A DNA stretch of 64,000 bases, taken from positions 2,656,001 through 2,720,000 of the forward strand of contig CP073261.1 in NCBI GenBank assembly GCA_019739335.1, read 5' to 3'. Under the pieces are notes generated by a model. It ran no database searches. It was not told the DNA's origin and saw nothing but the letters and a program-made list of their open reading frames with translations. This DNA is from Erythrobacter sp. (lineage in GTDB: Bacteria; Pseudomonadota; Alphaproteobacteria; Sphingomonadales; Sphingomonadaceae). Position 1 is the first letter of the stretch; every line of letters begins with the position of its first letter. Made by a program: the position numbers and the translations under genes. Shown here piece after piece: positions 1 to 64,000 of this stretch.

Positions 1-1078
1 GCAACCGCAGCTGTCCGGTGCTTTCGGGCCTGCGGAACTGGGAGCAATCGAGCGTGAAGTCCGCCTTGCCCAGCCCCGCGCGGCGGCAGGCGAGGCGGAA
101 GCGGGCGCGGAACAGGTCGGCCCAGACCCCGGTGGGCCTCATCCGTGTGTGGAAATCCGGATCGTTGTCCCGCCCACCACGGATCGATTGAACGATGGCC
201 ATCACCTTCCCCGCGCGTTCGGGGAAATGCACTGCCAGCCATTCGCGGAACAGCGGCGCAACTTCGTGCGGTAGGCGCAGAGGTATCCAGCCGCAACTTT
301 GCACGTCCATCGCTGCGGCTCGGGTGACGATCTCCTCCATGAATTCATCGGTGATGGCGGGGATGATCGGCGAGATCGAGCAATGCACTGGCACCCCTGC
401 GCGCGCCAGTTCGCCCAGCGCGGCAAGCCGCTTGGCCGGGGCGGCGGCGCGCGGTTCCAGCTTGCCCGAGAGGATCGGGTCGAGTGAGGTGACCGAAATT
501 GCCACCGCGACCAGCTTGTGCCGGGCCATCTCGGCCAGGAGATCGAGATCGCGCAGCACCCTGTCCGACTTGGTGGTGATGGTGACCGGATGGCGGGTTT
601 CCAGACACACCTCCAACAGCTGCCTAGTGATGCGGTAGCGGTTCTCGATCGGCTGGTAGGGATCGGTGTTGGTGCCCATCGCCAGCGGCTGCGGCACGTA
701 CCTAGGCTTGGCGAAGGTTTTGCGCAGCAGCCGCGCGGCATCGGGTTTGGCGAACAACTTGGTTTCGAAATCCAGCCCGGGCGACAGGTCATGATAGGCG
801 TGCGTAGGGCGCGCGAAGCAGTAGACGCAGCCATGCTCGCAACCGCGATAGGCGTTTACTGAACGGTCGAAGGGAATATCGGGAGATTGGTTGAAACTGA
901 GGATCGTTTTGGGATGTTCCTCGGTTACCGTGGTGCGCAACTTGGGCGGTGCGCCGTCGAGTGCCTCCATGGCGTCGCGCCAGTCGTCGTCCACCGCGCG
1001 TTCAGCCAGCCCGAACCGCTGCGGCACCATGGCCGATTGGGCACCCCGGCCCCGAACAGCACTTTCTGGCTTGCGCAT
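1..1078 (-). CDS. PA0069-like radical SAM protein (3' end outside window)
   Basis: An open frame runs on the minus strand from an ATG at 1078 to the left window edge without a stop, giving 359 codons; the C-terminus is missing. The start reads MRKPESAVRGRG. Residues 80-87 (CEHGCVYC) form the CxxxCxxC cluster that binds the radical SAM 4Fe-4S centre, and FARPTHAYHDLSPG follows, as in the family named after Pseudomonas PA0069, related in layout to spore photoproduct lyase. The family's reaction is not established. It is divergent from the VOC gene with about 50 bp between starts. The family call is firm from the motif; the function is unknown. Confidence 0.85.
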   Translation of the reverse strand, partial: MRKPESAVRGRGAQSAMVPQRFGLAERAVDDDWRDAMEALDGAPPKLRTTVTEEHPKTILSFNQSPDIPFDRSVNAYRGCEHGCVYCFARPTHAYHDLSPGLDFETKLFAKPDAARLLRKTFAKPRYVPQPLAMGTNTDPYQPIENRYRITRQLLEVCLETRHPVTITTKSDRVLRDLDLLAEMARHKLVAVAISVTSLDPILSGKLEPRAAAPAKRLAALGELARAGVPVHCSISPIIPAITDEFMEEIVTRAAAMDVQSCGWIPLRLPHEVAPLFREWLAVHFPERAGKVMAIVQSIRGGRDNDPDFHTRMRPTGVWADLFRARFRLACRRAGLGKADFTLDCSQFRRPESTGQLRL

Positions 1079-1128
1079 GGAACATAAATAGAACAAAAGC
1101 GCAACGTGGGCAAGCGAGGAGATGGACA

Positions 1129-1473
1129 ATGGCGGTGCTCGATTATCTTGAGCTGCCGGTACAATCGGTGGCGAAGGCACAGGAATTCTACGGCGCGGCG
1201 TTCGGCGGGCGCTTCACCGGTTACGGGCCGGACTATGCGGCGCATGAGGGCGGGCCGTGTCAGTTGGGGCTTAACGGCGCACAGGATGCCGAGCGGAGCG
1301 CGGCGATCCTGCCGGTAATCCGGGTCGAGGACATCGAAGCGGCGCGCGCGGCGGTGCTGGCAGCGGGTGGGCGGCTGACGCTGGACATCTTCGCTTTCCC
1401 CGGTGGGAGGCGGTTTCACTTCGCCGATCCCGAGGGGCTGGAACTGGCCTGTTACCAGCCGGAAGAAAGCTAG
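1129..1473 (+). CDS. VOC (glyoxalase/bleomycin resistance) family protein
   Basis: 114 aa single-domain vicinal oxygen chelate protein. It begins MAVLDYLELPVQSVAKAQEF, the typical first beta strand and helix of a VOC module, and ends with DPEGLELACYQP, the usual final strand carrying a metal-ligand Glu position. The start at 1129 is chosen because a GAGGAGA ribosome site lies just upstream and the fold begins there; the longer open frame upstream has no VOC-like sequence. Such short VOC proteins act as dimers; the substrate cannot be read from sequence. Its 3' end overlaps the convergent moaB by 4 bp. Confidence 0.82.
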   Translation: MAVLDYLELPVQSVAKAQEFYGAAFGGRFTGYGPDYAAHEGGPCQLGLNGAQDAERSAAILPVIRVEDIEAARAAVLAAGGRLTLDIFAFPGGRRFHFADPEGLELACYQPEES

Positions 1474-2009
1474 ATTTCTTTCAGGCGGGGCATCAGTTCG
1501 ACGAAGTTGCAGGGGCGATTGCGGCTGTCGAGTTGTTCGGCAAGGATGCTGTCCCAGCCGTCTTTTACTGCGCCGTTCGATCCGGGCAGGGCGAAGATAT
1601 AGGTGCCATCCGCCACCACCGCGCAGGCGCGTGACTGGATGGTTGAGGTGCCAATGGTTTCGTAGCTGATCCAGCGGAACAGTTCGCCGAAACCGGGAAT
1701 ATCGCGCCCGCCCAGTCCCTGACGTACCCGTTCCAGCGCTTCGGGAGTGACATCGCGCCCGGTCAGCCCGGTGCCGCCGGTGGAGACGACCGCGTCCACC
1801 TCCGGATCGGCGATCCATTCGCGCAATTGCGTGGCGATCAGCGTGGCATCGTCCTTCAGCAGCGCCCGCCGCACCAGATGGTGCCCTTTGGCCGCGATCC
1901 GCTCGGCAAGCAGGTCGCCCGAGGTGTCCTCCTCCGGCCCGCGCGTGTCGGACACGGTGAGCAGGGCAATGTTGATCGGCCGGAAGGCGCGGCTTTCGTC
2001 GATCGCCAT
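1470..2009 (-). CDS. moaB: Molybdenum cofactor biosynthesis protein MoaB
   Basis: 179 aa, normal family length. The protein has the MoaB/MogA fold signature: LLTVSDTRGPEEDTSG near residue 15 and VVSTGGTGLTGRDVTPEA at about 75-92, the loop that binds molybdopterin and nucleotide, followed by FALPGSNGAVKDGW. In bacteria MoaB/MogA adenylates molybdopterin before molybdate insertion. It is last in a three-gene minus-strand run; its ATG shares one base with the stop of the lytic transglycosylase gene (TGATG), so the two are probably translated together. No other molybdenum-cofactor gene is in the window. Confidence 0.93.
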   Translation of the reverse strand: MAIDESRAFRPINIALLTVSDTRGPEEDTSGDLLAERIAAKGHHLVRRALLKDDATLIATQLREWIADPEVDAVVSTGGTGLTGRDVTPEALERVRQGLGGRDIPGFGELFRWISYETIGTSTIQSRACAVVADGTYIFALPGSNGAVKDGWDSILAEQLDSRNRPCNFVELMPRLKEI

Positions 2010-3769
2010 CAGTTGCCCCCGGCGGACATATAGGCGCGCCCGTCATTGCCCGATCCGGTGGGGAACAGCGGCCAGCCGTTCTGCGCCAGCGCGCGACGGC
2101 TGGGCGATGCGGCGTTCGCCTGCCGCTCGTACATCCAGTAATTGCGCATCACGATGGCGACATAGCCGCGCGTTTCCCAATAGGGGATCGCTTCCATGTA
2201 CAGCAGTGGATCCTCGGCATCGTTGATCTCGCTTTCCCAGCGGCGGATCGGGGTCATCCCGGCGTTGTAGGCGGCCATGATGATCGGCAGGCGGCCGCGC
2301 GTGGCGGGATCGTCGCGCAGCATGATCAGGTTCTGCTGCCCGAAAGCGAGATTGGTGTTCGGATCGTAGATGTTCACCCCGCTCGCGCTCAGCCCCAGCG
2401 TCGGCGCGTGCTGGCGCACGGTGATCGGGGTGATCTGCATCAGCCCCTGCGCATTGGCCGGGCTGGTGGCATCGGCGCGGAAGGCGCTTTCCTGCAGGAT
2501 ATGCGCGAAGGCGAGGGCGGGATCGACCTGCCAGCCATTGTAGGGCGCGATCTTGGGGGCGGGGAAGTGCGAGGCCGGGTCCGCCTCTGCCCCCGAAGGG
2601 GCGTTGTAGGCCATGTAGAGCTGAGTCTGCGGAAAACCGAGCGTGCGGGCGAGGCGTGAATAGGCGGCATAGTCCTGCGGATTGCCGATCCGCGCCTGGT
2701 GCAGCAGCACGGTGCTGCCGAGCACATCCTGACCAATCTCCTTGAGCGCTACGGCGATGCGGACATTCTCGACATTGCCCAGCGTCTGCCAGTCCTGAGG
2801 CGTGAAGTCGGCGCTCTCCACCCGGTCCGGCAGGCGGCGGCCGAGCTGTTCGGCGGCGAGCATCCCGTAGAGCGTGCGATCGTCACCCGCCGCATCGTTG
2901 AGGAATCGCGTCGCCAGATCGGGCTGGCGGCAGCGCAGCGCCGCGCGTGAGGCCCAGTAGAGCGCGGCGGTGCGCAGGTCGGCATTCACGGCCCCGGCGG
3001 CGGAGCGCTGGAAGGACTCGCTGGCAGTCTGGCAATCGTTGAGCCGCCAGGCCGCCAGACCCGCGGTCCAGTCGCCTTCCGCCACCCAGGCCCCGCTGCC
3101 GACGCCGACGGTCTGCGCCATCGCCAATGCTTCGGCATCGCGGTTCTCGATGAAATAGCTCCACGCCACCCGCTGCCGCCATTCGGCGCGGGCTTCGGAA
3201 CTCAGCGCGCCATCGATCCCGTCGAGCAGCAGTCGAGCCCCGTCAGGGTCATCGTTGGAAATGCGTTCCAGGATATTGGCCCGGATGTCGCCAGGCATCG
3301 TCCCGTCGCTAACAGCGCGCGGCAGCACCCGGCGCGGCATGGTCGATTGCGATTGCAGCTCGCGGACATAGGGCAGGTTCGGTTCCTGCGAGGCTCCGCG
3401 TGTCACGGCCAGCCGTCCGATTTGCGGTGCCTGCGGCAAGTCGGTGCCGCTTTCCAGCCAGTCGAGCAGCGCCGGTAGTTCCACGCGCGGGGAATTGGCG
3501 TGCAGGTAGTACTCCGCCCGCGCCACATCGGTGAGCAGGCCATCCGGGCGGCGCGCGAGCAGGCTTTCGACTTCGGACCACCGCTGCCCGTCAATGGCGC
3601 GGAACAGCTGCGCATAATGCTCGCGCTCCTCGGCGGAAAGCTGCTGCGGCACTTCCTGCGCGGCGATACGGGCCGTGAAATAGGTGCGCGTGTCCTGCTG
3701 CTGTGCGGAAGCGGGCGCGGCGATCAACGCCGCCAGCAGGGCAGTGGTGGCGAAAAGGGCTTTGGTCAT
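2009..3769 (-). CDS. Soluble lytic murein transglycosylase (Slt-type)
   Basis: 586 aa. The N-terminus MTKALFATTALLAALIAAPA is a signal peptide, so the enzyme is periplasmic. A long alpha-helical superhelical region is followed by the C-terminal GEWL-like catalytic domain: HILQESAFRADATSP holds the catalytic Glu (ES motif), then AQGLMQITP, LAFGQQNL and MAAYNAGMTPIRRW, the classic Slt motifs. It cleaves the MurNAc-GlcNAc bond of peptidoglycan with 1,6-anhydro product. The ATG at 3769 overlaps the stop of the upstream gene (ATGA), which decides the start; an ATG three codons earlier is possible but would lie inside the upstream gene. Confidence 0.92.
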   Translation of the reverse strand: MTKALFATTALLAALIAAPASAQQQDTRTYFTARIAAQEVPQQLSAEEREHYAQLFRAIDGQRWSEVESLLARRPDGLLTDVARAEYYLHANSPRVELPALLDWLESGTDLPQAPQIGRLAVTRGASQEPNLPYVRELQSQSTMPRRVLPRAVSDGTMPGDIRANILERISNDDPDGARLLLDGIDGALSSEARAEWRQRVAWSYFIENRDAEALAMAQTVGVGSGAWVAEGDWTAGLAAWRLNDCQTASESFQRSAAGAVNADLRTAALYWASRAALRCRQPDLATRFLNDAAGDDRTLYGMLAAEQLGRRLPDRVESADFTPQDWQTLGNVENVRIAVALKEIGQDVLGSTVLLHQARIGNPQDYAAYSRLARTLGFPQTQLYMAYNAPSGAEADPASHFPAPKIAPYNGWQVDPALAFAHILQESAFRADATSPANAQGLMQITPITVRQHAPTLGLSASGVNIYDPNTNLAFGQQNLIMLRDDPATRGRLPIIMAAYNAGMTPIRRWESEINDAEDPLLYMEAIPYWETRGYVAIVMRNYWMYERQANAASPSRRALAQNGWPLFPTGSGNDGRAYMSAGGN

Positions 3770-4509
3770 GCAGTCCATTCCAGCAGGCGATACCACAGCC
3801 GCGCGCGCTGGCGCGGGTGGTCGATCAGGCGTTCGGGGGCGAAAGTGGTGAGCGCGGGAATACCCGCCACGGTGGTGAAGCTCTCGGGCGGGGCGGCGGG
3901 ATCTTGACCGAGCAGCGCGGGCAATTTGCTGCCGAACAGGATCACCCGCTGCGGCTGCGCCAGTTCGATATGCCGGAGCACCGCCGCACCCAGCCCGTCG
4001 AGCGCCAGCGCGTCCCAATCAGGCAGCGGCATGGCGCAGGGCAGGGCGGAAGCAAAATAGGGCGCATCGGGCGCATGTCCCAAAGCGTGGGTGATATTGG
4101 CGAGCAGCTTGCCCTGCGGACCTGCCAGCAGGCGCTCGCGATCCTCGGCTTCAGGCATAGGCACCAGCATCAGCACTGGCGCGCCAATCTCGCCGCGCGG
4201 AGCAACCCGCTGGGCAGGCGCGCCGGGAAGCGGACTGGCTGCATCGAGCCACCAGCTTCGAAACGCCTCAAGATCGGGAGGCAGGTGCTTGACCACAATC
4301 GCCGGTTCGGGCGCGGCCTCGACCGCCTTCACCGGTGCGGCGGGTTTGTCCGATGGCGTGGGCGCAGCAACCGGCTCCGGCTCCGCCAGCCAGTTCTGCG
4401 CCTTCTCGACAAAATCGCAGTCCACGCCCGCATCGCGCCACCAGTCGAGCGCGGCGGCGTATTGGTCTGCCAGGGTGATATCGGGGCGATTTTCCATCAT
4501 TGGGGCCAA
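3766..4509 (-). CDS. Uracil-DNA glycosylase superfamily-like protein, motifs degenerate
   Basis: 247 aa. The C-terminal half (about 110-247) resembles the UDG family 4/5 fold: a strand with APVLMLVPMPEAEDRERL, then GPQGKLLANITHAL, VILFGSKLPALLGQ, and a final ALTTFAPERLIDHP. In active family members these positions read GEAPG and HPS/A. The Fe-S cysteines typical of family 4 are also not apparent; only two Cys are present. The N-terminal 90 residues are Pro/Ala-rich linker. It is first gene of the run with slt and moaB. It is probably a catalytically altered relative; such proteins are often labelled DNA polymerase-like. Three closely spaced Met codons make the exact start uncertain. Confidence 0.62.
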   Translation of the reverse strand: MAPMMENRPDITLADQYAAALDWWRDAGVDCDFVEKAQNWLAEPEPVAAPTPSDKPAAPVKAVEAAPEPAIVVKHLPPDLEAFRSWWLDAASPLPGAPAQRVAPRGEIGAPVLMLVPMPEAEDRERLLAGPQGKLLANITHALGHAPDAPYFASALPCAMPLPDWDALALDGLGAAVLRHIELAQPQRVILFGSKLPALLGQDPAAPPESFTTVAGIPALTTFAPERLIDHPRQRARLWYRLLEWTA

Positions 4510-4582
4510 GGCCGGTCTTGACCTGCCGCTGGCCAGCTATCAAGCCCCTTTGCAGCAAATGACAGGTAATCGGGACAAAGCG

Positions 4583-6229
4583 ATGAGTGTACGGGAATCG
4601 ATGCCCGTGGATGTGGTAATCGTGGGCGGCGGCGTGGCCGGGCTCGCGGCGGCGATCCGGTTGAAGCAGGTGAATGACGCGCTGGAAGTGGTGGTGCTCG
4701 AAAAGGGCTCCGAACTCGGCGCGCATGTGCTGTCGGGAGCGGTGGTCGATCCGAAGGCGCTGGACGAGCTGCTGCCCGATTGGCGCACGATGGATTGCCC
4801 GATGGCGCAGACCCCTGTCACCGACAACTGGCACTGGCTGCTCGGCAAGACCGGCAAGACCTCCATTCCCCACGCAATCATGCCGCCGTTCATGTCGAAC
4901 GATGGCTGCTACACCGGCTCGCTCGGCAATCTCACCCGCTGGCTGGGCGAACAGGCCGAAGCGCTGGGCGTAATGGTATTCCCCGGCTTCCCCGCCGCCG
5001 AAGTGATGTTCAACGATGCGGGCGCGGTCACCGGCGTGGTGACGCAGGACATGGGCGTGGCGGCCGATGGCAGCCACAAGCACGATTACCAGCCGGGCAT
5101 GGAAATCCACGCCAGGTACACGCTGTTTGCAGAGGGCGCGCGCGGCAACCTCACCAAGCAGATGAAGGCGCGCTTCGATCTGGAAGCGAACTGCCAGCCG
5201 CAGGTCTATGGCCTCGGCATCAAGGAACTGTGGGATATCGATCCCGCCAAGTACGTGCCGGGCCGGGTAATCCACACGCAGGGCTGGCCCTTGAGTGAGA
5301 GCGACACCTGGGGCGGCGGGTTCCTCTATCATCAGGCGAACGGGCAGGTCGCAATCGGCTTCGTCACCGCGCTCGATTACAAGAACCCCTACGTTTCGCC
5401 TTTCCACGAATTCCAGCGCTGGAAGCAGCACCCGGCGATCCGCGAATATCTGGAGGGCGGCACCCGCGTGGCCTATGGCGCGCGGGCGATCAACGAAGGC
5501 GGCTGGCAATCGGTGCCCAAGCTCGCCTTTCCCGGCGGCGCGCTGGTCGGCTGCGCGGCGGGCTTCGTCAACGTGCCCCGGATCAAGGGCAGCCACACCG
5601 CAATGAAGAGCGGGATGCTGGCGGCAGAAGCCGTCGCGGCGGCGATTGCGGCGGGCAGCGAGCATAGCGAACTGTGCGATTACGAGGCGAACCTGCGCGC
5701 CAGCTGGATCGCGACCGAACTCAAGAAGGTGCAGAACGCGCAACCGCTGGTGGCGAAGTTCGGCGGCGATATCGGCACCATCCTCGCGGGCGCGGACATG
5801 TGGATGCGGCAGCTCAAGATCGGCCTGCTCCCCGCCATGAAGCATCACCGCGATTACGCCGAAACCCAGCGGGCGGACCTGTACAAGCCGATCGACTACC
5901 CCAAGCCCGACGGCAAGATCAGCTTCGACCGGCTGACCTCGGTCTCCTATTCCTTCACCAACCACGCCGAGGATCAGCCCTGTCACTTGCAGGTGGCGGA
6001 CATGGACTTGCAGCGGGAGAGCGAACTGGGTGTGTTTGGCGGGCCTTCGACGCGCTATTGCCCGGCTGGGGTGTACGAATGGCTGATCGAGGAGGGCCGC
6101 GAGCCGAAGTTCGTAATCAACTCGCAGAACTGCGTCCACTGCAAGACCTGCGATATCAAGGACCCGAACCAGAACATCAATTGGACTACCCCGGAGGGCG
6201 GCGGTGGGCCGAACTATCCGAATATGTGA
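4583..6229 (+). CDS. Electron transfer flavoprotein-ubiquinone oxidoreductase
   Basis: 548 aa, full family length. Residues 9-25 (VDVVIVGGGVAGLAAAI) are the FAD dinucleotide-binding motif; GAHVLSGAVVDP follows as in ETF-QO. The C-terminus carries the 4Fe-4S cluster ligands: RYCPAGVYEW and, further on, NCVHCKTCDIKDPNQNINW. The enzyme passes electrons from ETF, reduced by acyl-CoA and other dehydrogenases, to the membrane ubiquinone pool. The start MSVRESMP is preferred because close relatives begin this way; an in-frame ATG at 4559 would add eight residues. Divergent from the UDG-like gene. Confidence 0.96.
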   Translation: MSVRESMPVDVVIVGGGVAGLAAAIRLKQVNDALEVVVLEKGSELGAHVLSGAVVDPKALDELLPDWRTMDCPMAQTPVTDNWHWLLGKTGKTSIPHAIMPPFMSNDGCYTGSLGNLTRWLGEQAEALGVMVFPGFPAAEVMFNDAGAVTGVVTQDMGVAADGSHKHDYQPGMEIHARYTLFAEGARGNLTKQMKARFDLEANCQPQVYGLGIKELWDIDPAKYVPGRVIHTQGWPLSESDTWGGGFLYHQANGQVAIGFVTALDYKNPYVSPFHEFQRWKQHPAIREYLEGGTRVAYGARAINEGGWQSVPKLAFPGGALVGCAAGFVNVPRIKGSHTAMKSGMLAAEAVAAAIAAGSEHSELCDYEANLRASWIATELKKVQNAQPLVAKFGGDIGTILAGADMWMRQLKIGLLPAMKHHRDYAETQRADLYKPIDYPKPDGKISFDRLTSVSYSFTNHAEDQPCHLQVADMDLQRESELGVFGGPSTRYCPAGVYEWLIEEGREPKFVINSQNCVHCKTCDIKDPNQNINWTTPEGGGGPNYPNM

Positions 6230-6295
6230 GTTGAGTAGCGACGCTTGGCATTTCGCCCCTTGTGCAATGTGATCGGTTTGAAGGAGCATAGTTGA

Positions 6296-6544
6296 ATGGC
6301 GCGGAGTGAGGGTATTGAAAGCCGTGGAGGATGGACGATCGCTGCCCGGCTGAGTCGAGGTGTATCGTCAGGACTCGCCGTTCTTCTGCTTGGTTCCTGG
6401 GGCGCGTACTCGAACCTGGAAGCTTACCAGAAAGAGCGGATTCAGAGTACGGCACTGATCCAAATAGCGGCGCTGGCTCCCGACGGATCGCTGGAGCCGT
6501 ATCAAGAAGAGCGGTTGAAGCGCGCGCTGACCTCAGATGATTAG
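6296..6544 (+). CDS. Small predicted single-span membrane protein, unknown function
   Basis: 82 aa. A good ribosome site (AAGGAG, 9 nt spacing) precedes the ATG at 6296, which argues that this short frame is translated. One hydrophobic stretch, residues about 25-40 (GVSSGLAVLLLGSWGAY), is followed by a charged tail with two YQ(K/E)ER repeats at about 44 and 67. The base composition is less G+C-rich than neighbouring genes. It lies between ETF-QO and ispE, same strand, ending directly before the ispE region. No family was recognised. Confidence 0.55.
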   Translation: MARSEGIESRGGWTIAARLSRGVSSGLAVLLLGSWGAYSNLEAYQKERIQSTALIQIAALAPDGSLEPYQEERLKRALTSDD

Positions 6545-6583
6545 TTGGCGAGTTTGAAGATCGTACCGGAAGGAAATTCCCGA

Positions 6584-7393
6584 GTGCGCGAGACTGCTTA
6601 CGCCAAGATCAACCTCGCGCTCCACGTGCGGCGGCGGCGGGAGGATGGGTATCACGAACTCGAAACGCTGTTCGCTTTCGTCGATGCGGGGGATGTGCTG
6701 GTGGCGTGTTCTGCCGAGGCAGACCGGCTGACGACGGTCGGCGAATTCGCCACCGCACTCGATAATCCGTTCGACAATATCGTCCTGCGCGCGCTCACCG
6801 CGCTGCCGCGCCGCGATGGCCTTGCGATCACGCTCGAAAAGAACCTCCCCGTCGCCGCAGGGCTGGGCGGGGGTTCGGCGGACGCGGGGGCGGTGTTCCG
6901 GATCGTGCGCGATGCCTATGGCCTGCCCGATGACTGGCGCGAGCGCGCGGCCAGATTGGGCGCGGATGTGCCGGCCTGTGTCGAGAGCGTCACCTGCGTG
7001 GGGCGCGGGACGGGGACCGAGTTGGAGCCGGTCGAAAACGATCTGGCCGGAATGCCCGTGCTGCTGGTCAACCCGCGCGTGCCCCTAAGCACCGGGCCGG
7101 TGTTCACGGCTTGGACCGAAACGGGGGGCGGTGTGGATCGCGGGGCACTGCCGGAGGGCACCGCGCGTGAGATCACGCTGGCGGGGCGCAACGATCTGGA
7201 AGGGCCTGCGCTTTCCCTGTGCCCGTTAATCGGCGAGGTGCTGGCGGCGCTTGCTGCCACCAATCCGCTGCTCGCCCGCATGTCGGGCTCCGGCGCGACG
7301 TGCTTTGCGCTTTACGCCAGCGAGGCGGAGCGCGATGCGGCGGCGGCTGCGATGCCGGGAGAGTGGTGGAAACTGGCGGGGCGGCTGCGGTGA
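6584..7393 (+). CDS. ispE: 4-diphosphocytidyl-2-C-methyl-D-erythritol kinase
   Basis: 269 aa GHMP-family kinase of the MEP isoprenoid pathway; it phosphorylates the 2-hydroxyl of CDP-ME with ATP. Sequence markers: ETAYAKINLALHVRRRREDG at the N-terminus, the ATP-binding GHMP motif LPVAAGLGGGSADAGAVFR near residue 85, and a C-terminal ARMSGSGATCFALY. The GTG at 6584 is chosen because AGGA lies about 10 nt upstream and homologues begin just before ETAYAKINL; a TTG at 6545 would add 13 unrelated residues. The stop overlaps the next start (GTGA). Confidence 0.94.
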   Translation: MRETAYAKINLALHVRRRREDGYHELETLFAFVDAGDVLVACSAEADRLTTVGEFATALDNPFDNIVLRALTALPRRDGLAITLEKNLPVAAGLGGGSADAGAVFRIVRDAYGLPDDWRERAARLGADVPACVESVTCVGRGTGTELEPVENDLAGMPVLLVNPRVPLSTGPVFTAWTETGGGVDRGALPEGTAREITLAGRNDLEGPALSLCPLIGEVLAALAATNPLLARMSGSGATCFALYASEAERDAAAAAMPGEWWKLAGRLR

Positions 7394-8097
7394 TCGAGCA
7401 CGAAGCCTACCGCATTCTCGGCACGCCAGCGCCGGGGGGTATTCTGATCGTCTCGGACCATGCCAGCAACGCCGTTCCGCCCGATATCGACCTCGGCATT
7501 GCCCCCGAACTGCTCACCCAGCACGTCGCCATAGACATCGGCGTGGCAGAGATCGGCGCGCTGATGGCGCAGCAGAGGGGCGTTGCCGCATTCCAGGGCA
7601 ACGTCAGCCGCCTCGTCTGCGATTTCAACCGCGATCCTGACAGCCCCGGTCTCGTCCCGCTGGTCAGCGACGGCCACGCCTTTCCCGGGAATGCGGGCCA
7701 GCGTGAGGCCCGGATTGCGCGGTTCTTCGATCCCTACCACAAGGCGCTGGCCGAACTGCTGGAGCAGGCACCGCCCGCGCTGGTCCTTTCGCTGCACAGC
7801 TTCACACCCGCGCTCGCCACCTGCGACAAGCCGCGCCCGTGGCATGTCGGGGTGCTCTACAATGAGGACGACCGCGCCGCGCGGCTCGCCATTCCCTTGC
7901 TCGAGGCCGAGGGCCTCACCGTCGGCGACCAGCAGCCCTATTCGGGCAAGCTGCTCAACGCTACGATGAACCGCCACGCCGAGGGGCGCTTTCCCTATCT
8001 CGGCATCGAACTGCGGCAGGACCTGACCGGCGACGCGGCAGGCTGGGCCGAGCGATTGGGGCGGATTGCAGAGCAGGTCTCTCGGCAAATAGAATAA
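7390..8097 (+). CDS. N-formylglutamate amidohydrolase family protein
   Basis: 235 aa. Residues about 15-30 ([15 protein letters not shown]) and [16 protein letters not shown] at about 75-92 are the family's metal and substrate motifs; [10 protein letters not shown] and [10 protein letters not shown] complete the set. The family hydrolyses N-formylglutamate to formate and glutamate in histidine breakdown, but members outside hut operons may have other amide substrates. No hut genes are nearby. GTG start overlapping the ispE stop suggests coupled translation. Confidence 0.87.
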
Positions 8098-8159
8098 GTG
8101 TCTTGGCTTCGCCCGCCCTTGCGTTAGGGAAAAACGAGCAAGCCAACAGGACCAAGCCC

Positions 8160-10016
8160 ATGCCCGCCTACCGTTCCCGCACTTCCACCCACGGCCGCAA
8201 CATGGCGGGCGCGCGCGGGCTTTGGCGTGCCACCGGCATGAAGGACGGCGATTTCGGCAAGCCGATCGTCGCGATCGTCAACTCCTTCACCCAGTTCGTG
8301 CCCGGCCATGTGCACCTGAAGGATCTCGGCCAGCTGGTCGCCCGGCAGGTCGAGGCGGCGGGCGGCGTGGCCAAGGAATTCAACACCATCGCCGTCGATG
8401 ATGGCATCGCGATGGGGCATGACGGGATGCTCTATTCGCTCCCCAGCCGCGACCTGATCGCCGACAGCGTGGAGTATATGGTCAACGCCCACTGCGCCGA
8501 TGCGATGGTGTGCATTTCCAATTGCGACAAGATCACGCCGGGAATGCTGATGGCGGCGATGCGGCTGAACGTGCCGGTGGTGTTCGTTTCCGGCGGGCCG
8601 ATGGAAGCGGGCAAGATCGTGCTGAAGGGCAAGGAAGTCGCGCTAGATCTGGTCGACGCGATGGTGGCTGCGGCGGACGAGCACTATTCGGACGAGGAAG
8701 TGGCCGAGATCGAACGCTCGGCCTGCCCTACCTGCGGTTCGTGCTCGGGCATGTTCACCGCCAATTCGATGAATTGCCTGACCGAGGCGCTGGGCCTGTC
8801 ACTCCCCGGCAATGGCTCGCAGCTCGCAACCCATTCGGACCGGCAGGGCCTGTTTGAGCGGGCGGGGCGGCTGGTGGTGGCACTGGCCAAGCGGTATTAC
8901 GAAGAGGACGATGCCTCTGTCCTGCCGCGCTCGATTGCCAGCTTCCAGGCGTTCGAGAATGCGGTGAGCCTCGATATTGCGATGGGCGGATCGACCAACA
9001 CCGTGCTCCACCTGCTCGCCGCCGCGCACGAGGCGGAAGTCGAGTTCACCATGGCCGATATCGACCGGTTGAGCCGCAAGGTGCCGTGCCTGTCGAAAGT
9101 CGCCCCGGCCAAGAGCGACGTCCACATGGAAGACGTCCACCGCGCGGGCGGGATCATGGCGATCCTCGGCGAGCTGGACCGCGCGGGGCTGCTGCACACG
9201 GCGCTGCCCACCGTCCACAGCCCGACGATGGGCGATGCGCTGGACGATTGGGATATTGTCCGCACCGGCAATCCCAAAGTGCACGAATTCTACAAGGCCG
9301 CCCCCGGCGGGGTGCCGACGCAGACCGCCTTCAGCCAGTCGCGCCGCTGGGACGCGCTCGATCTGGATCGCGCAAACGGGGTGATCCGCAACCGCGAACA
9401 CGCCTTCAGCCAGGATGGCGGGCTGGCAGTGCTCTATGGCAATATCGCCCGCGACGGCTGCATCGTGAAGACGGCGGGCGTCGATGAAAGCATCCTCAAG
9501 TTTTCCGGCCCCGCCAAGGTCTACGAAAGCCAGGACGCGGCAGTGGAAGCGATCCTTGCCGATGAGGTAGTGGCGGGTGACGTAGTGGTGATCCGCTACG
9601 AAGGGCCGAAGGGCGGCCCCGGGATGCAGGAAATGCTCTACCCCACCAGCTACCTCAAGTCGAAGGGGCTGGGGGCGCAATGCGCGCTGCTGACCGACGG
9701 ACGCTTTTCCGGCGGCACCTCCGGATTGTCGATCGGCCATGTCTCTCCCGAAGCGGGCGAGGGCGGGGAAATCGCGCTGGTGGAGCCGGGCGATCTGATC
9801 GAAATCGACATTCCCAATCGCAGCATCAACCTGATGATTTCGGACGAGGAATTCGCCCACCGCCGCGCGGCGATGGAAGCGCGCGGCGCCTCCGCGTGGC
9901 AGCCCACCGAACATCGCCCGCGCAAGATAACGCCCGCTTTGCAGGCCTATGCCGCGATGACCACCAGCGCCGCGCGCGGCGCGGTGCGCGATGTCTCGCA
10001 GGTGCTGGGCAAGTGA
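8160..10016 (+). CDS. ilvD: Dihydroxy-acid dehydratase
   Basis: 618 aa, typical of the long IlvD class. It dehydrates 2,3-dihydroxy-isovalerate and -methylvalerate in valine, isoleucine and leucine synthesis, and contains an iron-sulfur cluster. Ligand motifs visible: [13 protein letters not shown] near residue 120 and [19 protein letters not shown] near residue 192. The C-terminal half has [20 protein letters not shown], the swivelling-domain signature. Start [18 protein letters not shown] matches the family. It is followed by a lipoprotein gene that overlaps its stop. Confidence 0.97.
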
Positions 10017-10339
10017 GGTTGCTGGTCCTGCTTCTTGCTCTTGGCGTCGCAGCCTGCGGTGAAGCCGAGGCGGGGGCCGACACCACGCCGGTTGAATGCG
10101 CTTTGGGCGGATCGGCGGCCTTCGCGCCCGATTGCACGATGGAACGCGCCGAAGTGGACGGCCAGCGCACCGTGATCGTGCGCCATCCCGATGGCGGGTT
10201 CCGCCGCTTCGAACTGGGCGTGCCCGAGCGCGGGATCATCACCGCCGACGGCATGGAGCAGGCCGATGTCACCCGCAGCGAAGGAATTATCGAGCTGCGC
10301 GTGGGGGCGGACCGTTACCGCCTGCCTGTCGCTGACTAG
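10013..10339 (+). CDS. Small lipoprotein of unknown function
   Basis: 108 aa. The GTG at 10013 overlaps the ilvD stop (GTGA). The N-terminus [20 protein letters not shown] is a lipoprotein signal peptide with a VAAC lipobox, Cys at about residue 15. The mature part is about 93 residues, has one further Cys pair candidate (ECAL and DCTM) and ends with predicted beta strands ([17 protein letters not shown]). No family was recognised. Position after ilvD looks like an operon of convenience rather than a pathway link. Confidence 0.75.
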
Positions 10340-10343
10340 GCCC

Positions 10344-11738
10344 ATGCGCGAACCACAACAGATCCTCACCGCCGCGCAGATGCAGGAGGCGGAGCAAGGC
10401 CTGATTACCAATGGGGCCAGCGTCTCCAGCCTGATGGAGCGCGCGGGCGCGGGCGCGGCGGAATGGGTGTGGCGGATCGCTGCGGGTCGCGCGGTTACGG
10501 TGCTCTGCGGTCCCGGCAACAATGGTGGCGATGGCTATGTTATTGCACGCGTTTTGCGTGATCGCGGGCTGGCCGTACGGATCGTCGCTCCGCTTGAACC
10601 CAAGACCGAAGCGGCGATTGCCGCGCGCCGGGCCTGGGGCGGGGAGCCGGTCGCGACGGCGCATGGCGCGGTGCTGGTCGATTGCCTGTTCGGCACCGGC
10701 CTCGGCCGGCCGCTCGATGACGATCTGCTCGGCCTGCTGCGCAAGCTGTCGTCAACCCACCAGCACGCCGTGGCGGTGGACCTGCCCAGCGGGGTGGACA
10801 GCGATAATGGCGAATGCCTCAATCCCGGCCTGCCGCGCTATGACCTGACGCTGGCGCTCGGCGCATGGAAATTCGCCCACTGGCTGATGCCGGCGATGGA
10901 CACGATGGGCGAAAAGCGGCTGGTGGATATCGGTGTCGGCAAGGTGGCGGGGGCGGCACGGCTTTCGACGCCGCCGGTGCTCGGCCTGCCGCCGCGCAGT
11001 GCGCACAAGTATTCGCGCGGGCTGCTGGCGGTGGTGGCGGGCGTGATGCCGGGTGCGGCAATCCTCGCGGCGCAGGCGGCGCAGCACGGCGGTGCGGGCT
11101 ATGTGAAGCTGTTCGCGGGCGAGGAGGACGACGATCTCGAAGGGCCGCCCGATCTGGTGGTCGATCACGGATCGCTGTTTGATCTGGTGCGCGATGAACG
11201 GATCGCTGCCTTCCTCGTCGGGCCGGGTCTGGGACGCAGCAACGAGGCGCAGGCGCGGCTCGACTGGGTGCTGGCCTGCGACTTGCCCACAGTCTGCGAT
11301 GCCGATGCGCTGTCGCTGCTCGAACCCTCGATGCTCGACGGGCGCAGCCAGCCGATCATTGCCACGCCGCACGCGGGTGAACTGGATGCGATGGCCAATG
11401 CTTTCGGCACGGTCGGGCTGGACCGGGCCGAGCAGGCGCAGGAACTGGCCGAAGGCATTGAAGGCGTGCTGGTGGCCAAGGGGCCGGATACGCTGATCGC
11501 CGCCGAGGGATCACCGCTGTCGGTGATGCCGCCCGCCACAAGTTGGCTGAGCACGGCGGGAACCGGCGATGTGCTGGCAGGGCTGATCGCCAGTCGTCTT
11601 GCCACCGGAGTCGGCCCGCGCAAGGCCGCCGAGCAGGGCTGCTGGCTGCATGCCGAAGCCGCGCGGAAGGCGGGGCCCGCGTTCTCGGCGGGTGAACTGA
11701 TCTACCATGTTCCAGATGCTTACGGGGCATTCCTGTGA
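10344..11738 (+). CDS. Bifunctional NAD(P)H-hydrate epimerase / ADP-dependent NAD(P)HX dehydratase
   Basis: 464 aa two-domain protein that repairs damaged (hydrated) nicotinamide cofactors. The N-terminal epimerase domain (about 1-205) has LCGPGNNGGDGYVIAR and VAVDLPSGVDSD. The C-terminal ribokinase-fold dehydratase domain (about 215-464) has YSRGLLAVVAGVMPGAAIL, ATPHAGELDAMA and the nucleotide-binding STAGTGDVLAGLIA. The fusion is the common bacterial arrangement. It begins four bases after the lipoprotein stop and its own stop overlaps the following gene (GTGA). Confidence 0.95.
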   Translation: MREPQQILTAAQMQEAEQGLITNGASVSSLMERAGAGAAEWVWRIAAGRAVTVLCGPGNNGGDGYVIARVLRDRGLAVRIVAPLEPKTEAAIAARRAWGGEPVATAHGAVLVDCLFGTGLGRPLDDDLLGLLRKLSSTHQHAVAVDLPSGVDSDNGECLNPGLPRYDLTLALGAWKFAHWLMPAMDTMGEKRLVDIGVGKVAGAARLSTPPVLGLPPRSAHKYSRGLLAVVAGVMPGAAILAAQAAQHGGAGYVKLFAGEEDDDLEGPPDLVVDHGSLFDLVRDERIAAFLVGPGLGRSNEAQARLDWVLACDLPTVCDADALSLLEPSMLDGRSQPIIATPHAGELDAMANAFGTVGLDRAEQAQELAEGIEGVLVAKGPDTLIAAEGSPLSVMPPATSWLSTAGTGDVLAGLIASRLATGVGPRKAAEQGCWLHAEAARKAGPAFSAGELIYHVPDAYGAFL

Positions 11739-12937
11739 GCGAAGCCGAAGAGATCCTGCGCATTGCGGCGAAGGGCGATGGGGCTACCGCCAGCGGTCGC
11801 CACGCTGCCTATGCAGCGCCGGGTGACACGCTGCTGGCCGATGGTTCGGTGCAGCCGGGGCCGCACCACGCTACCCCGCCGTGCCGCCATTTCGGCACCT
11901 GCGGCGGGTGCCAGTTGCAGCATTGCGACGAACCTTCGCTCGCGCAGTTCGTGCGCGAGCGGGTGGTGTTCGCCGCGCAATCGCAGGGACTGGACCCGCG
12001 CCTGGTTGCCGAGCCCGCCATGTCCCCGCCGCGTTCGCGCCGCCGGGCGAGCCTGAAGGCGATCAGTTCGGGCGGCAAGCCGCTGGTCGGGTTCAACGCG
12101 GCAGCATCGCACAAGGTGATCGACCTGGCCGAATGCCATGTGCTGCTGCCCGAATTGTTCGCGCTGATTGCCCCGCTGCGCCGTTATTTCGCCGCGCTCA
12201 AGGGGCGGCATGCGATCGAGATCGAGCTGGCGCGGGTCGATCAGGGAGTCGACTGTGGGCTCAAGGGCTTCATGCCCGAAGGGCTGGCGCAGACCGAGAA
12301 CCTGCTCGATTTCTGCCGTGATCATGGGCTGGCGCGGCTGACGCTGGATCATGGTTATGGTGCTGAAGGGTTCTGGGAGCCGGAGCCTGTGACTGTGACG
12401 TTAGGAGGCATTGCGGTGGCCTATCCGACCGGGGCTTTCCTGCAAGCCACCCATCATGGCGAGGCGGCGCTGGTAGGGGCGGCGCACGAATGGCTGGCGG
12501 ACTGTACTCAGGTGGCGGACCTGTTCTCCGGCCTCGGCACCTTTGCTTTGGCATTGGCTGGCGGAGGCAAGGTGCTGGCTGCGGAAGCGGACCGGACGGC
12601 GCATCTCGCCTGCCGCAGCGCTGCCAATTCCGCCCGCCTGCCGGTGGAAGCCGTCCACCGTGATCTGTTCCGCAACCCGATGCGCGCCGAGGAGCTGGCG
12701 GGCTTCGACGGCGTGCTGCTCGATCCGCCGCGTGCCGGTGCGCGCGAGCAGATCGAACAGATTGCCGCGAGTGGCGTGGGCCGGGTGGTCTATATCAGCT
12801 GCAATCCGTCGAGCTGGTCGCGAGATTCCGCCACATTGGCGGCGGCAGGATACGAATTGGCGGAACTGCGTCCGGTGGGGCAATTCCGCTGGTCAACCCA
12901 TGTCGAGTTGGCGAGCTTGTTCGTAAAGTCGGCTTGA
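11735..12937 (+). CDS. TrmA/RlmD-type class I SAM-dependent RNA (uracil-C5)-methyltransferase
   Basis: 400 aa. GTG start overlapping the preceding stop. The N-terminal part has CRHFGTCGGCQLQHC (residues about 50-64), the 4Fe-4S motif of RlmC/RlmD enzymes. The methyltransferase core has VADLFSGLGTFALALA (SAM site), LLDPPRAG and YISCNPSSWSRD, where the Cys is the uracil nucleophile. Such enzymes methylate C5 of specific uridines in 23S rRNA or tRNA; which position cannot be decided here. No N-terminal TRAM domain of full length is evident, so the protein is shorter than Escherichia coli RlmD. Confidence 0.9.
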   Translation: MSEAEEILRIAAKGDGATASGRHAAYAAPGDTLLADGSVQPGPHHATPPCRHFGTCGGCQLQHCDEPSLAQFVRERVVFAAQSQGLDPRLVAEPAMSPPRSRRRASLKAISSGGKPLVGFNAAASHKVIDLAECHVLLPELFALIAPLRRYFAALKGRHAIEIELARVDQGVDCGLKGFMPEGLAQTENLLDFCRDHGLARLTLDHGYGAEGFWEPEPVTVTLGGIAVAYPTGAFLQATHHGEAALVGAAHEWLADCTQVADLFSGLGTFALALAGGGKVLAAEADRTAHLACRSAANSARLPVEAVHRDLFRNPMRAEELAGFDGVLLDPPRAGAREQIEQIAASGVGRVVYISCNPSSWSRDSATLAAAGYELAELRPVGQFRWSTHVELASLFVKSA

Positions 12938-12978
12938 ATTCAAATTCTTGAGCAACTCCTACTTACTCTGAAACAACT

Positions 12979-13075
12979 CCCGCTCACCCTGAGCTTGTCG
13001 AAGGGTAGCCACGATGCCAGCCCCACGGTTGGGTGAGCCTAGTGGCTGTGCTTCGACAGGCTCAGCATGAGCGGG
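12979..13075. repeat. REP-like inverted repeat pair in intergenic region
   Basis: Two 34-base arms, 12979-13012 and 13042-13075, are inverted copies matching at 28 of 34 positions by eye. Each arm carries a CTGAGCNTGTCGAAG-type core. The 29-base centre has no clear fold. The element sits between two convergent genes, so it could end transcription from both sides. Elements with this core are scattered in many sphingomonad genomes, which fits a REP/MITE-like repeat. Confidence 0.75.
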
Positions 13076-13110
13076 TTTTGATGCGGGATGCCGAGCAGGA
13101 GGCCTCCGTC

Positions 13111-13893
13111 CTACCCCCGCAACATCTCAAGCAACTGTGCTTCCAGCCACTTGCGGGCATGGGGTTCCACGTAAGCATGGCTCGCCCCGGCGCAGCGGCG
13201 CACTTCGCCGTTGGTCCCATCCCAGCGCGCGACAAATTCCTGCCCGGTCCGGTCGTTGTCAGCGATCAGGATGACATAGGGCTTGGTCGCGGCATCAAGG
13301 CCTTCGGCGATTTCCGCGTAGAGCGTTCCGGCGGGTTTGGACCTGGCAAGCGAAGCCTTCAAGCCACGGAAAAGAGACGAGATATTGACGCCGCCACGCA
13401 GCAGCCGGAGCACTTGCGCCGGATCGCGCAACCGGCTGGCATAGCGCGCCCGGATGGCATCTGGCGGGGGCAGGTCCTGCCCGCCGGTGTCGTCATCGTA
13501 GGTCCACGGATTGGACAGCACCAGCGCATCGCACATATCGCCGCGCATCAGCATCAGGGCGCTGGCAGCATCGCAATTGCCGAAGGCGACGACCCGCTGC
13601 ACCTGCGGGCACTCGCTGCGGAAGGCCGCGAGCGCGGCGAGAATATCCTCGCGGCTACCGCGAAAACCGTCGTTCTCGCCGCTGCTGTCCCCCAAGCCGC
13701 GCCTGTCGAAGCGGAACACAGGGAAACCTTGTGCGGCCAGCCTCGCAGCAAACCGCGCCTGCCCGGCAAAAGCCCCGCTTCGCAGTTCGTTGCCGCCGCT
13801 GACGATCAGGAGGCCGCTGCTTGCCGCTCCTTCATCAAGCGTGCCGATCAGGGTCTCGCCCTCGCAGGCAAAGGACAAGTGGCGGCGGCTCAT
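13111..13893 (-). CDS. Exosortase A-associated alpha/beta hydrolase 1
   Basis: 260 aa alpha/beta hydrolase of the type found only beside XrtA genes. The nucleophile elbow reads FGNCDAASA, so Cys107 replaces the usual Ser, as in dienelactone-hydrolase-like enzymes. LIADNDRTG and GASHAYVEP supply the likely Asp and His. Other core features are GLLIVSGGNELRSG (oxyanion region) and FRFDRRGLGDSSG. The reaction is unknown. It is last in the minus-strand arm of the locus and its ATG overlaps the stop of hydrolase 2 (ATGA). Confidence 0.87.
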   Translation of the reverse strand: MSRRHLSFACEGETLIGTLDEGAASSGLLIVSGGNELRSGAFAGQARFAARLAAQGFPVFRFDRRGLGDSSGENDGFRGSREDILAALAAFRSECPQVQRVVAFGNCDAASALMLMRGDMCDALVLSNPWTYDDDTGGQDLPPPDAIRARYASRLRDPAQVLRLLRGGVNISSLFRGLKASLARSKPAGTLYAEIAEGLDAATKPYVILIADNDRTGQEFVARWDGTNGEVRRCAGASHAYVEPHARKWLEAQLLEMLRG

Positions 13894-14549
13894 CCGATCC
13901 GCTCCCGCACTATCCGCGCCAGCGCCTCGGTCTGCGCGGGATCGTGATCCGGCTCGGCGCGCAGCCAGAGGCCGGGGCCACCCAGTTCGGCTTGCGCGAT
14001 TTCGGCGGAACCCGGAGCGAGTTCGGCCTTTTCCAGTTCGCTGATGAGTGCCGCGCCGAGCGAGTAGCCCGCCAGCACCAGACCCCCGCGCTTGCCCTGA
14101 TCGAGCAGTGCCTCGCGTGAACTTTCCAGCCCCGCCTCGCGGTCGGCGATCACTCGTGCACGCAGAAGGGCGCGCAGTACGCTTGCTCCCGCGACGGGCG
14201 CATAGTGCAGGCACGGCAAGCCCTCCGGCGCGCACAATGCTCCCGCACGAACGGTCAGCAAATGGGTTGCGGCGAAATGCGCCGCCGCCGCCGCCATCGC
14301 CGCGCGCCATGAAGCAAGTGTCTGGATTTGAAGGTCAGCGAGGCTCTCGTTTGTCCCCGGCAAGTCCGGCAGCAGGCAATCGACCCCCGCCGCATCGAGC
14401 GATCGCATCGTCTCCACGGTGAAATGCCGCAGCTTGTTCGCTTCATCGAACAGCGCCGGAACGATCAGCAGCCGCAGCGCGCGCCCGCTGTCGAGGCGCA
14501 CCGCATATTCGTCTGCACCGGGGGGATTGGGCCAGGTGCCCGGCAGCAT
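13890..14549 (-). CDS. Exosortase A-associated hydrolase 2
   Basis: 219 aa. Alpha/beta hydrolase features: RLLIVPALFDEANKLRH near residue 30 (typical opening of the hydrolase-2 family), DCLLPDLPGTNES, and a nucleophile elbow LAGYSLGAALI at about 160. It is on the short side for the superfamily. The substrate is unknown; a thioesterase acting on the neighbouring acyl carrier protein is a plausible inference. It starts six bases after the ACP gene and overlaps hydrolase 1. Confidence 0.83.
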   Translation of the reverse strand: MLPGTWPNPPGADEYAVRLDSGRALRLLIVPALFDEANKLRHFTVETMRSLDAAGVDCLLPDLPGTNESLADLQIQTLASWRAAMAAAAAHFAATHLLTVRAGALCAPEGLPCLHYAPVAGASVLRALLRARVIADREAGLESSREALLDQGKRGGLVLAGYSLGAALISELEKAELAPGSAEIAQAELGGPGLWLRAEPDHDPAQTEALARIVRERIG

Positions 14550-14555
14550 TGCCGG

Positions 14556-14849
14556 TCAGGCGCCGCTGCGCTTGGCGACGAGGAAGGCGAGCAGGCCGCC
14601 GTAGGTCTCCAGCATTTCGCCGTCGACATCGTCGTCCTCGATCACCACGTCGAGCCTGTCCTCGATCTCGGTCAGCAGCCCTGCCACCGCCATCGAATCG
14701 AGTTCGGGCAGGTGGCCGAACAGGCCGGACTCGCCGTCCAGCTCCGCCACGCGCTCCGCCGAAAGGCCCAGCACGTCGCTGAGCACCTGCCGCAGCACGA
14801 GATCGGTTTCGGTCTCGGTATCGAATGGGACGGGAAGATTGCTCGCCAT
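14556..14849 (-). CDS. Acyl carrier protein, exosortase A locus
   Basis: 97 aa. The phosphopantetheine attachment site is Ser52 in LPELDSMAVAGLL, preceded by helix 1 (LVLRQVLSDVLGLS) and followed by IEDRLDVVIEDDD, the acidic recognition helix. It is longer than fatty-acid ACP because of an N-terminal extension of about 12 residues. It probably carries an acyl or aminoacyl group loaded by the AMP ligase encoded divergently at 15905. It lies 12 bases after the acetyltransferase-like gene and 6 before hydrolase 2. Confidence 0.9.
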   Translation of the reverse strand: MASNLPVPFDTETETDLVLRQVLSDVLGLSAERVAELDGESGLFGHLPELDSMAVAGLLTEIEDRLDVVIEDDDVDGEMLETYGGLLAFLVAKRSGA

Positions 14850-14861
14850 AGGATTGCCGCC

Positions 14862-15875
14862 CTAGACAGTGTGCAGGCGGCTGACAAGTTGCCGCGCCGA
14901 CGCCTTGGCGATGGCGGGCCAGTTGCCGGGATAGAGGGCACGGTACATGTCCAGACGGTAACGCGGGCGCACCTCCTCCATCCAGTCGCGCTTGTAGGGA
15001 TCGTCCCCGGTGCCGAAGTCGACCGTCGACACCTTGTCGCGATCGATCACTTGCTCGAATAGCGCCGCGCTCAGCGTGGTGCCGGGGGAAAGCGGTTTCG
15101 AAGCTTCGGTATGCGCCAGCTTGTGGATGAAGGCGGTGCCATTCTCCACGGTCCAGAACTGCGCGGCGACGGGTTCGCCATCGGCGCGGGCCACGGCCAG
15201 CCGCAGGCGACCGGCGCGGCCTTCCACCTCGGCGAAGCGGCGCAGGAAAGCGGGCGAACCTTCTTCCGGCTTCCAGCTCTGGGCATAGATCGCTTCGTAG
15301 GCGGCCCAGCTTTCGGGGTTGAACTGCGTTTCGAGCGTGACCTGCACTTTCTTGCCCTTGCGTTTGAGAGTGGTGCGCAAGGGGCCGGGGCGGCTCGCCA
15401 TGTACTCGGCATAGCTGCGCCCGTTTAGGTGCAGGACGTGGTTGACGTCGGACTGGAAGCGGAAGACGGTCCATCCGCCCTTGCGGAAGGCGGAAGCGAG
15501 GCGAGTGGTTTCGCCATTTTCGTCGGGCAGCTTGTCCAGCACGATGTGCGGTGCCTGTCCCGCCAGATCGGCGGCCAGCGCGTTCAGCAATGCATCGCCG
15601 TCAGCTTCAGGCGAGACAATCGGGCGGAGAGTGAAGTTGTACCAGTTGGCCAGCCCCACCATGCTCCGCTTCACCCGGTAGAAGGGCAGGGCAGCGCGCT
15701 GATCGCCTTGCCGGGCAACCGCGATCACCGGAAACATGCCGCACTCTTCCACCAGCCCCTGCCACCAATCCAGCCGGTCGAACGGCGTCATGGCAGCAGG
15801 TGCGGATAGCAGCGCGGCGAGCGGGGCATCGCCTTGCACTTCCTTAAGATCATCGTGATAACCGACCGCGATCAA
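14862..15875 (-). CDS. CelD/BcsL-type GNAT acyltransferase (FemAB-related), exosortase A locus
   Basis: 337 aa. The protein has two tandem GNAT-like halves, as FemAB and CelD proteins do: an N-terminal half with PFDRLDWWQGLVEECG and a C-terminal half with VAAQFWTVENGTAFIHKLAH, LSPGTTLSAALFEQVI and VDFGTGDDPYKRDWM. The family transfers acyl or aminoacyl groups to amines or sugars. TTG start at 15875 is the only start that keeps the N-terminal strand; a purine-rich site (GAGGACGGA) lies upstream. First gene of the minus-strand arm; only 29 bp separate its start from the divergent ligase. Confidence 0.82.
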   Translation of the reverse strand: MIAVGYHDDLKEVQGDAPLAALLSAPAAMTPFDRLDWWQGLVEECGMFPVIAVARQGDQRAALPFYRVKRSMVGLANWYNFTLRPIVSPEADGDALLNALAADLAGQAPHIVLDKLPDENGETTRLASAFRKGGWTVFRFQSDVNHVLHLNGRSYAEYMASRPGPLRTTLKRKGKKVQVTLETQFNPESWAAYEAIYAQSWKPEEGSPAFLRRFAEVEGRAGRLRLAVARADGEPVAAQFWTVENGTAFIHKLAHTEASKPLSPGTTLSAALFEQVIDRDKVSTVDFGTGDDPYKRDWMEEVRPRYRLDMYRALYPGNWPAIAKASARQLVSRLHTV

Positions 15876-15904
15876 TAGCCTGTTTTCCGTCCTCTGGAGC
15901 CCTT

Positions 15905-17407
15905 GTGTCCACCACGCCCGATCCCGTACCGCGCCCGCTCGACCATCTCGCCCTGTGCGGGGCGGATGACGACGCGGCGCTGGTCCTGCGCGGGGAGACG
16001 CTTAGCTGGAACACTTTAAGAAGCCGTGTCGCACGGCTGGCGGCATGGCTCGCGCGACGGGTGCCCGAGAAGGGGGCGCGGGTGGCGACATGGGCGGCGA
16101 AGGGCGAATTGACCTGCCTGATGCCGCTCGCCGCTGCGCGCGCGGGGCTGGTGCATGTTCCGGTCAATCCGCTGCTCAAGCGGGCGCAGGTGCAGCATAT
16201 CCTCCACGATTGCGGCGCCAGCCTGTTTATCGCGAACGCCGCGCGGCTTTCCGCGCTGGAGGCGGGCGATGTGCCGGATGGCTGTGCGGTGTGGGAAGAG
16301 GCGGCGCTCTATTCGGAGCTGGAGGGTCTCGACGGGGCGCTGGAACCATCGCAATCCGATCCACAGCAACTGGCAGCGATCCTCTACACGAGCGGCTCCA
16401 CCGGGCGGCCCAAGGGGGTGATGCTGAGCCATGCGAACCTCTGGCTCGGCGCTGTGAGCGTGGCGCATTATCTTGGTCTGGCGCGCGAGGATGTGACGCT
16501 GGCGGTGCTGCCGCTCAGTTTTGACTACGGCCAGAACCAGTTGCTTTCCACCTGGTATGCGGGCGGAAGCGTGGTGCCGCTCGATTACCTGACCCCGCGC
16601 GATGTCATCAAGGCCTGCGCGCGGCACGGCGTCACTACGTTGGCCGCGGTGCCGCCGCTGTGGCTGCAACTGGTCGAGCAGGAATGGCCCGCCGATGCCG
16701 TCATGCCGTTGCGCCGCCTCACCAACAGCGGCGGGGCTTTGACCTTGGAACTGGTGCGCGACCTGCGCACACTGTTCCCGCAGGCACGGCTGTTCCCGAT
16801 GTACGGGCTGACCGAGGCCTTCCGTTCGACCTTTCTCGATCCAGCGCTGGTGGACACGCATCCTACCTCGATGGGCAAGGCGATTCCCTTTGCCGAAATC
16901 CTTGTCGTCGACAGCGAGGGGCAACCTGCCGACGAAGGTGAACTGGTCCATTGCGGCCCGCTGGTCGCGCAGGGCTACTGGCAGGATGCCGAGCGGACCG
17001 CACAACGGTTCCGCCCTGCGCCTGCTGCTTCCAGCTATGGCGGCATGGCCGTCTGGTCGGGTGACACGGTGCGCCGCGATGCCGAGGGCCTGCTCTATTT
17101 CGTCGGGCGCGACGATGCGATGATAAAGAGCGCGGGAAACCGCATCAGCCCGCAGGAAGTGGAGGACGCGGCAGTCTCTACCGGCTTTGCCGAGGAAGCG
17201 GTGGCCTATGGCGTGGCGGACGAGCGGTTGGGGCAGGCGATCCATCTGGTGGTGCGCGGGCGGGGCGACGAGGAATCGCTGCGCGCGGCATTGAAGCGCG
17301 AACTGCCCAATTTCATGCAGCCCGCCGCGATCCGCTGGGTGGAGGCAATGCCGCTCAATCCCAACGGCAAGATTGACCGGGCCAAGCTGAAGGAAGACGC
17401 CGCATGA
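15905..17407 (+). CDS. AMP-forming acyl-CoA/acyl-ACP ligase, exosortase A system-associated
   Basis: 500 aa ANL-superfamily enzyme. Residues 159-171 (ILYTSGSTGRPKG) are the ATP P-loop motif; MYGLTEAFRSTFLDP is the A5 region; YFVGRDDAMIKSAGNRISP is the hinge (A8); Lys489 in NPNGKIDR is the A10 catalytic lysine. All parts needed for adenylation are present. It should activate a carboxylic acid and load it on the ACP encoded in the opposite arm, or on CoA; the acid is unknown. GTG start with GGAG eight bases upstream. Overlaps the decarboxylase gene by ATGA. Confidence 0.93.
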   Translation: MSTTPDPVPRPLDHLALCGADDDAALVLRGETLSWNTLRSRVARLAAWLARRVPEKGARVATWAAKGELTCLMPLAAARAGLVHVPVNPLLKRAQVQHILHDCGASLFIANAARLSALEAGDVPDGCAVWEEAALYSELEGLDGALEPSQSDPQQLAAILYTSGSTGRPKGVMLSHANLWLGAVSVAHYLGLAREDVTLAVLPLSFDYGQNQLLSTWYAGGSVVPLDYLTPRDVIKACARHGVTTLAAVPPLWLQLVEQEWPADAVMPLRRLTNSGGALTLELVRDLRTLFPQARLFPMYGLTEAFRSTFLDPALVDTHPTSMGKAIPFAEILVVDSEGQPADEGELVHCGPLVAQGYWQDAERTAQRFRPAPAASSYGGMAVWSGDTVRRDAEGLLYFVGRDDAMIKSAGNRISPQEVEDAAVSTGFAEEAVAYGVADERLGQAIHLVVRGRGDEESLRAALKRELPNFMQPAAIRWVEAMPLNPNGKIDRAKLKEDAA

Positions 17408-18630
17408 AGCCGCTCGGCCCCATTCCACCCTATTTCGCGGTGAAAGACGGCGAACTCGCCATCGGCGGGCGCAAGGCCAGCGCGCTGGTGAAGGAGGCGG
17501 GCGATACGCCGCTGTTCGTCTATTCGCGCGAGGCGATCACCCGCCGTGTCCGCGAACTGCGGGCCGCCATGCCCGAACGCTTGCGCCTGCATTATGCCAT
17601 GAAGGCAAACCCTTACCCACCACTCCTCGAATTCATGGCAGATCTTGTCGACGGGCTGGACATCGCGTCGGGCGGCGAACTGGAGCAGGCGCGCAAGGCC
17701 GGGTATCTGCCGCGCGAGATCAGCTTTGCCGGGCCGGGCAAACGCGACGCGGAACTGCTCGCAGCAATCCGCGCCGGGGTGACGCTGAATTGCGAATCCG
17801 AAGGCGAGGCAGAGCGGACGCTCGCTTTCGGCAAAGCGCTCGGCATTGCCCCGCGCATGGCGATCCGGGTCAATCCCTCGTTCGAACTGCGGGGATCGGG
17901 AATGAAGATGGGCGGCGGGGCCAAGCCGTTCGGCGTGGATGAGGAGCGGGTGCCTGACCTCGCGCGGCGGCTGGTGGATGGGGGCGCGGACTGGCGCGGG
18001 TTCCATATCTACACCGGCAGTCAGGCGCTTGATGCGCACGCGATTGTCGAGACGCAGGCCAATGTCCTCAGCCTCGCGGCACGGCTCGGCGAGGAATCGG
18101 GCGTAGCGGTGCCGCACCTAAACATGGGCGGCGGGTTCGGCATTCCCTATTTCGACCGGGATGTGCCGCTGGACCTTCACGCAGTCGGCGCGGCAATGGG
18201 CGAACGCTTCGCCGATCTTCCGCCAACCCTGCGCGAGACGCATTTCGCCATCGAACTGGGTCGCTATCTGGTGGGCGAGGCGGGGGTCTACCTGACCCGA
18301 ATCCTCGACCGCAAGGTAAGCCACGGGGTGACCTATCTCGTCACCGATGGCGGGCTGCACCACCAGTTGGCCGCTTCGGGCAATTTCGGCACGGTCGTTC
18401 GCCGCAACTATCCCGTTGCGATTGCCAACAGGTTCGATGCAGCACCGGAAGAAGAGGCCAATGTGGTAGGTTGCCTCTGCACCCCGCTGGATCGCCTAGC
18501 CGATCAGGCCCACCTGCCGCGCGCCGAAGTTGGCGATATTGTCGCGGTTTTCTGTGCGGGGGCCTACGGAGCCAGCGCCAGTCCGGCGGCTTTCCTTGGC
18601 CAGGGTGCGGCGCGCGAAATGCTCGTTTAA
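17404..18630 (+). CDS. PLP-dependent decarboxylase, exosortase A system-associated
   Basis: 408 aa fold-type III enzyme related to diaminopimelate (LysA) and ornithine decarboxylases. Lys67 in LHYAMKANPYPP forms the PLP Schiff base; GLDIASGGELEQA, HIYTGSQALD and MGGGFGIPY are the family's PLP-phosphate motifs; GCLCTPLDRLADQ holds the C-terminal Cys of the partner active site. It removes carbon dioxide from an amino acid, possibly one attached to the acyl carrier protein. Translation is coupled to the ligase upstream. A 193-bp gap follows. Confidence 0.93.
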   Translation: MKPLGPIPPYFAVKDGELAIGGRKASALVKEAGDTPLFVYSREAITRRVRELRAAMPERLRLHYAMKANPYPPLLEFMADLVDGLDIASGGELEQARKAGYLPREISFAGPGKRDAELLAAIRAGVTLNCESEGEAERTLAFGKALGIAPRMAIRVNPSFELRGSGMKMGGGAKPFGVDEERVPDLARRLVDGGADWRGFHIYTGSQALDAHAIVETQANVLSLAARLGEESGVAVPHLNMGGGFGIPYFDRDVPLDLHAVGAAMGERFADLPPTLRETHFAIELGRYLVGEAGVYLTRILDRKVSHGVTYLVTDGGLHHQLAASGNFGTVVRRNYPVAIANRFDAAPEEEANVVGCLCTPLDRLADQAHLPRAEVGDIVAVFCAGAYGASASPAAFLGQGAAREMLV

Positions 18631-18823
18631 CGCCTTCGCAAGCCTGCGTCCCAATGCGGGACAGCGCCCGAAAAGTCCCGCTTTCCAGCGCTTTTACCCT
18701 CCAAGGCTAACGCAATGTTCACCCTTTTTGGCGAGAAGCCGGGGCTGGATCCAGAGCGCAATGCGTGCGCGGCAGATGAGGCCGCGTCAGCTGACCGCCA
18801 TAGCACTTCTAAGGACGCATTCG

Positions 18824-19480
18824 ATGCGAACGACATTCACGGCAAAAGCCCTCTCCAAAGCTATCGCCGCGACCACCGGCCTCGCGCTAGCCCTGACCGG
18901 CTGCGCGACCGGCTCCACCGGCAACCAGCTCGAACCGGCCCGCTTTGTCTCGATGCAGGAAGGCCCGGGCGAGGAATATGTGATCGGCCCGCTCGACAAG
19001 CTGACCATCCATGTCTGGCGCAACGACGAGCTTGGCGCCGAGGTGCAGGTGCGCCCCGATGGCCGCATCACCACACCGCTGGTCGCGGACATGCCCGCTG
19101 TCGGCAAGACCCCGACGATGCTTTCGGAAGATATCCGCCTCCAGCTCTCGCAATATATCGAAGAACCCATCGTAACGGTGATCGTCAACGAATTTGCCGG
19201 AACCTTCAGCCAGCAGGTGCGGGTTGTCGGGGCGACGGCAGAGCCTGCCTCGATCCCCTTCCGCGCCAATATGACCCTGCTCGATGCGATGATCTCGGTC
19301 GGCGGCCTCAGCGAATATGCGGCGGGCAACCGCGCGCGGCTGATCCGCTTCGATCGGGAAAGCGGCGACCAGCGCGAATACGATCTGCGGCTGACCGACC
19401 TGTTGCGGCGCGGCGACAGCGAAGCAAACGTGATGCTGATGCCGGGCGATGTCATCATCATCCCTGAGAGCATGTTCTGA
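18824..19480 (+). CDS. XrtA-associated polysaccharide export lipoprotein (Wza/OPX type)
   Basis: 218 aa. The signal peptide ends in a lipobox, ALTGCATGS (Cys about residue 26). The export domain starts with YVIGPLDKLTIHVWRNDEL, followed by a SLBB-like segment (TFSQQVRVVGATAEPASIPF and TLLDAMISVGGLSEYA) and closes with MLMPGDVIIIPES. It should form the outer-membrane/periplasmic export channel for the polysaccharide. The ATG at 18824 follows AAGGA; the longer frame upstream lacks protein-like sequence. The 193 bp before it probably hold the promoter of the export operon, though no clear boxes were seen. Confidence 0.93.
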   Translation: MRTTFTAKALSKAIAATTGLALALTGCATGSTGNQLEPARFVSMQEGPGEEYVIGPLDKLTIHVWRNDELGAEVQVRPDGRITTPLVADMPAVGKTPTMLSEDIRLQLSQYIEEPIVTVIVNEFAGTFSQQVRVVGATAEPASIPFRANMTLLDAMISVGGLSEYAAGNRARLIRFDRESGDQREYDLRLTDLLRRGDSEANVMLMPGDVIIIPESMF

Positions 19481-19493
19481 GGGAGTTGGCAGC

Positions 19494-21017
19494 TTGAACC
19501 AGCTTCTGGAGGAATTGCGCGCAGGGCTATGGGCCGTCTGGAACCGCCGCTGGCTGGCGCTGGGCATTGCCTGGGCTGTCTGCCTGCTTGGCTGGCTGGT
19601 CGTGGCGCTGATTCCCAACAGCTACGAGAGCGAAGCGCGCATCTTCGTGCAGCTGGACGATGTGCTGGCCGAACAGATCGGCATCGCCGCCAATGCCCGC
19701 GAACGCGATATCGACCGCCTCCGCCAGACACTGGTGAGCTCGGTCAACCTCGAGAAAGTCGTCCGTTCCACCCGCATCGGGGACGCCGTTTCGACGCCTG
19801 CCGAGATGGAAGCTGCCATCGCGGAGCTGGAGAAGGACATCAAGGTCGTCGGAGAAGGTGACAACATCTTCGAAATCACCGCGCAGAGCGGTAGAGGCAA
19901 CCTGTCCGACAGCGAAAACGCGCAACTGGCGCAGACCATCGCCCAGAGCATGATCGACATCTTCCGCGAGGAGAACCTTGGCGGATCGCGCGGGGAAGTG
20001 GAGGATTCGATCGAGTTCCTCAACCAGCAGCTCGCCCAGCGCGAAGAGGAACTTGCTGCGGCCGAGGAACGCCGTCTGGCTTTCGAAGCGCAGAACCCTG
20101 ATCTGGTCGGCGGCGCGCAGACCATTGCCGCACAAATGAGCGCCAGCCGCGCCGAACTGCGCAGTGTCGAAGCCGATCTCGCGGCTGCGCAAAGCGCGCT
20201 CGCTGCGATCGAGGGGCAGCTTGCCGCCACTCCGCGTACGCTCTCCATGCCGGGCGGCGGCGGCGCGCCGAGCACTCTGGCGCAGGCCGAAGCCAACCTC
20301 GCCGCCATGCGTGCGCGCGGGCTGACCAGTGAACATCCCGATGTCGTCGCCGCCAGCCGCACAGTTGCAGCCCTGCGCGAGCGTAGCGCCGGTTCGGGCG
20401 GCGGAGGCGGGGGCGGAATGCCCAATCCGGCATACTCCTCGCTCCAGTCGATGCAGGTCGAACGCCAGTCCAACGTGATGAGCCTGCAATCGCGCGCTGC
20501 CGCCTTGCGCTCCGAAATCGCCTCGATCAACGCCAGCGCTGCGCGCGAGCCGGGTGCCGCTGCCGAAGCCACCCGGATCAGCCGCGACTATGAAGTGCTG
20601 CGCGAGCGCTATGACGAATTGCTCCAGGACCGCGAGGAATTGCGCCTGCGCGGGCAGGTGGCGAATGAACGCAGCGCGGTGCAGTTCGAAGTGGTCGATC
20701 CGCCCACCACCCCGCGCGTCCCCGCCGCGCCCAACCGGGCGCTGCTGCTGTTCGGCGTGCTGGTGCTGGGCGTCGGCGCCGGGGCAGGGATAGCCTTCAC
20801 GCTGAGCAAGCTCGGCTCCACATTCGCCACCGCCAGCCAGCTGGAGCGGACCTTCGGCCTCCCCGTCATCGGCACCATAAGCCACACCTTCACCGAGGCC
20901 GGGCGAGAGCTGCGGCGCAAGCGGTTCAAGTATTTCGCTGCCGGGCTGGGCGGACTGGGCTTGCTGTTCGTCGTGCTGCTGGGCGTCAACATCATCCAGC
21001 TTGGCAACATGGCGTGA
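19494..21017 (+). CDS. XrtA-associated polysaccharide chain-length determinant (Wzz/PCP)
   Basis: 507 aa inner-membrane co-polymerase. TM1 is about residues 18-40 (LALGIAWAVCLLGWLVVAL), a Wzz domain follows, then a long periplasmic coiled coil (about 170-400, rich in Glu/Ala/Arg with a Gly-rich break GSGGGGGGG), and a C-terminal hydrophobic hairpin (ALLLFGVLVLGVGAGAGI and YFAAGLGGLGLLFVVLLG). It has no kinase domain; that is supplied by the next gene. TTG start at 19494 with GGGAG upstream, 13 bases after the export gene. Confidence 0.92.
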   Translation: MNQLLEELRAGLWAVWNRRWLALGIAWAVCLLGWLVVALIPNSYESEARIFVQLDDVLAEQIGIAANARERDIDRLRQTLVSSVNLEKVVRSTRIGDAVSTPAEMEAAIAELEKDIKVVGEGDNIFEITAQSGRGNLSDSENAQLAQTIAQSMIDIFREENLGGSRGEVEDSIEFLNQQLAQREEELAAAEERRLAFEAQNPDLVGGAQTIAAQMSASRAELRSVEADLAAAQSALAAIEGQLAATPRTLSMPGGGGAPSTLAQAEANLAAMRARGLTSEHPDVVAASRTVAALRERSAGSGGGGGGGMPNPAYSSLQSMQVERQSNVMSLQSRAAALRSEIASINASAAREPGAAAEATRISRDYEVLRERYDELLQDREELRLRGQVANERSAVQFEVVDPPTTPRVPAAPNRALLLFGVLVLGVGAGAGIAFTLSKLGSTFATASQLERTFGLPVIGTISHTFTEAGRELRRKRFKYFAAGLGGLGLLFVVLLGVNIIQLGNMA

Positions 21018-21028
21018 GGGGAACGGAC

Positions 21029-22045
21029 ATGACCGAGCATCGCAAGATCCCCACGCCGCCCAAATCGCTGTTCGAGCGGGCCGAAGGCTTTTTCGGCCTC
21101 GGCGGTGATTTCACCCCCGCGCCGGTGCCACGCAAGCTGTCCGATCCGGTCAACCGCCGACGGGTGAAGAAGCCCGCGCCGGAGCCCGAAGTGTCGCTGG
21201 CGCAGGCCGCTGCGAATGCGATGCCTCCGCGCGTGGATGGTCCCGTCGCAGTGGCCGCTCCCGCGTCGGCTCCTCTGCCGGAGCCGGTCTACGAAGATGT
21301 CGAATTCTCCGGCGTGGTCCACAAGCTCGATCGCGCCGCGCTCGCCACCCACGGGCTGATCCAGCCCGAGGGCCAGGTCACCGCGCTGCTGGAGGAATTC
21401 CGCATCGTGAAGCGGCAGGTGCTAGCCTCGGTCCGCAAGGCGCGGGAGGCCGGTTCCGGCGCGCTGGCGCAGCGGGTGCTGGTCTGTTCGCCGCATCCCA
21501 ACGAAGGCAAGAGCTTCTGCGCGGTCAATCTGGCGCTGGCGATGGCGGCGGAGAAGGACAGCGAAGTGCTGCTGGTCGATGCCGATTTCGCCAAGCCTTC
21601 GGTGCTGGCCATGCTTGGCCTGCCGCGCGGACCGGGGTTCATGGACGTGCTGGCGCGCGACGATATCCGCGTCGAGGATTGCGTGATGGCGACCGACGTG
21701 GCGGGGCTGTTCGTCCTTCCGGCGGGCAACCACACCACGGCGGACAGCGAATATCTCTCCAGCACCCGCACCGCCGAAGTGCTCGACCGGCTGACCCGCG
21801 CCGCACCCAACCGCATCATCATCTTCGATTCCCCACCGGCGCTGGCGGCCTCGCCCGCGGCCGAGCTGGCAAACCATGTCGGTCAGGCGATCGTCGTCGC
21901 CCGCGCGGACCGGACCGGGCAGAGCGCGCTGGAAGACGCGCTGACGCTGCTCTCGTCCTGTCCCGATCTCAAGCTGCTGCTGAACGCGGCGCATTTCAGC
22001 CCCAGCGGGCGCCAGTTCGGTGTCTACTACGGGCAGGAGGCATAG
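21029..22045 (+). CDS. XrtA-associated tyrosine autokinase (BY-kinase)
   Basis: 338 aa cytoplasmic BY-kinase partner of the chain-length protein. Walker A is SPHPNEGKSF (154-163), Walker A-prime is EVLLVDADFAKP (179-190), Walker B is RIIIFDSPPAL. The first 90 residues are a Pro/Ala-rich linker. The C-terminus ends VYYGQEA: only two adjacent Tyr, much shorter than the tyrosine cluster of Wzc. Start at the ATG preceded by GAGGGGAACGG rather than the GTG at 21014 that overlaps the previous stop. Confidence 0.9.
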   Translation: MTEHRKIPTPPKSLFERAEGFFGLGGDFTPAPVPRKLSDPVNRRRVKKPAPEPEVSLAQAAANAMPPRVDGPVAVAAPASAPLPEPVYEDVEFSGVVHKLDRAALATHGLIQPEGQVTALLEEFRIVKRQVLASVRKAREAGSGALAQRVLVCSPHPNEGKSFCAVNLALAMAAEKDSEVLLVDADFAKPSVLAMLGLPRGPGFMDVLARDDIRVEDCVMATDVAGLFVLPAGNHTTADSEYLSSTRTAEVLDRLTRAAPNRIIIFDSPPALAASPAAELANHVGQAIVVARADRTGQSALEDALTLLSSCPDLKLLLNAAHFSPSGRQFGVYYGQEA

Positions 22046-22050
22046 TCCTT

Positions 22051-23688
22051 ATGCGTGTCACCCTCACTACCCTGCTGGCGGTGGCATTGCTGCCAGGCGC
22101 AGCGCTGGCGCAGGAGCGCGAGGAAGGCGGCGAGCAATCGCGCAGTTCGGATCGCGGCATCGAAATTGCGCCCTATATCGAGGCCGGGCAGGTCGTCACC
22201 GCCGAGCTTTCGCCGGGTGACGATGTCGTCACATACACCCGCGTGGCAGCGGGCGTAGATGCGGGGTTCGGCAGCCGCTATTCACAGGGCGCGGTTTCGC
22301 TGCGGTATGAACGGAGGATCGGTTATGACGACGATGTTGCCGATACCGATACTTTCTCCGGCATCGCCCGCACTTCGCTGGCCGTCGCCGGACCGGCTCT
22401 GACGCTGGAAGCGGGGGCGCTCGCCTCGCGCACCCGTGTCGAGGGCAATGGCGGCACCTCCATCGGCGGCTTCGGCGGCAACGATGATTCGACCAGCCAA
22501 GTCTATTCGGTCTACGCCGGGCCCGCGTTCCAGACCGAAGTGGGCGTGGCCGAAGTCACCGGGGCCTACCAGTTCGGATATACCCGCGTGGAATCGCCCG
22601 ATGCCGTATTCGCCGCGCCGGGAGCCGAGCCGGTAGACATTTTCGACGATGCGACCACCCATCTCGCCGCCGTGCGCGCCGGGATCGCGCCAGACACCGT
22701 GCTGCCCGTCGGGCTGGGCGTGGGAGCGGGGTGGAACCGGCAGGACGTGTCCAACCTCGATCAGCGCATCGATGATCGCCACGTGCGCGCCGATGTCACC
22801 GTGCCGGTATCCCCCAATGTCGCGCTGGTGGGCGGAGTGGGCTACGAGGATGTGGAGATTTCCAGCCGCGATGCGCTGCGCGATGCCGATGGCGATCCGG
22901 TGATCGGCCCCGATGGGCGGCTGGTGACCGACCGTTCACAGCCGCGCCAGATCGCCTACGAAACCGATGGCCTGATCTGGGATGTCGGCGTGATGTGGCG
23001 GCCCAGCAGCCGCACCTCGCTGTCCGCCACGGTGGGGCGCCGCTACGGGTCGATGACCTACTACGGCAACCTCTCCTATGCCCCAAACGCCAACTCCTCG
23101 CTCAGCGTGTCGGTCTATGACAACATCAACAGCTTCGGCGGCCAGGTGATTGGCGCGCTGGGCGATCTGGGCACCGATTTCGATGCCTTCCGCAACCCGG
23201 TGACGGGTGACCTGGGCGGCTGCGTGCTCGGCACCGAGGGCGACAATTGCGCGCTCGCGCGGCTCGGCTCGATCCGTTCGGGCGTGTTCCGCAGCCGGGG
23301 CGTGTCGCTTGGCTACGGATCGAGCAGCGGGCGCACTTCCTACGGGATCGGCGCAGGCTATGATCGCCGTACCTTCATCGCCGGGGAAAACACCGTGCTC
23401 GCCGGGATCGACGGCGTGGCGGACGAAAACTACTGGCTCGCCGCCTACGCCTCGCGCCAGCTTGACCGGCAGTCGCAGCTCTCGGTCGGCGGATCGGCCA
23501 ACCTGTTCGACAGCGGGCTGGACAATTCCGGCACCAATGTCGGCTACAGCATGACCGCCGCTTACGACCGCAATTTCATCGCCGGGCTGACCGGCACCGC
23601 CGCCGTGGGGCTTGATGGCATCACCCGCGAAGACCTGCCCGATTACCAGGCCGCATCGGCGCTGCTTGGCCTGCGCTACACCTTCTGA
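22051..23688 (+). CDS. XrtA/PEP-CTERM system-associated outer-membrane beta-barrel protein
   Basis: 545 aa. Signal peptide MRVTLTTLLAVALLPGAALA. The mature protein is made of alternating beta strands with many aromatic and small residues (for example SLRYERRIGYDDD, LSVSVYDNINSFG) and ends GLRYTF, the terminal aromatic signal for outer-membrane barrel assembly. A Cys pair sits in GGCVLGTEGDNCA. This family occurs in exosortase A loci and is thought to act in polysaccharide export or modification at the outer membrane; no biochemical role is fixed. Starts five bases after the kinase stop. Confidence 0.88.
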   Translation: MRVTLTTLLAVALLPGAALAQEREEGGEQSRSSDRGIEIAPYIEAGQVVTAELSPGDDVVTYTRVAAGVDAGFGSRYSQGAVSLRYERRIGYDDDVADTDTFSGIARTSLAVAGPALTLEAGALASRTRVEGNGGTSIGGFGGNDDSTSQVYSVYAGPAFQTEVGVAEVTGAYQFGYTRVESPDAVFAAPGAEPVDIFDDATTHLAAVRAGIAPDTVLPVGLGVGAGWNRQDVSNLDQRIDDRHVRADVTVPVSPNVALVGGVGYEDVEISSRDALRDADGDPVIGPDGRLVTDRSQPRQIAYETDGLIWDVGVMWRPSSRTSLSATVGRRYGSMTYYGNLSYAPNANSSLSVSVYDNINSFGGQVIGALGDLGTDFDAFRNPVTGDLGGCVLGTEGDNCALARLGSIRSGVFRSRGVSLGYGSSSGRTSYGIGAGYDRRTFIAGENTVLAGIDGVADENYWLAAYASRQLDRQSQLSVGGSANLFDSGLDNSGTNVGYSMTAAYDRNFIAGLTGTAAVGLDGITREDLPDYQAASALLGLRYTF

Positions 23689-23709
23689 CGGGCACGAAGA
23701 GGAAAAGAC

Positions 23710-24864
23710 ATGTTCGACAATTTCTACGGCCTGACCGGCAAGCCTTTCCAGCTTACCCCCGATCCGGAATTCTATTTCCGTTCGATCACGCACAGGAAGG
23801 CGCTGTCGTACCTCGGCTACGGGCTGGCGCAGGGGGAAGGCTTCATCGTCATCACCGGCGAGATCGGCTCGGGCAAGTCAACGCTGGTTGCGCACATGAT
23901 GGAAAGCCTCGATTCGCGGCAGGTCACGGTGGCGCAGATCGTCACCAGCAAGCTGGACGAGAGCGAGATCGTCCACGTTGTCGCGGCCTCGATGGGGCTC
24001 GATGTCGAAGGGCATGACAAGGCCACCGCGCTGACCGAGATCGAGGGCTTCCTCCACGAGGAGGCGCGCGCCGGCCGCCGCTGCCTGCTGGTGGTGGACG
24101 AATCGCAGAACCTTTCGGTCGCCGCGCTCGAGGAACTGCGGATGTTCTCCAACTTCCAGCTCGGCAGCCATCCGCTGTTGCAGACGCTGCTGCTGGGTCA
24201 GCCCGAATTCCGCGGCACCTTGCAGAACGATCCGGGGCTGGAGCAATTGCGCCAGCGGGTAATTGCCGCGCATCATCTCGAGCCGATGCAGAAGAGCGAG
24301 ATCGAGCCCTACATCATCCACCGGTTGCAAAAGGTCGGCTGGGAAGGCAACCCGGCCTTCGACCAGCGGGTGTTCGCCGAACTGTTCGAAGCCTCGGGCG
24401 GCATTCCGCGCCGGGTCAACCAGATCGCCAACCGCCTGCTGCTGCTGGGCGCGGTGGAGGAACGCAACCGGATCGATGCCGCCATGCTGCAATCGGTGCT
24501 GGCCGAAATGGAAGCCGAACGCGCTTTCCCCGAAGCCGCACCTTCCGCGATGAAGCAGAAGGCGCCCGAGTTCGAACCGGTCAAGGCCATGCCCACCACC
24601 CCGCGCGTCGATATCGAAATGTTCGAAAGCGCGCTGGCCGAACGCGACCTGCAGATTGCCGAATTGCAGCAGGCCGTGGTCGAACTGGCCAATTCGGCCG
24701 ATGAAAAGACTGCCGCCGCGGTGAAACCCGAAATCGAAGTTATGCGCGAACAGATCGCGCTGGTTGAGGCGCGCTGCTTCGAACAGGAACGCTCGATCCG
24801 GCAGACGCTGACCATGCTGATCGAGTGGATCGAAGGCGAAATGGATTCGAGCAAGGCCGCCTGA
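23710..24864 (+). CDS. XrtA-associated AAA ATPase (ExeA/GspA-like)
   Basis: 384 aa. N-terminal MFDNFYGLTGKPFQLTPDPE is the conserved opening of the family. Walker A is GEIGSGKST (50-58), Walker B RCLLVVDESQNL (about 124-134); a sensor region with GGIPRRVNQIANRLLLLG follows. Residues about 305-384 form a coiled-coil tail (LAERDLQIAELQQAVVELA). ATPase related to ExeA; its role in the locus is unknown, probably assembly of the envelope complex. GAGGAAAAG lies just before the ATG. Confidence 0.92.
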   Translation: MFDNFYGLTGKPFQLTPDPEFYFRSITHRKALSYLGYGLAQGEGFIVITGEIGSGKSTLVAHMMESLDSRQVTVAQIVTSKLDESEIVHVVAASMGLDVEGHDKATALTEIEGFLHEEARAGRRCLLVVDESQNLSVAALEELRMFSNFQLGSHPLLQTLLLGQPEFRGTLQNDPGLEQLRQRVIAAHHLEPMQKSEIEPYIIHRLQKVGWEGNPAFDQRVFAELFEASGGIPRRVNQIANRLLLLGAVEERNRIDAAMLQSVLAEMEAERAFPEAAPSAMKQKAPEFEPVKAMPTTPRVDIEMFESALAERDLQIAELQQAVVELANSADEKTAAAVKPEIEVMREQIALVEARCFEQERSIRQTLTMLIEWIEGEMDSSKAA

Positions 24865-24902
24865 CCGGCGGTATTGAGAGTCGGATCGGGGAGTATTGCG
24901 CG

Positions 24903-25856
24903 GTGAATGCCATCGCTTTTGACAGCGAAGAACCGGCCGCGCCCGCACCGGTCGTCAACGGCCTCTCGGTCGATGTCGAAGACTGGTTCCAGGTCGGCGC
25001 GTTCGAGGACGTGATCGAACGGGGCAGCTGGGGCACGCTTGATGATCGCGTGGAACGCAATGTCCACGCGATCCTCGACCTGTTCGATGCCGCCAATGCC
25101 AGCGCGACCTTCTTCACGCTGGGATGGGTCGCGGCGCGGCACGGATCGCTGCTGCGCGAGATTGCGCGGCGCGGGCACGAAGTCGCCAGCCACGGCTGGG
25201 ACCATGAACGGGTGTTCCGAATGGACCGGGCGACCTTCGGCAAGGATATCGAGCGCACCCGCAAGACAATCGAGGATTGCTGTGGGGTGCGGGTGACCGG
25301 CTATCGCGCGCCGAGTTTCTCGATCGACCAGCGCACACCCTGGGCCTTCATGGAACTGGCCGAACAGGGCTATCTCTACTCCTCCAGCGTGGCGCCGATC
25401 CGCCACGATCATTACGGCTGGGCCGACGCGCCGCGCTTCGCCTTCCATCCCTTGCCGTGGCACAGCCTGATCGAACTGCCAGTCACCACCGCCCAATTCC
25501 GCGGCAAGCGGCTGGCGGCTGGCGGCGGCGGGTTCTTCCGGGTGCTGCCCTATGCCTTCAGCCGCTGGGCGATCCGGCAGGTCAACCGCGACGAGGGGCG
25601 CCCGGCGATCTTCTATTTCCACCCGTGGGAGATCGACCCCGGCCAGCCGCGCGTGGCGGGAGCACCGCTGCGGTCGCGCCTGCGGCATTACACCAATCTG
25701 TATGTGATGGCAGACAAGCTGCGCCAGTTGATCGGCGATTTTGCCTGGGGCCGGATCGATCTGATCGCGCACCGCGAGAGCGCGCGGATCGCGGCGGAGA
25801 AGGCGGAGGCGGATCTGGTCGGCGCGCGTTCGCTGGCTGGTGGTATCGGGGGATGA
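24903..25856 (+). CDS. XrtA system polysaccharide deacetylase
   Basis: 317 aa NodB-fold (CE4) enzyme. The metal/catalytic motifs are SVDVEDWFQ (about 22-30, catalytic base Asp and metal Asp) and EVASHGWDHE (metal His pair); YRAPSFSIDQ and FYFHPWEIDP complete the active site. No signal peptide, so it acts in the cytoplasm or on lipid-linked intermediates at the inner face. GTG start with GGGGAG upstream. It removes N-acetyl groups from the polymer or its precursors; this can expose amines for the acyltransferases in the locus. Confidence 0.93.
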   Translation: MNAIAFDSEEPAAPAPVVNGLSVDVEDWFQVGAFEDVIERGSWGTLDDRVERNVHAILDLFDAANASATFFTLGWVAARHGSLLREIARRGHEVASHGWDHERVFRMDRATFGKDIERTRKTIEDCCGVRVTGYRAPSFSIDQRTPWAFMELAEQGYLYSSSVAPIRHDHYGWADAPRFAFHPLPWHSLIELPVTTAQFRGKRLAAGGGGFFRVLPYAFSRWAIRQVNRDEGRPAIFYFHPWEIDPGQPRVAGAPLRSRLRHYTNLYVMADKLRQLIGDFAWGRIDLIAHRESARIAAEKAEADLVGARSLAGGIGG

Positions 25857-26923
25857 ACGCGCCTTTCGCCCCGATGCGGATAACGGCGCGCGAAGCGGTG
25901 CGGGCGGTGGATGTGCGCCAGCCGGATGAAGCGGGGCGGATCGAAGGGTTTGTCGCCGATCATGGCGGCTCGGTGTTCCATCGCCCCGCGTGGCTGCGCG
26001 CGGTCGAAACGGGCACCGGGCAGAAAGCGCGGGGATTGCTGGCGGAACGCGGCGGGGCGATAACCGGCTGGCTGCCGCTGACCGAAGTGCATTCGCCGGT
26101 GTTCGGGCGGATGCTCGCCTCCAGCGGCTTTGCGGTTGAGGGCGGGGTGCTGGGGGAGGGCACTGCGACTGCCGAAATGCTGTGCGCTGCGGCATGCGAC
26201 TACGCGCTGCGCCTGTCCTGCCCCACGGTGGAATTGCGCGGCGGCGCGGCGGGAGCAGGCTGGCGGGTGCGGACAGACAGCCACTGCGGCTTTGTGCAGC
26301 CACTGGCGGGTGACGACAAGGCGCAGCTCACCGCGATCCCGCGCAAGCAGCGCGCCGAGGTGCGCCGCTCGCTGACCTTCGATCTGGATGTTACGGTGGG
26401 CCGCGATGCCGCTGACCGGGCGGCGCATTATTCCGTCTATGCCGAAAGCGTGCGCAATCTCGGCACCCCGGTGTTTCCGCGCAGCCTGTTCGATGCCGTG
26501 CTCGACAGTCTCGATGCCGATATTCTCACCGTCCGCCATCAGGGGGTGCCGGTGGCGAGCGTGCTCTCGTTCTATCATGCAGGCGCGGTGATGCCCTACT
26601 GGGGCGGGGGAACCGCCGCCGCCCGGCCGCTGCGCGCCAACGACCGGATGTATTACGAGCTGATGCTCCACGCCCGGCGGCGGGGTTGTGATCGCTTCGA
26701 TTTCGGCCGCAGCAAGACCGGCAGCGGAGCTTGGAGCTTCAAGAAGAACTGGGGTTTCGAACCGCAGCCGCTCTCCTACGCTAGTTGGACTGCACCCGGC
26801 CATGAGGCGCGCGATGCCGATCCGACCAGCGAGAAGCATCAGGCGCGGATTGCCCTGTGGAAACGCCTGCCGCTTCCCGTTGCTAACAGGCTCGGCCCGA
26901 TAATCGCGCGGGGGCTGGGGTGA
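25853..26923 (+). CDS. FemAB family XrtA/PEP-CTERM system-associated protein
   Basis: 356 aa. Tandem GNAT-like FemAB architecture; diagnostic segments are IPRKQRAEVRRSL at about 160, VASVLSFYHAGAVMPYWGGG at about 240 and FDFGRSKTGSGAWSFKKNWG at about 280. FemAB enzymes add amino acids from aminoacyl-tRNA to peptidoglycan; here the acceptor is more likely the exopolysaccharide or its lipid carrier. It overlaps the deacetylase stop (ATGA) and the next gene start (GTGA), so it is translationally coupled on both sides. Confidence 0.92.
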   Translation: MNAPFAPMRITAREAVRAVDVRQPDEAGRIEGFVADHGGSVFHRPAWLRAVETGTGQKARGLLAERGGAITGWLPLTEVHSPVFGRMLASSGFAVEGGVLGEGTATAEMLCAAACDYALRLSCPTVELRGGAAGAGWRVRTDSHCGFVQPLAGDDKAQLTAIPRKQRAEVRRSLTFDLDVTVGRDAADRAAHYSVYAESVRNLGTPVFPRSLFDAVLDSLDADILTVRHQGVPVASVLSFYHAGAVMPYWGGGTAAARPLRANDRMYYELMLHARRRGCDRFDFGRSKTGSGAWSFKKNWGFEPQPLSYASWTAPGHEARDADPTSEKHQARIALWKRLPLPVANRLGPIIARGLG

Positions 26924-28143
26924 AAGGTGATATCCTCTTCCTCGCCCACCGCCTGCCGTTTCCCCCGGACCGTGGCGACAAGATCCGTTCGCATCATGTG
27001 CTGAAGGCGCTGGCTGAGCTTGCGCCTGTGCATGTCGGGTGCCTTGCCGAAAGCGAGTGGGATTCTGCCCACGGGCACGAACTGGCGGCGATAGCGGCCA
27101 GCCATTGCCTGCCGCTGCGCTCCAAGCCGTTGGCGCTGGCAGGGGTCGAAGCGATGCTGCGGCGCGAGCCGGTGAGCCTTGCCGCGTTTCGATCAATCGG
27201 ACTGCACAACTGGGTCCGCCGGACTCTGGCCGAACAGAATATCGGCGCGATCTATGTGTTCTCCGGGCAGATGGGGCAATATGTTCCAGTTGAACCAACT
27301 GTGCGCCTCGTCGTGGACCTGGTGGACGTCGATTCGGCCAAGTTCGAGGCCTATGCGGAGGGCAAATCCACCCCGCGCGCATGGATCGACGCGCGCGAGG
27401 GACGGTTGCTGCGGCAGGTCGAGGCGGACCTCATTGCCCGCGCCGATACCACGCTGCTGGTGAGCGAGGCCGAAGCTGCGATGCTGCGCTCGCGCGTTTC
27501 GGGTAAGCATGATATTCGTGCGCTAGGCAACGGAATAGACTGCACTTTCTTTGACCCTGCAAAGGTGAAGTCGCACCCCGCGCTGGCCGAACCCGGCCCG
27601 CACCTCGTCTTCACCGGGCAGATGGATTACGCCCCCAATGTCGCCGCCGTGCAGCGGATGGCGCAAGCAGTCATGCCCGAGGTGCGCCACTTTCTGCCCA
27701 CCGCCCGCTTCCACATTGTTGGCCGCGCGCCATCGCGCGAAGTGCTTGCTCTGCATGGGTTAAATGGCACCAGCGTGGTCGGCGAAGTGCCCGACACCCG
27801 CCCCTGGCTGGCCGGTGCGGACATTGTCGTCGCTCCCCTCACCATCGCTCGCGGAGTGCAGAACAAGGTGCTCGAAGCGATGGCCATGGCGCGGCCGGTG
27901 GTCGTTTCCCCCGATGCCGCCACCGGGATCGACGCGCGGAGCAACGGGCACTTCGTCATTGCTCGCAATGATGCTGCCTTTGTGACTGATATTGTGCGAT
28001 TGTCTCAGGACTCTGCCACCGCCAAGGAACTCGGAGAAGAGGCCCGCCGCTTCGTCCTCGACACGATGAGCTGGCCCGCGATGCTGGCCGATCTGCCCGC
28101 CCTGATGGGCATGGGCGAAAGTGCGAAGCGCGATGCGGCTTGA
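26920..28143 (+). CDS. XrtA-associated group 1 glycosyltransferase
   Basis: 407 aa GT4-fold glycosyltransferase of the exosortase-A-linked type. The N-terminal domain starts DILFLAHRLPFPPDRGDKIR; the nucleotide-sugar domain has LVFTGQMDYAPNVAAVQ, EVPDTRPWLAGADIVVAPL and QNKVLEAMAMARPVV (acceptor of the UDP or GDP sugar, E-x7-E-like region). It adds one sugar during repeat-unit assembly. GTG start overlapping the FemAB stop; its 3' end overlaps xrtA by 11 bases. It is the only glycosyltransferase in the locus within this window. Confidence 0.92.
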   Translation: MKGDILFLAHRLPFPPDRGDKIRSHHVLKALAELAPVHVGCLAESEWDSAHGHELAAIAASHCLPLRSKPLALAGVEAMLRREPVSLAAFRSIGLHNWVRRTLAEQNIGAIYVFSGQMGQYVPVEPTVRLVVDLVDVDSAKFEAYAEGKSTPRAWIDAREGRLLRQVEADLIARADTTLLVSEAEAAMLRSRVSGKHDIRALGNGIDCTFFDPAKVKSHPALAEPGPHLVFTGQMDYAPNVAAVQRMAQAVMPEVRHFLPTARFHIVGRAPSREVLALHGLNGTSVVGEVPDTRPWLAGADIVVAPLTIARGVQNKVLEAMAMARPVVVSPDAATGIDARSNGHFVIARNDAAFVTDIVRLSQDSATAKELGEEARRFVLDTMSWPAMLADLPALMGMGESAKRDAA

Positions 28144-29689
28144 CGTCATCACCCCCCACCGCGCCCCGCTGACCGACCGGATCACCGCCCACTGGCGCGT
28201 GCCGCTGGCGCAACTGGCACTGGCGTGGGGAGCCATTTTCGTCCTGTTTTCAGCGGACTGGGCCGAAATGGTGCTGCTCTGGTGGGACAGTTCGACCTAC
28301 AATCACGTGCTGCTGGTGCCCTTCATCCTCGGCTGGCTGGTCTGGCAACGCGCCGGAGAACTGGCCAAGCTGACCCCGCGCGCATGGTGGCCGGGACTGG
28401 TGCCGCTGGCTGGCGCGCTGTTCGTCTGGCTGCTGGGTGACATTTCGGGGCTGAACACGGCAACGCACCTCGGCGCAGTGGCGGCGTTGCAGGCTGCCAC
28501 GCTGACAGTGCTCGGACCCCGCGTTTGCTGGGCGTTAGTATTCCCAATAGGTTACGCCCTATTTCTCGTTCCCATTGGCGACGAGCTCGTTCCCGCGCTA
28601 CAAATGATCACGGCGGACATCACCATCGCGCTGACCATAGCCAGCGGTATCCCTGCGCATATCGAAGGCGTCTTCATCGATACGCCTGCCGGTCTGTTCG
28701 AAGTGGCGGAGGCTTGTTCGGGAGTGAAATTCCTCGTCGCGATGGTGACCCTGGGCGCGCTGATTTCGCACGTTTGCTTCCGCTCGTGGTGGCGGCGAGC
28801 AGGGTTCATGGCGCTGGCGGTGGCGGTGCCGATCCTCGCCAACGGCGTGCGCGCCTGGGGGACGATCTATATCGCCCAATCGCAGGGCATTGAGTTCGCT
28901 GCCGGATTCGATCACATCTTCTACGGCTGGATCTTCTTTGCGCTGGTGATGGCGCTGCTGCTCGCCATCGGGTGGAAATTCTTCGACCGGAAAGTGGAAG
29001 AGCCCTTCATCGAATCTGCCCGGATCGCCGCCATGCCGCTGTTCAACCGTTTCGAACGGCGCGCGGCGAAGAGCTGGCCCTTGTTCGCGGCAATTGTCAG
29101 CCTGTTGCTCGCCGTGCTTGCCTGGGCCGGTGCAGCACGGGCGCTGGAGGCCGATATCGCGGTGGACATTGCCCTGCCGCAGGTCGATGGCTGGACCCTC
29201 ACCGAGGAGGTAAGTGCCTATCCATGGGACCCGCGCGTAGGCGGGGCGGACCGCGTACTGCGCGGCAGTTATCGCGACGGTGCGGGCAATGTCGTCGATG
29301 TCGTTTACGCACTCTACGCCGCGCAAGGTAACGGGCGTGAGGCCGGAGCATTCGGCGAAGGCGCGCTGCCGCCGGATACCGAATGGCGCTGGCTCTCCGC
29401 CAGCACCGCGCCCGACGGCATTGCAGGCGAACGCTTGCAGGCGCTCGGCACGCATCGCCGCGTCGCCGAAACCTGGTTCCGCACCGGGAACTGGACCGGG
29501 GGGAGCAACATGCGCCTCAAGCTCATTACCATGCAGGATCGACTGCTGCTCACCGCGCGGCCCACAGCGATGCTGATCCTCTCCGTCGAAGAACGCCCCG
29601 GCAGCGACCCGGCAGCAACTATCGCGCATTTCCGCTCCTCCACCGTCGATCTCGGCGAATGGATGGACCGCGCGGGCCGCGTGGATTAA
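28133..29689 (+). CDS. xrtA: Exosortase A with C-terminal EpsI domain
   Basis: 518 aa polytopic membrane protease/transpeptidase that cuts PEP-CTERM sorting signals. About eight TM helices lie in residues 25-285. The catalytic triad is visible: Cys195 in EACSGVKF, Arg240 in ANGVRAWG, His261 in FDHIFYGW. After a TM at about 317-337 a soluble EpsI-type domain (about 340-518) begins with DIALPQVDGWTLTEEV; in many XrtA loci EpsI is separate or fused like this. The ATG at 28133 sits inside the preceding gene; an ATG four codons earlier is possible. Confidence 0.96.
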   Translation: MRLDVITPHRAPLTDRITAHWRVPLAQLALAWGAIFVLFSADWAEMVLLWWDSSTYNHVLLVPFILGWLVWQRAGELAKLTPRAWWPGLVPLAGALFVWLLGDISGLNTATHLGAVAALQAATLTVLGPRVCWALVFPIGYALFLVPIGDELVPALQMITADITIALTIASGIPAHIEGVFIDTPAGLFEVAEACSGVKFLVAMVTLGALISHVCFRSWWRRAGFMALAVAVPILANGVRAWGTIYIAQSQGIEFAAGFDHIFYGWIFFALVMALLLAIGWKFFDRKVEEPFIESARIAAMPLFNRFERRAAKSWPLFAAIVSLLLAVLAWAGAARALEADIAVDIALPQVDGWTLTEEVSAYPWDPRVGGADRVLRGSYRDGAGNVVDVVYALYAAQGNGREAGAFGEGALPPDTEWRWLSASTAPDGIAGERLQALGTHRRVAETWFRTGNWTGGSNMRLKLITMQDRLLLTARPTAMLILSVEERPGSDPAATIAHFRSSTVDLGEWMDRAGRVD

Positions 29690-29698
29690 CGCGCCCCC

Positions 29699-31594
29699 AT
29701 GTGCGGGATTGCGGGCATTTTCCATACGGGCACGATCAAGCCGGTTGATCCGCTGCGGGTCGAGCGGATGTGCGACGTACTGGCGCATCGCGGGCCGGAT
29801 GGTTCAGGGGTGTGGAGCGCGCCCGGCGTGGCGCTGGGGCATCGGCGCCTGTCGATCATCGATCTCGCCGGATCGCCGCAGCCGATGCATTCGGTCGATG
29901 ATCGCTACACCATTGTCTTCAATGGTGAGGTCTACAACTTCCGCGAATTGCGCCGCGAGCTGGAAGCGAGCGGAACCCAGTTTCGTACCGATGGCGATAC
30001 CGAGGTAATCCTCGCCGCCTGGGCCCGCTGGGGGGAGGACTGCGTGCAGCACCTCCACGGGATGTTCGCCTTTGCGCTTTACGACCACGCGGAGCGGACG
30101 GTTTTCCTCGCGCGGGACCGGTTCGGGGTGAAGCCGCTGTTCATGGCCGAGCTGTCCGACGGTTCGCTGGCCTTCGCTTCCGAGCTGAAGGGCCTGCTCG
30201 CGCACCCATTGCTGCGGCGCGAAGCCGATCCGCTGGCAATCGAGGATTACATGACTTGGGGCTATGTCCCCGATCATCGCTCGATCCTGCGCGGGGTGAG
30301 GAAGCTGCCCGCCGCGCATACCCTGCTGCTCCGCCACGATACGCCGGTGCCCGAACCGCGCCGTTACTGGGATATCAGCTTCGAACGCCGCCATCCGGGC
30401 AAGGCGCGGGATCTTGAAGCCGAACTGCTGCACCATCTCCAGCAGGCGGTGGAAAGCCGGATGGTGGCCGATGTGCCGCTGGGGGCTTTCCTTTCGGGTG
30501 GCGTGGATTCGTCCACCGTAGTCGCCTTCATGGCGCAGTCGGGGCGGGGCAAGGTCAAGACCTGCTCGATCGGCTTCGATGTCGCGGCGGCGGACGAGAC
30601 CACCTATGCCGAGCAGGTCGCCCGGCTGTTCGATACCGATCATCAGGCGCGCACCGTGTCTGCCGACCAGTTCGATGCCATCGACACGATTGCCGGCATG
30701 TTCGATGAGCCTTTCGCCGATGCCTCCGCCTTGCCGACATGGCGCGTTTGCCAGCTTGCGCGCGAGTCGGTGACGGTGGCGCTTTCGGGCGATGGCGCGG
30801 ACGAGGCCTTTGCCGGCTACCGCCGCCAGGTGTTCCATGCGCACGAGGAGCGGCTACGCGGTTTCCTGCCCGCCGGGGTGCGGCGCGGGGTGCTGGGGCC
30901 GCTGGGTGAGGCTTTTCCCAAGCTCGACTGGGCCCCGCGCCCGCTGCGCGCAAAGTCCACGCTGCAGTCGCTCGCCGGATCGGGGGCAGAAGGCTATGCG
31001 CGGGCGCTTTCGGTGGTTCCGCCCGAAGTGCGGCTGGGGCTCTACGGCGCAGACCTCGCGGCGCAGATCAGCGGCTATCGGGCGGAGCGGCCACTGATCG
31101 AATTGATGGCCAATGCGCCTGGGCGCTCCGGCCTCGATGCGGCGCAATATGCCGATCTCACCTTCTGGATGCCCGGCGACATCCTCACCAAGATTGATCG
31201 GACCAGCATGGCGGTGAGCCTTGAGGCGCGCGAGCCGCTGCTCGATCACCGGCTGGTCGAATTCGCCGCGGCCTTGCCGGAAGGCCTGCGGGTGAAGCGC
31301 GGGCAGGGCAAGTGGCTGCTCAAGAAGTCGATGGAACGCTATCTGCCGCAAGACATCCTCTATCGCCCGAAGCAGGGCTTCGTCACCCCGATTGCGCAAT
31401 GGTTGCGCGGGCCGCTTGCGGGCAAGGCGCGCGGGATTGCCAAGAGCGCGATGCTGGCGCGCACCGGCTGGTTCGACAACGCACGTCTCTCCGAGATTGC
31501 CGAGGCGCATATCGCGGGCCGATCCGACCATTCGCGGCTGTTGTGGCAACTGATCATGCTCGACCGCTCGCTCGCGCGGCTAGGCATCACCTAG
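29699..31594 (+). CDS. XrtA/PEP-CTERM system class II amidotransferase (asparagine synthase-like)
   Basis: 631 aa. MCGIAGIFHTG exposes Cys2 as the N-terminal nucleophile of the glutaminase domain (1-210). The synthetase domain has the PP-loop FLSGGVDSSTVVAF near residue 265 and ALSGDGADEAFAGYRR, followed by EAREPLLDHRLVEF. It transfers glutamine nitrogen to an activated carboxylate; in exosortase loci the acceptor is thought to be a sugar acid or acyl group of the polysaccharide. Starts nine bases after xrtA. Its stop lies in CTAG shared with the convergent zapE stop. Confidence 0.93.
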   Translation: MCGIAGIFHTGTIKPVDPLRVERMCDVLAHRGPDGSGVWSAPGVALGHRRLSIIDLAGSPQPMHSVDDRYTIVFNGEVYNFRELRRELEASGTQFRTDGDTEVILAAWARWGEDCVQHLHGMFAFALYDHAERTVFLARDRFGVKPLFMAELSDGSLAFASELKGLLAHPLLRREADPLAIEDYMTWGYVPDHRSILRGVRKLPAAHTLLLRHDTPVPEPRRYWDISFERRHPGKARDLEAELLHHLQQAVESRMVADVPLGAFLSGGVDSSTVVAFMAQSGRGKVKTCSIGFDVAAADETTYAEQVARLFDTDHQARTVSADQFDAIDTIAGMFDEPFADASALPTWRVCQLARESVTVALSGDGADEAFAGYRRQVFHAHEERLRGFLPAGVRRGVLGPLGEAFPKLDWAPRPLRAKSTLQSLAGSGAEGYARALSVVPPEVRLGLYGADLAAQISGYRAERPLIELMANAPGRSGLDAAQYADLTFWMPGDILTKIDRTSMAVSLEAREPLLDHRLVEFAAALPEGLRVKRGQGKWLLKKSMERYLPQDILYRPKQGFVTPIAQWLRGPLAGKARGIAKSAMLARTGWFDNARLSEIAEAHIAGRSDHSRLLWQLIMLDRSLARLGIT

Positions 31595-32658
31595 CCCGCG
31601 CTCCCGTGCCCCCGCGCCATGTAATCGGCGCTCTGCATTTCCATCAGGCGGCTGACGGTGCGGGCGAATTCGAACGCACCGTCACCCTCCACATAGAGGT
31701 CTTCCGGCTCCGCAGCAGCGGTGGCGAACAGCTTCACCCCGTGTTCGTAGAGCGCATCGACCAGCTTGGTGAAGCGGATCGCCTCGTTGCGGTTTTCCGG
31801 CCCCATGCGCGGAATGCCGACCAGCACTACGGTGTGATAGGTGCGGGCAATCGCGAGGTAATCCGCCGCGCCGCGGTTCTCGCCGCATAGCCGCTTGAAG
31901 CTGAACACCGCGACGCCTTTGAGGCTCTTGGGCACGAACAGGGTTCGCCCGCCGCCCAGTGCCAGTTCGCCGGTAGGAACGTTGGCGGCATCCTCCGGCG
32001 CATAGTCGGTCAGACGGAAGAACGCTTCGCGCACCTGCGCGGTCGCTTCATCGCCGATCGGCGTGTGCCATGTGGCCAATCCGCGCAGCCGGTCTATCCG
32101 GTAATCGGTCGGGCCGTTCAGCGGCACCACGTCCATTTCGCGCTCCACCAGGTCGATGAAGGGCAGGAACAGCGAGCGGTTGAGCCCGTCCTTGTACAGA
32201 TCGGCGGGGGGCCGGTTGCTGGTGGTCACCACCGTCACCCCTTCGTCCACCATCAGCGCGGTGAACAGGCGGGCCATGATCGCGGCATCGGCGGTGTTGT
32301 TGACCACCATCTCGTCAAAGGCGAGGCAGCGGACATCGGCGGCGATCCGTTTCGCCACGCGGGCAATCGGCCCTTCGGCCTCTTTCTCGCGCTCCTCGCG
32401 GATCAGGCCATCCACTTCGAGCATGAACTCGTGGAAATGCACCCGGCGCTTCTCGGCGATGTCCAGCGTGGCCACGAACAGGTCCATCAGCATCGACTTG
32501 CCGCGCCCGACGCCGCCCCACATGTAGACGCCCTGCGGACTGGCCTTCCGGCTGCCGAAGAACTGCGCCAGCAGGCCACCGGGCCGCTCTGCCTCCAGTT
32601 CCTTCTGCAACCGGTCCAGCCGAAGCACCGCCGCGCGCTGGTCGGCATCGGGCTGCAA
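31591..32658 (-). CDS. zapE: Cell division protein ZapE (AFG1-like ATPase)
   Basis: 355 aa from the TTG at 32658. Walker A is YMWGGVGRGKSMLMDLF, Walker B CLAFDEMVVNN, sensor TSNRPPADLYKDGL; C-terminal FSFKRLCGENRGAADYLAI is the AFG1/ZapE signature. It is an ATPase that helps constrict the division ring under stress. The reading frame continues upstream as [16 protein letters not shown], which also looks like ZapE N-terminus; the only start candidate there is a CTG at 32706 that overlaps the sdhB stop and has GGAG eight bases before it. The true protein is probably about 371 aa. Confidence 0.92.
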   Translation of the reverse strand: MQPDADQRAAVLRLDRLQKELEAERPGGLLAQFFGSRKASPQGVYMWGGVGRGKSMLMDLFVATLDIAEKRRVHFHEFMLEVDGLIREEREKEAEGPIARVAKRIAADVRCLAFDEMVVNNTADAAIMARLFTALMVDEGVTVVTTSNRPPADLYKDGLNRSLFLPFIDLVEREMDVVPLNGPTDYRIDRLRGLATWHTPIGDEATAQVREAFFRLTDYAPEDAANVPTGELALGGGRTLFVPKSLKGVAVFSFKRLCGENRGAADYLAIARTYHTVVLVGIPRMGPENRNEAIRFTKLVDALYEHGVKLFATAAAEPEDLYVEGDGAFEFARTVSRLMEMQSADYMARGHGSAG

Positions 32659-32702
32659 TTCCCCGGCGGCGACCAGCCGCTGGTACCGCGCGGCAAGCCC
32701 GC

Positions 32703-33485
32703 TCAGATCGCGCGCTCCACCTGCAACTTCTTGATCTCGGCAATCGCCCGCGCCGGATTGAGGCCCTTGGGGCAGACATTGGCGCAGTTCATGATGGTGT
32801 GGCAGCGGTAGAGCCGGAACGGGTCCTCCAGCGCATCGAGCCGCTCGCCGGTCATCTCGTCACGGCTGTCCGCAAGCCAGCGATAGGCCTGGAGCAGGAT
32901 CGCCGGGCCCAGGAACTTGTCGCTGTTCCACCAGTAGCTGGGGCAGGCGGTCGAGCAGCAGGCGCACAGGATGCACTCGTAAAGCCCGTCGAGCTTCTCG
33001 CGCTGCTCCGGCGATTGCAGCCGCTCCTTGCCGCTCGGCGAGGTCGAGACGGTCTGCAGCCACGGGCGGATCGAGGCATATTGCGCGTAGAAGTGAGTGA
33101 AATCGGGCACCAGGTCCTTCACCACTTCCATGTGCGGCAGCGGAGTGATGCGGATATCGCCCTTCAGGTCCTCGATCGCGGTGGTGCAGGCGAGGCCGTT
33201 CTTGCCGTTCATGTTCATCGAACACGAACCGCAGATGCCTTCGCGGCACGAACGGCGGAAGGTCAGCGTCGGGTCGATCTCGTTCTTGATCTTGAACAGC
33301 GCGTCCAGCACCATCGGCCCGCAATTGTCGAGATCGACTTCGAAGGTATCGTAGCTGGGGTTCTTCCCGCTGTCCGGATCATAGCGATAGATGCGGAAAC
33401 TCTTCACCCGCTTGGCGCCATCGGCCTTGTGCACCGCGCCGTCCTTGCGGATCGTGCTGTTCTTGGGGAGGGTGAAGGTTGCCAT
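32703..33485 (-). CDS. sdhB: Succinate dehydrogenase iron-sulfur subunit
   Basis: 260 aa. It carries the three Fe-S clusters that pass electrons from the flavoprotein SdhA to ubiquinone: the 2Fe-2S motif [15 protein letters not shown] with a distal Cys (GLACTTAI), and the ferredoxin-like motifs [16 protein letters not shown] and [17 protein letters not shown]. Full length. Unlike most operons, no sdhC, sdhD or sdhA lies upstream; 276 bp of non-coding sequence and a divergent SDR gene are there instead. It is followed by zapE, in contact or overlapping. Confidence 0.96.
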
Positions 33486-33761
33486 GATCTTATCCGGTCG
33501 TTTCAGCTTCGTCGGGCCTATCTAGCCATCGCGCGCGCAAGGGCAAGCCGGACCTTGGGGCGAAAGGCGACAATCTGCACGATTCCGCGAAGGTGATGCA
33601 GCGCCTCCGCGTCAGGAGACATGGACCGGGTGTTACACGGTTCAAGGCAGGAGAAATCCGGGGCCTCACGGGGCCACTCGCACGGTTACGGTAAAGAGGG
33701 CGGGTTCCGGTGAGCATTGCCATTCCCTAGTCCCCGAAAGAGCAAGTAGGAAAGGACCGGC
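33486..33761. other. Divergent intergenic region between sdhB and SDR gene
   Basis: 276 bases between divergent starts. It should hold the promoters of sdhB and of the SDR gene, but no convincing -35/-10 pair was found by eye. No coding sequence with protein-like features was seen on either strand. Confidence 0.4.
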
Positions 33762-34478
33762 ATGGCCTGGCAAAAGGCGGCGATATTCGGCGCGAGCGGC
33801 GGCATCGGCGGCGCGCTGGTGCGGGCCTTGGCGGGGCAGGGCGTGGAGGTGCTGGCAGGATCGCGCAGCGGTTGCGCGCCAGACCTGCCCGGCGTCACTC
33901 CCTTCTCCTTCGACCTGACCGACGAGGACAGCATCGCCGCTGCGGTATCGGGTTGGCAGGGCGATCCGCCCGATCTGGTGATCGTGGCGAGCGGGGTTTT
34001 AACCTTGGCTGACGGCACGGGACCGGAACGCTCCCTGCGCCAGATCGACGGCGCAGCAATGGCGCAGATGTTCGCGCTCAACACCATCGGCCCCGCGCTG
34101 GTGGCCAAGCACGTCCTGCCGCTGCTCCCGCGCCACCGCCCGGCGACCTTCGCCGCGCTCTCCGCCCGCGTCGGCTCGACCGGCGACAACCGCGTGGGCG
34201 GCTGGCACTCCTACCGCGCGAGCAAGGCCGCGCTCAACATGCTGATCCGCAATTTCGCCATCGAACTGGGTCGGACGCACCGGCAGGGGGTGGTGGTCGG
34301 CCTGCATCCGGGGACAGTGGACACGAGGCTATCCGCGCCGTTCCAGGCGAACCTGCCGGAGGGGCAACTGACCGCGGCAGACGCGGCGGCGGCGAACCTG
34401 CTGGCAGTGCTGGCGGGGCTGGGGGTGACGGACAGCGGAGGGGTGTTCGACTGGCGGGGGGAGCGGGTGGCGGAGTAG
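33762..34478 (+). CDS. SDR family NAD(P)-dependent oxidoreductase
   Basis: 238 aa classical short-chain dehydrogenase. AIFGASGGIGGALVRAL (residues 6-22) is the cofactor-binding Gly motif; SYRASKAALNML holds the catalytic Tyr-x3-Lys; FAALSARVGS supplies the catalytic Ser. The short length and HPGTVDTRLSAPF resemble the C-factor (CsgA-like) branch. Substrate unknown. The ATG follows AGGAAAGGA. A 9-bp perfect hairpin lies just after the stop. Confidence 0.88.
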   Translation: MAWQKAAIFGASGGIGGALVRALAGQGVEVLAGSRSGCAPDLPGVTPFSFDLTDEDSIAAAVSGWQGDPPDLVIVASGVLTLADGTGPERSLRQIDGAAMAQMFALNTIGPALVAKHVLPLLPRHRPATFAALSARVGSTGDNRVGGWHSYRASKAALNMLIRNFAIELGRTHRQGVVVGLHPGTVDTRLSAPFQANLPEGQLTAADAAAANLLAVLAGLGVTDSGGVFDWRGERVAE

Positions 34479-34485
34479 GAGAACT

Positions 34486-34507
34486 CCTCCCCCCTTGAGG
34501 GGGGAGG
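34486..34507 (+). terminator. Hairpin after SDR gene, possible terminator/repeat
   Basis: Perfect 9-bp stem (34486-34494 with 34499-34507) around a TTGA loop, eight bases after the SDR stop. There is no U-tract, so Rho-independent function is uncertain. Its G/C-block sequence also belongs to the repeat at 34479-34600. Confidence 0.5.
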
Positions 34508-34600
34508 TCGGGAGGGGGGTGTACGACGCGCGATTATCGGACGGCAGTACCCCACCCCCAACCCCTCCCCACGGGGAGGGGGGCAGGAGAGGGCGAACGC
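34486..34600. repeat. C/G-block intergenic repeat element
   Basis: Two near-identical hairpins, 34486-34507 and 34562-34581 (stem 9 bp, CCCCTCCCC with GGGGAGGGG), are joined by a GGGAGGGGGGTG / CCCCACCCCCAACCC arm pair that also pairs in part. The whole block is a long inverted repeat. This pattern occurs as a dispersed intergenic element in many alphaproteobacteria. The next 120 bases to 34722 hold nothing recognisable. Confidence 0.6.
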
Positions 34601-34722
34601 ACCCCCCGGCACCACGTCCGAAACGGTTTCCCGGTATGCGCGGGCAGCCCGATGGTTGCGTCGGTGGGTAGTCTAGCCCCGCCAACTTGCAGCGCAAGCC
34701 GCTTGCGGGCACACACCACACC

Positions 34723-35150
34723 ATGACCAACACGCTCTATTACGGTGACAACCTGCATGTGCTGCGCGAACATATTGCCAGCGAAAGCGTGGACCTGATC
34801 TATCTCGATCCGCCGTTCAACTCGAACGCCAATTACAACATCCTGTTCAAGTCCCCCGAAGGGCAGGATTCGGATGCGCAAATCGAGGCGTTCGAGGATA
34901 CCTGGCACTGGAACGCCAGCGCGCGCAGGTGATGGCCCGCGAGAACGCTCCGCTCGGCCTGTTCGTCACCGCCCAGCCGCCCACCCGCGGAATGGAGCGC
35001 GGCGCGGCGGCAGTGGGCGTATGGGAGAACGAGCTGACCGGCCGCAAACACCCGCGCCTGCAAATCCTCACCCTCGCCGAGCTGTTCCAGAACAAGCGCC
35101 CGGATATTCCGTGGGTCGATGCCAGCATGGTGAAGCAGGCCAAGCGCGAT
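34723..35150 (+). pseudogene. Decayed DNA adenine-type methyltransferase, internal deletion
   Basis: Two pieces of one methyltransferase remain. 34723-34932 encodes the N-terminus, MTNTLYYGDNLHVLREHI, with motif IV LIYLDPPFNSNANYN, and breaks off after FEDTWHWNASARR at a stop. The next frame from 34929 encodes the C-terminal part (PLGLFVTAQPPTRGMERGA, GRKHPRLQILTLAELF, IPWVDASMVKQAKRD). Family members are several hundred residues long; here only about 63 plus 74 survive, so a large internal segment was lost with a frame shift at about 34920-34930. It is non-functional and flanked by repeats on both sides, with no restriction gene. Confidence 0.8.
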
Positions 35151-35195
35151 CGATCTCTACGATACGCTGATTTGATAGTATCGAATGTGGGAGTC

Positions 35196-35283
35196 GGCGG
35201 GACCCCGGATCAAGTCCGGGGTGACGATGAAGCAATCAATTCGCTCTCCTATTCGTCACCCCGGCGTCCGAGCCGGGTCCCGC
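35196..35283. repeat. REP-like inverted repeat pair
   Basis: Left unit 35196-35227 contains a perfect 7-bp hairpin, CCCCGGA-TCAAG-TCCGGGG (35203-35221). Right unit 35253-35283 is an inverted, diverged copy (TCGTCACCCCGG ... CCGGGTCCCGC). The layout resembles paired REP units (BIME). It lies directly after the methyltransferase remnant. 35284-35429 holds nothing recognisable. Confidence 0.72.
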
Positions 35284-35429
35284 TTTTTCCCTTTCCTACG
35301 CGCCATCCCCGTGCCTAGCCTCGTCCCGCATCTTCTCATGCAACAGAGGCAGGCTCTTTCACCGCGTCGATTTGCCGTTGGATTTGGGTGTCGCCTTCGT
35401 GTCAACTTTCGGCGCGGACTGGCGAGCGC

Positions 35430-36431
35430 TCAGATCAATCCATACCGCTTCATCGACCCCGCCACGATCGTCTCGATCAGTTCCTCCTGGCTCCACCCGA
35501 ACAGCCCGGCTGCCCGCCCGAAGACCTTTTCGGACCACAGGTTGCAGTTGAGGTTGAGTTCGAGGAACACCACTTCGCTCGTCTCCTCGTTGACGCGGAA
35601 TTCGAAGCGGCCGTAGTCGAACGGCCGGTATTCGCCCCACAGGCGGCGGGTGTATTCGGCGATGGTGGCGGTGATGCCGGCGTCTTCGAACGGATCGAGC
35701 GAGTACTTCTGGCTGCGGTCCACCAGGTCGCGCTTTTCCTGATAGGTGCGCAGGTGGCTCGGGTCGGCCTGGCGGAAGATCATCATCGGCAGGATCACCG
35801 GATCGTCCAACGTCACTACCGGCACTTCCACGTCGCTGCCGATCAGGAACGGCTCGACAATGGCGTCATGACCCAGCCCGTGCACCGCCGCCACGGCTTC
35901 GGCCACGCCCGCGAGATCGTGCGCATCGTGCAGGCCCCAGCTGGCGGAGGAATTGTTCGGCTTGATAACCCAGCGTGTCGCTTCCGGCACTGTGGTCAGA
36001 TCGACCGGCGCGCCGCGGCGGAACACCGCCCAGGGCGCTGTGGGGACGCCTGCCGCCACGCAGGCGCGCTTGGCCAGGTGCTTGTCGTCCGACAGGCCGC
36101 GCAGGATCGGGCTGGCACCGAGGTAGGGAATCCCCGCCCGCTCGCACAGCAGGGGGCAGAGCATTTCGGAATTGTAGAACCCGGCGCGGTTGAGCAGCGG
36201 GAAGACGAAATCGAACAGTTCCCTGTTCCACAGCCGGTCGAAGCTGTTGTCGACCGTGAGGTTGAGGCCGATCGCCTTCAGCGTCTCGCGCATTTCCACG
36301 TGGTAGCGCGCGTGGTTGCCGTCCTCCGCCGATCCGCTGCCGTCCCACAGCGCGTTCTTGGCGAGGAACAGCACCCGAAGGCGCTCCTTGGCTTCGGCAG
36401 GGATGGACAGCGGCGACAGGGTTGCGGGCAA
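35430..36431 (-). CDS. ATP-grasp protein, D-alanine-D-alanine ligase-like
   Basis: 333 aa. The N-terminal strand RVLFLAKNALWDGSGSAEDG, VIKPNNSSASWGLHD (ATP-binding loop), IVEPFLIGSDVEVPVVTL and ELNLNCNLWSEK (metal-binding Glu and Asn) follow the order of D-Ala ligase ATP-grasp domains. It should join a carboxylate to an amine using ATP. The substrate is unknown: true Ddl enzymes lie in cell-wall clusters, and the N-terminal substrate region here differs. TTG start at 36431; a GTG at 36374 has a much better ribosome site (AAGGAG, 9 nt) and could be the real start (314 aa). Divergent from the PLP enzyme gene. Confidence 0.8.
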   Translation of the reverse strand: MPATLSPLSIPAEAKERLRVLFLAKNALWDGSGSAEDGNHARYHVEMRETLKAIGLNLTVDNSFDRLWNRELFDFVFPLLNRAGFYNSEMLCPLLCERAGIPYLGASPILRGLSDDKHLAKRACVAAGVPTAPWAVFRRGAPVDLTTVPEATRWVIKPNNSSASWGLHDAHDLAGVAEAVAAVHGLGHDAIVEPFLIGSDVEVPVVTLDDPVILPMMIFRQADPSHLRTYQEKRDLVDRSQKYSLDPFEDAGITATIAEYTRRLWGEYRPFDYGRFEFRVNEETSEVVFLELNLNCNLWSEKVFGRAAGLFGWSQEELIETIVAGSMKRYGLI

Positions 36432-36547
36432 GGCGAGCGCTTTCGTTTAGGGGTTTTCCGGCCCTGTAAAGCTGCCTATGCGATTGCGAAAGAAATTTCA
36501 GCCGAAGGGTTGCTCCCATCATTGATCGAGACGAACTGGCGGCGGAC

Positions 36548-37975
36548 GTGGACCTGCCCACTGCCGAACTGGCTATCGCGCTGCTGAGCAGCGGCGGCGA
36601 TGCGCGGATCACGCTTGCGCCCGAGAGCGGCCTGAACCGCTATTTCTCCTCGCCGTACCCGCGCGATGTGCTGGCCTATGCCTCTTCCACCGCGAACGAT
36701 ATTTCGCGGCCGGCCTTTGCCCATGTCTGCGGACTGCTGAGCGGGCCGCTGCCCGATTATGCGACGCGGCTGGAAGCGATGCGCGGACGACTCCGGCGCG
36801 CCTATGGACTGGGGAGCGATTGCGAGATCGTCTTCGCCGCGTCGGGCACCGATCTCGAATATGTCGCGCTGGCGGCGGTGGCGGGCTGCGCAGCGGGCGG
36901 GGTGCACAATATCCTGCTCGGCGCGAACGAGGTCGGCTCGGGCTGTATCCATTCGGGGCACGGGCGCTACTTTGCGGACACCACCGCGCGCGGGGTGGCG
37001 GTTTCGCCTGCGCAGCAGGTGCCGGGGCTGGAGGCAGTGAGTCTCACCGACATTCCCGTCCGCGACGAACAGGGCGTGGCGCAGACCAGCGCGCAGATTG
37101 CCGTGGCGATCGAGCGCGAGATCGAAGCGGCGCTGGCGGCGGACCGGCACGCGCTGGTGCACGTTGTGCATGGCTCCAAGACCGGGCTGATCCTGCCAGG
37201 CGGCGCGGAGCTGAAGGCACTGGCAGCGAAATGGCAGGGCCGGGCGACTTTCGTGGTCGACGCCTGCCAGGCCCGCCTGAGCGAAAGTGCGGCGCAGGAC
37301 TATCTGGCGAGCGGCTGCATCCTCTTCATCACCGGATCGAAATTCATGGGCGGGCCGCCGTTCAGCGGCATGGCCGTGGTGCCCGCCGCGCTGGTGGCGA
37401 GCGCGGCACCGTTGCCTGCGGGGTTGGCGACGGTGTTCCGCCGCGCCGAGTTTCCCGCGGGCTGGGCGGGATCGGAGCTATTGCCGGACGAGGACAACCC
37501 CGGCCTCGCGCTGCGGCTGGAAGCGGCGATTTTCGAGCTGGAGCGGTATCACGCGCTGGCTCCTGAAGTGCGCACCGCGCTGACCATTGCCTTCCACGAT
37601 GCAGTGATCGCCAACCTGCTCGAACCGCTGGGGCTGGCGCAGATCCTGCCGCACCATCCCGATGAGCCGGAGCGCGGCTATGCCCACCCCACCGCGATGA
37701 TGTCGCTGCTGACGCTGGCGGTCACCAGCGTTCCGGGGGGTGAGACCTTCGAGCAGTCGGCGGAGCTGCACCGGCGGCTGATCGGGGAGGGCATCCGGCT
37801 GGGCCAGCCGGTCAAATGCGTGCGGCTCGCCGATGGCGGCTGGGGCGGGACCTTGCGCGTCGGCTTGTCGATGCCGCAGGTGAGCGCGCTGGCCAAGCTG
37901 CCGCTCGACGAAGCGCGGGCGCGGCTCGATGCGGAGATGCAGGCGATTGCGAGCGCGATTTCGCGCGCGGGCTGA
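36548..37975 (+). CDS. Class V aminotransferase-like PLP enzyme, substrate unknown
   Basis: 475 aa fold-type I PLP protein. SGTDLEYVALAAVAG near 99 is the phosphate-binding turn; Asp238 in FVVDACQARL contacts the pyridine nitrogen; Lys265 in ITGSKFMGGPPFSG is the Schiff-base lysine. The layout is nearest class V (cysteine desulfurase, serine-glyoxylate, phosphonate aminotransferase), but no substrate motif was recognised. It starts with GTG and a weak ribosome site. Its stop touches the stop of the convergent nucleotidyltransferase gene with no bases between. Confidence 0.8.
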   Translation: MDLPTAELAIALLSSGGDARITLAPESGLNRYFSSPYPRDVLAYASSTANDISRPAFAHVCGLLSGPLPDYATRLEAMRGRLRRAYGLGSDCEIVFAASGTDLEYVALAAVAGCAAGGVHNILLGANEVGSGCIHSGHGRYFADTTARGVAVSPAQQVPGLEAVSLTDIPVRDEQGVAQTSAQIAVAIEREIEAALAADRHALVHVVHGSKTGLILPGGAELKALAAKWQGRATFVVDACQARLSESAAQDYLASGCILFITGSKFMGGPPFSGMAVVPAALVASAAPLPAGLATVFRRAEFPAGWAGSELLPDEDNPGLALRLEAAIFELERYHALAPEVRTALTIAFHDAVIANLLEPLGLAQILPHHPDEPERGYAHPTAMMSLLTLAVTSVPGGETFEQSAELHRRLIGEGIRLGQPVKCVRLADGGWGGTLRVGLSMPQVSALAKLPLDEARARLDAEMQAIASAISRAG

Positions 37976-38818
37976 CTATTTCGTATCGGCGGGGAATTCG
38001 GGCTTGGGAATTTCGATCCCTAGCCGCTGGCCGAGCACCCATTCGCAGATCGCATAGGTGCGCGCGTTGTCGACATCGATGGCGGCCGCGCCGTCTTCCA
38101 GCACCACCGGCACGATCCGGGTGCCGAACCGCTTGCCCACCCGCGCCAGCCCTTGCGCCAGCGTGACCCAGCCGAACCGCATCAGCACGATGTTGAACAG
38201 CCCGAAAGCGCGGACCATGCGCCCGGCGTTCTTCTGGAACTGCCCGCCTTCGCGGAACACTTCCGCCGCCTGCAATCCCTTGCGATTGGCGAGGCCGTAG
38301 AGATTGCAGTTGGCGTAGCCGGCGTCTTTCAGCTCGTAGAAATTGCGCTGGCCCTGCCGGTGCAGCGCCCAGACCCTCTCCCGCGTGGTGACGGCGAGCA
38401 CGGCATCGGCGCTGCGCATGGCCTCGCGCACGCGGGTGAGAGCATCGTGGGTCAGCAGCACATTGTCCGCGGTGGTAATGACGAAGGGCCCATCACCATC
38501 CCGCGCCGCTGCGAGTACGCTTTCGACAATGTTCGTGTCCGAATCGATCAGTTCGATCGGCACCCCGCGCGCGCGGAACGGTTCGAGCACCGCGCCCACT
38601 TCGGGCTGGCCATCGGGCTCCAGCACCACCCTGATTGCGGCGACAGAAGTCATGGGCGCAGGCAGGGTGGTGAGGGTTTCGATGACATGTTCGATTAGCG
38701 GCTTGCCGCAGATCGGTACCAAGCACTTGTGGCTGACCCCGGCCCGCTCGGCGAGGGGGTTGACCACGCCGGCCCGCTGCGCCGCGAGGACGATGACCGT
38801 GACCGGCACTTCAGACAT
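37976..38818 (-). CDS. Nucleotidyltransferase (NTP-transferase domain) of unknown substrate
   Basis: 280 aa. N-terminal VTVIVLAAQRAGVVNPLAE and SHKCLVPICGKPLIEHVIETL form the nucleotide loop and conserved Lys of the sugar-phosphate nucleotidyltransferase fold; the Gly-rich loop is altered (AQRAGVVN instead of GxGTR). VITTADNVLLT supplies the metal Asp. Similar bacterial enzymes make CDP- or NDP-activated sugars, inositol phosphate or phosphoglycerate for lipid or glycan head groups. It is convergent with the PLP enzyme and 29 bp downstream of rne. Confidence 0.82.
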   Translation of the reverse strand: MSEVPVTVIVLAAQRAGVVNPLAERAGVSHKCLVPICGKPLIEHVIETLTTLPAPMTSVAAIRVVLEPDGQPEVGAVLEPFRARGVPIELIDSDTNIVESVLAAARDGDGPFVITTADNVLLTHDALTRVREAMRSADAVLAVTTRERVWALHRQGQRNFYELKDAGYANCNLYGLANRKGLQAAEVFREGGQFQKNAGRMVRAFGLFNIVLMRFGWVTLAQGLARVGKRFGTRIVPVVLEDGAAAIDVDNARTYAICEWVLGQRLGIEIPKPEFPADTK

Positions 38819-38847
38819 GGCTGCGGCTCCGCTTCGTTAGCCGGTGT

Positions 38848-41691
38848 TCAGGCGCCGAAAGTGCGCTGCCACCAGCCGCTGCGCCGGGGCGAACCATCGG
38901 CTTCGGTCTCGCCTTCGTCCCCGCTGTCGGTTGTTGCCGGGGTACCATTGGCATCATTTGCGACGGCCGAGGTGACCTCGGCATCGGATTCCGCTGCAAC
39001 TTCAGGCGCTGGCTCGGCCTTTTTGCGAGGCGCGCGCTTGGCCTTGGGCTTGGGCGTTTCCTCGGCTTCGGGTGCAGCTTCGGTTTCCGGTGCAGTTTCG
39101 ACAGGCGCCTCTTCGGCAATCGCCTTCTTGCGCGGAGCGCGCCTGGCCTTGGGCTTGGGCGCTTCCTCGGCTTCCGGAGCAGCTTCGGCTTCGGCTTCGG
39201 CTTCGGGCGCAGCCTCGACAGCAGCTTCCTCGACCACCTTCTTGCTCCGCGAACGGCGCTTCGGCTTGGGCGCTTCTTCGGCCTCGGCTTCGACGGCAGG
39301 CTCCGCAGTCAACTCTTCCGTAGCCGAATCATCCGCTACCGCCTCAGCGTCCTCCGCTGTGCCCTCGTCATCGCGCTTGCGATTGCGACCACGGCCGCCG
39401 CGGCGACCCCGGCGCGGCTTGCGCTCGCCTTCGTCCTCGGTGCGTTCCTCGGTCGAAACCTCGACTTCGCCAGCTTCACCATCCTCGTCGTCGGAAGCTG
39501 AGCCGCTTTCATCCTGCTCGTCGCCTTCCTGACGCAGCTTGTTGCGGCCACGGCCACCACGGCGGCGGCGGCGGCGCTTCTTGCGTGCGTCGTCGCTATC
39601 GTCACCAGCCTCGCCACGCTCTTCGCGCGGTTCCTTGCGCGCGGCACGCGGTTCAGGACGGCTTTCCTCGGCTTCTTCCGCCTCGTCGTCGAAGTCGTCC
39701 TCTTCCTCGGGAAGGTCTTCCTCCTCTTCGTCAAACACGATCGGTTCGAACCTTGGCGCGACAGTGGGTTTGGGACCGGAGGAGCCGACGCGCATCTTCG
39801 CGCCTTCGTCCTCACCTTCGGGCCGCACTTCCACGGTGACACCATAGCGGCTTTCGATTTCCGAGAGATCGGCGCGCTTGGCATTGAGCAGGTACACTGC
39901 CGCTTCGGTGGAAGCATAGAGCGTAATGATCGTGCCCTTGCCCTTGGCCGCTTCGTCCTCGATCAGTCGCAGCGCGGAAAGCCCGGCGCTGGAAGCGGTG
40001 CGAACGAGGCCCGTGCCGTCGCAATGCGGGCATTCGCGGGTGGAGGCTTCGAGCACCCCGGTGCGCAGCCGCTGGCGGCTCATTTCCATCAGCCCGAAGC
40101 CGGAAATCCGGCCGACCTGGATCCGCGCCCGGTCGTTCTTGAGCGCGTCCTTCATCGCCCGCTCGACCTTGCGGATGTTGGAGCTGTGATCCATGTCGAT
40201 GAAATCGATCACCACCAGCCCGGCCATGTCGCGCAGGCGCAACTGGCGGGCGATTTCGCGCGCGGCTTCCAGATTGGTGTGCAACGCGGTCGCCTCGATG
40301 CCGTGTTCCTTGGTGGACCTCCCTGAGTTGATGTCGATGGAAACCAGCGCCTCGGTCGGATTGATGACCAGGTAGCCGCCCGATTTGAGCTGCACTACGG
40401 GTTCGTACATCGCCGAAAGCTGGTCTTCCGCGCCGTAGCGCTGGAACAGCGGCACCGGATCGGAATAGGCCTTCACCCGCCGGGCGTGGCTGGGCATCAG
40501 CAGCTTCATGAACTCGCGAGCGGCCTTGAAGCCCTGCTCGCCTTCGACCACCACTTCCTCGATTTCGCGATTGTAGATGTCACGGATGGCGCGCTTGATC
40601 AGGTCCGAATCGGAATGGATCACGCTCGGTGCACTGGACGCCATCGTGCGTTCGCGGATTTCGTCCCACAGCCGGGCTAGGTAGTCGAAGTCGCGCTTGA
40701 TTTCCGGCTTGGTGCGCGAGAGCCCGGCGGTGCGGACGATCAGGCCCATGCTCTTGGGTAGCGCGAGATCGGAAACGATGGTCTTCAACCGCTTGCGATC
40801 GGTGCCGCTGGAAATCTTGCGCGAAATCCCGCCGCCGTGGCTGGAATTGGGCATCAGCACGCAATAGCGACCCGCGAGGCTGAGATAAGTGGTGAGCGCG
40901 GCACCCTTGTTGCCGCGTTCTTCCTTCACGACTTGCACTAGCAGCACCTGGCGGCGCTGGATAACGTCCTGGATCTTGTAGCGACGGCGGAGCGCCTGCC
41001 GACGGGCGCGGGCCTCGTCGATTTCCTTGGCGCGGCTTCCACCGCGCTGTCCGCCACGGCCATTGCCTTGGCCTTGCCGCCGACCGCGACCCTGTTGCCG
41101 ACCGCGACCGCGACTACGGCGGTTCTCGCCATCGTTTTCGCTGCCTTCGGTTTCATCTTCGTCATTATCGTCGTCGGCGTCGTCTTCATCGTCGCCGTCT
41201 TCGATCTGACCCTCCTCGATGGTCGCGACTTCGTCTTTCTCGAACGTGTCGATTTCGGTCACGCCGCCGTTGCCGCCGTTCTCGCCATGATGATGATCGT
41301 CGTCATCATCGTCGTCGGCCATGCGGTCCTGCGCGCTTTCGCCCCAGTCCGCACTGTCGTCCTCGCCGTCTTCCTCGGCGCGCAATGCAGCTTCTTCCTC
41401 GGCAGCAGCCGCTTCATCGGCCAGCAAGCGGGCGCGGTCTGCGGCGGGGATCTGGTAATAGTCGGGGTGAATTTCGCTGAAAGCGAGGAAGCCGTGCCGG
41501 TTGCCGCCGAAATCGACGAATGCCGCCTGCAGCGAAGGTTCGACCCGCGTTACTTTGGCGAGATAGATATTGCCCTTGATCTGCTTGTGTTCAGCCGATT
41601 CAAAGTCGAACTCCTCAATCCGGTTGCCCTTGAGTACTGCCACCCGTGTTTCTTCCGGGTGGCGCGCATCGATCAACATGCGGGTTGCCAT
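38848..41691 (-). CDS. rne: Ribonuclease E/G family endoribonuclease
   Basis: 947 aa. The S1 domain starts at about 36 (IKGNIYLAKVTRVEPSLQAA) and is interrupted by a long insertion, residues about 85-238: acidic (DDDDDDDHHH at 127-135) then RG-rich (191-220). Catalytic Asp453 (SIDINSGRST) and Asp496 (VVIDFIDM) bind magnesium; CPHC at 554-557 is the Zn-link joining protomers. After about 660 a disordered tail has Arg-rich blocks and repeated KPKxxRxPRKKA units, the likely degradosome and RNA scaffold. It cuts single-stranded AU-rich RNA. GGAGAAT precedes the ATG. Confidence 0.96.
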   Translation of the reverse strand: MATRMLIDARHPEETRVAVLKGNRIEEFDFESAEHKQIKGNIYLAKVTRVEPSLQAAFVDFGGNRHGFLAFSEIHPDYYQIPAADRARLLADEAAAAEEEAALRAEEDGEDDSADWGESAQDRMADDDDDDDHHHGENGGNGGVTEIDTFEKDEVATIEEGQIEDGDDEDDADDDNDEDETEGSENDGENRRSRGRGRQQGRGRRQGQGNGRGGQRGGSRAKEIDEARARRQALRRRYKIQDVIQRRQVLLVQVVKEERGNKGAALTTYLSLAGRYCVLMPNSSHGGGISRKISSGTDRKRLKTIVSDLALPKSMGLIVRTAGLSRTKPEIKRDFDYLARLWDEIRERTMASSAPSVIHSDSDLIKRAIRDIYNREIEEVVVEGEQGFKAAREFMKLLMPSHARRVKAYSDPVPLFQRYGAEDQLSAMYEPVVQLKSGGYLVINPTEALVSIDINSGRSTKEHGIEATALHTNLEAAREIARQLRLRDMAGLVVIDFIDMDHSSNIRKVERAMKDALKNDRARIQVGRISGFGLMEMSRQRLRTGVLEASTRECPHCDGTGLVRTASSAGLSALRLIEDEAAKGKGTIITLYASTEAAVYLLNAKRADLSEIESRYGVTVEVRPEGEDEGAKMRVGSSGPKPTVAPRFEPIVFDEEEEDLPEEEDDFDDEAEEAEESRPEPRAARKEPREERGEAGDDSDDARKKRRRRRRGGRGRNKLRQEGDEQDESGSASDDEDGEAGEVEVSTEERTEDEGERKPRRGRRGGRGRNRKRDDEGTAEDAEAVADDSATEELTAEPAVEAEAEEAPKPKRRSRSKKVVEEAAVEAAPEAEAEAEAAPEAEEAPKPKARRAPRKKAIAEEAPVETAPETEAAPEAEETPKPKAKRAPRKKAEPAPEVAAESDAEVTSAVANDANGTPATTDSGDEGETEADGSPRRSGWWQRTFGA

Positions 41692-42163
41692 TTAATATTC
41701 TCCGGGCAGGCCCCGATGCGGCGGACAGGCCGGTTGAAGCCGGTCCGCTGGCGGGTTGCTGCCGATATGTGTGAAACCCCGCGCCACGGCGCCGGGAGGG
41801 AATTATCGCGCCGCTGCCATGCACCCGAACCGGGGCGTGGAAAGCGGGCTTGCGAAACGTGTTTGCCGCAATGCAAAGGCGCAGGAATTGCGTCTGCGCA
41901 ATCGATGCCGCAGCATCCACGCGCCCTTGCGGGTGCGGGTTTGCTGACTGGCATTTGCTTTGCATCGGGGCATCAACCTGTAATCTGATCCGGTCAGGGC
42001 GAAGCGCCGTTCCGGTTGGCCGGGAGATAGTTGCACCGGCACTCAATTGCTAGCAGCCGGGGAAAGGCTCGGCAACCTTGTTGCGCGTTTGGGTAAATAT
42101 CCCTTGTGTTCAGACTAAGGAATACCGACACTTTTCTGCGGGAAGGGGGAGTTCGCCAAGCCT
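41692..42163. promoter_or_regulatory. 472-bp divergent leader between rne and amidase
   Basis: No gene was recognised here. On the rne side it forms a long 5' untranslated leader if the promoter lies near the amidase; RNase E genes are often self-regulated through such leaders. A 10-bp stem with one mismatch (41721-41730 with 41739-41748) sits 30-57 bases before the rne start. No clear promoter boxes were seen. Confidence 0.5.
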
Positions 42164-43036
42164 GTGTCGATACGTATCCAGATTGCCTTGCTGTTCGCCT
42201 TCCCGGTGCTGCTGCTCGGCGCGCTCTATGCGTGGGGCCTGTCAATTCCGGTGCCGGTTCTTGGTCGATCCTATGTCATTTCCATGCCGATACCCGAAGT
42301 GGCAGCGCCGCGCGGCCTGCCGGAGATACAGGGCCCACAGGATCCAACGCGGCCCCTGGTAGTGATCGATGCCGGGCACGGCGGCCCTGATCCCGGCGCA
42401 TCGGGGGAGGACTATCGGGAGAAGACCGTGGTGCTTGGGCTCGCGCGCGCTCTGCGAGACCGGTTGCTGGCCGAGGGCGGCATCCGCGTGGCGATGACGC
42501 GGGATGACGATTCGCTGATCGTGTTGGGCGAGCGCGCCGAGATCGCGAGGGCGCTGGGAGCTGACCTGTTCATTTCTATCCATGCCGATTCGGCGGGAGA
42601 CCGGTCGGGGGTAGAAGGCGCGAGCATCTATACTCTGTCCGAAACCGCATCCTCCGAAGCCGCCGCACGCTTCGCTGAGCGCGAAAATAGCGCCGATGTG
42701 GTCAACGGAGTGGACCTGTCGGGCAACGACGCGGCGGTTAATGCCATTCTGGTTGAGCTGTCACAGCGACAGACATCGGGCAACTCGGCCGCATTTGCCG
42801 CGCTGATCGAGCGCGAGGGGGAGGGCGTGCTGCGCTTTCACCCGCAGGCGCGCCGCTCTGCCGCGCTGGCGGTCTTGCGCGCGCCCGACGTGCCTGCGGT
42901 ACTTTACGAGGCGGGCTTCATTTCCAATCCTGAGGAGGCTCGCGCGCTGGCATCGCCAGAGGGGCAGGAGCAATTTGCCGAAGTGATGGCCCGCGCCATC
43001 CGCATCTACTTCGCTCGGCAGTCCGGGGCGCAATAG
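42164..43036 (+). CDS. N-acetylmuramoyl-L-alanine amidase (Amidase_3)
   Basis: 290 aa. An N-terminal signal/anchor (IRIQIALLFAFPVLLLGALY) is followed by the zinc amidase: VIDAGHGGPDPGASG (first metal His and GHGG motif), EKTVVLGLARALRD (metal Glu), LFISIHADSAG (metal His) and LYEAGFISNPEEA (catalytic Glu). It cuts the bond between muramic acid and the stem peptide, usually at septation. It lacks the AMIN domain of E. coli AmiC. GTG start at 42164 with GGAAGGGGGAG upstream. It lies just before the PBP1A gene, a common pairing. Confidence 0.93.
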   Translation: MSIRIQIALLFAFPVLLLGALYAWGLSIPVPVLGRSYVISMPIPEVAAPRGLPEIQGPQDPTRPLVVIDAGHGGPDPGASGEDYREKTVVLGLARALRDRLLAEGGIRVAMTRDDDSLIVLGERAEIARALGADLFISIHADSAGDRSGVEGASIYTLSETASSEAAARFAERENSADVVNGVDLSGNDAAVNAILVELSQRQTSGNSAAFAALIEREGEGVLRFHPQARRSAALAVLRAPDVPAVLYEAGFISNPEEARALASPEGQEQFAEVMARAIRIYFARQSGAQ

Positions 43037-43074
43037 GCTTCCAACTCGCCCAAACTGGGTTTAGAGCGCAGCGC

Positions 43075-45633
43075 ATGAGTGACGATTTTTCCGCCGAAGC
43101 CGATACCGGCAACAACGGCTTCACCCGGCGTATTTCGCGAGGCGGGCAGGGCGCCTGGGACAATGTGCGTAACGCCTGGCAGACCCGGCGCTGGTTCCGG
43201 GTCGTGTTTTATGCGCTTGGGGGCGGGCTACTGCTGGCGATTGCCGGATGGTTCTGGCTGGCAAGCGACCTTCCCGACGCGGAAACGCTGCTCGATTACG
43301 AGCCGAATCTGCCCACCGTGGTCCGCGGGATCGACGGCGAAATCGTCCACCGGTATGAACGCGAGCGGCGTGTGGAACTGCAATTCCGCGACCTGCCGCC
43401 GCAGTTGCTCAACGCCTATATCGCGATCGAGGACGAAACCTTCTGGACCCACGGCGGCGTGGATGCGGGCGGCTTCGTCAACGCGGTGTTCGATTACCTG
43501 TCCAAGATGGGATCGGACGAGCGGGCGGTGGGTGGTTCCACCATCACCCAGCAGGTGGCCAAGAACATCCTTGTCGGCAACGAATATTCGGTAACCCGCA
43601 AGCTGCGTGAAATGATCCTCGCGACCCGCATCGAAGGGGTGCTGGAAAAGCAGGACATCATCACGCTCTATCTCAACGAAATCCCGCTCGGTCGCCGCAG
43701 TTTCGGTGTGCAGGCGGCGGCGCGGGCCTATTTCGACAAGGATGTGGACGATCTGGCGCTGCACGAAATGGCCTTCCTCGCCAGCCTGCCGCAAGCGCCC
43801 GAGTATTACAGCCGCGCCGCCAACGCCGATGCTACCCGCCAGCGGCGCAATCTGGTGCTCGCGAGGATGGAGGACAACGGCTTCATCACCGCGGCCGAAA
43901 TGTCCGCCGCGCAGGCGCTTCCGCTGGGCATTGTCGAAGGGCAGCGCGAAGAACGCTCTGCCGATGCGGGCTATTTCTTCGAGGAAGTGCGCCGCCAGCT
44001 GATCGAACGCTTCGGTGAGGAAGCAGAGGACGGGCGCAACAGTGTCTATGCCGGTGGCCTGTGGGTGCGCACCTCGCTCGACACCGAATTGCAGGAAGCC
44101 GCCCGCAACTCGCTGCGCGATGCGATGCTGCGCTATCACGGCAATCGCGGTTGGGCCGGGCCGCTTGCATTGCTCGATCCTGACAATGGCGACCTGACCG
44201 AGCAATTGCGTAGCTCCTATCTCGGGATATCGTACGAAAACTGGCGTATCGCCGTCGTCACCGCGCGCGATGGCGATTCGGCCACCATCGGCTTTGCTAC
44301 CGGCGAAGAAGCACCGCTGACGAGCTTCCCCGATGCGCTGGCACTTGGCAATGTCATCGCCGTTGCGCCGAGCGGAAATTCGTGGGTGCTGCGCAACGTG
44401 CCAGAAGTGTCGGGCGGCTTCCTGGCCATGCAGCCTGAAACCGGACGGATTCTGGCGATGCAGGGCGGGTTCGACAGCCGCCTGGGCGCCTTCAACCGTG
44501 CAACGCAGGCCAATCGCCAACCGGGATCGACGGTGAAACCTTTTGTCTACGCCACCGGGCTGGATAACGGGATGACCCCCGCCACGATGGTCCCCGATGC
44601 GCAGTATTGCTATTATCAGGGTGCCAACCTGGGCGAGAAGTGCTTCACCAACTTCGGCGGCGGGCGCGGCGGTGGCGAATATCCGATGCGCTACGGGCTC
44701 GAACAGTCGAAAAACCTGATGACCGTGCATATCGCGATGGATTCGGGGATTGAAAATGTCATCCAGACCTTCCGCGATTCCGGTCTCGAGCCGCCGGGGA
44801 TCGAATATGAGCCCTATCCCGCCTTCGCGCTGGGTGCGGGCGACACGACGGTGGAACGGATCACCGCCGGTTATGCGATGATGGTCAATCACGGCCGGCT
44901 CAACCAACCGACGGTGATCGATTACGTGCAGGACCGGGACGGCAAGGTGATCTACCGCGCGGACGAACGCGAATGTACCGGCTGCAACATGGCCGAATGG
45001 GACGGCGGCCCGATGCCGCGCTTCGGTCGCACCGGGCGACAGGTGATGGATGCGCGCACCGCATTCCAGACCGTCCACATGCTCACCGGCGTGATCCAGC
45101 GCGGCACCGCCACCCGGCTGCGCGATCTCGATTTCCCGCTGTTCGGCAAGACCGGCACCAGCTCCGGTCCCACCAATGCGTGGTTCGTCGGCGGGTCGCC
45201 CGATATCGTTGCGGGCATGTATCTCGGCTTCGATCAGCCGCGCAATATGGGCGGCTACGTGCAGGGCGGCAACACAGCCGTGCCGATCTTCCGCCAGTTC
45301 GTGACCGAGAGCGAAGGGCACTGGACCGGACGACCGTTCACCGCCCCTGCGGGCGTGCGAATGGTCCGTGTGGACCGGCGTACCGGAAGCCGCGTGTTCG
45401 ATGGCTGGCCGACAGATGAGCCGACCGCTTCGATCATCTGGGAAGCATTCAAGCCCGATACCGAACCACGCCGCACCCAGCGGCAGGACGAGATCGATGC
45501 GATGCGCGAGATGATCCTTGCCCAATTGCGCCGTCGGGAGCGTGGACCGGTTCAGTCGGGCGGTGATAGTGGCAGCGCGACGGGGCCGGATGAACCGGTC
45601 GATTTCGCCGAGGACCAGGGCGGGATTTACTGA
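43075..45633 (+). CDS. mrcA: Penicillin-binding protein 1A (class A PBP)
   Basis: 852 aa bifunctional peptidoglycan synthase. TM at about 42-63 after a cytoplasmic tail. The GT51 glycosyltransferase domain has AIEDETFWTHGG (catalytic Glu119) and GGSTITQQVAKN; an OB-like insertion separates it from the transpeptidase domain with PGSTVKPF (nucleophile Ser485), EQSKNL (SxN) and FGKTGTSSGPTN (KTG). The C-terminal extension is rich in Arg, Gln, Gly and acidic residues. It polymerises and crosslinks the wall; partner amidase lies upstream. Confidence 0.95.
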   Translation: MSDDFSAEADTGNNGFTRRISRGGQGAWDNVRNAWQTRRWFRVVFYALGGGLLLAIAGWFWLASDLPDAETLLDYEPNLPTVVRGIDGEIVHRYERERRVELQFRDLPPQLLNAYIAIEDETFWTHGGVDAGGFVNAVFDYLSKMGSDERAVGGSTITQQVAKNILVGNEYSVTRKLREMILATRIEGVLEKQDIITLYLNEIPLGRRSFGVQAAARAYFDKDVDDLALHEMAFLASLPQAPEYYSRAANADATRQRRNLVLARMEDNGFITAAEMSAAQALPLGIVEGQREERSADAGYFFEEVRRQLIERFGEEAEDGRNSVYAGGLWVRTSLDTELQEAARNSLRDAMLRYHGNRGWAGPLALLDPDNGDLTEQLRSSYLGISYENWRIAVVTARDGDSATIGFATGEEAPLTSFPDALALGNVIAVAPSGNSWVLRNVPEVSGGFLAMQPETGRILAMQGGFDSRLGAFNRATQANRQPGSTVKPFVYATGLDNGMTPATMVPDAQYCYYQGANLGEKCFTNFGGGRGGGEYPMRYGLEQSKNLMTVHIAMDSGIENVIQTFRDSGLEPPGIEYEPYPAFALGAGDTTVERITAGYAMMVNHGRLNQPTVIDYVQDRDGKVIYRADERECTGCNMAEWDGGPMPRFGRTGRQVMDARTAFQTVHMLTGVIQRGTATRLRDLDFPLFGKTGTSSGPTNAWFVGGSPDIVAGMYLGFDQPRNMGGYVQGGNTAVPIFRQFVTESEGHWTGRPFTAPAGVRMVRVDRRTGSRVFDGWPTDEPTASIIWEAFKPDTEPRRTQRQDEIDAMREMILAQLRRRERGPVQSGGDSGSATGPDEPVDFAEDQGGIY

Positions 45634-45700
45634 CCCCGCCCTTCCGTTCATCGCAGCGCTGCGCTAGGCGCGCCGCTCACACTAATCGGAGAAGACCGTC

Positions 45701-46828
45701 ATGCGTGCCGAAGGGCAGGCCTATATCGACCGGATCGGGGCAGCGCTCGCGCTGGTGAAGAAGTCGCTCGACTGGGAGCGCGCGCTGCGCAAGCTCGATG
45801 AGCTGGAAGCGCGGGTGCAGGATCCGAACCTGTGGAACGATCCCAAGGCCGCGCAGGCGACCAGCCGTGAACACCGGCAGTTGAAGGACGCGGTGGAAAC
45901 GGTGCAGGAAATCACCGCCGAAATGGCTGATGCCGTCGAATTCGTCGAGATGGGCGAGGCCGAGGGCGATGACGAGGTAGTGGCAGATGGCTTGGCCAGC
46001 CTCGCCGCGCTCGCCACCCGCGCGGACCGTGACAAGGTCAAGGCGCTGCTTTCGGGCGAGGCCGATGGCTATGACACCTATCTCCAGATCAATGCAGGCG
46101 CGGGCGGCACCGAGAGCCAGGACTGGGCAGAAATGCTCTTCCGCATGTACGGCCGCTGGGCCGAACGGCGCGGCTACAAGGTGGAGACGGTGGAATACCA
46201 GGCGGGCGAGCAGGCCGGGATCAAGAGCGCCACGCTGCTGATCAAGGGCGAGAACGCCTACGGCTATGCCAAGACCGAAAGCGGCGTGCACCGTTTGGTG
46301 CGGATCAGCCCCTATGACAGCTCGGCGCGGCGGCACACTTCGTTCAGCTCGGTCTGGGTCTATCCGGTGATCGACGACAACATCGATATCGAGATCAACG
46401 AAGGCGACCTCAAGATCGACACCTATCGCGCATCGGGCGCGGGCGGGCAGCACATCAACACCACCGATTCCGCGGTGCGCATCACCCATATGCCCACCGG
46501 GGTGGTGGTGGCGAGCCAGCACGATCGCAGCCAGCACAAGAACCGCGCCACCGCGATGAACATGCTGAAGGCGCGTCTCTTCGAACGCGAAATGGCAATG
46601 CGCGAAGCGGCGGCGGCGGGCGAATATGCCGAGAAGACCGAAATCGGCTGGGGCCACCAGATCCGCAGCTATGTCTTGCAGCCCTACCAGATGGTGAAGG
46701 ACCTGCGCACCGGCCATACCAGCCCCACGCCCGACGACGTGCTCGACGGCGACCTCGACGCCTTTATTGCCGCCGCGCTGGCGCAGAAGGTGACCGGCGA
46801 GAAGGTGGTTGTGGAAGATGTGGAGTAG
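45701..46828 (+). CDS. prfB: Peptide chain release factor 2
   Basis: 375 aa. The GGQ motif, ASGAGGQHINTTDSAVRITH-like, sits at about 248-250 and triggers peptide release; the stop-codon-recognition loop reads ISPYDSSARRHTSF, so SPY stands where E. coli has SPF. The gene is a single uninterrupted frame, without the programmed +1 shift found in many bacteria, so autoregulation by frameshift is absent. It recognises UGA and UAA. CGGAGAAGA precedes the ATG. Confidence 0.96.
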   Translation: MRAEGQAYIDRIGAALALVKKSLDWERALRKLDELEARVQDPNLWNDPKAAQATSREHRQLKDAVETVQEITAEMADAVEFVEMGEAEGDDEVVADGLASLAALATRADRDKVKALLSGEADGYDTYLQINAGAGGTESQDWAEMLFRMYGRWAERRGYKVETVEYQAGEQAGIKSATLLIKGENAYGYAKTESGVHRLVRISPYDSSARRHTSFSSVWVYPVIDDNIDIEINEGDLKIDTYRASGAGGQHINTTDSAVRITHMPTGVVVASQHDRSQHKNRATAMNMLKARLFEREMAMREAAAAGEYAEKTEIGWGHQIRSYVLQPYQMVKDLRTGHTSPTPDDVLDGDLDAFIAAALAQKVTGEKVVVEDVE

Positions 46829-46945
46829 CGGCAGGCGGACTGCTTCCTGCGCCGCCCTCGGTATCGCCTGAAACCGCCTTTGCTGTTGCAAGTGCGAACA
46901 GGGGCGTTAGGCAGCGCGCTCATCTTCTGACGGAGCGAAAGTATC

Positions 46946-47971
46946 ATGGGTTACCGGGTGGCAGTGGTCGGGGCGACGGGGAATGTCGGGCGCGAAATGC
47001 TCGCCATTCTGGCAGAGCGCGAATTCCCGATGGACGAGGTGGCGGCGGTCGCCTCCTCGCGCTCGACCAACATGGATGTCGACGTGGGCGACTCTGGCAA
47101 GGTAGTAAAGTGCAAGAACATCGAGCATTTCGATTTCGCCGGCTGGGACATCGCCCTGTTCGCCTGCGGCAGCGCAGCGACCAAGATCTACGCGCCCATT
47201 GCCGCAGCGGCGGGCTGCGTGGTGATCGACAACTCCAGCCTCTACCGGATGGACCCGGACGTTCCGCTGATCGTGCCGGAAGTGAACCCGGAAGCGATTG
47301 ACGGCTATACCAAGCGCAACATCATCGCCAACCCCAACTGTTCCACCGCGCAATTGGTGGTGGCGCTGAAGCCGCTCCACGATGTCGCCACGATCAAGCG
47401 GGTGGTGGTTTCCACATACCAGTCGGTCTCCGGCGCGGGCAAGGCGGGGATGGACGAGCTGTTCGAACAGAGCCGGGCGATCTTCGTCGGTGATCCGGTG
47501 GAGCCGCGCGTGTTCACCAAGCCGATCGCCTTCAATGTCATCCCCCACATCGACAGCTTTATGGATGACGGTTCCACCAAGGAAGAGTGGAAGATGGTGG
47601 TCGAGACGAAGAAGATCCTCGATCCCAGGATCAAGCTCAACGCCACCTGCGTGCGGGTGCCGGTGTTCGTCGGCCATTCCGAAGCGGTGAACATCGAATT
47701 CGAGAACGAGCTTTCTGCGGCCGACGCGATGGATATCCTGCGCGAAGCCCCGGGGATCATGCTGATCGATAAGCGCGAGGACGGCGGATACGTCACTCCC
47801 GTCGAAGCCGCCGGGGACGGGGCGACCTACATCAGCCGGGTGCGTGACGATCCGACTGTCGATTACGGGATCACCCTGTGGTGCGTTGCGGACAATTTGC
47901 GTAAGGGTGCAGCACTGAACGCGGTGCAGATCGCCGAACTGCTCGGACGCCGCCACCTGAAGAAGGGATGA
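46946..47971 (+). CDS. asd: Aspartate-semialdehyde dehydrogenase
   Basis: 341 aa. VAVVGATGNVGREMLAIL is the NADP-binding motif; the active-site Cys is in IIANPNCSTAQLVVALKPL (about residue 130) and VPVFVGHSEAVNIEFE contains the catalytic His. It makes aspartate semialdehyde from aspartyl phosphate for lysine, threonine, methionine and diaminopimelate. The stop overlaps the start of the following lipoprotein gene (ATGA). Confidence 0.97.
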   Translation: MGYRVAVVGATGNVGREMLAILAEREFPMDEVAAVASSRSTNMDVDVGDSGKVVKCKNIEHFDFAGWDIALFACGSAATKIYAPIAAAAGCVVIDNSSLYRMDPDVPLIVPEVNPEAIDGYTKRNIIANPNCSTAQLVVALKPLHDVATIKRVVVSTYQSVSGAGKAGMDELFEQSRAIFVGDPVEPRVFTKPIAFNVIPHIDSFMDDGSTKEEWKMVVETKKILDPRIKLNATCVRVPVFVGHSEAVNIEFENELSAADAMDILREAPGIMLIDKREDGGYVTPVEAAGDGATYISRVRDDPTVDYGITLWCVADNLRKGAALNAVQIAELLGRRHLKKG

Positions 47972-48525
47972 TCCTGATGCGCCTTGCTGTCCTCGCCGCG
48001 ATTTCTGCCCTGCCGCTGTTGCTTGCCGCCTGTTCGCAGGAAGCTGCCGATGAGGCGGAAGCGCCGGTCGAGGAAGCCGCTGCTCCGGCCGAGAATGCCA
48101 CACTGGACCTGCAGGCAACCGGGATCGTCGTGCCGCCGCAGGGCGGGTTCGAGGAACTCACCGTCCCGTTTGGCTCGATGCGCGCGGCGACCGAGGCGAC
48201 GTTGGGCAATGTCCTGGGCGAAGTCACCGGCAGCTACGATGGCCAAGGCGACTGCTGGCTGGAATCGACCCAGTACGAAGGCCTATCGCTCCAGTTCAAG
48301 GACGATCTGTTTGTCGGCTATTCGGCCGAGGCACCCTATGTGCCGGAACTCTCCCGGTCCGAAATGCTGGCCGATCCCGGTGTGGCGCTGGTGGAAGACA
48401 GCACGCTGGGCGAGGAATTTACCATCGGCAGCGGTGAAGCGATCATTTCCGGCATCTTCGCTGGCGAGGGCGACGATGCTGCGGTGGAGTCGCTGTGGGC
48501 GGGCGAAGTCTGCACCTTCCGCTAA
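47968..48525 (+). CDS. Lipoprotein of unknown function
   Basis: 185 aa. The signal peptide MILMRLAVLAAISALPLLLA ends in LLLAACSQEA, a lipobox with Cys at about 22. A Glu/Ala-rich linker (DEAEAPVEEAAAPAENA) leads to a domain of about 130 residues with FGSMRAATEATLGNV, ECW-like Cys in GDCWLES and EVCTFR. No family was recognised. Start overlaps asd; a second ATG at 47977 fits equally well. Confidence 0.78.
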   Translation: MILMRLAVLAAISALPLLLAACSQEAADEAEAPVEEAAAPAENATLDLQATGIVVPPQGGFEELTVPFGSMRAATEATLGNVLGEVTGSYDGQGDCWLESTQYEGLSLQFKDDLFVGYSAEAPYVPELSRSEMLADPGVALVEDSTLGEEFTIGSGEAIISGIFAGEGDDAAVESLWAGEVCTFR

Positions 48526-48535
48526 GGTCGTCGTT

Positions 48536-49294
48536 GTGACAGAGCCGGGCACCACCTTCATCGACAGCTTCGACGGCACGCGCATGGCCGTCCACCGCCT
48601 CGGTGCAGGCCGCCCGGTGCTGCTGCTGCATGGGCTGTTTTCCAATGCAGAGGTCAATTGGATCAAGTTCGGCACCGCGCAGATGCTGGCCGATGCGGGG
48701 TTCGAGGCGATCATGCTTGACTGGCGGGTGCATGGCCACAGCGATTCCCCTACCGATCCCGCCGCCTTCCCGGCGAGCGTGCTGGTGCGGGATGCGCTGG
48801 CGATCGTGGAGGCGCTGGAGCTGGTGGATTACGATCTGGTCGGCTTCTCGCTCGGCAGCCGCACCGCGATCAGCGCGGTGATCGCGGGGTTGGCACCGCG
48901 ACGGCTGGTGCTTTCGGGCATGGGGCTCGAAGGGCTGACCAACTGGCGCAAGCGGACCGCCTTCTTCATCGACATGATCGACCGTTACAACAGCATCGAA
49001 CGCGGCGATCCCGCCTTCTTCGCCAAGAGCTTCATGGCGACACAGGGGATCGACCGGGTGGCGGCAAGGCTGCTGCTGACGCAGGGGGTGGATTCGATCG
49101 AGGTGGCGGAACTGGACCGCCTCACCATGCCCACGCTGGTGCTGATCGGCGACGAGGACCGCGACAACGGTTCCCCCTGGCGGCTCGCCGATGCGCTGCC
49201 CGATGCGCGGGTAGAGGAAATTCCGGGCAACCATATGACCTGCGTGACCAGGCCGGAATTCGGCCGGGCCATCGTGGGCTTCCTTTCGGCCTGA
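48536..49294 (+). CDS. Alpha/beta hydrolase
   Basis: 252 aa. Canonical fold: VLLLHGLFSN (oxyanion loop), nucleophile elbow LVGFSLGSRTA, acid in LIGDEDRDNG and histidine in IPGNHMTCV. The family hydrolyses esters or related bonds; no substrate motif was identified. The GTG at 48536, with AAGG about 8 bases upstream, is chosen because the conserved domain begins there; the longer open frame to 47984 is the shadow of the lipoprotein gene. Confidence 0.88.
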   Translation: MTEPGTTFIDSFDGTRMAVHRLGAGRPVLLLHGLFSNAEVNWIKFGTAQMLADAGFEAIMLDWRVHGHSDSPTDPAAFPASVLVRDALAIVEALELVDYDLVGFSLGSRTAISAVIAGLAPRRLVLSGMGLEGLTNWRKRTAFFIDMIDRYNSIERGDPAFFAKSFMATQGIDRVAARLLLTQGVDSIEVAELDRLTMPTLVLIGDEDRDNGSPWRLADALPDARVEEIPGNHMTCVTRPEFGRAIVGFLSA

Positions 49295-49335
49295 GGTTGC
49301 GTCAGACTGGGCTTCGCAACTGGTTGGAGAACAGA

Positions 49336-50349
49336 ATGCGCCGCTCACTCATCCTTGCCGCATCGTTTCTACTCTCGGCTTGCGCCACTTCGGAGGTGCC
49401 CGACCAGATCGCAGATACATCCGGCACCGTGTTCGTCGCCAACAAGCGCGGGGCGAGCCTGTCGCGGATCGATCTGGGCACTGGCGAGGAAACGCACCGG
49501 GCTGAGACCTGCGAGAACCCGCACGAGCTGACCGTATCTCCCGACGAACGCTTTGTCATGGTGGCATGCTATTCGGGCCGGTCGGTGGAGGTCTTTTCGA
49601 CTGACAGTCTTGCCGAGGCCGGAACGCTCTTCCTTGGCGAGAATGCGCGGGTTCACAGCGCTTTGTGGTTGGCCGACAATCGTGTCATCGCGGGTGCGGA
49701 AGGGCGTGGTTCGCTCTACAGTTTCGAGGTGCAAATGCAGGACGGGCGCGTGCCTCCGCTGTTCCCCTGGCGGGAAATCGGCGGCGGGGAAGGGGCAGCG
49801 CGCGGCCCGCACCTTCTCGCCGTCTCGCCCGATGCACGCACTGCCTGGGGCACTTTCATCGAAGCAGGCGAAGTGGTGCGCTACGATCTGGAGCGCGGCG
49901 AGGAAGCCGCGCGCCGCCAGATCGGGGAAATGATTGAGGCCGTCGCGATTTCTCCTGACGGGCAGAGCCTGTGGGTCTCCTCCAACGCTGCCAGTGTGGC
50001 CTACAGACTCGATCCAATGACGCTGGAAGTGCAGGCGGAAGTGCCCACCGGGCAAGTGCCGATCCGCCTTGCCATGCACCCTTCCGGTCGCTGGGTGGTC
50101 AGTTCCAATTTTGGCGGCGGCGATCTGACGGTGATCGATACCGCGATCAACACCGTGGCTCGCACCATTCCCGTTTCCGGCAGCCGCGATACCGCGCAGG
50201 TGACGCTGGTGTTCAGCGAGGACGGCTCCCGTCTCTACGCCGCCGAAACCGCTACCGATACGATTGCCGAGGTGGACTTCGCATCAGGAGCAGTGCTCCG
50301 CCGCCTGCCGACAGGTCCCGGAGGGGACGGGCTGGCGGTCGTGGACTGA
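49336..50349 (+). CDS. YncE-like beta-propeller lipoprotein
   Basis: 337 aa. Lipoprotein signal MRRSLILAASFLLSACATS (LSAC lipobox). The rest is a seven-bladed propeller of the YVTN/cytochrome D1 type: repeated units such as TVFVANKRGASLSRIDLGTG, HELTVSPDERFVMVAC, AVAISPDGQSLWVSSN and DLTVIDTAINTVARTIPV. Such proteins bind partners or ligands at the envelope; no enzymatic motif. ATG at 49336 is preferred because GGAGA lies 7 bases upstream; an ATG at 49297 would put a charged stretch before the signal. Confidence 0.87.
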   Translation: MRRSLILAASFLLSACATSEVPDQIADTSGTVFVANKRGASLSRIDLGTGEETHRAETCENPHELTVSPDERFVMVACYSGRSVEVFSTDSLAEAGTLFLGENARVHSALWLADNRVIAGAEGRGSLYSFEVQMQDGRVPPLFPWREIGGGEGAARGPHLLAVSPDARTAWGTFIEAGEVVRYDLERGEEAARRQIGEMIEAVAISPDGQSLWVSSNAASVAYRLDPMTLEVQAEVPTGQVPIRLAMHPSGRWVVSSNFGGGDLTVIDTAINTVARTIPVSGSRDTAQVTLVFSEDGSRLYAAETATDTIAEVDFASGAVLRRLPTGPGGDGLAVVD

Positions 50350-50420
50350 ACATAGCGGCAAAGCCGGCCCAGAAGGAAGTCGCAGGGCTCGATTGGTACC
50401 CGTAATATTGGGGTGCGGAA

Positions 50421-52679
50421 CTAATTCGGCTCTTCGTCCACGAAGTGATGCCAGACCACATGCGCCCGGATGCCCGAGGAGCTGGTGATTTCGCTGAAGC
50501 GCGCGTAGTCGCCAGCTGAGAAGGCCGCGGTTGCTCCGGCGATGTCACCTTCCCCTTCGAGAAGGACGATGGCCACCCAACTCTCGCGATCCAGTTGCCA
50601 CCCGGCATCGACCTTATAATAGCCGGGAGACTGACGGAATCGCGGCGGGAGAACGGCCTGGAGCTGATCCGCCGCCTGGAAGGTCACTTCCTCCTCGCCG
50701 AGAAACATCAGACCTATTTGCGCTGTATCGTCGAGGCGGATCTCGAAAGTGAACCGTGCGCCGATTTGCCCTGCCAGGGTGGTTTCGGGATCGTCAGCAG
50801 GAAAGCGCTGCAATTCCGATTGGCGAAGTGTCTGAGTCAGCACGGTGCTGTCGGTTACGCGAAGGGGGTGCAGGGCGTTGATGTAAGGGCAATTGCCTTG
50901 CGACACCGGTTCGACGCCAGAGAAGCTGGTGCTCACCCCTCCGCCTTGCAATGCTTCGAACACCGCTGGTTCAATCACGGCTGGTTGCCCTGCAATCCCG
51001 CTCGCATTCAGGACCAGTGCTCCCGGAGCGCCGGTGGTGGAGAGATCGAGCCAATGGCAATCCAGACCGGAAAGAGCGGCTTCGGCGCGCTGAAGGGCAG
51101 TCGCAGCATCGAGCGCACTCGCTGCCACTGCACCATTACTTTCGTTTTCGCCGCTACCGGGCGCCCCACCACCGCCGAAGGCGATGTAGCCAAGGCCCGC
51201 CAGCAACAGCACCCCCAGCAGCGCACCGCCGCCTATGAGTGCGGGGCGCGGGATCGATCCGCCGCCGATACCGTCGAGCATCCCGGCCAGGCCGCCGCCG
51301 GCTTTACTGGTATCCTGCTTGTCTCCGCCGCGCTGGTTTTTCGCGGCAATTCTGCCCCCGGCACTCATCGTGTCGAGCATGGCCACCACGTCCTTCATCG
51401 ATCGCAGGCGCTTGGCCGGATCGTAGGTAAGCATGGCATCGAACAGCGGCCTTAGTCCCGGTGGAGAACGCGAGGTGTCGACCCCCTCCTTGCGCTTCTC
51501 CATCGCTTCGAACATCGACTTGCCAAGTTTCAGCGTCTCGCCCTGTGCCAGTCCGAGCAACACGAGGCCAAGGCTGTAGACATCGGTCCACGGCCCGACA
51601 TCGCCTTCGAATGCGCCCAGTTGTTCCGGCGCGACAAAGCTCAGCTTGCCCGCGAAGCCGGTGCCGATCACGGTTTTCGAACCGGGATCGATATCGCGGG
51701 CGATGCCGAAATCGATGATCTGCGCGCGATCCAGATCGCCGCCTTCGAGCAGGATGTTGTCCGGCGCGATGTCCCGGTGGATCGCGCCCAGCGCATGGGC
51801 TGCGCCAAGGCCCTCGGCAAGGCGGCGGGCCATCGAGATGATCTGCGCATCGGTCGGCTGCACCTTGCCGATCACGCTTTCGAGGCTATTGCCGTCGATG
51901 AAATTGGTGACGATGTAGAACACGCCCGCTTCGGGATCGCGCGCTTGGGTGCGGTAATTGACAAGCGCAGGATGCACGAGCCGTTCGAGTACGGTGGCTT
52001 CCTTGACGAACATCTCGATAACGTTCGGATCGCTGGCAAGCGATGGCAGGATAACCTTCACCGCCACGCGCTGTGCATTGGTGACGTTGAAGCCTTCGAA
52101 CACCTCACCCATGCCGCCGCGCGCAATGAAGCGTTTGATTTCATAGGTATGGTTCAGGACTTGCCCGATGCTGATGCCCGACAGGAGCTTGGGCGGCGGT
52201 TCGCTGGGCGCAGGTGAAGGTGGGGGCGGGGGCGGGGCGGGCTTGGCAAGGCCAGCACCGGGATCGATGATGGTACGGTCGAACCCTTCACCATCCGAGG
52301 CCGAGATTTGCGGGCCGGGGGCAATGACGGTGCGCTCGTCTTCAGTATCGTCGTCAGCCCGGTCTGATGCGGGCGCGGCGATCGGCGCGAACACGGTGCG
52401 CTCGTCCTCTTCGTCCCCCTCATCGTCGTCTTGCGATGTAACTGCTGCAGCGGGACCGGGGCGAATTACAGTACGACCATCGTCATCGTCATCGTCATCC
52501 GCACCGACTGCTTCCTCTGGCGTGCCCTCATTTTCGCTCTCAATCTCGCCGAAGGACTGCTCGGGAATGGCATCTACGGTTTCGGGCTCGATTTTGTCAG
52601 GAATCTCAACCGCTGGATCGTCATCCGGCGCTTCGATATGCTCCTTCTCGTCATCGGTATCCTTTTCGCCAGCGTTCAC
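50421..52679 (-). CDS. Ser/Thr protein kinase with N-terminal RTVI-type repeats and C-terminal periplasmic domain
   Basis: 752 aa. Residues 1-165 are acidic and disordered, with four repeats: RTVIRPGP (69), RTVFAPIA (94), RTVIAPGP (116) and RTIIDPGA (135), then a Pro-rich linker. The kinase domain is about 179-438: ARGGMGEVFEG loop, Lys208 (VAVKVI), catalytic HRDIAPDN (Ala305 where Lys is usual), DFG at 323 and APE at 350. One TM at about 481-502; the C-terminal 250 residues lie outside the membrane and are of unknown fold. Its ATG overlaps the phosphatase stop (ATGA). Confidence 0.92.
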   Translation of the reverse strand: MNAGEKDTDDEKEHIEAPDDDPAVEIPDKIEPETVDAIPEQSFGEIESENEGTPEEAVGADDDDDDDGRTVIRPGPAAAVTSQDDDEGDEEDERTVFAPIAAPASDRADDDTEDERTVIAPGPQISASDGEGFDRTIIDPGAGLAKPAPPPPPPSPAPSEPPPKLLSGISIGQVLNHTYEIKRFIARGGMGEVFEGFNVTNAQRVAVKVILPSLASDPNVIEMFVKEATVLERLVHPALVNYRTQARDPEAGVFYIVTNFIDGNSLESVIGKVQPTDAQIISMARRLAEGLGAAHALGAIHRDIAPDNILLEGGDLDRAQIIDFGIARDIDPGSKTVIGTGFAGKLSFVAPEQLGAFEGDVGPWTDVYSLGLVLLGLAQGETLKLGKSMFEAMEKRKEGVDTSRSPPGLRPLFDAMLTYDPAKRLRSMKDVVAMLDTMSAGGRIAAKNQRGGDKQDTSKAGGGLAGMLDGIGGGSIPRPALIGGGALLGVLLLAGLGYIAFGGGGAPGSGENESNGAVAASALDAATALQRAEAALSGLDCHWLDLSTTGAPGALVLNASGIAGQPAVIEPAVFEALQGGGVSTSFSGVEPVSQGNCPYINALHPLRVTDSTVLTQTLRQSELQRFPADDPETTLAGQIGARFTFEIRLDDTAQIGLMFLGEEEVTFQAADQLQAVLPPRFRQSPGYYKVDAGWQLDRESWVAIVLLEGEGDIAGATAAFSAGDYARFSEITSSSGIRAHVVWHHFVDEEPN

Positions 52680-53440
52680 AGCCAGTCTCCCGGCTTGTCG
52701 CCGATCTTCAGGATGGTCGTCTCCTGCGCCTGCACAAGCACTAGCGTAACGTTATCCGGCGCGCCGCGTTCAAGGCACATTTTCACCAGTGTCTCGGCGG
52801 CTTCTTCGAGGTCGTCGGCCTCTTCGAGACACCGGGCTATTTCGGGTTCCTTGACCGGGCCGTAAAGTCCATCGCTGCACAGCAGGAAGACATCGTCGCT
52901 CTGCACCTGGTCTTGCACCATGCCGATTCCGAAATTGTTCTCGATCCCGACCGCGCGGGTCAGCACGTTGCGCAGTTTATGGGTCTCGGCATCGGCCTCG
53001 CTCAGCAGGCCGCTATCGACCATTTCCTGCACTTGGCTGTGATCCTTGCTCAGGCGGTGCAAGCTGCCGTCCCGCCACAGGTAGGCGCGGCTGTCCCCCA
53101 CCCATAGCACACCAAAAATGCCGTCCCGGACCAGGAGGGAAACAATCGTACTGCCCATTTGCTCGCCGGTTTGCTCGGACTGGCGGGCAATGGCGGAATT
53201 GGCCGACTCAATGGCCTGGCCCAACTGGGTGACGGCTTGTTCCAGGTCGCCCTGTAAGGTCAGCGAGCGCAGGGTTTCGGCGATTTTCTCTGCGGCCCAG
53301 TCGCCGCGCGCCATGCCACCCATGCCGTCTGCCACCGCCCACAGGCGCTGCTCGTCATCCGAAAAATACCGGTCCTCGTTGAGTTCGCGCACCGAACCGA
53401 CATCGGTTGCCGCGAAGGATTCCGTCCGAAGATCCACCAA
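52676..53440 (-). CDS. PP2C-family Ser/Thr phosphatase
   Basis: 254 aa. Metal-binding motifs in order: VRELNEDRYF, WAVADGMGGMARGD, LWVGDSRAYLWR, LCSDGLYG and GAPDNVTLVLV. It dephosphorylates Ser/Thr residues and is the natural antagonist of the kinase downstream; the two overlap by four bases and form an operon. It is soluble, with no TM. Divergent from the M23 peptidase gene. Confidence 0.94.
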   Translation of the reverse strand: MVDLRTESFAATDVGSVRELNEDRYFSDDEQRLWAVADGMGGMARGDWAAEKIAETLRSLTLQGDLEQAVTQLGQAIESANSAIARQSEQTGEQMGSTIVSLLVRDGIFGVLWVGDSRAYLWRDGSLHRLSKDHSQVQEMVDSGLLSEADAETHKLRNVLTRAVGIENNFGIGMVQDQVQSDDVFLLCSDGLYGPVKEPEIARCLEEADDLEEAAETLVKMCLERGAPDNVTLVLVQAQETTILKIGDKPGDWL

Positions 53441-53554
53441 TCGAAATCCTTCCCCCCAGTTTCAATTGGCGATACTATGCGATTAATCTGGGCTGGGGCA
53501 ACAGGCGGCGGCATTTTCGTAGCCTTGCGATGCAAGAAAGGGGGGATAGCGGCA

Positions 53555-54934
53555 ATGGCCAGCGTGGCACCGGTCCAGTCATACGACCCGCGCGCATGGG
53601 CACGGGCGTGGGAAACGGCACGCGCGGCGCAAGCTGCGGCTACCCGGCCGAAGGCCGCTGTGGTGGAGGGAGTGCCGAAGCCGCTGCTGATTGGCGGTGG
53701 CCTGCTGCTCGCGGCACTGCTGGCGGTGGCAATCTGGTTCTTTTTTATGCGCACCGACGGCGACGCGATCGAAGGCGATGCCAACGTGGCGGAACTGCAG
53801 GAGGCACTTGCGGAGGCGCCGCCTGGGATTACCCGTACTTTCAGGCTGTCCGATATCGGCGAATTGCAGGCCTCGCTCACCGCCTCGGGGCTCGATCCCG
53901 CGCTGGTGCAGCAGATCGTGGCGGGTGCGGCCCCCTACTTCGCCCCCGGAGAGCAGGTGCGCGGCACACTCGACTTCCTGATCGGGGAAGGCGAAGCCTT
54001 GCAGTTCTCGCGTATCGACCTGCGCAAGCAGGACAGTTCGGGCGTGGCGATGGCGATGGCGGACGGGCAGCTATCGATCTCGCCGATCTCTTCGCAATTG
54101 ACCGAACAGATTTTCGTCCGCAGCGGGAAAATCGACGAAGTCAGTCTCTACACCTCGGTACTCGCCGCAGGCATGCCCAACACCCTGATCGACGATTTCT
54201 TCGAAGCACTTGCCTTTGACTTCGACTTCGCGCGTGAAATCGAATCCAACGATGCCTTCGAGATCGCCTACCGCCAGACGGTGAATGACGATGGAGAGCC
54301 TGTAGGTGCGCCGGTACTGGTCTATGCATCGATGACCACACCCTCACGCACTGCCAACGTCTATCGTTTCGTCGATGAGGACGGCGAGCCGGCCTGGTTC
54401 GATTCGAGCGGGCAGAACATCCAGCGCGCGCTGATGCGTACCCCGGTGGACGGGGCGCGTATCAGTTCTGTTTTCGGGATGCGGCATCACCCGATCTACA
54501 ATCGTTCGCGCCTGCACGGAGGAGTGGACTTTGCCGCACCAACCGGGACATCGATATTCGCTTCGGGTTCAGGAGTGATCGAAGTTGCGAGCTGGGCACC
54601 AACGGCAACGCGGGGCAACGGCAGCTATATTGCCATCCAGCACGATAGCGGGTTTCGTACGCTGTATCTGCATATGAGCGCTTTTGCGCCCGGTATTGCT
54701 GTGGGTGAGCGGGTAGAGCAGGGGCAGGTAATCGGTGCGGTCGGCTCCACCGGCGGATCGACCGGCCCGCATTTGCATTACGAGGTTCATCTGAATGGCG
54801 AGAAGCTGGATCCGATGACAGTGCAGGGTTCGGATGAGCGTAATTCTCTTACGGGCGACTCGCTGCAGGAGTTCGAAAATGTCCGCGATGAAATCGATCT
54901 GGGGCGTCAACTGGCGGTGCAGACAGCAGCGTAA
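53555..54934 (+). CDS. M23 family metallopeptidase (LytM), membrane anchored
   Basis: 459 aa. One TM at about 50-70 (LLIGGGLLLAALLAVAIWFFF) after an Arg-rich cytoplasmic part. The C-terminal M23 domain has metal ligands in LHGGVDFAAPTG (H and D) and GPHLHYEVHLNG (HxH). The zinc peptidase cuts peptidoglycan cross-bridges or activates amidases when degenerate; here all ligands are present, so it may be active. The preceding domain resembles the OapA/LysM-like insertion of MepM. The start at 53555 follows GGGGGGAT; an in-frame start at 53477 is unlikely. Confidence 0.92.
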   Translation: MASVAPVQSYDPRAWARAWETARAAQAAATRPKAAVVEGVPKPLLIGGGLLLAALLAVAIWFFFMRTDGDAIEGDANVAELQEALAEAPPGITRTFRLSDIGELQASLTASGLDPALVQQIVAGAAPYFAPGEQVRGTLDFLIGEGEALQFSRIDLRKQDSSGVAMAMADGQLSISPISSQLTEQIFVRSGKIDEVSLYTSVLAAGMPNTLIDDFFEALAFDFDFAREIESNDAFEIAYRQTVNDDGEPVGAPVLVYASMTTPSRTANVYRFVDEDGEPAWFDSSGQNIQRALMRTPVDGARISSVFGMRHHPIYNRSRLHGGVDFAAPTGTSIFASGSGVIEVASWAPTATRGNGSYIAIQHDSGFRTLYLHMSAFAPGIAVGERVEQGQVIGAVGSTGGSTGPHLHYEVHLNGEKLDPMTVQGSDERNSLTGDSLQEFENVRDEIDLGRQLAVQTAA

Positions 54935-55101
54935 TGTCGCGTTTATACAAAAACGACTGTAATATATGGCATTTTTACCGTCCCAAGATGCGCCATAGTC
55001 CGACATCGCCGGTTCATCTGCTTGCTGGCATGACCCGATTGCTGTATAAATACTTTCGTAATCTCGCCGTAGCGGGATGTTGCCGATTTGGGGGAATGAA
55101 A
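54935..55101 (+). promoter_or_regulatory. AT-rich leader upstream of OmpA-family gene
   Basis: 167 bases, clearly richer in A+T than the rest of the window, between the M23 gene and the first OmpA gene. It contains the promoter described at 55022-55050 and two more TATA-like stretches (about 54948-54976). No coding sequence was seen. Confidence 0.6.
55022..55050 (+). promoter_or_regulatory. Putative sigma-70 promoter
   Basis: TTGCTG (55022-55027) and TATAAA (55045-55050) are separated by exactly 17 bases, matching the housekeeping consensus closely for this GC-rich organism. It lies 52 bases before the OmpA-family start. Confidence 0.6.
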
Positions 55102-55863
55102 ATGAAGCGCTTTTTAGCTAGCTCATGCTTGGCCATGCTGGCCGTGGCGTCCACCGCCGCTGCTGCGCAGGATGAGGACATTCCGCGCGAGGTCGTCGAT
55201 GCCTTCATCACCGGCGGCTCCATCGTGGCTTCGGGCGATTCTTCGGGTGGCGAATGCCAGCCTACTTCGGATGAAGAATATATGCGCACCGGACAGGAGA
55301 CGATCTGTGCCGAGCGCAATACGGTGGTCTTCCTCGGCGGCAACACCACTCGAAACACTCCTGCTCCTGCTCCTGCTCCGAGGCGGCCGACAGCTTCGCC
55401 TGCGCCCACGCCTGTGGCAACTCCGCGTCGTCCAACCACCCCGGCCCCTGCTCCGCGCCCGATCGCCATTCCCGAGCGTTGTGCCCCGAGCCAGAGCGAG
55501 GCGCTCAACATGTGCCTGACTTTCGGTCTCGGTTCGTCCGAATTGACCGACCGCGCCAGGAGCCAGATCCGCGTCTTCGCTGAAAGCATGCTCGCCAATC
55601 AGTCGACCGAGCGGTTCGTGATCGCCGGGCATACGGACACCAGTGGCGACGAAACGCGCAATTGCGAACTGTCGCAGGCGCGGGCCGATAGTGTGGTTGC
55701 GTTCATGGTCGGACTGGGCGTGTCACCCAGCCAGGTGCAGGCGGTAGGCTTTGGCCAGCAGGCCCTGCAGGATGGCATCCCGGCCAATGACCCGCGCAAC
55801 CGTCGCGTCGAAATCGTGCGCGGTTCCGCCGAGACGGGTGCCGGGCAATCCTGTACAGGTTGA
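55102..55863 (+). CDS. OmpA-family protein, paralogue 1
   Basis: 253 aa. Signal peptide MKRFLASSCLAMLAVASTAAA. The mature N-terminal part has EVVDAFITGGSIVASGD and TICAERNTVVFLGG, then a Pro/Ala/Thr-rich linker (about 90-130), then the OmpA_C peptidoglycan-binding domain: FVIAGHTDTSGDETRNCELS and NRRVEIVRGS. Cys residues occur in pairs (ERCAPS/NMCLTF). It should tether the outer membrane to the wall. The second ATG is used because GGGGGA lies 6 bases upstream; the first ATG at 55096 abuts it. A close tandem copy follows. Confidence 0.93.
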   Translation: MKRFLASSCLAMLAVASTAAAAQDEDIPREVVDAFITGGSIVASGDSSGGECQPTSDEEYMRTGQETICAERNTVVFLGGNTTRNTPAPAPAPRRPTASPAPTPVATPRRPTTPAPAPRPIAIPERCAPSQSEALNMCLTFGLGSSELTDRARSQIRVFAESMLANQSTERFVIAGHTDTSGDETRNCELSQARADSVVAFMVGLGVSPSQVQAVGFGQQALQDGIPANDPRNRRVEIVRGSAETGAGQSCTG

Positions 55864-55972
55864 AGCGGGGACCTGGATCCTTCGCCGGACCGTCCAGGCC
55901 TCGGATAACGACATCCCGTCTTTAGCTGGCGATTGCGCGCCAGATAGACCAAACTCCGTTAGGGGAACAGAT

Positions 55973-56707
55973 ATGGATCGCTTTCTAGCAAGCTCGTGCA
56001 TGGCCATAGTGGCATTCGCTTCGGGTGGCGCGGCTGCGCAGGATGCCGACCTCCCGCGGGAAGTTGTCGATGCTTTCATCACTGGCGGCTCGATTGTCGC
56101 GTCTGGCGAGACTGTCGGCGGGGACTGTCAGCCTGCATCGGACGAAGAAGTCGTACGCACCGGACAGGAAACGATCTGCGGGGAACGCAATACCGTGGTG
56201 TTCCTTGGTGGCGCCACCACCCGCAATGCCCCCGCCGCTGCCCCGCGCCCGGCGGCTGCCCCGCGCCGTCCGGCCACTCCCGCAGCGACCTCGCGCCCAC
56301 GCTCGGTCGCGATTCCGGAACGCTGTGCTCCCAGCCAGAGTGAAGCGCTCAATATGTGCCTGACCTTTCGCCTCGGTTCGTCCCAACTCACCGAACGCGC
56401 GCGGAGCCAGATCCGCGTGTTCGCCGAGTCCATGCTCGCCAACCAGTCGACGGAGCGGTTCGTCATCGCTGGTCATACCGATGTGACGGGGACCGAAACC
56501 CGCAATTGCGCCTTGTCGCTGGCAAGGGCGGAAAGCGTCGTCGACTTCATGGTCAGGCTTGGTGTTTCGGAAAGCCAGTTGCAGGCGGTGGGCTATGGCC
56601 AACAGAACCTGCAACCCGGAGTCCCCGCTACCGATGCGCGCAATCGCCGCGTTGAGATCGTGCGCGGTTCCGCCGAAGCGGGCGCTGGGCAATCCTGCAC
56701 ATCCTGA
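55973..56707 (+). CDS. OmpA-family protein, paralogue 2
   Basis: 244 aa tandem copy of the preceding gene. Shared stretches include EVVDAFITGGSIVASG, RTGQETIC, CAPSQSEALNMCLTF and SMLANQSTERFVIAGHTD. The linker is shorter (about 90-115) and Ala/Arg-rich. Signal MDRFLASSCMAIVAFASGGAA. AGGGGAAC precedes the ATG. Genes are 109 bases apart, so a separate promoter is possible. Role as for paralogue 1; difference in linker length may set the span across the periplasm. Confidence 0.93.
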   Translation: MDRFLASSCMAIVAFASGGAAAQDADLPREVVDAFITGGSIVASGETVGGDCQPASDEEVVRTGQETICGERNTVVFLGGATTRNAPAAAPRPAAAPRRPATPAATSRPRSVAIPERCAPSQSEALNMCLTFRLGSSQLTERARSQIRVFAESMLANQSTERFVIAGHTDVTGTETRNCALSLARAESVVDFMVRLGVSESQLQAVGYGQQNLQPGVPATDARNRRVEIVRGSAEAGAGQSCTS

Positions 56708-56780
56708 TCCAGCGGCGGTGAACCTGCTCGTCGCTCCCGACATTTGACCTTGCCGCCGCCATGGTCCAACCGTGGCGGCG

Positions 56781-57521
56781 ATGTCGGCTAACAACGTTCC
56801 TCCGCCTCCTGATCTCGCGCATCTCCTGAATGATGGGCCGGTTTCGCTATTCGTCGACTTCGACGGCACGCTGGTGGAGATTGCCCCCACTCCCGATGGG
56901 ATTACGGTGCCGCCCGACCTTTCGCAGCGTCTCGCAGCCTTGGCTGAACGACTTCAGGGCCGCGTTGCTCTGGTAAGTGGACGGGCAATCCAGGATCTCG
57001 AGAATCATCTCGGGCCGCTGGCGATTGCCAGCGCCGGATCGCATGGCAGCGATTGCCGCAGTGCCGAAGGGGTGCGCGTAGGGAGTGCTCCTCGCGCGCT
57101 TTCAGCCGACGCCTTGACGGAATTCGCCGAGTTTGCGCAGTCCCAAGGCTTTGCTCGTGAAGACAAGCCGCACGGCGCAGCTCTGCATTACCGTGGCGAT
57201 CCTTCACTGGAGGAGCCAGGGTTGGCCTTCGCCAAGAACTTTGCCGAGCGTCACGGGCTCCAGGTGAAGCGCGGGAAGTATGTTATTGAACTGGTCGGGC
57301 GGGGCGTGGGTAAGGCGAGTGCCGTGCAGACGCTGATGCAGATCGAACCCTTTGTCGGCTCGATGCCCGTCTTCATCGGCGACGACGTGACCGATGAGGA
57401 CGGGATGCGCGCCGCTACGGAAATGGGGGGATTCGGCATCGCCGTAGGCGAACGGCCGAGCGAAAATGCCCGATATGCCCTTGATTCCACTGCTGCAGTG
57501 CAGCAATGGTTGGACCTGTGA
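56781..57521 (+). CDS. otsB: Trehalose-6-phosphate phosphatase
   Basis: 246 aa HAD-superfamily phosphatase. Motif I is LFVDFDGTLVEIAPTPDG, with the Asp nucleophile; motif II Ser in ALVSGRAI; motif III Lys in VGKASAVQTLM; motif IV VFIGDDVTDEDGM. It removes phosphate from trehalose-6-phosphate. First of three genes for trehalose metabolism; the stop overlaps the GH15 start (GTGA). ATG 56781 is chosen; a GTG nine bases earlier is also possible. Confidence 0.95.
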   Translation: MSANNVPPPPDLAHLLNDGPVSLFVDFDGTLVEIAPTPDGITVPPDLSQRLAALAERLQGRVALVSGRAIQDLENHLGPLAIASAGSHGSDCRSAEGVRVGSAPRALSADALTEFAEFAQSQGFAREDKPHGAALHYRGDPSLEEPGLAFAKNFAERHGLQVKRGKYVIELVGRGVGKASAVQTLMQIEPFVGSMPVFIGDDVTDEDGMRAATEMGGFGIAVGERPSENARYALDSTAAVQQWLDL

Positions 57522-59332
57522 CTGATCAAACCGAAAGCAAACACCAGCCCGATCTTGAACTCTGGCCCATCGGCAATTGCCAGGTCTCAGGCCTGATCGA
57601 CCGACGCGGTGGACTCGTATGGGGTTGCGTGCCGCGGGTCGATGGCGATCCTGTCTTCTGCGCCTTAATGAATGGCGACGCGCAGGATGCGGGCGTCTGG
57701 CGGTTCGAACTTGAAGGGCAGGTCAGCGCGCGGCAGGGATATATCCGCAACACGCCGATCCTTCTTACCACGCTGGAAGCCGCAGACGGCAGCGCGGTAG
57801 AGGTGCTCGACTTCTGTCCGCGATTCGAGCGGCTGGGGCGGATGTATCGCCCGGTCGCCTATTCGCGTATCGTCCGCCCAATTGCTGGCATCCCGCGCCT
57901 GCGGGTGATCCTGAGGCCGATGAAGAACCACGGGGCGGCGCTGGCGGAAACGACCCACGGCACTAATCACATCCGCTACCTGATCGACAAGCACGCGCTG
58001 CGCCTCTCCACCGATGCGCCGGTGGGCTATATCCTCGAGAACCGGTCCTTCCGGATCGAGGACGACACGCACTTTTTTCTCGGTCCGGACGAGCCCTTCG
58101 CGGGAAATCTGCGCGAGGAAATCCGGCGGATGGAGCAGGCGACGCGCAAGTATTGGCAGCACTGGTCTCGCGGGCTGGCCACGCCGTTCGAATGGCAAGA
58201 CGAGGTCATTCGCTGCGCGATCTCCCTGAAATTGTGCCAGCACGAGGAAACCGGCGCGATTGTCGCCGCGCTCACCACCTCGATTCCCGAAGCGCCGGGC
58301 AGCGAGCGCAACTGGGATTACCGTTATTGCTGGATTCGCGATTCCTATTACACGGTGCAGGCGCTCAACCGGCTCGGCGCGCTGGATGTACTGGAGAAAT
58401 ATCTCGGCTACCTGCGCAATATCGTCGATGCAGCCAAGGGCGGGCAGATCCAGCCGCTTTATTCGGTGATGGGCCAGAGTGAACTGAGCGAAACCACTGC
58501 CGCGCATCTGGCGGGCTATCGCGGCATGGGGCCGGTGCGGATCGGCAATGCCGCATACCAGCAGGTGCAGTACGATTGCTACGGTCAGATCGTGCTGCCT
58601 ACCGCGCAGGGATTTCTCGACAGGCGTTTGCTACGGATTGCCGACGATGCCGATTTCGCGAGTCTTGAAGAAGTGGGTGAGCGGGCGTGGGAAATGCACG
58701 ACCAGCCGGATGCCGGCCTGTGGGAATTCCGCACTCGGCAGGAAGTGCATACTTACTCCGCCGTGATGAGCTGGGCCGCGTGCGACAGGCTGGCCAATGT
58801 TGCCGAACATCTGGGCAAAACCGATCGTGCACAGCTCTGGCGCGAACGGGCTGACGCAATCCGCGCGACGATCGAGGCGAAGGCGTGGAAGGGCAGCGGC
58901 GAGGGCGGCCACTACGGAGCCAGTTTCGAGAGTGATTACCTCGACGCGAGTTTGCTGCAACTGGTCGAACTGCGCTACATCGCCCCGGATGATCCGCGCT
59001 TCCGCGCCACCTTCGCCATGATCGAGCGTGATTTGCGTCGCGGCGAGCATATGTTGCGCTACGCTGCCGAGGACGACTTCGGTGCGCCCGAAACCGCGTT
59101 CAACATCTGCACTTTCTGGCTGATCGAAGCACTGGCACTGATGGACCGCAAGGAAGAGGCGCGCGAATTGTTCGAAACGATGCTGGGGCATCGCACGCAA
59201 TCCGGGTTGCTTTCTGAAGACATGGATTTCGAGACCGGCGAATTGTGGGGCAATTTCCCGCAAACCTATTCGCTGGTCGGAACGATCAATTGCGCCGCGC
59301 TTTTATCAAAGAGCTGGAACACCGTTCGCTGA
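57518..59332 (+). CDS. Glycoside hydrolase family 15 protein (glucoamylase/trehalase-like)
   Basis: 604 aa. N-terminal beta-sandwich (1-220) starting LELWPIGNCQVSGLIDRRGG; the (alpha/alpha)6 barrel has NWDYRYCWIRDSYYTVQAL and the catalytic Glu region GLLSEDMDFETGELWGNFPQ. GH15 members release glucose from starch or, in several bacteria, hydrolyse trehalose. Placement between otsB and otsA favours a role in trehalose or maltodextrin turnover, but which sugar is cut is not decided by sequence. GTG start overlapping the otsB stop is preferred over the ATG at 57506. Confidence 0.93.
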   Translation: MTDQTESKHQPDLELWPIGNCQVSGLIDRRGGLVWGCVPRVDGDPVFCALMNGDAQDAGVWRFELEGQVSARQGYIRNTPILLTTLEAADGSAVEVLDFCPRFERLGRMYRPVAYSRIVRPIAGIPRLRVILRPMKNHGAALAETTHGTNHIRYLIDKHALRLSTDAPVGYILENRSFRIEDDTHFFLGPDEPFAGNLREEIRRMEQATRKYWQHWSRGLATPFEWQDEVIRCAISLKLCQHEETGAIVAALTTSIPEAPGSERNWDYRYCWIRDSYYTVQALNRLGALDVLEKYLGYLRNIVDAAKGGQIQPLYSVMGQSELSETTAAHLAGYRGMGPVRIGNAAYQQVQYDCYGQIVLPTAQGFLDRRLLRIADDADFASLEEVGERAWEMHDQPDAGLWEFRTRQEVHTYSAVMSWAACDRLANVAEHLGKTDRAQLWRERADAIRATIEAKAWKGSGEGGHYGASFESDYLDASLLQLVELRYIAPDDPRFRATFAMIERDLRRGEHMLRYAAEDDFGAPETAFNICTFWLIEALALMDRKEEARELFETMLGHRTQSGLLSEDMDFETGELWGNFPQTYSLVGTINCAALLSKSWNTVR

Positions 59333-59353
59333 TTGCAGGACGACAGGGGAATC

Positions 59354-60754
59354 GTGCCGAGACTGTTTGTCATTTCAAACCGGGTGGCCGTGCCGCAGGC
59401 GCGTGGCAAGGCCGGTGCGCAGGGCGGATTGGCAGGGGCACTGAACGCCGCGCTGAAGGTAAATGACGGGGTGTGGTTCGGCTGGTCCGGGCAGGAGGTC
59501 GATGAGTTTACCGGGAAGATCGACTTCGTCCGCTCCGCCGAAGGCGTCACCACCGCCACCATCGATCTCGAACACCAGGACGTCGAAGAATATTACAGCG
59601 GCTACGCCAATTCGACGCTCTGGCCGCTGTTTCACTACCGGATCGACCTCACCAGGTACGAAAACGAATTCGGCAAGGGATATGAGCGGGTCAACGAGCG
59701 GTTTGCCGAGAGCGCCCTGCCGCTTATCGAGGCTGAAGATCACGTCTGGGTGCACGATTATCACCTGCTGCCGCTGGGTGAGCGGCTGCGCGCTCTCGGC
59801 GTGAAAAACCGCATCGGTTTCTTTCTCCACACCCCCTGGCCGCCGCGCAACCTGTTTGTGTCCTTGCCGTTTCACGAGCGGCTGGTGGAAGCCATGCTGC
59901 AATACGACCTTCTCGGGTTCCAGTGCGATGCGTGGCTGGAAAGCTTCCTCCATTACTGCGAGCGCGAACTCGGCGCCCACGTCGATCTTGAGAGCGGCGA
60001 AATCACGCTGAACGGGCGGGCGGTGATTGCCCGTGCCTATCCGATCGGGATCGATTACGAACACTTCACCGCCAAGGGGCAAACCGGGGACGCCCGGCAG
60101 GCGCAGCAGCGGCTGCTGTCTTCCACCCGCCACCGCACGGCGATGATCGGGGTCGACCGCCTCGACTACTCAAAGGGATTGCCCGAACGGCTCGACGGCA
60201 TTTCGCGCTTTTTCGATCGCTTTCCCGAACATGTCCGCGATGTGGTGTTCATCCAGATTGCGCCACCCAGCCGCGCCGATATCGGCAGCTATCAGGATAT
60301 CCGAGCCACGCTGGAACAGAAGGCGGGGCAGATCAACGGCGCGCGCAGCGATGTCGATATGGTGCCGGTCCGTTATGTGAACCGGGGCTATAGCCAGGAA
60401 GAGCTGTACGGTTTTTATCGCGGAGCGAAGATCGGGCTGGTGACGCCGCTGCGGGACGGCATGAACCTTGTCGCCAAGGAATATGTCGCCGCGCAGGACC
60501 CGGACGATCCCGGCGTGCTGATTCTCTCCCGTTTTGCAGGGGCGGCGCAGCAGATGGAATGCGACGGGCAGGGTGCCCTGCTGATCAATCCCCACAGCGC
60601 CGACGATATCGCCCACAATATCAAGCTCGCGCTCGATATGCCTCTGCACGAGCGCAAAGCGCGCTATGAGAACCTGATCGAGACCGTGCGGGAAGAGAAT
60701 GTGCAGCGCTGGGCGGATAACTTCATCGGGGATCTGGCGGCGGTAGAGGTTTAG
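59354..60754 (+). CDS. otsA: Alpha,alpha-trehalose-phosphate synthase (UDP-forming)
   Basis: 466 aa GT20 enzyme that joins glucose from UDP-glucose to glucose-6-phosphate. Motifs: VPRLFVISNRVAVPQ at the N-terminus, AQGGLAGALNAAL, WVHDYHLLPLGERLR, IGFFLHTPWPP, GVDRLDYSKGLPER (donor site) and TPLRDGMNLVAKEYVA (UDP-ribose site). The GTG at 59354 with AGGGGA upstream gives the usual N-terminus. Together with otsB it makes trehalose, a stress protectant. Convergent with the response regulator, overlapping by four bases. Confidence 0.97.
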   Translation: MPRLFVISNRVAVPQARGKAGAQGGLAGALNAALKVNDGVWFGWSGQEVDEFTGKIDFVRSAEGVTTATIDLEHQDVEEYYSGYANSTLWPLFHYRIDLTRYENEFGKGYERVNERFAESALPLIEAEDHVWVHDYHLLPLGERLRALGVKNRIGFFLHTPWPPRNLFVSLPFHERLVEAMLQYDLLGFQCDAWLESFLHYCERELGAHVDLESGEITLNGRAVIARAYPIGIDYEHFTAKGQTGDARQAQQRLLSSTRHRTAMIGVDRLDYSKGLPERLDGISRFFDRFPEHVRDVVFIQIAPPSRADIGSYQDIRATLEQKAGQINGARSDVDMVPVRYVNRGYSQEELYGFYRGAKIGLVTPLRDGMNLVAKEYVAAQDPDDPGVLILSRFAGAAQQMECDGQGALLINPHSADDIAHNIKLALDMPLHERKARYENLIETVREENVQRWADNFIGDLAAVEV

Positions 60755-61191
60755 AGCATCCGCTTCGGCAAGACCGCCTGAGCGGGTTGGCAGAGCGGGA
60801 ATTCCTCTTGTCTTGGCGCGCATCCGTGCAGGCGTAATGTCCGATTGACTCGATGGACCAGATGCTTGGCCGTAAACGGCTTGCGAATGTAATCCTTCGC
60901 GCCGTGATGGTAAGCGATCTGCTCTTCGTTTTCACCGTACACGCCGGTCAGCATCATCACCGGAATGTCGTAAAGGCGCGGAGAGAGGCGCATCCGCCGT
61001 AGCAGCGCGGTACCGTTTTCACCCGGCAGGTTCTGGTCGAGCAGCACCAGATCGGGTTTGCGGCGCGCCAGCACCTGTTGGGCGGCAACGGTATCGCAGA
61101 CAAACCCGCAGCCGTATCCAGCGCCGATCAGGATGCGGGAAGCCAGTTCGGCCAGAATGTCGTCATCATCGACAACAAGAATATGCGCCAC
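60751..61191 (-). CDS. CheY-like response regulator, single receiver domain
   Basis: 146 aa. HILVVDDDDILAELA gives the acidic pocket; Asp52 in LVLLDQNLPGENG is the phosphoacceptor; Thr in VMMLTGVYG and Lys in YIRKPFTAKHL complete the set. There is no output domain; the last 25 residues are a basic/Cys tail. GTG start with GGAGG eight bases upstream. No histidine kinase is nearby, so its partner is elsewhere. Confidence 0.9.
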   Translation of the reverse strand: MAHILVVDDDDILAELASRILIGAGYGCGFVCDTVAAQQVLARRKPDLVLLDQNLPGENGTALLRRMRLSPRLYDIPVMMLTGVYGENEEQIAYHHGAKDYIRKPFTAKHLVHRVNRTLRLHGCAPRQEEFPLCQPAQAVLPKRML

Positions 61192-61288
61192 GCGTCGGAC
61201 CTCCTTTGATTGGCTGAGGACCGTCTAGCTGCCCAGCCATCTCGGGAAGGTATATGGTTAACTAGGCGCGAACCCTTAGCTGCGGAAA

Positions 61289-61711
61289 TTACAGGGTGTA
61301 GAGCAGGGCATGGACACTCAGCATCAGCAGGACGATGCTGGAAATTGTGAAAATAGTCAGCCGCACCGGCACGGTGTTGACCAGCGCCTGCCAGAGCGAA
61401 TGCACCACGCGCAGCCCAAAGTAGGCCCAGGCGAGATAGAGATCGAGCTGGCTCGCTCCCACCAGCGCGATAATGATGCACACCGCGTAGAACACTGTCG
61501 GCTGTTCCATCAGGTGATTGTAATTGTGGGCTTTCCACTGGATGTGTCCCGGCAGCACGCCATCGAGATCGGACCCGCGCCCGCCGCGTGACTGTTCCGG
61601 ATCCAGCTTCAGCTTGGCAAGGGCGGGAAGACGTGTCGCAGCCATCCACACCAGCATTACCATAGACCAGACAGCGAGCGCTGCGGCTGGTGCGAGAATT
61701 GCGGTATCCAT
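61289..61711 (-). CDS. MAPEG family membrane protein
   Basis: 140 aa with four hydrophobic segments (about 5-27, 75-95, 98-112, 118-138). KAHNYNHLMEQPTVFYAVCI is the MAPEG signature (Glu, Asn and Arg for glutathione binding in eicosanoid/glutathione enzymes). Bacterial relatives are of unknown function. About 100 bases separate it from the response regulator gene downstream. Confidence 0.88.
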   Translation of the reverse strand: MDTAILAPAAALAVWSMVMLVWMAATRLPALAKLKLDPEQSRGGRGSDLDGVLPGHIQWKAHNYNHLMEQPTVFYAVCIIIALVGASQLDLYLAWAYFGLRVVHSLWQALVNTVPVRLTIFTISSIVLLMLSVHALLYTL

Positions 61712-61778
61712 TGGTTTCCCTCTCCCCGTTCAGGCAGGATGGAGGATGTAGCGGGCAGATTAGATTGTCAATTGCAAC

Positions 61779-62756
61779 CTATTCACTGTGACCGATCACC
61801 TTGGCGAAAGCCGCAGCGTCGGTGTTGCCTCCGGTGAGCATGACTGCCGTGGCATCGTCCACTGCAACCTTGCCCGCCAGCACCGCCGCCAGTGCCGCCG
61901 CGCCGCCGGGTTCGAGAACCACGCGCAATCGGGCGAAGGCGAACCGCTGTGCTGTGCGGATCTCGGCCTCGGACACCCGCGCCCACTCGTGGCACCGCTC
62001 TTTCAAAACCGCGAAATTGAGCGGGAAGGTGGCGAAGGTCTGGAGGGCATCGCAGGCGGTCGGCGGAGGGCTGCTGCCAACGTCCTTGATCTCGCCTGCT
62101 TCAAGGCTCCGGCACACATCGTCCCAGCCTTCGGGCTCCACCGGGACCACGGCGGCATCGGGGCAGGCAAGCGCGAGCCCGGCGGTCAGACCGCCACCGC
62201 CGCAACAGGAGACAATGCGCGATACCCCGCGCCCGGCCTGCGCCTGCATCTGCGCGGCAATTTCGATCCCCGCGCTGCCTTGCCCCTCGATCACCCACGG
62301 ATCGCCGAAAGCGTGGACGTAGGTCGCCCCGGCTTCTTCGGCCAGCGCCTTGGCGATAGCCTCCCGGTTCTCGGTCTTGCGGTCATAGGTGACGACCCGC
62401 GCGCCGAATTCAGCCGTGCGCTGCAATTTCACTGCCGGAGCGTCGGCGGGCATCACGATGGTTGCCGCAATCCCCAGTTCGCGCGCCGCCCAGGCCACCC
62501 CCTGCGCATGGTTGCCGCTCGAAACCGCCACCACGCCGCGCGCCTTTTCCTCGTCGGAAAGGTCAGAAAGCCGGTGCCAGCCGCCGCGAATCTTGAACGC
62601 GCCCATCGGTTGCAGGCAATCCGCCTTGGCCCACAGGGTACGGCCTTCGAACTCGAACGGCAGCAGCGGGGTAGGGGGGAGGATGGCGGCGATCTTGGCG
62701 GCGGCGCGTAGCACGCCTTCTCGGCTTGGCGCGCGTTCAGGTGGAGTTTGTCTCAT
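61779..62756 (-). CDS. Threonine/serine dehydratase-like PLP enzyme
   Basis: 325 aa fold-type II PLP enzyme. Lys in QPMGAFKIRGGWHRL (about residue 55) is the Schiff-base lysine; VAVSSGNHAQGVAWAA and CCGGGGLTAGLALA bind PLP phosphate. There is no C-terminal regulatory (ACT) domain, so it is of the biodegradative or serine-racemase-like class rather than biosynthetic IlvA. Divergent from the deoxyhypusine-synthase-like gene with 89 bp between starts. Confidence 0.9.
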   Translation of the reverse strand: MRQTPPERAPSREGVLRAAAKIAAILPPTPLLPFEFEGRTLWAKADCLQPMGAFKIRGGWHRLSDLSDEEKARGVVAVSSGNHAQGVAWAARELGIAATIVMPADAPAVKLQRTAEFGARVVTYDRKTENREAIAKALAEEAGATYVHAFGDPWVIEGQGSAGIEIAAQMQAQAGRGVSRIVSCCGGGGLTAGLALACPDAAVVPVEPEGWDDVCRSLEAGEIKDVGSSPPPTACDALQTFATFPLNFAVLKERCHEWARVSEAEIRTAQRFAFARLRVVLEPGGAAALAAVLAGKVAVDDATAVMLTGGNTDAAAFAKVIGHSE

Positions 62757-62845
62757 TCCCGCTCTATTACTTCTTTACCGGGGGGAGACCAGCGCCTAAT
62801 GGCGCGCCCCTTTCCCCGTCGGGAACGCAGAGGAGATTGAAGCAG

Positions 62846-63904
62846 ATGAGCGATTCGGCAGTCAACGACACGCGCAAGAAGGAACTCCTTTCCACGCAGG
62901 TCGAACATATCGACATCACCAGCTTCGATGCCCGCCCGATCATCGACGGCATGAGCAAGATGAGCTTTACCAGCCGCGATCTCGCGCGCGCCACCGGCAT
63001 TTACAACCAGATGCTCAGCGATCCCGATTGCACGATCTTCCTCGTCATCGCCGGTTCTACCAGCGCGGGCGGCTGCATGGATCTCTATGCCGAATTGATC
63101 CGCAGCAACATGGTCGATTGCGTGGTGGCGACCGGTGCCACCATCGTCGACATGGATTTCTTCGAAGGGCTGGGCCACAAGCACTATCAGGCGCTGGAAG
63201 TGCCGGACGACGATACGCTGCGCAGCCTCTATATCGACCGGATCTACGATACCTATATCGATGAAGAGCAGTTGCAGGACTGCGATTTCACCATCAACAA
63301 GATCGCCAACGGGCTTGAGCACCGCGGCTATTCCAGCCGCGAATTCATCCGCGAGATGGGCAAGTACCTGTGCGAGCATGGCAAGAAGGACAACAGCCTG
63401 GTCAAACTCGCCTACGAGCATGACGTGCCGATCTTCTGCCCCGCCTTTGTGGACAGTTCGGCAGGCTTTGGCCTCGTCAAGCACCAGGTGGACCAGATGG
63501 CCAAGGGCGAGCGTTACATGATGCTCGATGCCATCGCCGATTTCCGCGAACTGACCGATATCAAGATCAAGAGCTGTGATTCCGGCCTGCTGATGGTCGG
63601 CGGCGGAGTACCCAAGAACTTCATCCAGGACACCGTCGTCTGCGCCGAAATCCTCGGCCATGAGGACGTGTCGGTGCACAAGTACGCAGTGCAGATCACC
63701 GTGGCCGACGTGCGTGACGGTGCCTGTTCCTCCTCGACGCTGCAGGAAGCGGCGAGCTGGGGCAAGGTCAACACCGGGATCGAGCAGATGGTCTTCGCCG
63801 AAGCGGGTTCCGTGATGCCGCTGCTGGCAAGCGACGCCTACCATCGCGGCCACTGGAAGACCCGCGAGAAGCGCCGCTGGGCAAAGCTGTTCGCTTCCGA
63901 GTAA
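62846..63904 (+). CDS. Deoxyhypusine synthase-like protein (probable homospermidine-type synthase)
   Basis: 352 aa, full length. Lys307 in EAASWGKVNTG matches the catalytic lysine of the SWGK motif of deoxyhypusine synthase; FLVIAGSTSAGGCMD and GLLMVGGGVPKNFIQD are NAD-binding loops. Eukaryotic and archaeal enzymes modify eIF5A; bacteria have no eIF5A. Bacterial relatives are thought to transfer the spermidine or agmatine aminobutyl/guanidinobutyl group to make homospermidine-like polyamines. AGGAGATTGAAGCAG precedes the ATG. Confidence 0.88.
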   Translation: MSDSAVNDTRKKELLSTQVEHIDITSFDARPIIDGMSKMSFTSRDLARATGIYNQMLSDPDCTIFLVIAGSTSAGGCMDLYAELIRSNMVDCVVATGATIVDMDFFEGLGHKHYQALEVPDDDTLRSLYIDRIYDTYIDEEQLQDCDFTINKIANGLEHRGYSSREFIREMGKYLCEHGKKDNSLVKLAYEHDVPIFCPAFVDSSAGFGLVKHQVDQMAKGERYMMLDAIADFRELTDIKIKSCDSGLLMVGGGVPKNFIQDTVVCAEILGHEDVSVHKYAVQITVADVRDGACSSSTLQEAASWGKVNTGIEQMVFAEAGSVMPLLASDAYHRGHWKTREKRRWAKLFASE

Positions 63905-63928
63905 GAGTACAACAGCGGGGGCGCGGCG

Positions 63929-64000
63929 ATGATGGACATGGGAAGCCAGCTTGCGGCGAATTCCATCGCCATTGGCGCCCTGTCCGTTTCACTGATCGCC
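63929..64000 (+). CDS. Start of an unidentified gene, cut by window edge
   Basis: 24 codons visible, MMDMGSQLAANSIAIGALSV, then the edge. The visible part is hydrophobic toward its end, which suggests a membrane segment. Three Met codons make the start unclear. Whether it is transcribed with the preceding gene cannot be told. Confidence 0.4.
   Translation, partial: MMDMGSQLAANSIAIGALSVSLIA

Follow-up and report, generated by a model that had tools for sequence, protein, structure and literature searches.

A type VI secretion-linked PpkA-like kinase in Erythrobacter carries four TssL-like motifs in a tail that may recruit Fha

A Ser/Thr kinase and a PP2C phosphatase encoded side by side in Erythrobacter sp. 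appear to be the PpkA/PppA pair of a type VI secretion system (T6SS), and the kinase carries, in an acidic tail ahead of its catalytic domain, four copies of a motif that also occurs near the N terminus of TssL. The pair lies in the 64,000-nucleotide stretch of DNA analyzed here ("the window"; positions 2,656,001 to 2,720,000 of contig CP073261.1). Comparative sequence evidence strongly supports the membership of both proteins in the T6SS PpkA pathway. We put at roughly 60% the probability of a fuller reading, in which the kinase of this pair would autophosphorylate its TssL-mimicking tail and so recruit Fha multivalently.

The kinase (Table 1) retains the Hanks-type catalytic residues (HRD, DFG, APE, and Lys) that are invariant in the kinase alignment, and a hydropathy scan gave a peak, at residues 481–499, for one predicted transmembrane (TM) helix. 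For the predicted periplasmic domain (window 50424–51182; ∼250 residues), AlphaFold2 gave a confident model (pLDDT 88.6) that combines an alpha/beta unit with a beta-sandwich; two Cys residues of the domain are conserved. At E ≤ 0.001, nothing in the PDB matched it, and its homologues gave no more than a single weak DUF4384 match. Identity as a PASTA/Stk1 kinase (the PknB equivalog) was rejected, as NF033483 scored 144.6 bits against a cut-off of 450 and matched over the kinase part only. The stop codon of the PP2C gene overlaps the GTG start of the kinase by 4 bases—bearing out the pairing proposed in an initial annotation made from the letters of the window—and the two genes adjoin in most homologous loci too. 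Against NCBIfam Stp1_PP2C_phos the phosphatase scored 217.7 bits, below the cut-off of 230.

Table 1. Positions in the window of the kinase, its parts and motifs, and the neighboring genes
Feature	Position	Strand	Details
PpkA-like Ser/Thr kinase ORF	50421..52679	-	752 aa, GTG start; Pfam Pkinase 1.1e-32; T6SS synteny and co-occurrence
Acidic disordered N-tail of kinase	residues 1-168		
Kinase domain	residues 179-426		
TM helix	residues ~481-499		
Predicted periplasmic domain	residues ~506-752		
Activation-loop segment KTVIGTGFAGK	51645..51677	-	residues 335-345; Thr in same T[VI][IV] context as tail motifs
Motif 1, RTVIRP	52458..52475	-	R69, Thr70
Motif 2, RTVFAP	52383..52400	-	R94, Thr95
Motif 3, RTVIAP	52317..52334	-	R116, Thr117
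Motif 4, RTIIDP	52260..52277	-	R135, Thr136
PP2C-family phosphatase (PppA-like)	52676..53440	-	Pfam PP2C 6e-16
M23 peptidase	53477..54934	+	adjoins kinase/PP2C/T6SS genes in G174 and G164

The four copies of RT[VI][IF]xP fall within residues 69–140 of the kinase, with Thr-to-Thr spacings of 25, 22, and 19. The initial annotation had described four repeats 19 to 25 residues apart in an acidic, disordered tail; the number and spacing are thus confirmed, as is the character of the tail, in which acidic residues outnumber basic ones by 50 to 11 and the AlphaFold2 pLDDT is below 50 almost throughout (i.e., predicted disorder), while its position has to be corrected to the N terminus, before the kinase domain. 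A chance origin of the repeats is ruled out by tail shuffles and by the genome-wide pattern. When the tail was shuffled 200,000 times with its composition preserved, one copy arose in 79 cases and at least two copies in none. In the crudely called ORFs of the window and the T6SS cluster (31,221 residues), the four kinase copies and the TssL copy are the only five occurrences of the strict motif. A DNA search of the entire 3.22-Mb contig for RT[VI][IF]xP with CGN Arg codons returned 18 matches, 7 of them in frame with the longest ORF spanning the matched bases: two of these have no acidic context, and the in-frame acidic motif is found genome-wide only in the kinase (4) and TssL (1). Recent tandem duplication of DNA is also rejected, because the codons differ among the four copies. 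Within the motif, the hydrophobic +1/+2 residues and the Pro at +4 are conserved; the residue at pT+3, which is often the main specificity position for FHA domains, varies (R, A, A, and D in the kinase copies; Q in TssL). The activation-loop Thr lies in a T/S[VIL][IVL]G context in all 38 of the 38 kinases read, as would fit a kinase that accepts such a context.

Where might a partner for these motifs be encoded? The initial annotation's remark that the window holds no FHA or secretion gene is literally true, but a T6SS cluster with FHA proteins ends only 1.35 kb before the first base of the window (the end of FhaB is at genome position 2654653 and the window starts at 2656001). This one cluster encodes TssA, TssE, TssF, TssG, TssH, VgrG, a TagH-type FHA protein, TssK, TssL, TssM, and a second FHA protein, along with an Hcp-like protein that scores below its family cut-off and, upstream, two tandem VipB/TssC matches (L051 ∼9724–12153; genome 2633724–2636153). 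The genome search for FHA proteins that had been suggested as a check gave one clear Pfam FHA match on the single 3.22-Mb contig, 2 kb before the window, and the cluster there encodes two FHA proteins. The TagH-type protein, FhaA (537 aa; L002:3818-5431), scored 177 bits against TIGR03354 (cut-off 120), while FhaB (283 aa) scored 90 bits, below that cut-off, and matched Pfam FHA at 1.7e-18. All three canonical phospho-Thr-binding residues (Arg, Ser, and Asn) are present in FhaB. In the FhaA of the window's clade, GASRR or GSSRR replaces the usual Gly-Arg, a change that may affect its phospho-Thr pocket; FhaB is thus the likelier reader. The N terminus of TssL reads MMADEPEEERTVFQPGG; its acidic RTVFQP motif is like those of the kinase tail, with ERTVFQP at residues 9–15, ahead of the DotU domain, and conforms to an Agrobacterium-type T-V-[VIF] site. 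Because TssL bears a motif identical in type to those of the tail, the kinase tail looks like a TssL mimic.

Co-occurrence and synteny tie the kinase to this secretion system. A strong kinase homologue (E ≤ 1e-74) is present in 11 of 150 genomes of the family Sphingomonadaceae, spanning 9 genera. Every one of these 11 also has a DotU/TssL match, vs. 1 of the other 139 (Fisher P = 8e-16, uncorrected for phylogeny). Within the genus, G179 and G186 have both kinase and TssL, and G172 and G180 have neither a strong kinase homologue nor TssL. Two other congeners, G174 and G164, keep the order M23–PP2C–kinase–FhaB–TssM–TssL–TssK–FhaA unbroken, with the FhaB gene as the neighbor of the kinase. The window genome has the same genes in the same orientation, but 51.8 kb separate the 3′ ends of the kinase and FhaB. 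This intervening block (genome 2654654–2706420; approximately window 1–50420) includes release-factor-2-like and aspartate-semialdehyde-dehydrogenase (asd)-like genes and is therefore more suggestive of a rearrangement of the chromosome than of a mobile element. No clean empty site could be read in the congeners that lack the T6SS, where matches to the flanking M23 gene are only ∼36–38% identical. The T6SS regions of G179 and G186 hold an M23 gene 36–44% identical to that of the window, and we tentatively assign the M23 peptidase to the T6SS-linked system. Two tandem genes for OmpA-like paralogues follow it in the window (54934–56707), and both G174 and G164 have matching genes at the corresponding position.

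How far is the motif conserved among homologues? Nearly all matches to [RK]TV[IVF]xP in homologous T6SS regions lie at the N termini of the kinase and of TssL. The initial annotation had staked its proposal on conservation of the repeats, and they are kept: four copies in G174, whose kinase is 57% identical and whose copies align in register with those of the window kinase; three in G179, G186, and L066; two in Sphingomonas sp. Leaf9 and S. pseudosanguinis; and usually one in the tails of the family as a whole, a few of which have none. The Thr is retained in every copy compared between the window genome (G000) and G174. In G164, the tail is mostly a run of N, and the last copy (DRTIIEP) alone is visible. 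Multi-copy tails fall in separate places on the kinase-domain tree and, to judge by the sequences, arose several times. An apparently independent origin is seen outside the class, where the tail of a T6SS-associated kinase (L239:904-3975) has four KT[VI]F sites (KTVFRKP, KTVFAP twice, and KTIFSP) as well as two TRF[AS]P sites, and the TssL of the same genome bears a like site. A tail is absent from most T6SS kinases of Rhizobiales and Rhodobacterales and hence is not essential to the pathway; most TssL proteins of these two groups carry the motif or a close form.

Several elements of this arrangement recur in described systems. The PpkA/TagF-PppA/Fha/TssL system of Agrobacterium likewise belongs to an alphaproteobacterial T6SS and combines a kinase, a PP2C phosphatase, an FHA protein, and a TssL with an N-terminal TV[VI] Thr (PMC3953482). 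In A. tumefaciens, phosphorylation of TssL Thr14 (DLPTVVEI) requires PpkA, and the FHA domain of Fha binds the DLPpTVVEI phosphopeptide but not its unphosphorylated form, the affinity being weak (Kd 0.5–1.6 mM) (PMC3953482). The Agrobacterium acceptor is thus one site, with Pro before the Thr, whereas the motif here is [RK]T[VI][IF]xP and four copies are on the kinase; PppA, too, is fused to TagF there and encoded by a separate gene here. Partners of Fha other than phospho-TssL have been suggested from work on A. tumefaciens (PMC5995506). The TssW-PpkA-Fha system of Acidovorax citrulli resembles the proposed one in that PpkA is a condensate-forming scaffold for Fha and TssL, with catalysis aiding Fha binding: PpkA binds both proteins and PpkA droplets recruit both, loss of catalytic activity weakens the binding of PpkA to Fha, Fha foci form only with an active kinase, whether or not the functional site of Fha can accept phosphate, and active PpkA promotes T6SS assembly (PMC12607579). 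This system differs in that the functional site tested was Thr640 of Fha. The results with dead PpkA and with Fha foci are as expected if PpkA autophosphorylation docks Fha. The available portions of the two reports describe no TssL-like kinase tail for A. tumefaciens (PMC3953482) or A. citrulli (PMC12607579). The PpkA/PppA/Fha systems of the Pseudomonas aeruginosa H1-T6SS and of Serratia share with ours an inner-membrane kinase with a periplasmic sensor domain and a PP2C phosphatase; their known phospho-acceptor, however, is Fha, their periplasmic domains differ between species, and we found no description of a motif tail on either PpkA in the literature, as far as its texts were available. 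In mycobacteria, a phospho-Thr of the kinase PknB docks the FHA-domain partner GarA, as proposed here, but there docking takes place at the activation loop, GarA regulates metabolism, and no secretion system is involved. Searches of the open-licence full-text literature for the motif strings found no T6SS paper and only one, unrelated, plasma-proteome paper.

We infer tail phosphorylation and FHA docking from these sequence relationships. The predicted periplasmic C-terminal domain would sense something in the periplasm, and the kinase, like others of its family, would autophosphorylate its activation loop. It would then phosphorylate the [RK]T[VI][IF]xP Thr of TssL, as in Agrobacterium, and also the four Thr residues of its own N-terminal tail. 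The phosphorylated tail would dock the FHA domains of Fha/TagH multivalently. Fha would thereby accumulate at the membrane kinase ahead of, or during, its transfer to phospho-TssL, whereupon T6SS assembly would start. The PP2C phosphatase would oppose phosphorylation of the tail and TssL. This phosphatase reset is the weakest step, since PppA overexpression left TssL phosphorylation unchanged in A. tumefaciens (PMC5995506). The original idea of kinase repeats that dock FHA partners thus fits a T6SS with two FHA proteins, a TssL motif, and kinase–TssL co-occurrence, but it had missed both the PpkA/PppA/Fha/TssL pathway and the motif on TssL.

The same motifs could instead make the tail a decoy. 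Once phosphorylated, it would titrate Fha away from TssL or compete with TssL for the active site, with the number of copies setting a threshold or negative feedback. We regard this as unlikely: the tail motif is the same as that of TssL, and copy number varies from lineage to lineage as expected of a tunable buffer, but kinase-active PpkA in A. citrulli furthers both the formation of Fha foci and assembly of the T6SS (PMC12607579). The commonest tails, moreover, are single-copy and would buffer poorly. Less probable again is the absence of any phospho-switch, with the motifs binding unphosphorylated partners (the kinase active site, as a pseudosubstrate, or TssM, TssL, or baseplate proteins) and the tail serving as a tether or for autoinhibition. 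Such roles are common for acidic disordered linkers that carry short motifs, and the hydrophobic +1/+2 and the Pro at +4 are conserved while pT+3 is not. Yet the Thr is kept in register in every copy compared between G000 and G174, and in Agrobacterium the phosphorylated Thr of the matching TssL site has been mapped and is recognized by an FHA domain (PMC3953482). That the genes encode a general envelope-stress kinase–phosphatase pair unrelated to the T6SS, the shared motif being a coincidental common kinase consensus, is very improbable and is rejected on co-occurrence and synteny: the two genes do lie 51.8 kb from the T6SS genes and among housekeeping genes, but TssL accompanies the kinase in 11/11 genomes, T6SS genes adjoin the pair in congeners and most homologues, and the motif is confined genome-wide to TssL and the kinase.

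A broader and decidedly more speculative proposal is that T6SS kinases may repeatedly have evolved multi-copy TssL-mimic tails, with the autophosphorylated kinase seeding a multivalent Fha assembly, perhaps a condensate, ahead of TssL engagement and copy number tuning firing. How PpkA activity recruits Fha is a gap posed by the results from A. citrulli (PMC12607579) and A. tumefaciens (PMC5995506). The Fha ligand missing so far would, for these lineages, be the autophosphorylated kinase, and the short motif could serve for sequence-based searches for PpkA targets in Alphaproteobacteria. Across Proteobacteria, the TssL motif was rejected as a strong indicator of a kinase encoded nearby: the loose motif showed a modest association (P = 0.004), and that of the strict form was not significant. 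The window genome also encodes a second Ser/Thr kinase, of 627 aa (G000:C1:2952723-2953478; L003, L032), with LLPTVVAPTP and DEITQVVIG between its kinase domain and TM helix. Of 40 genomes of the genus, three were found to have this kinase type, and they are the very three with the window clade's motif-tailed kinase.
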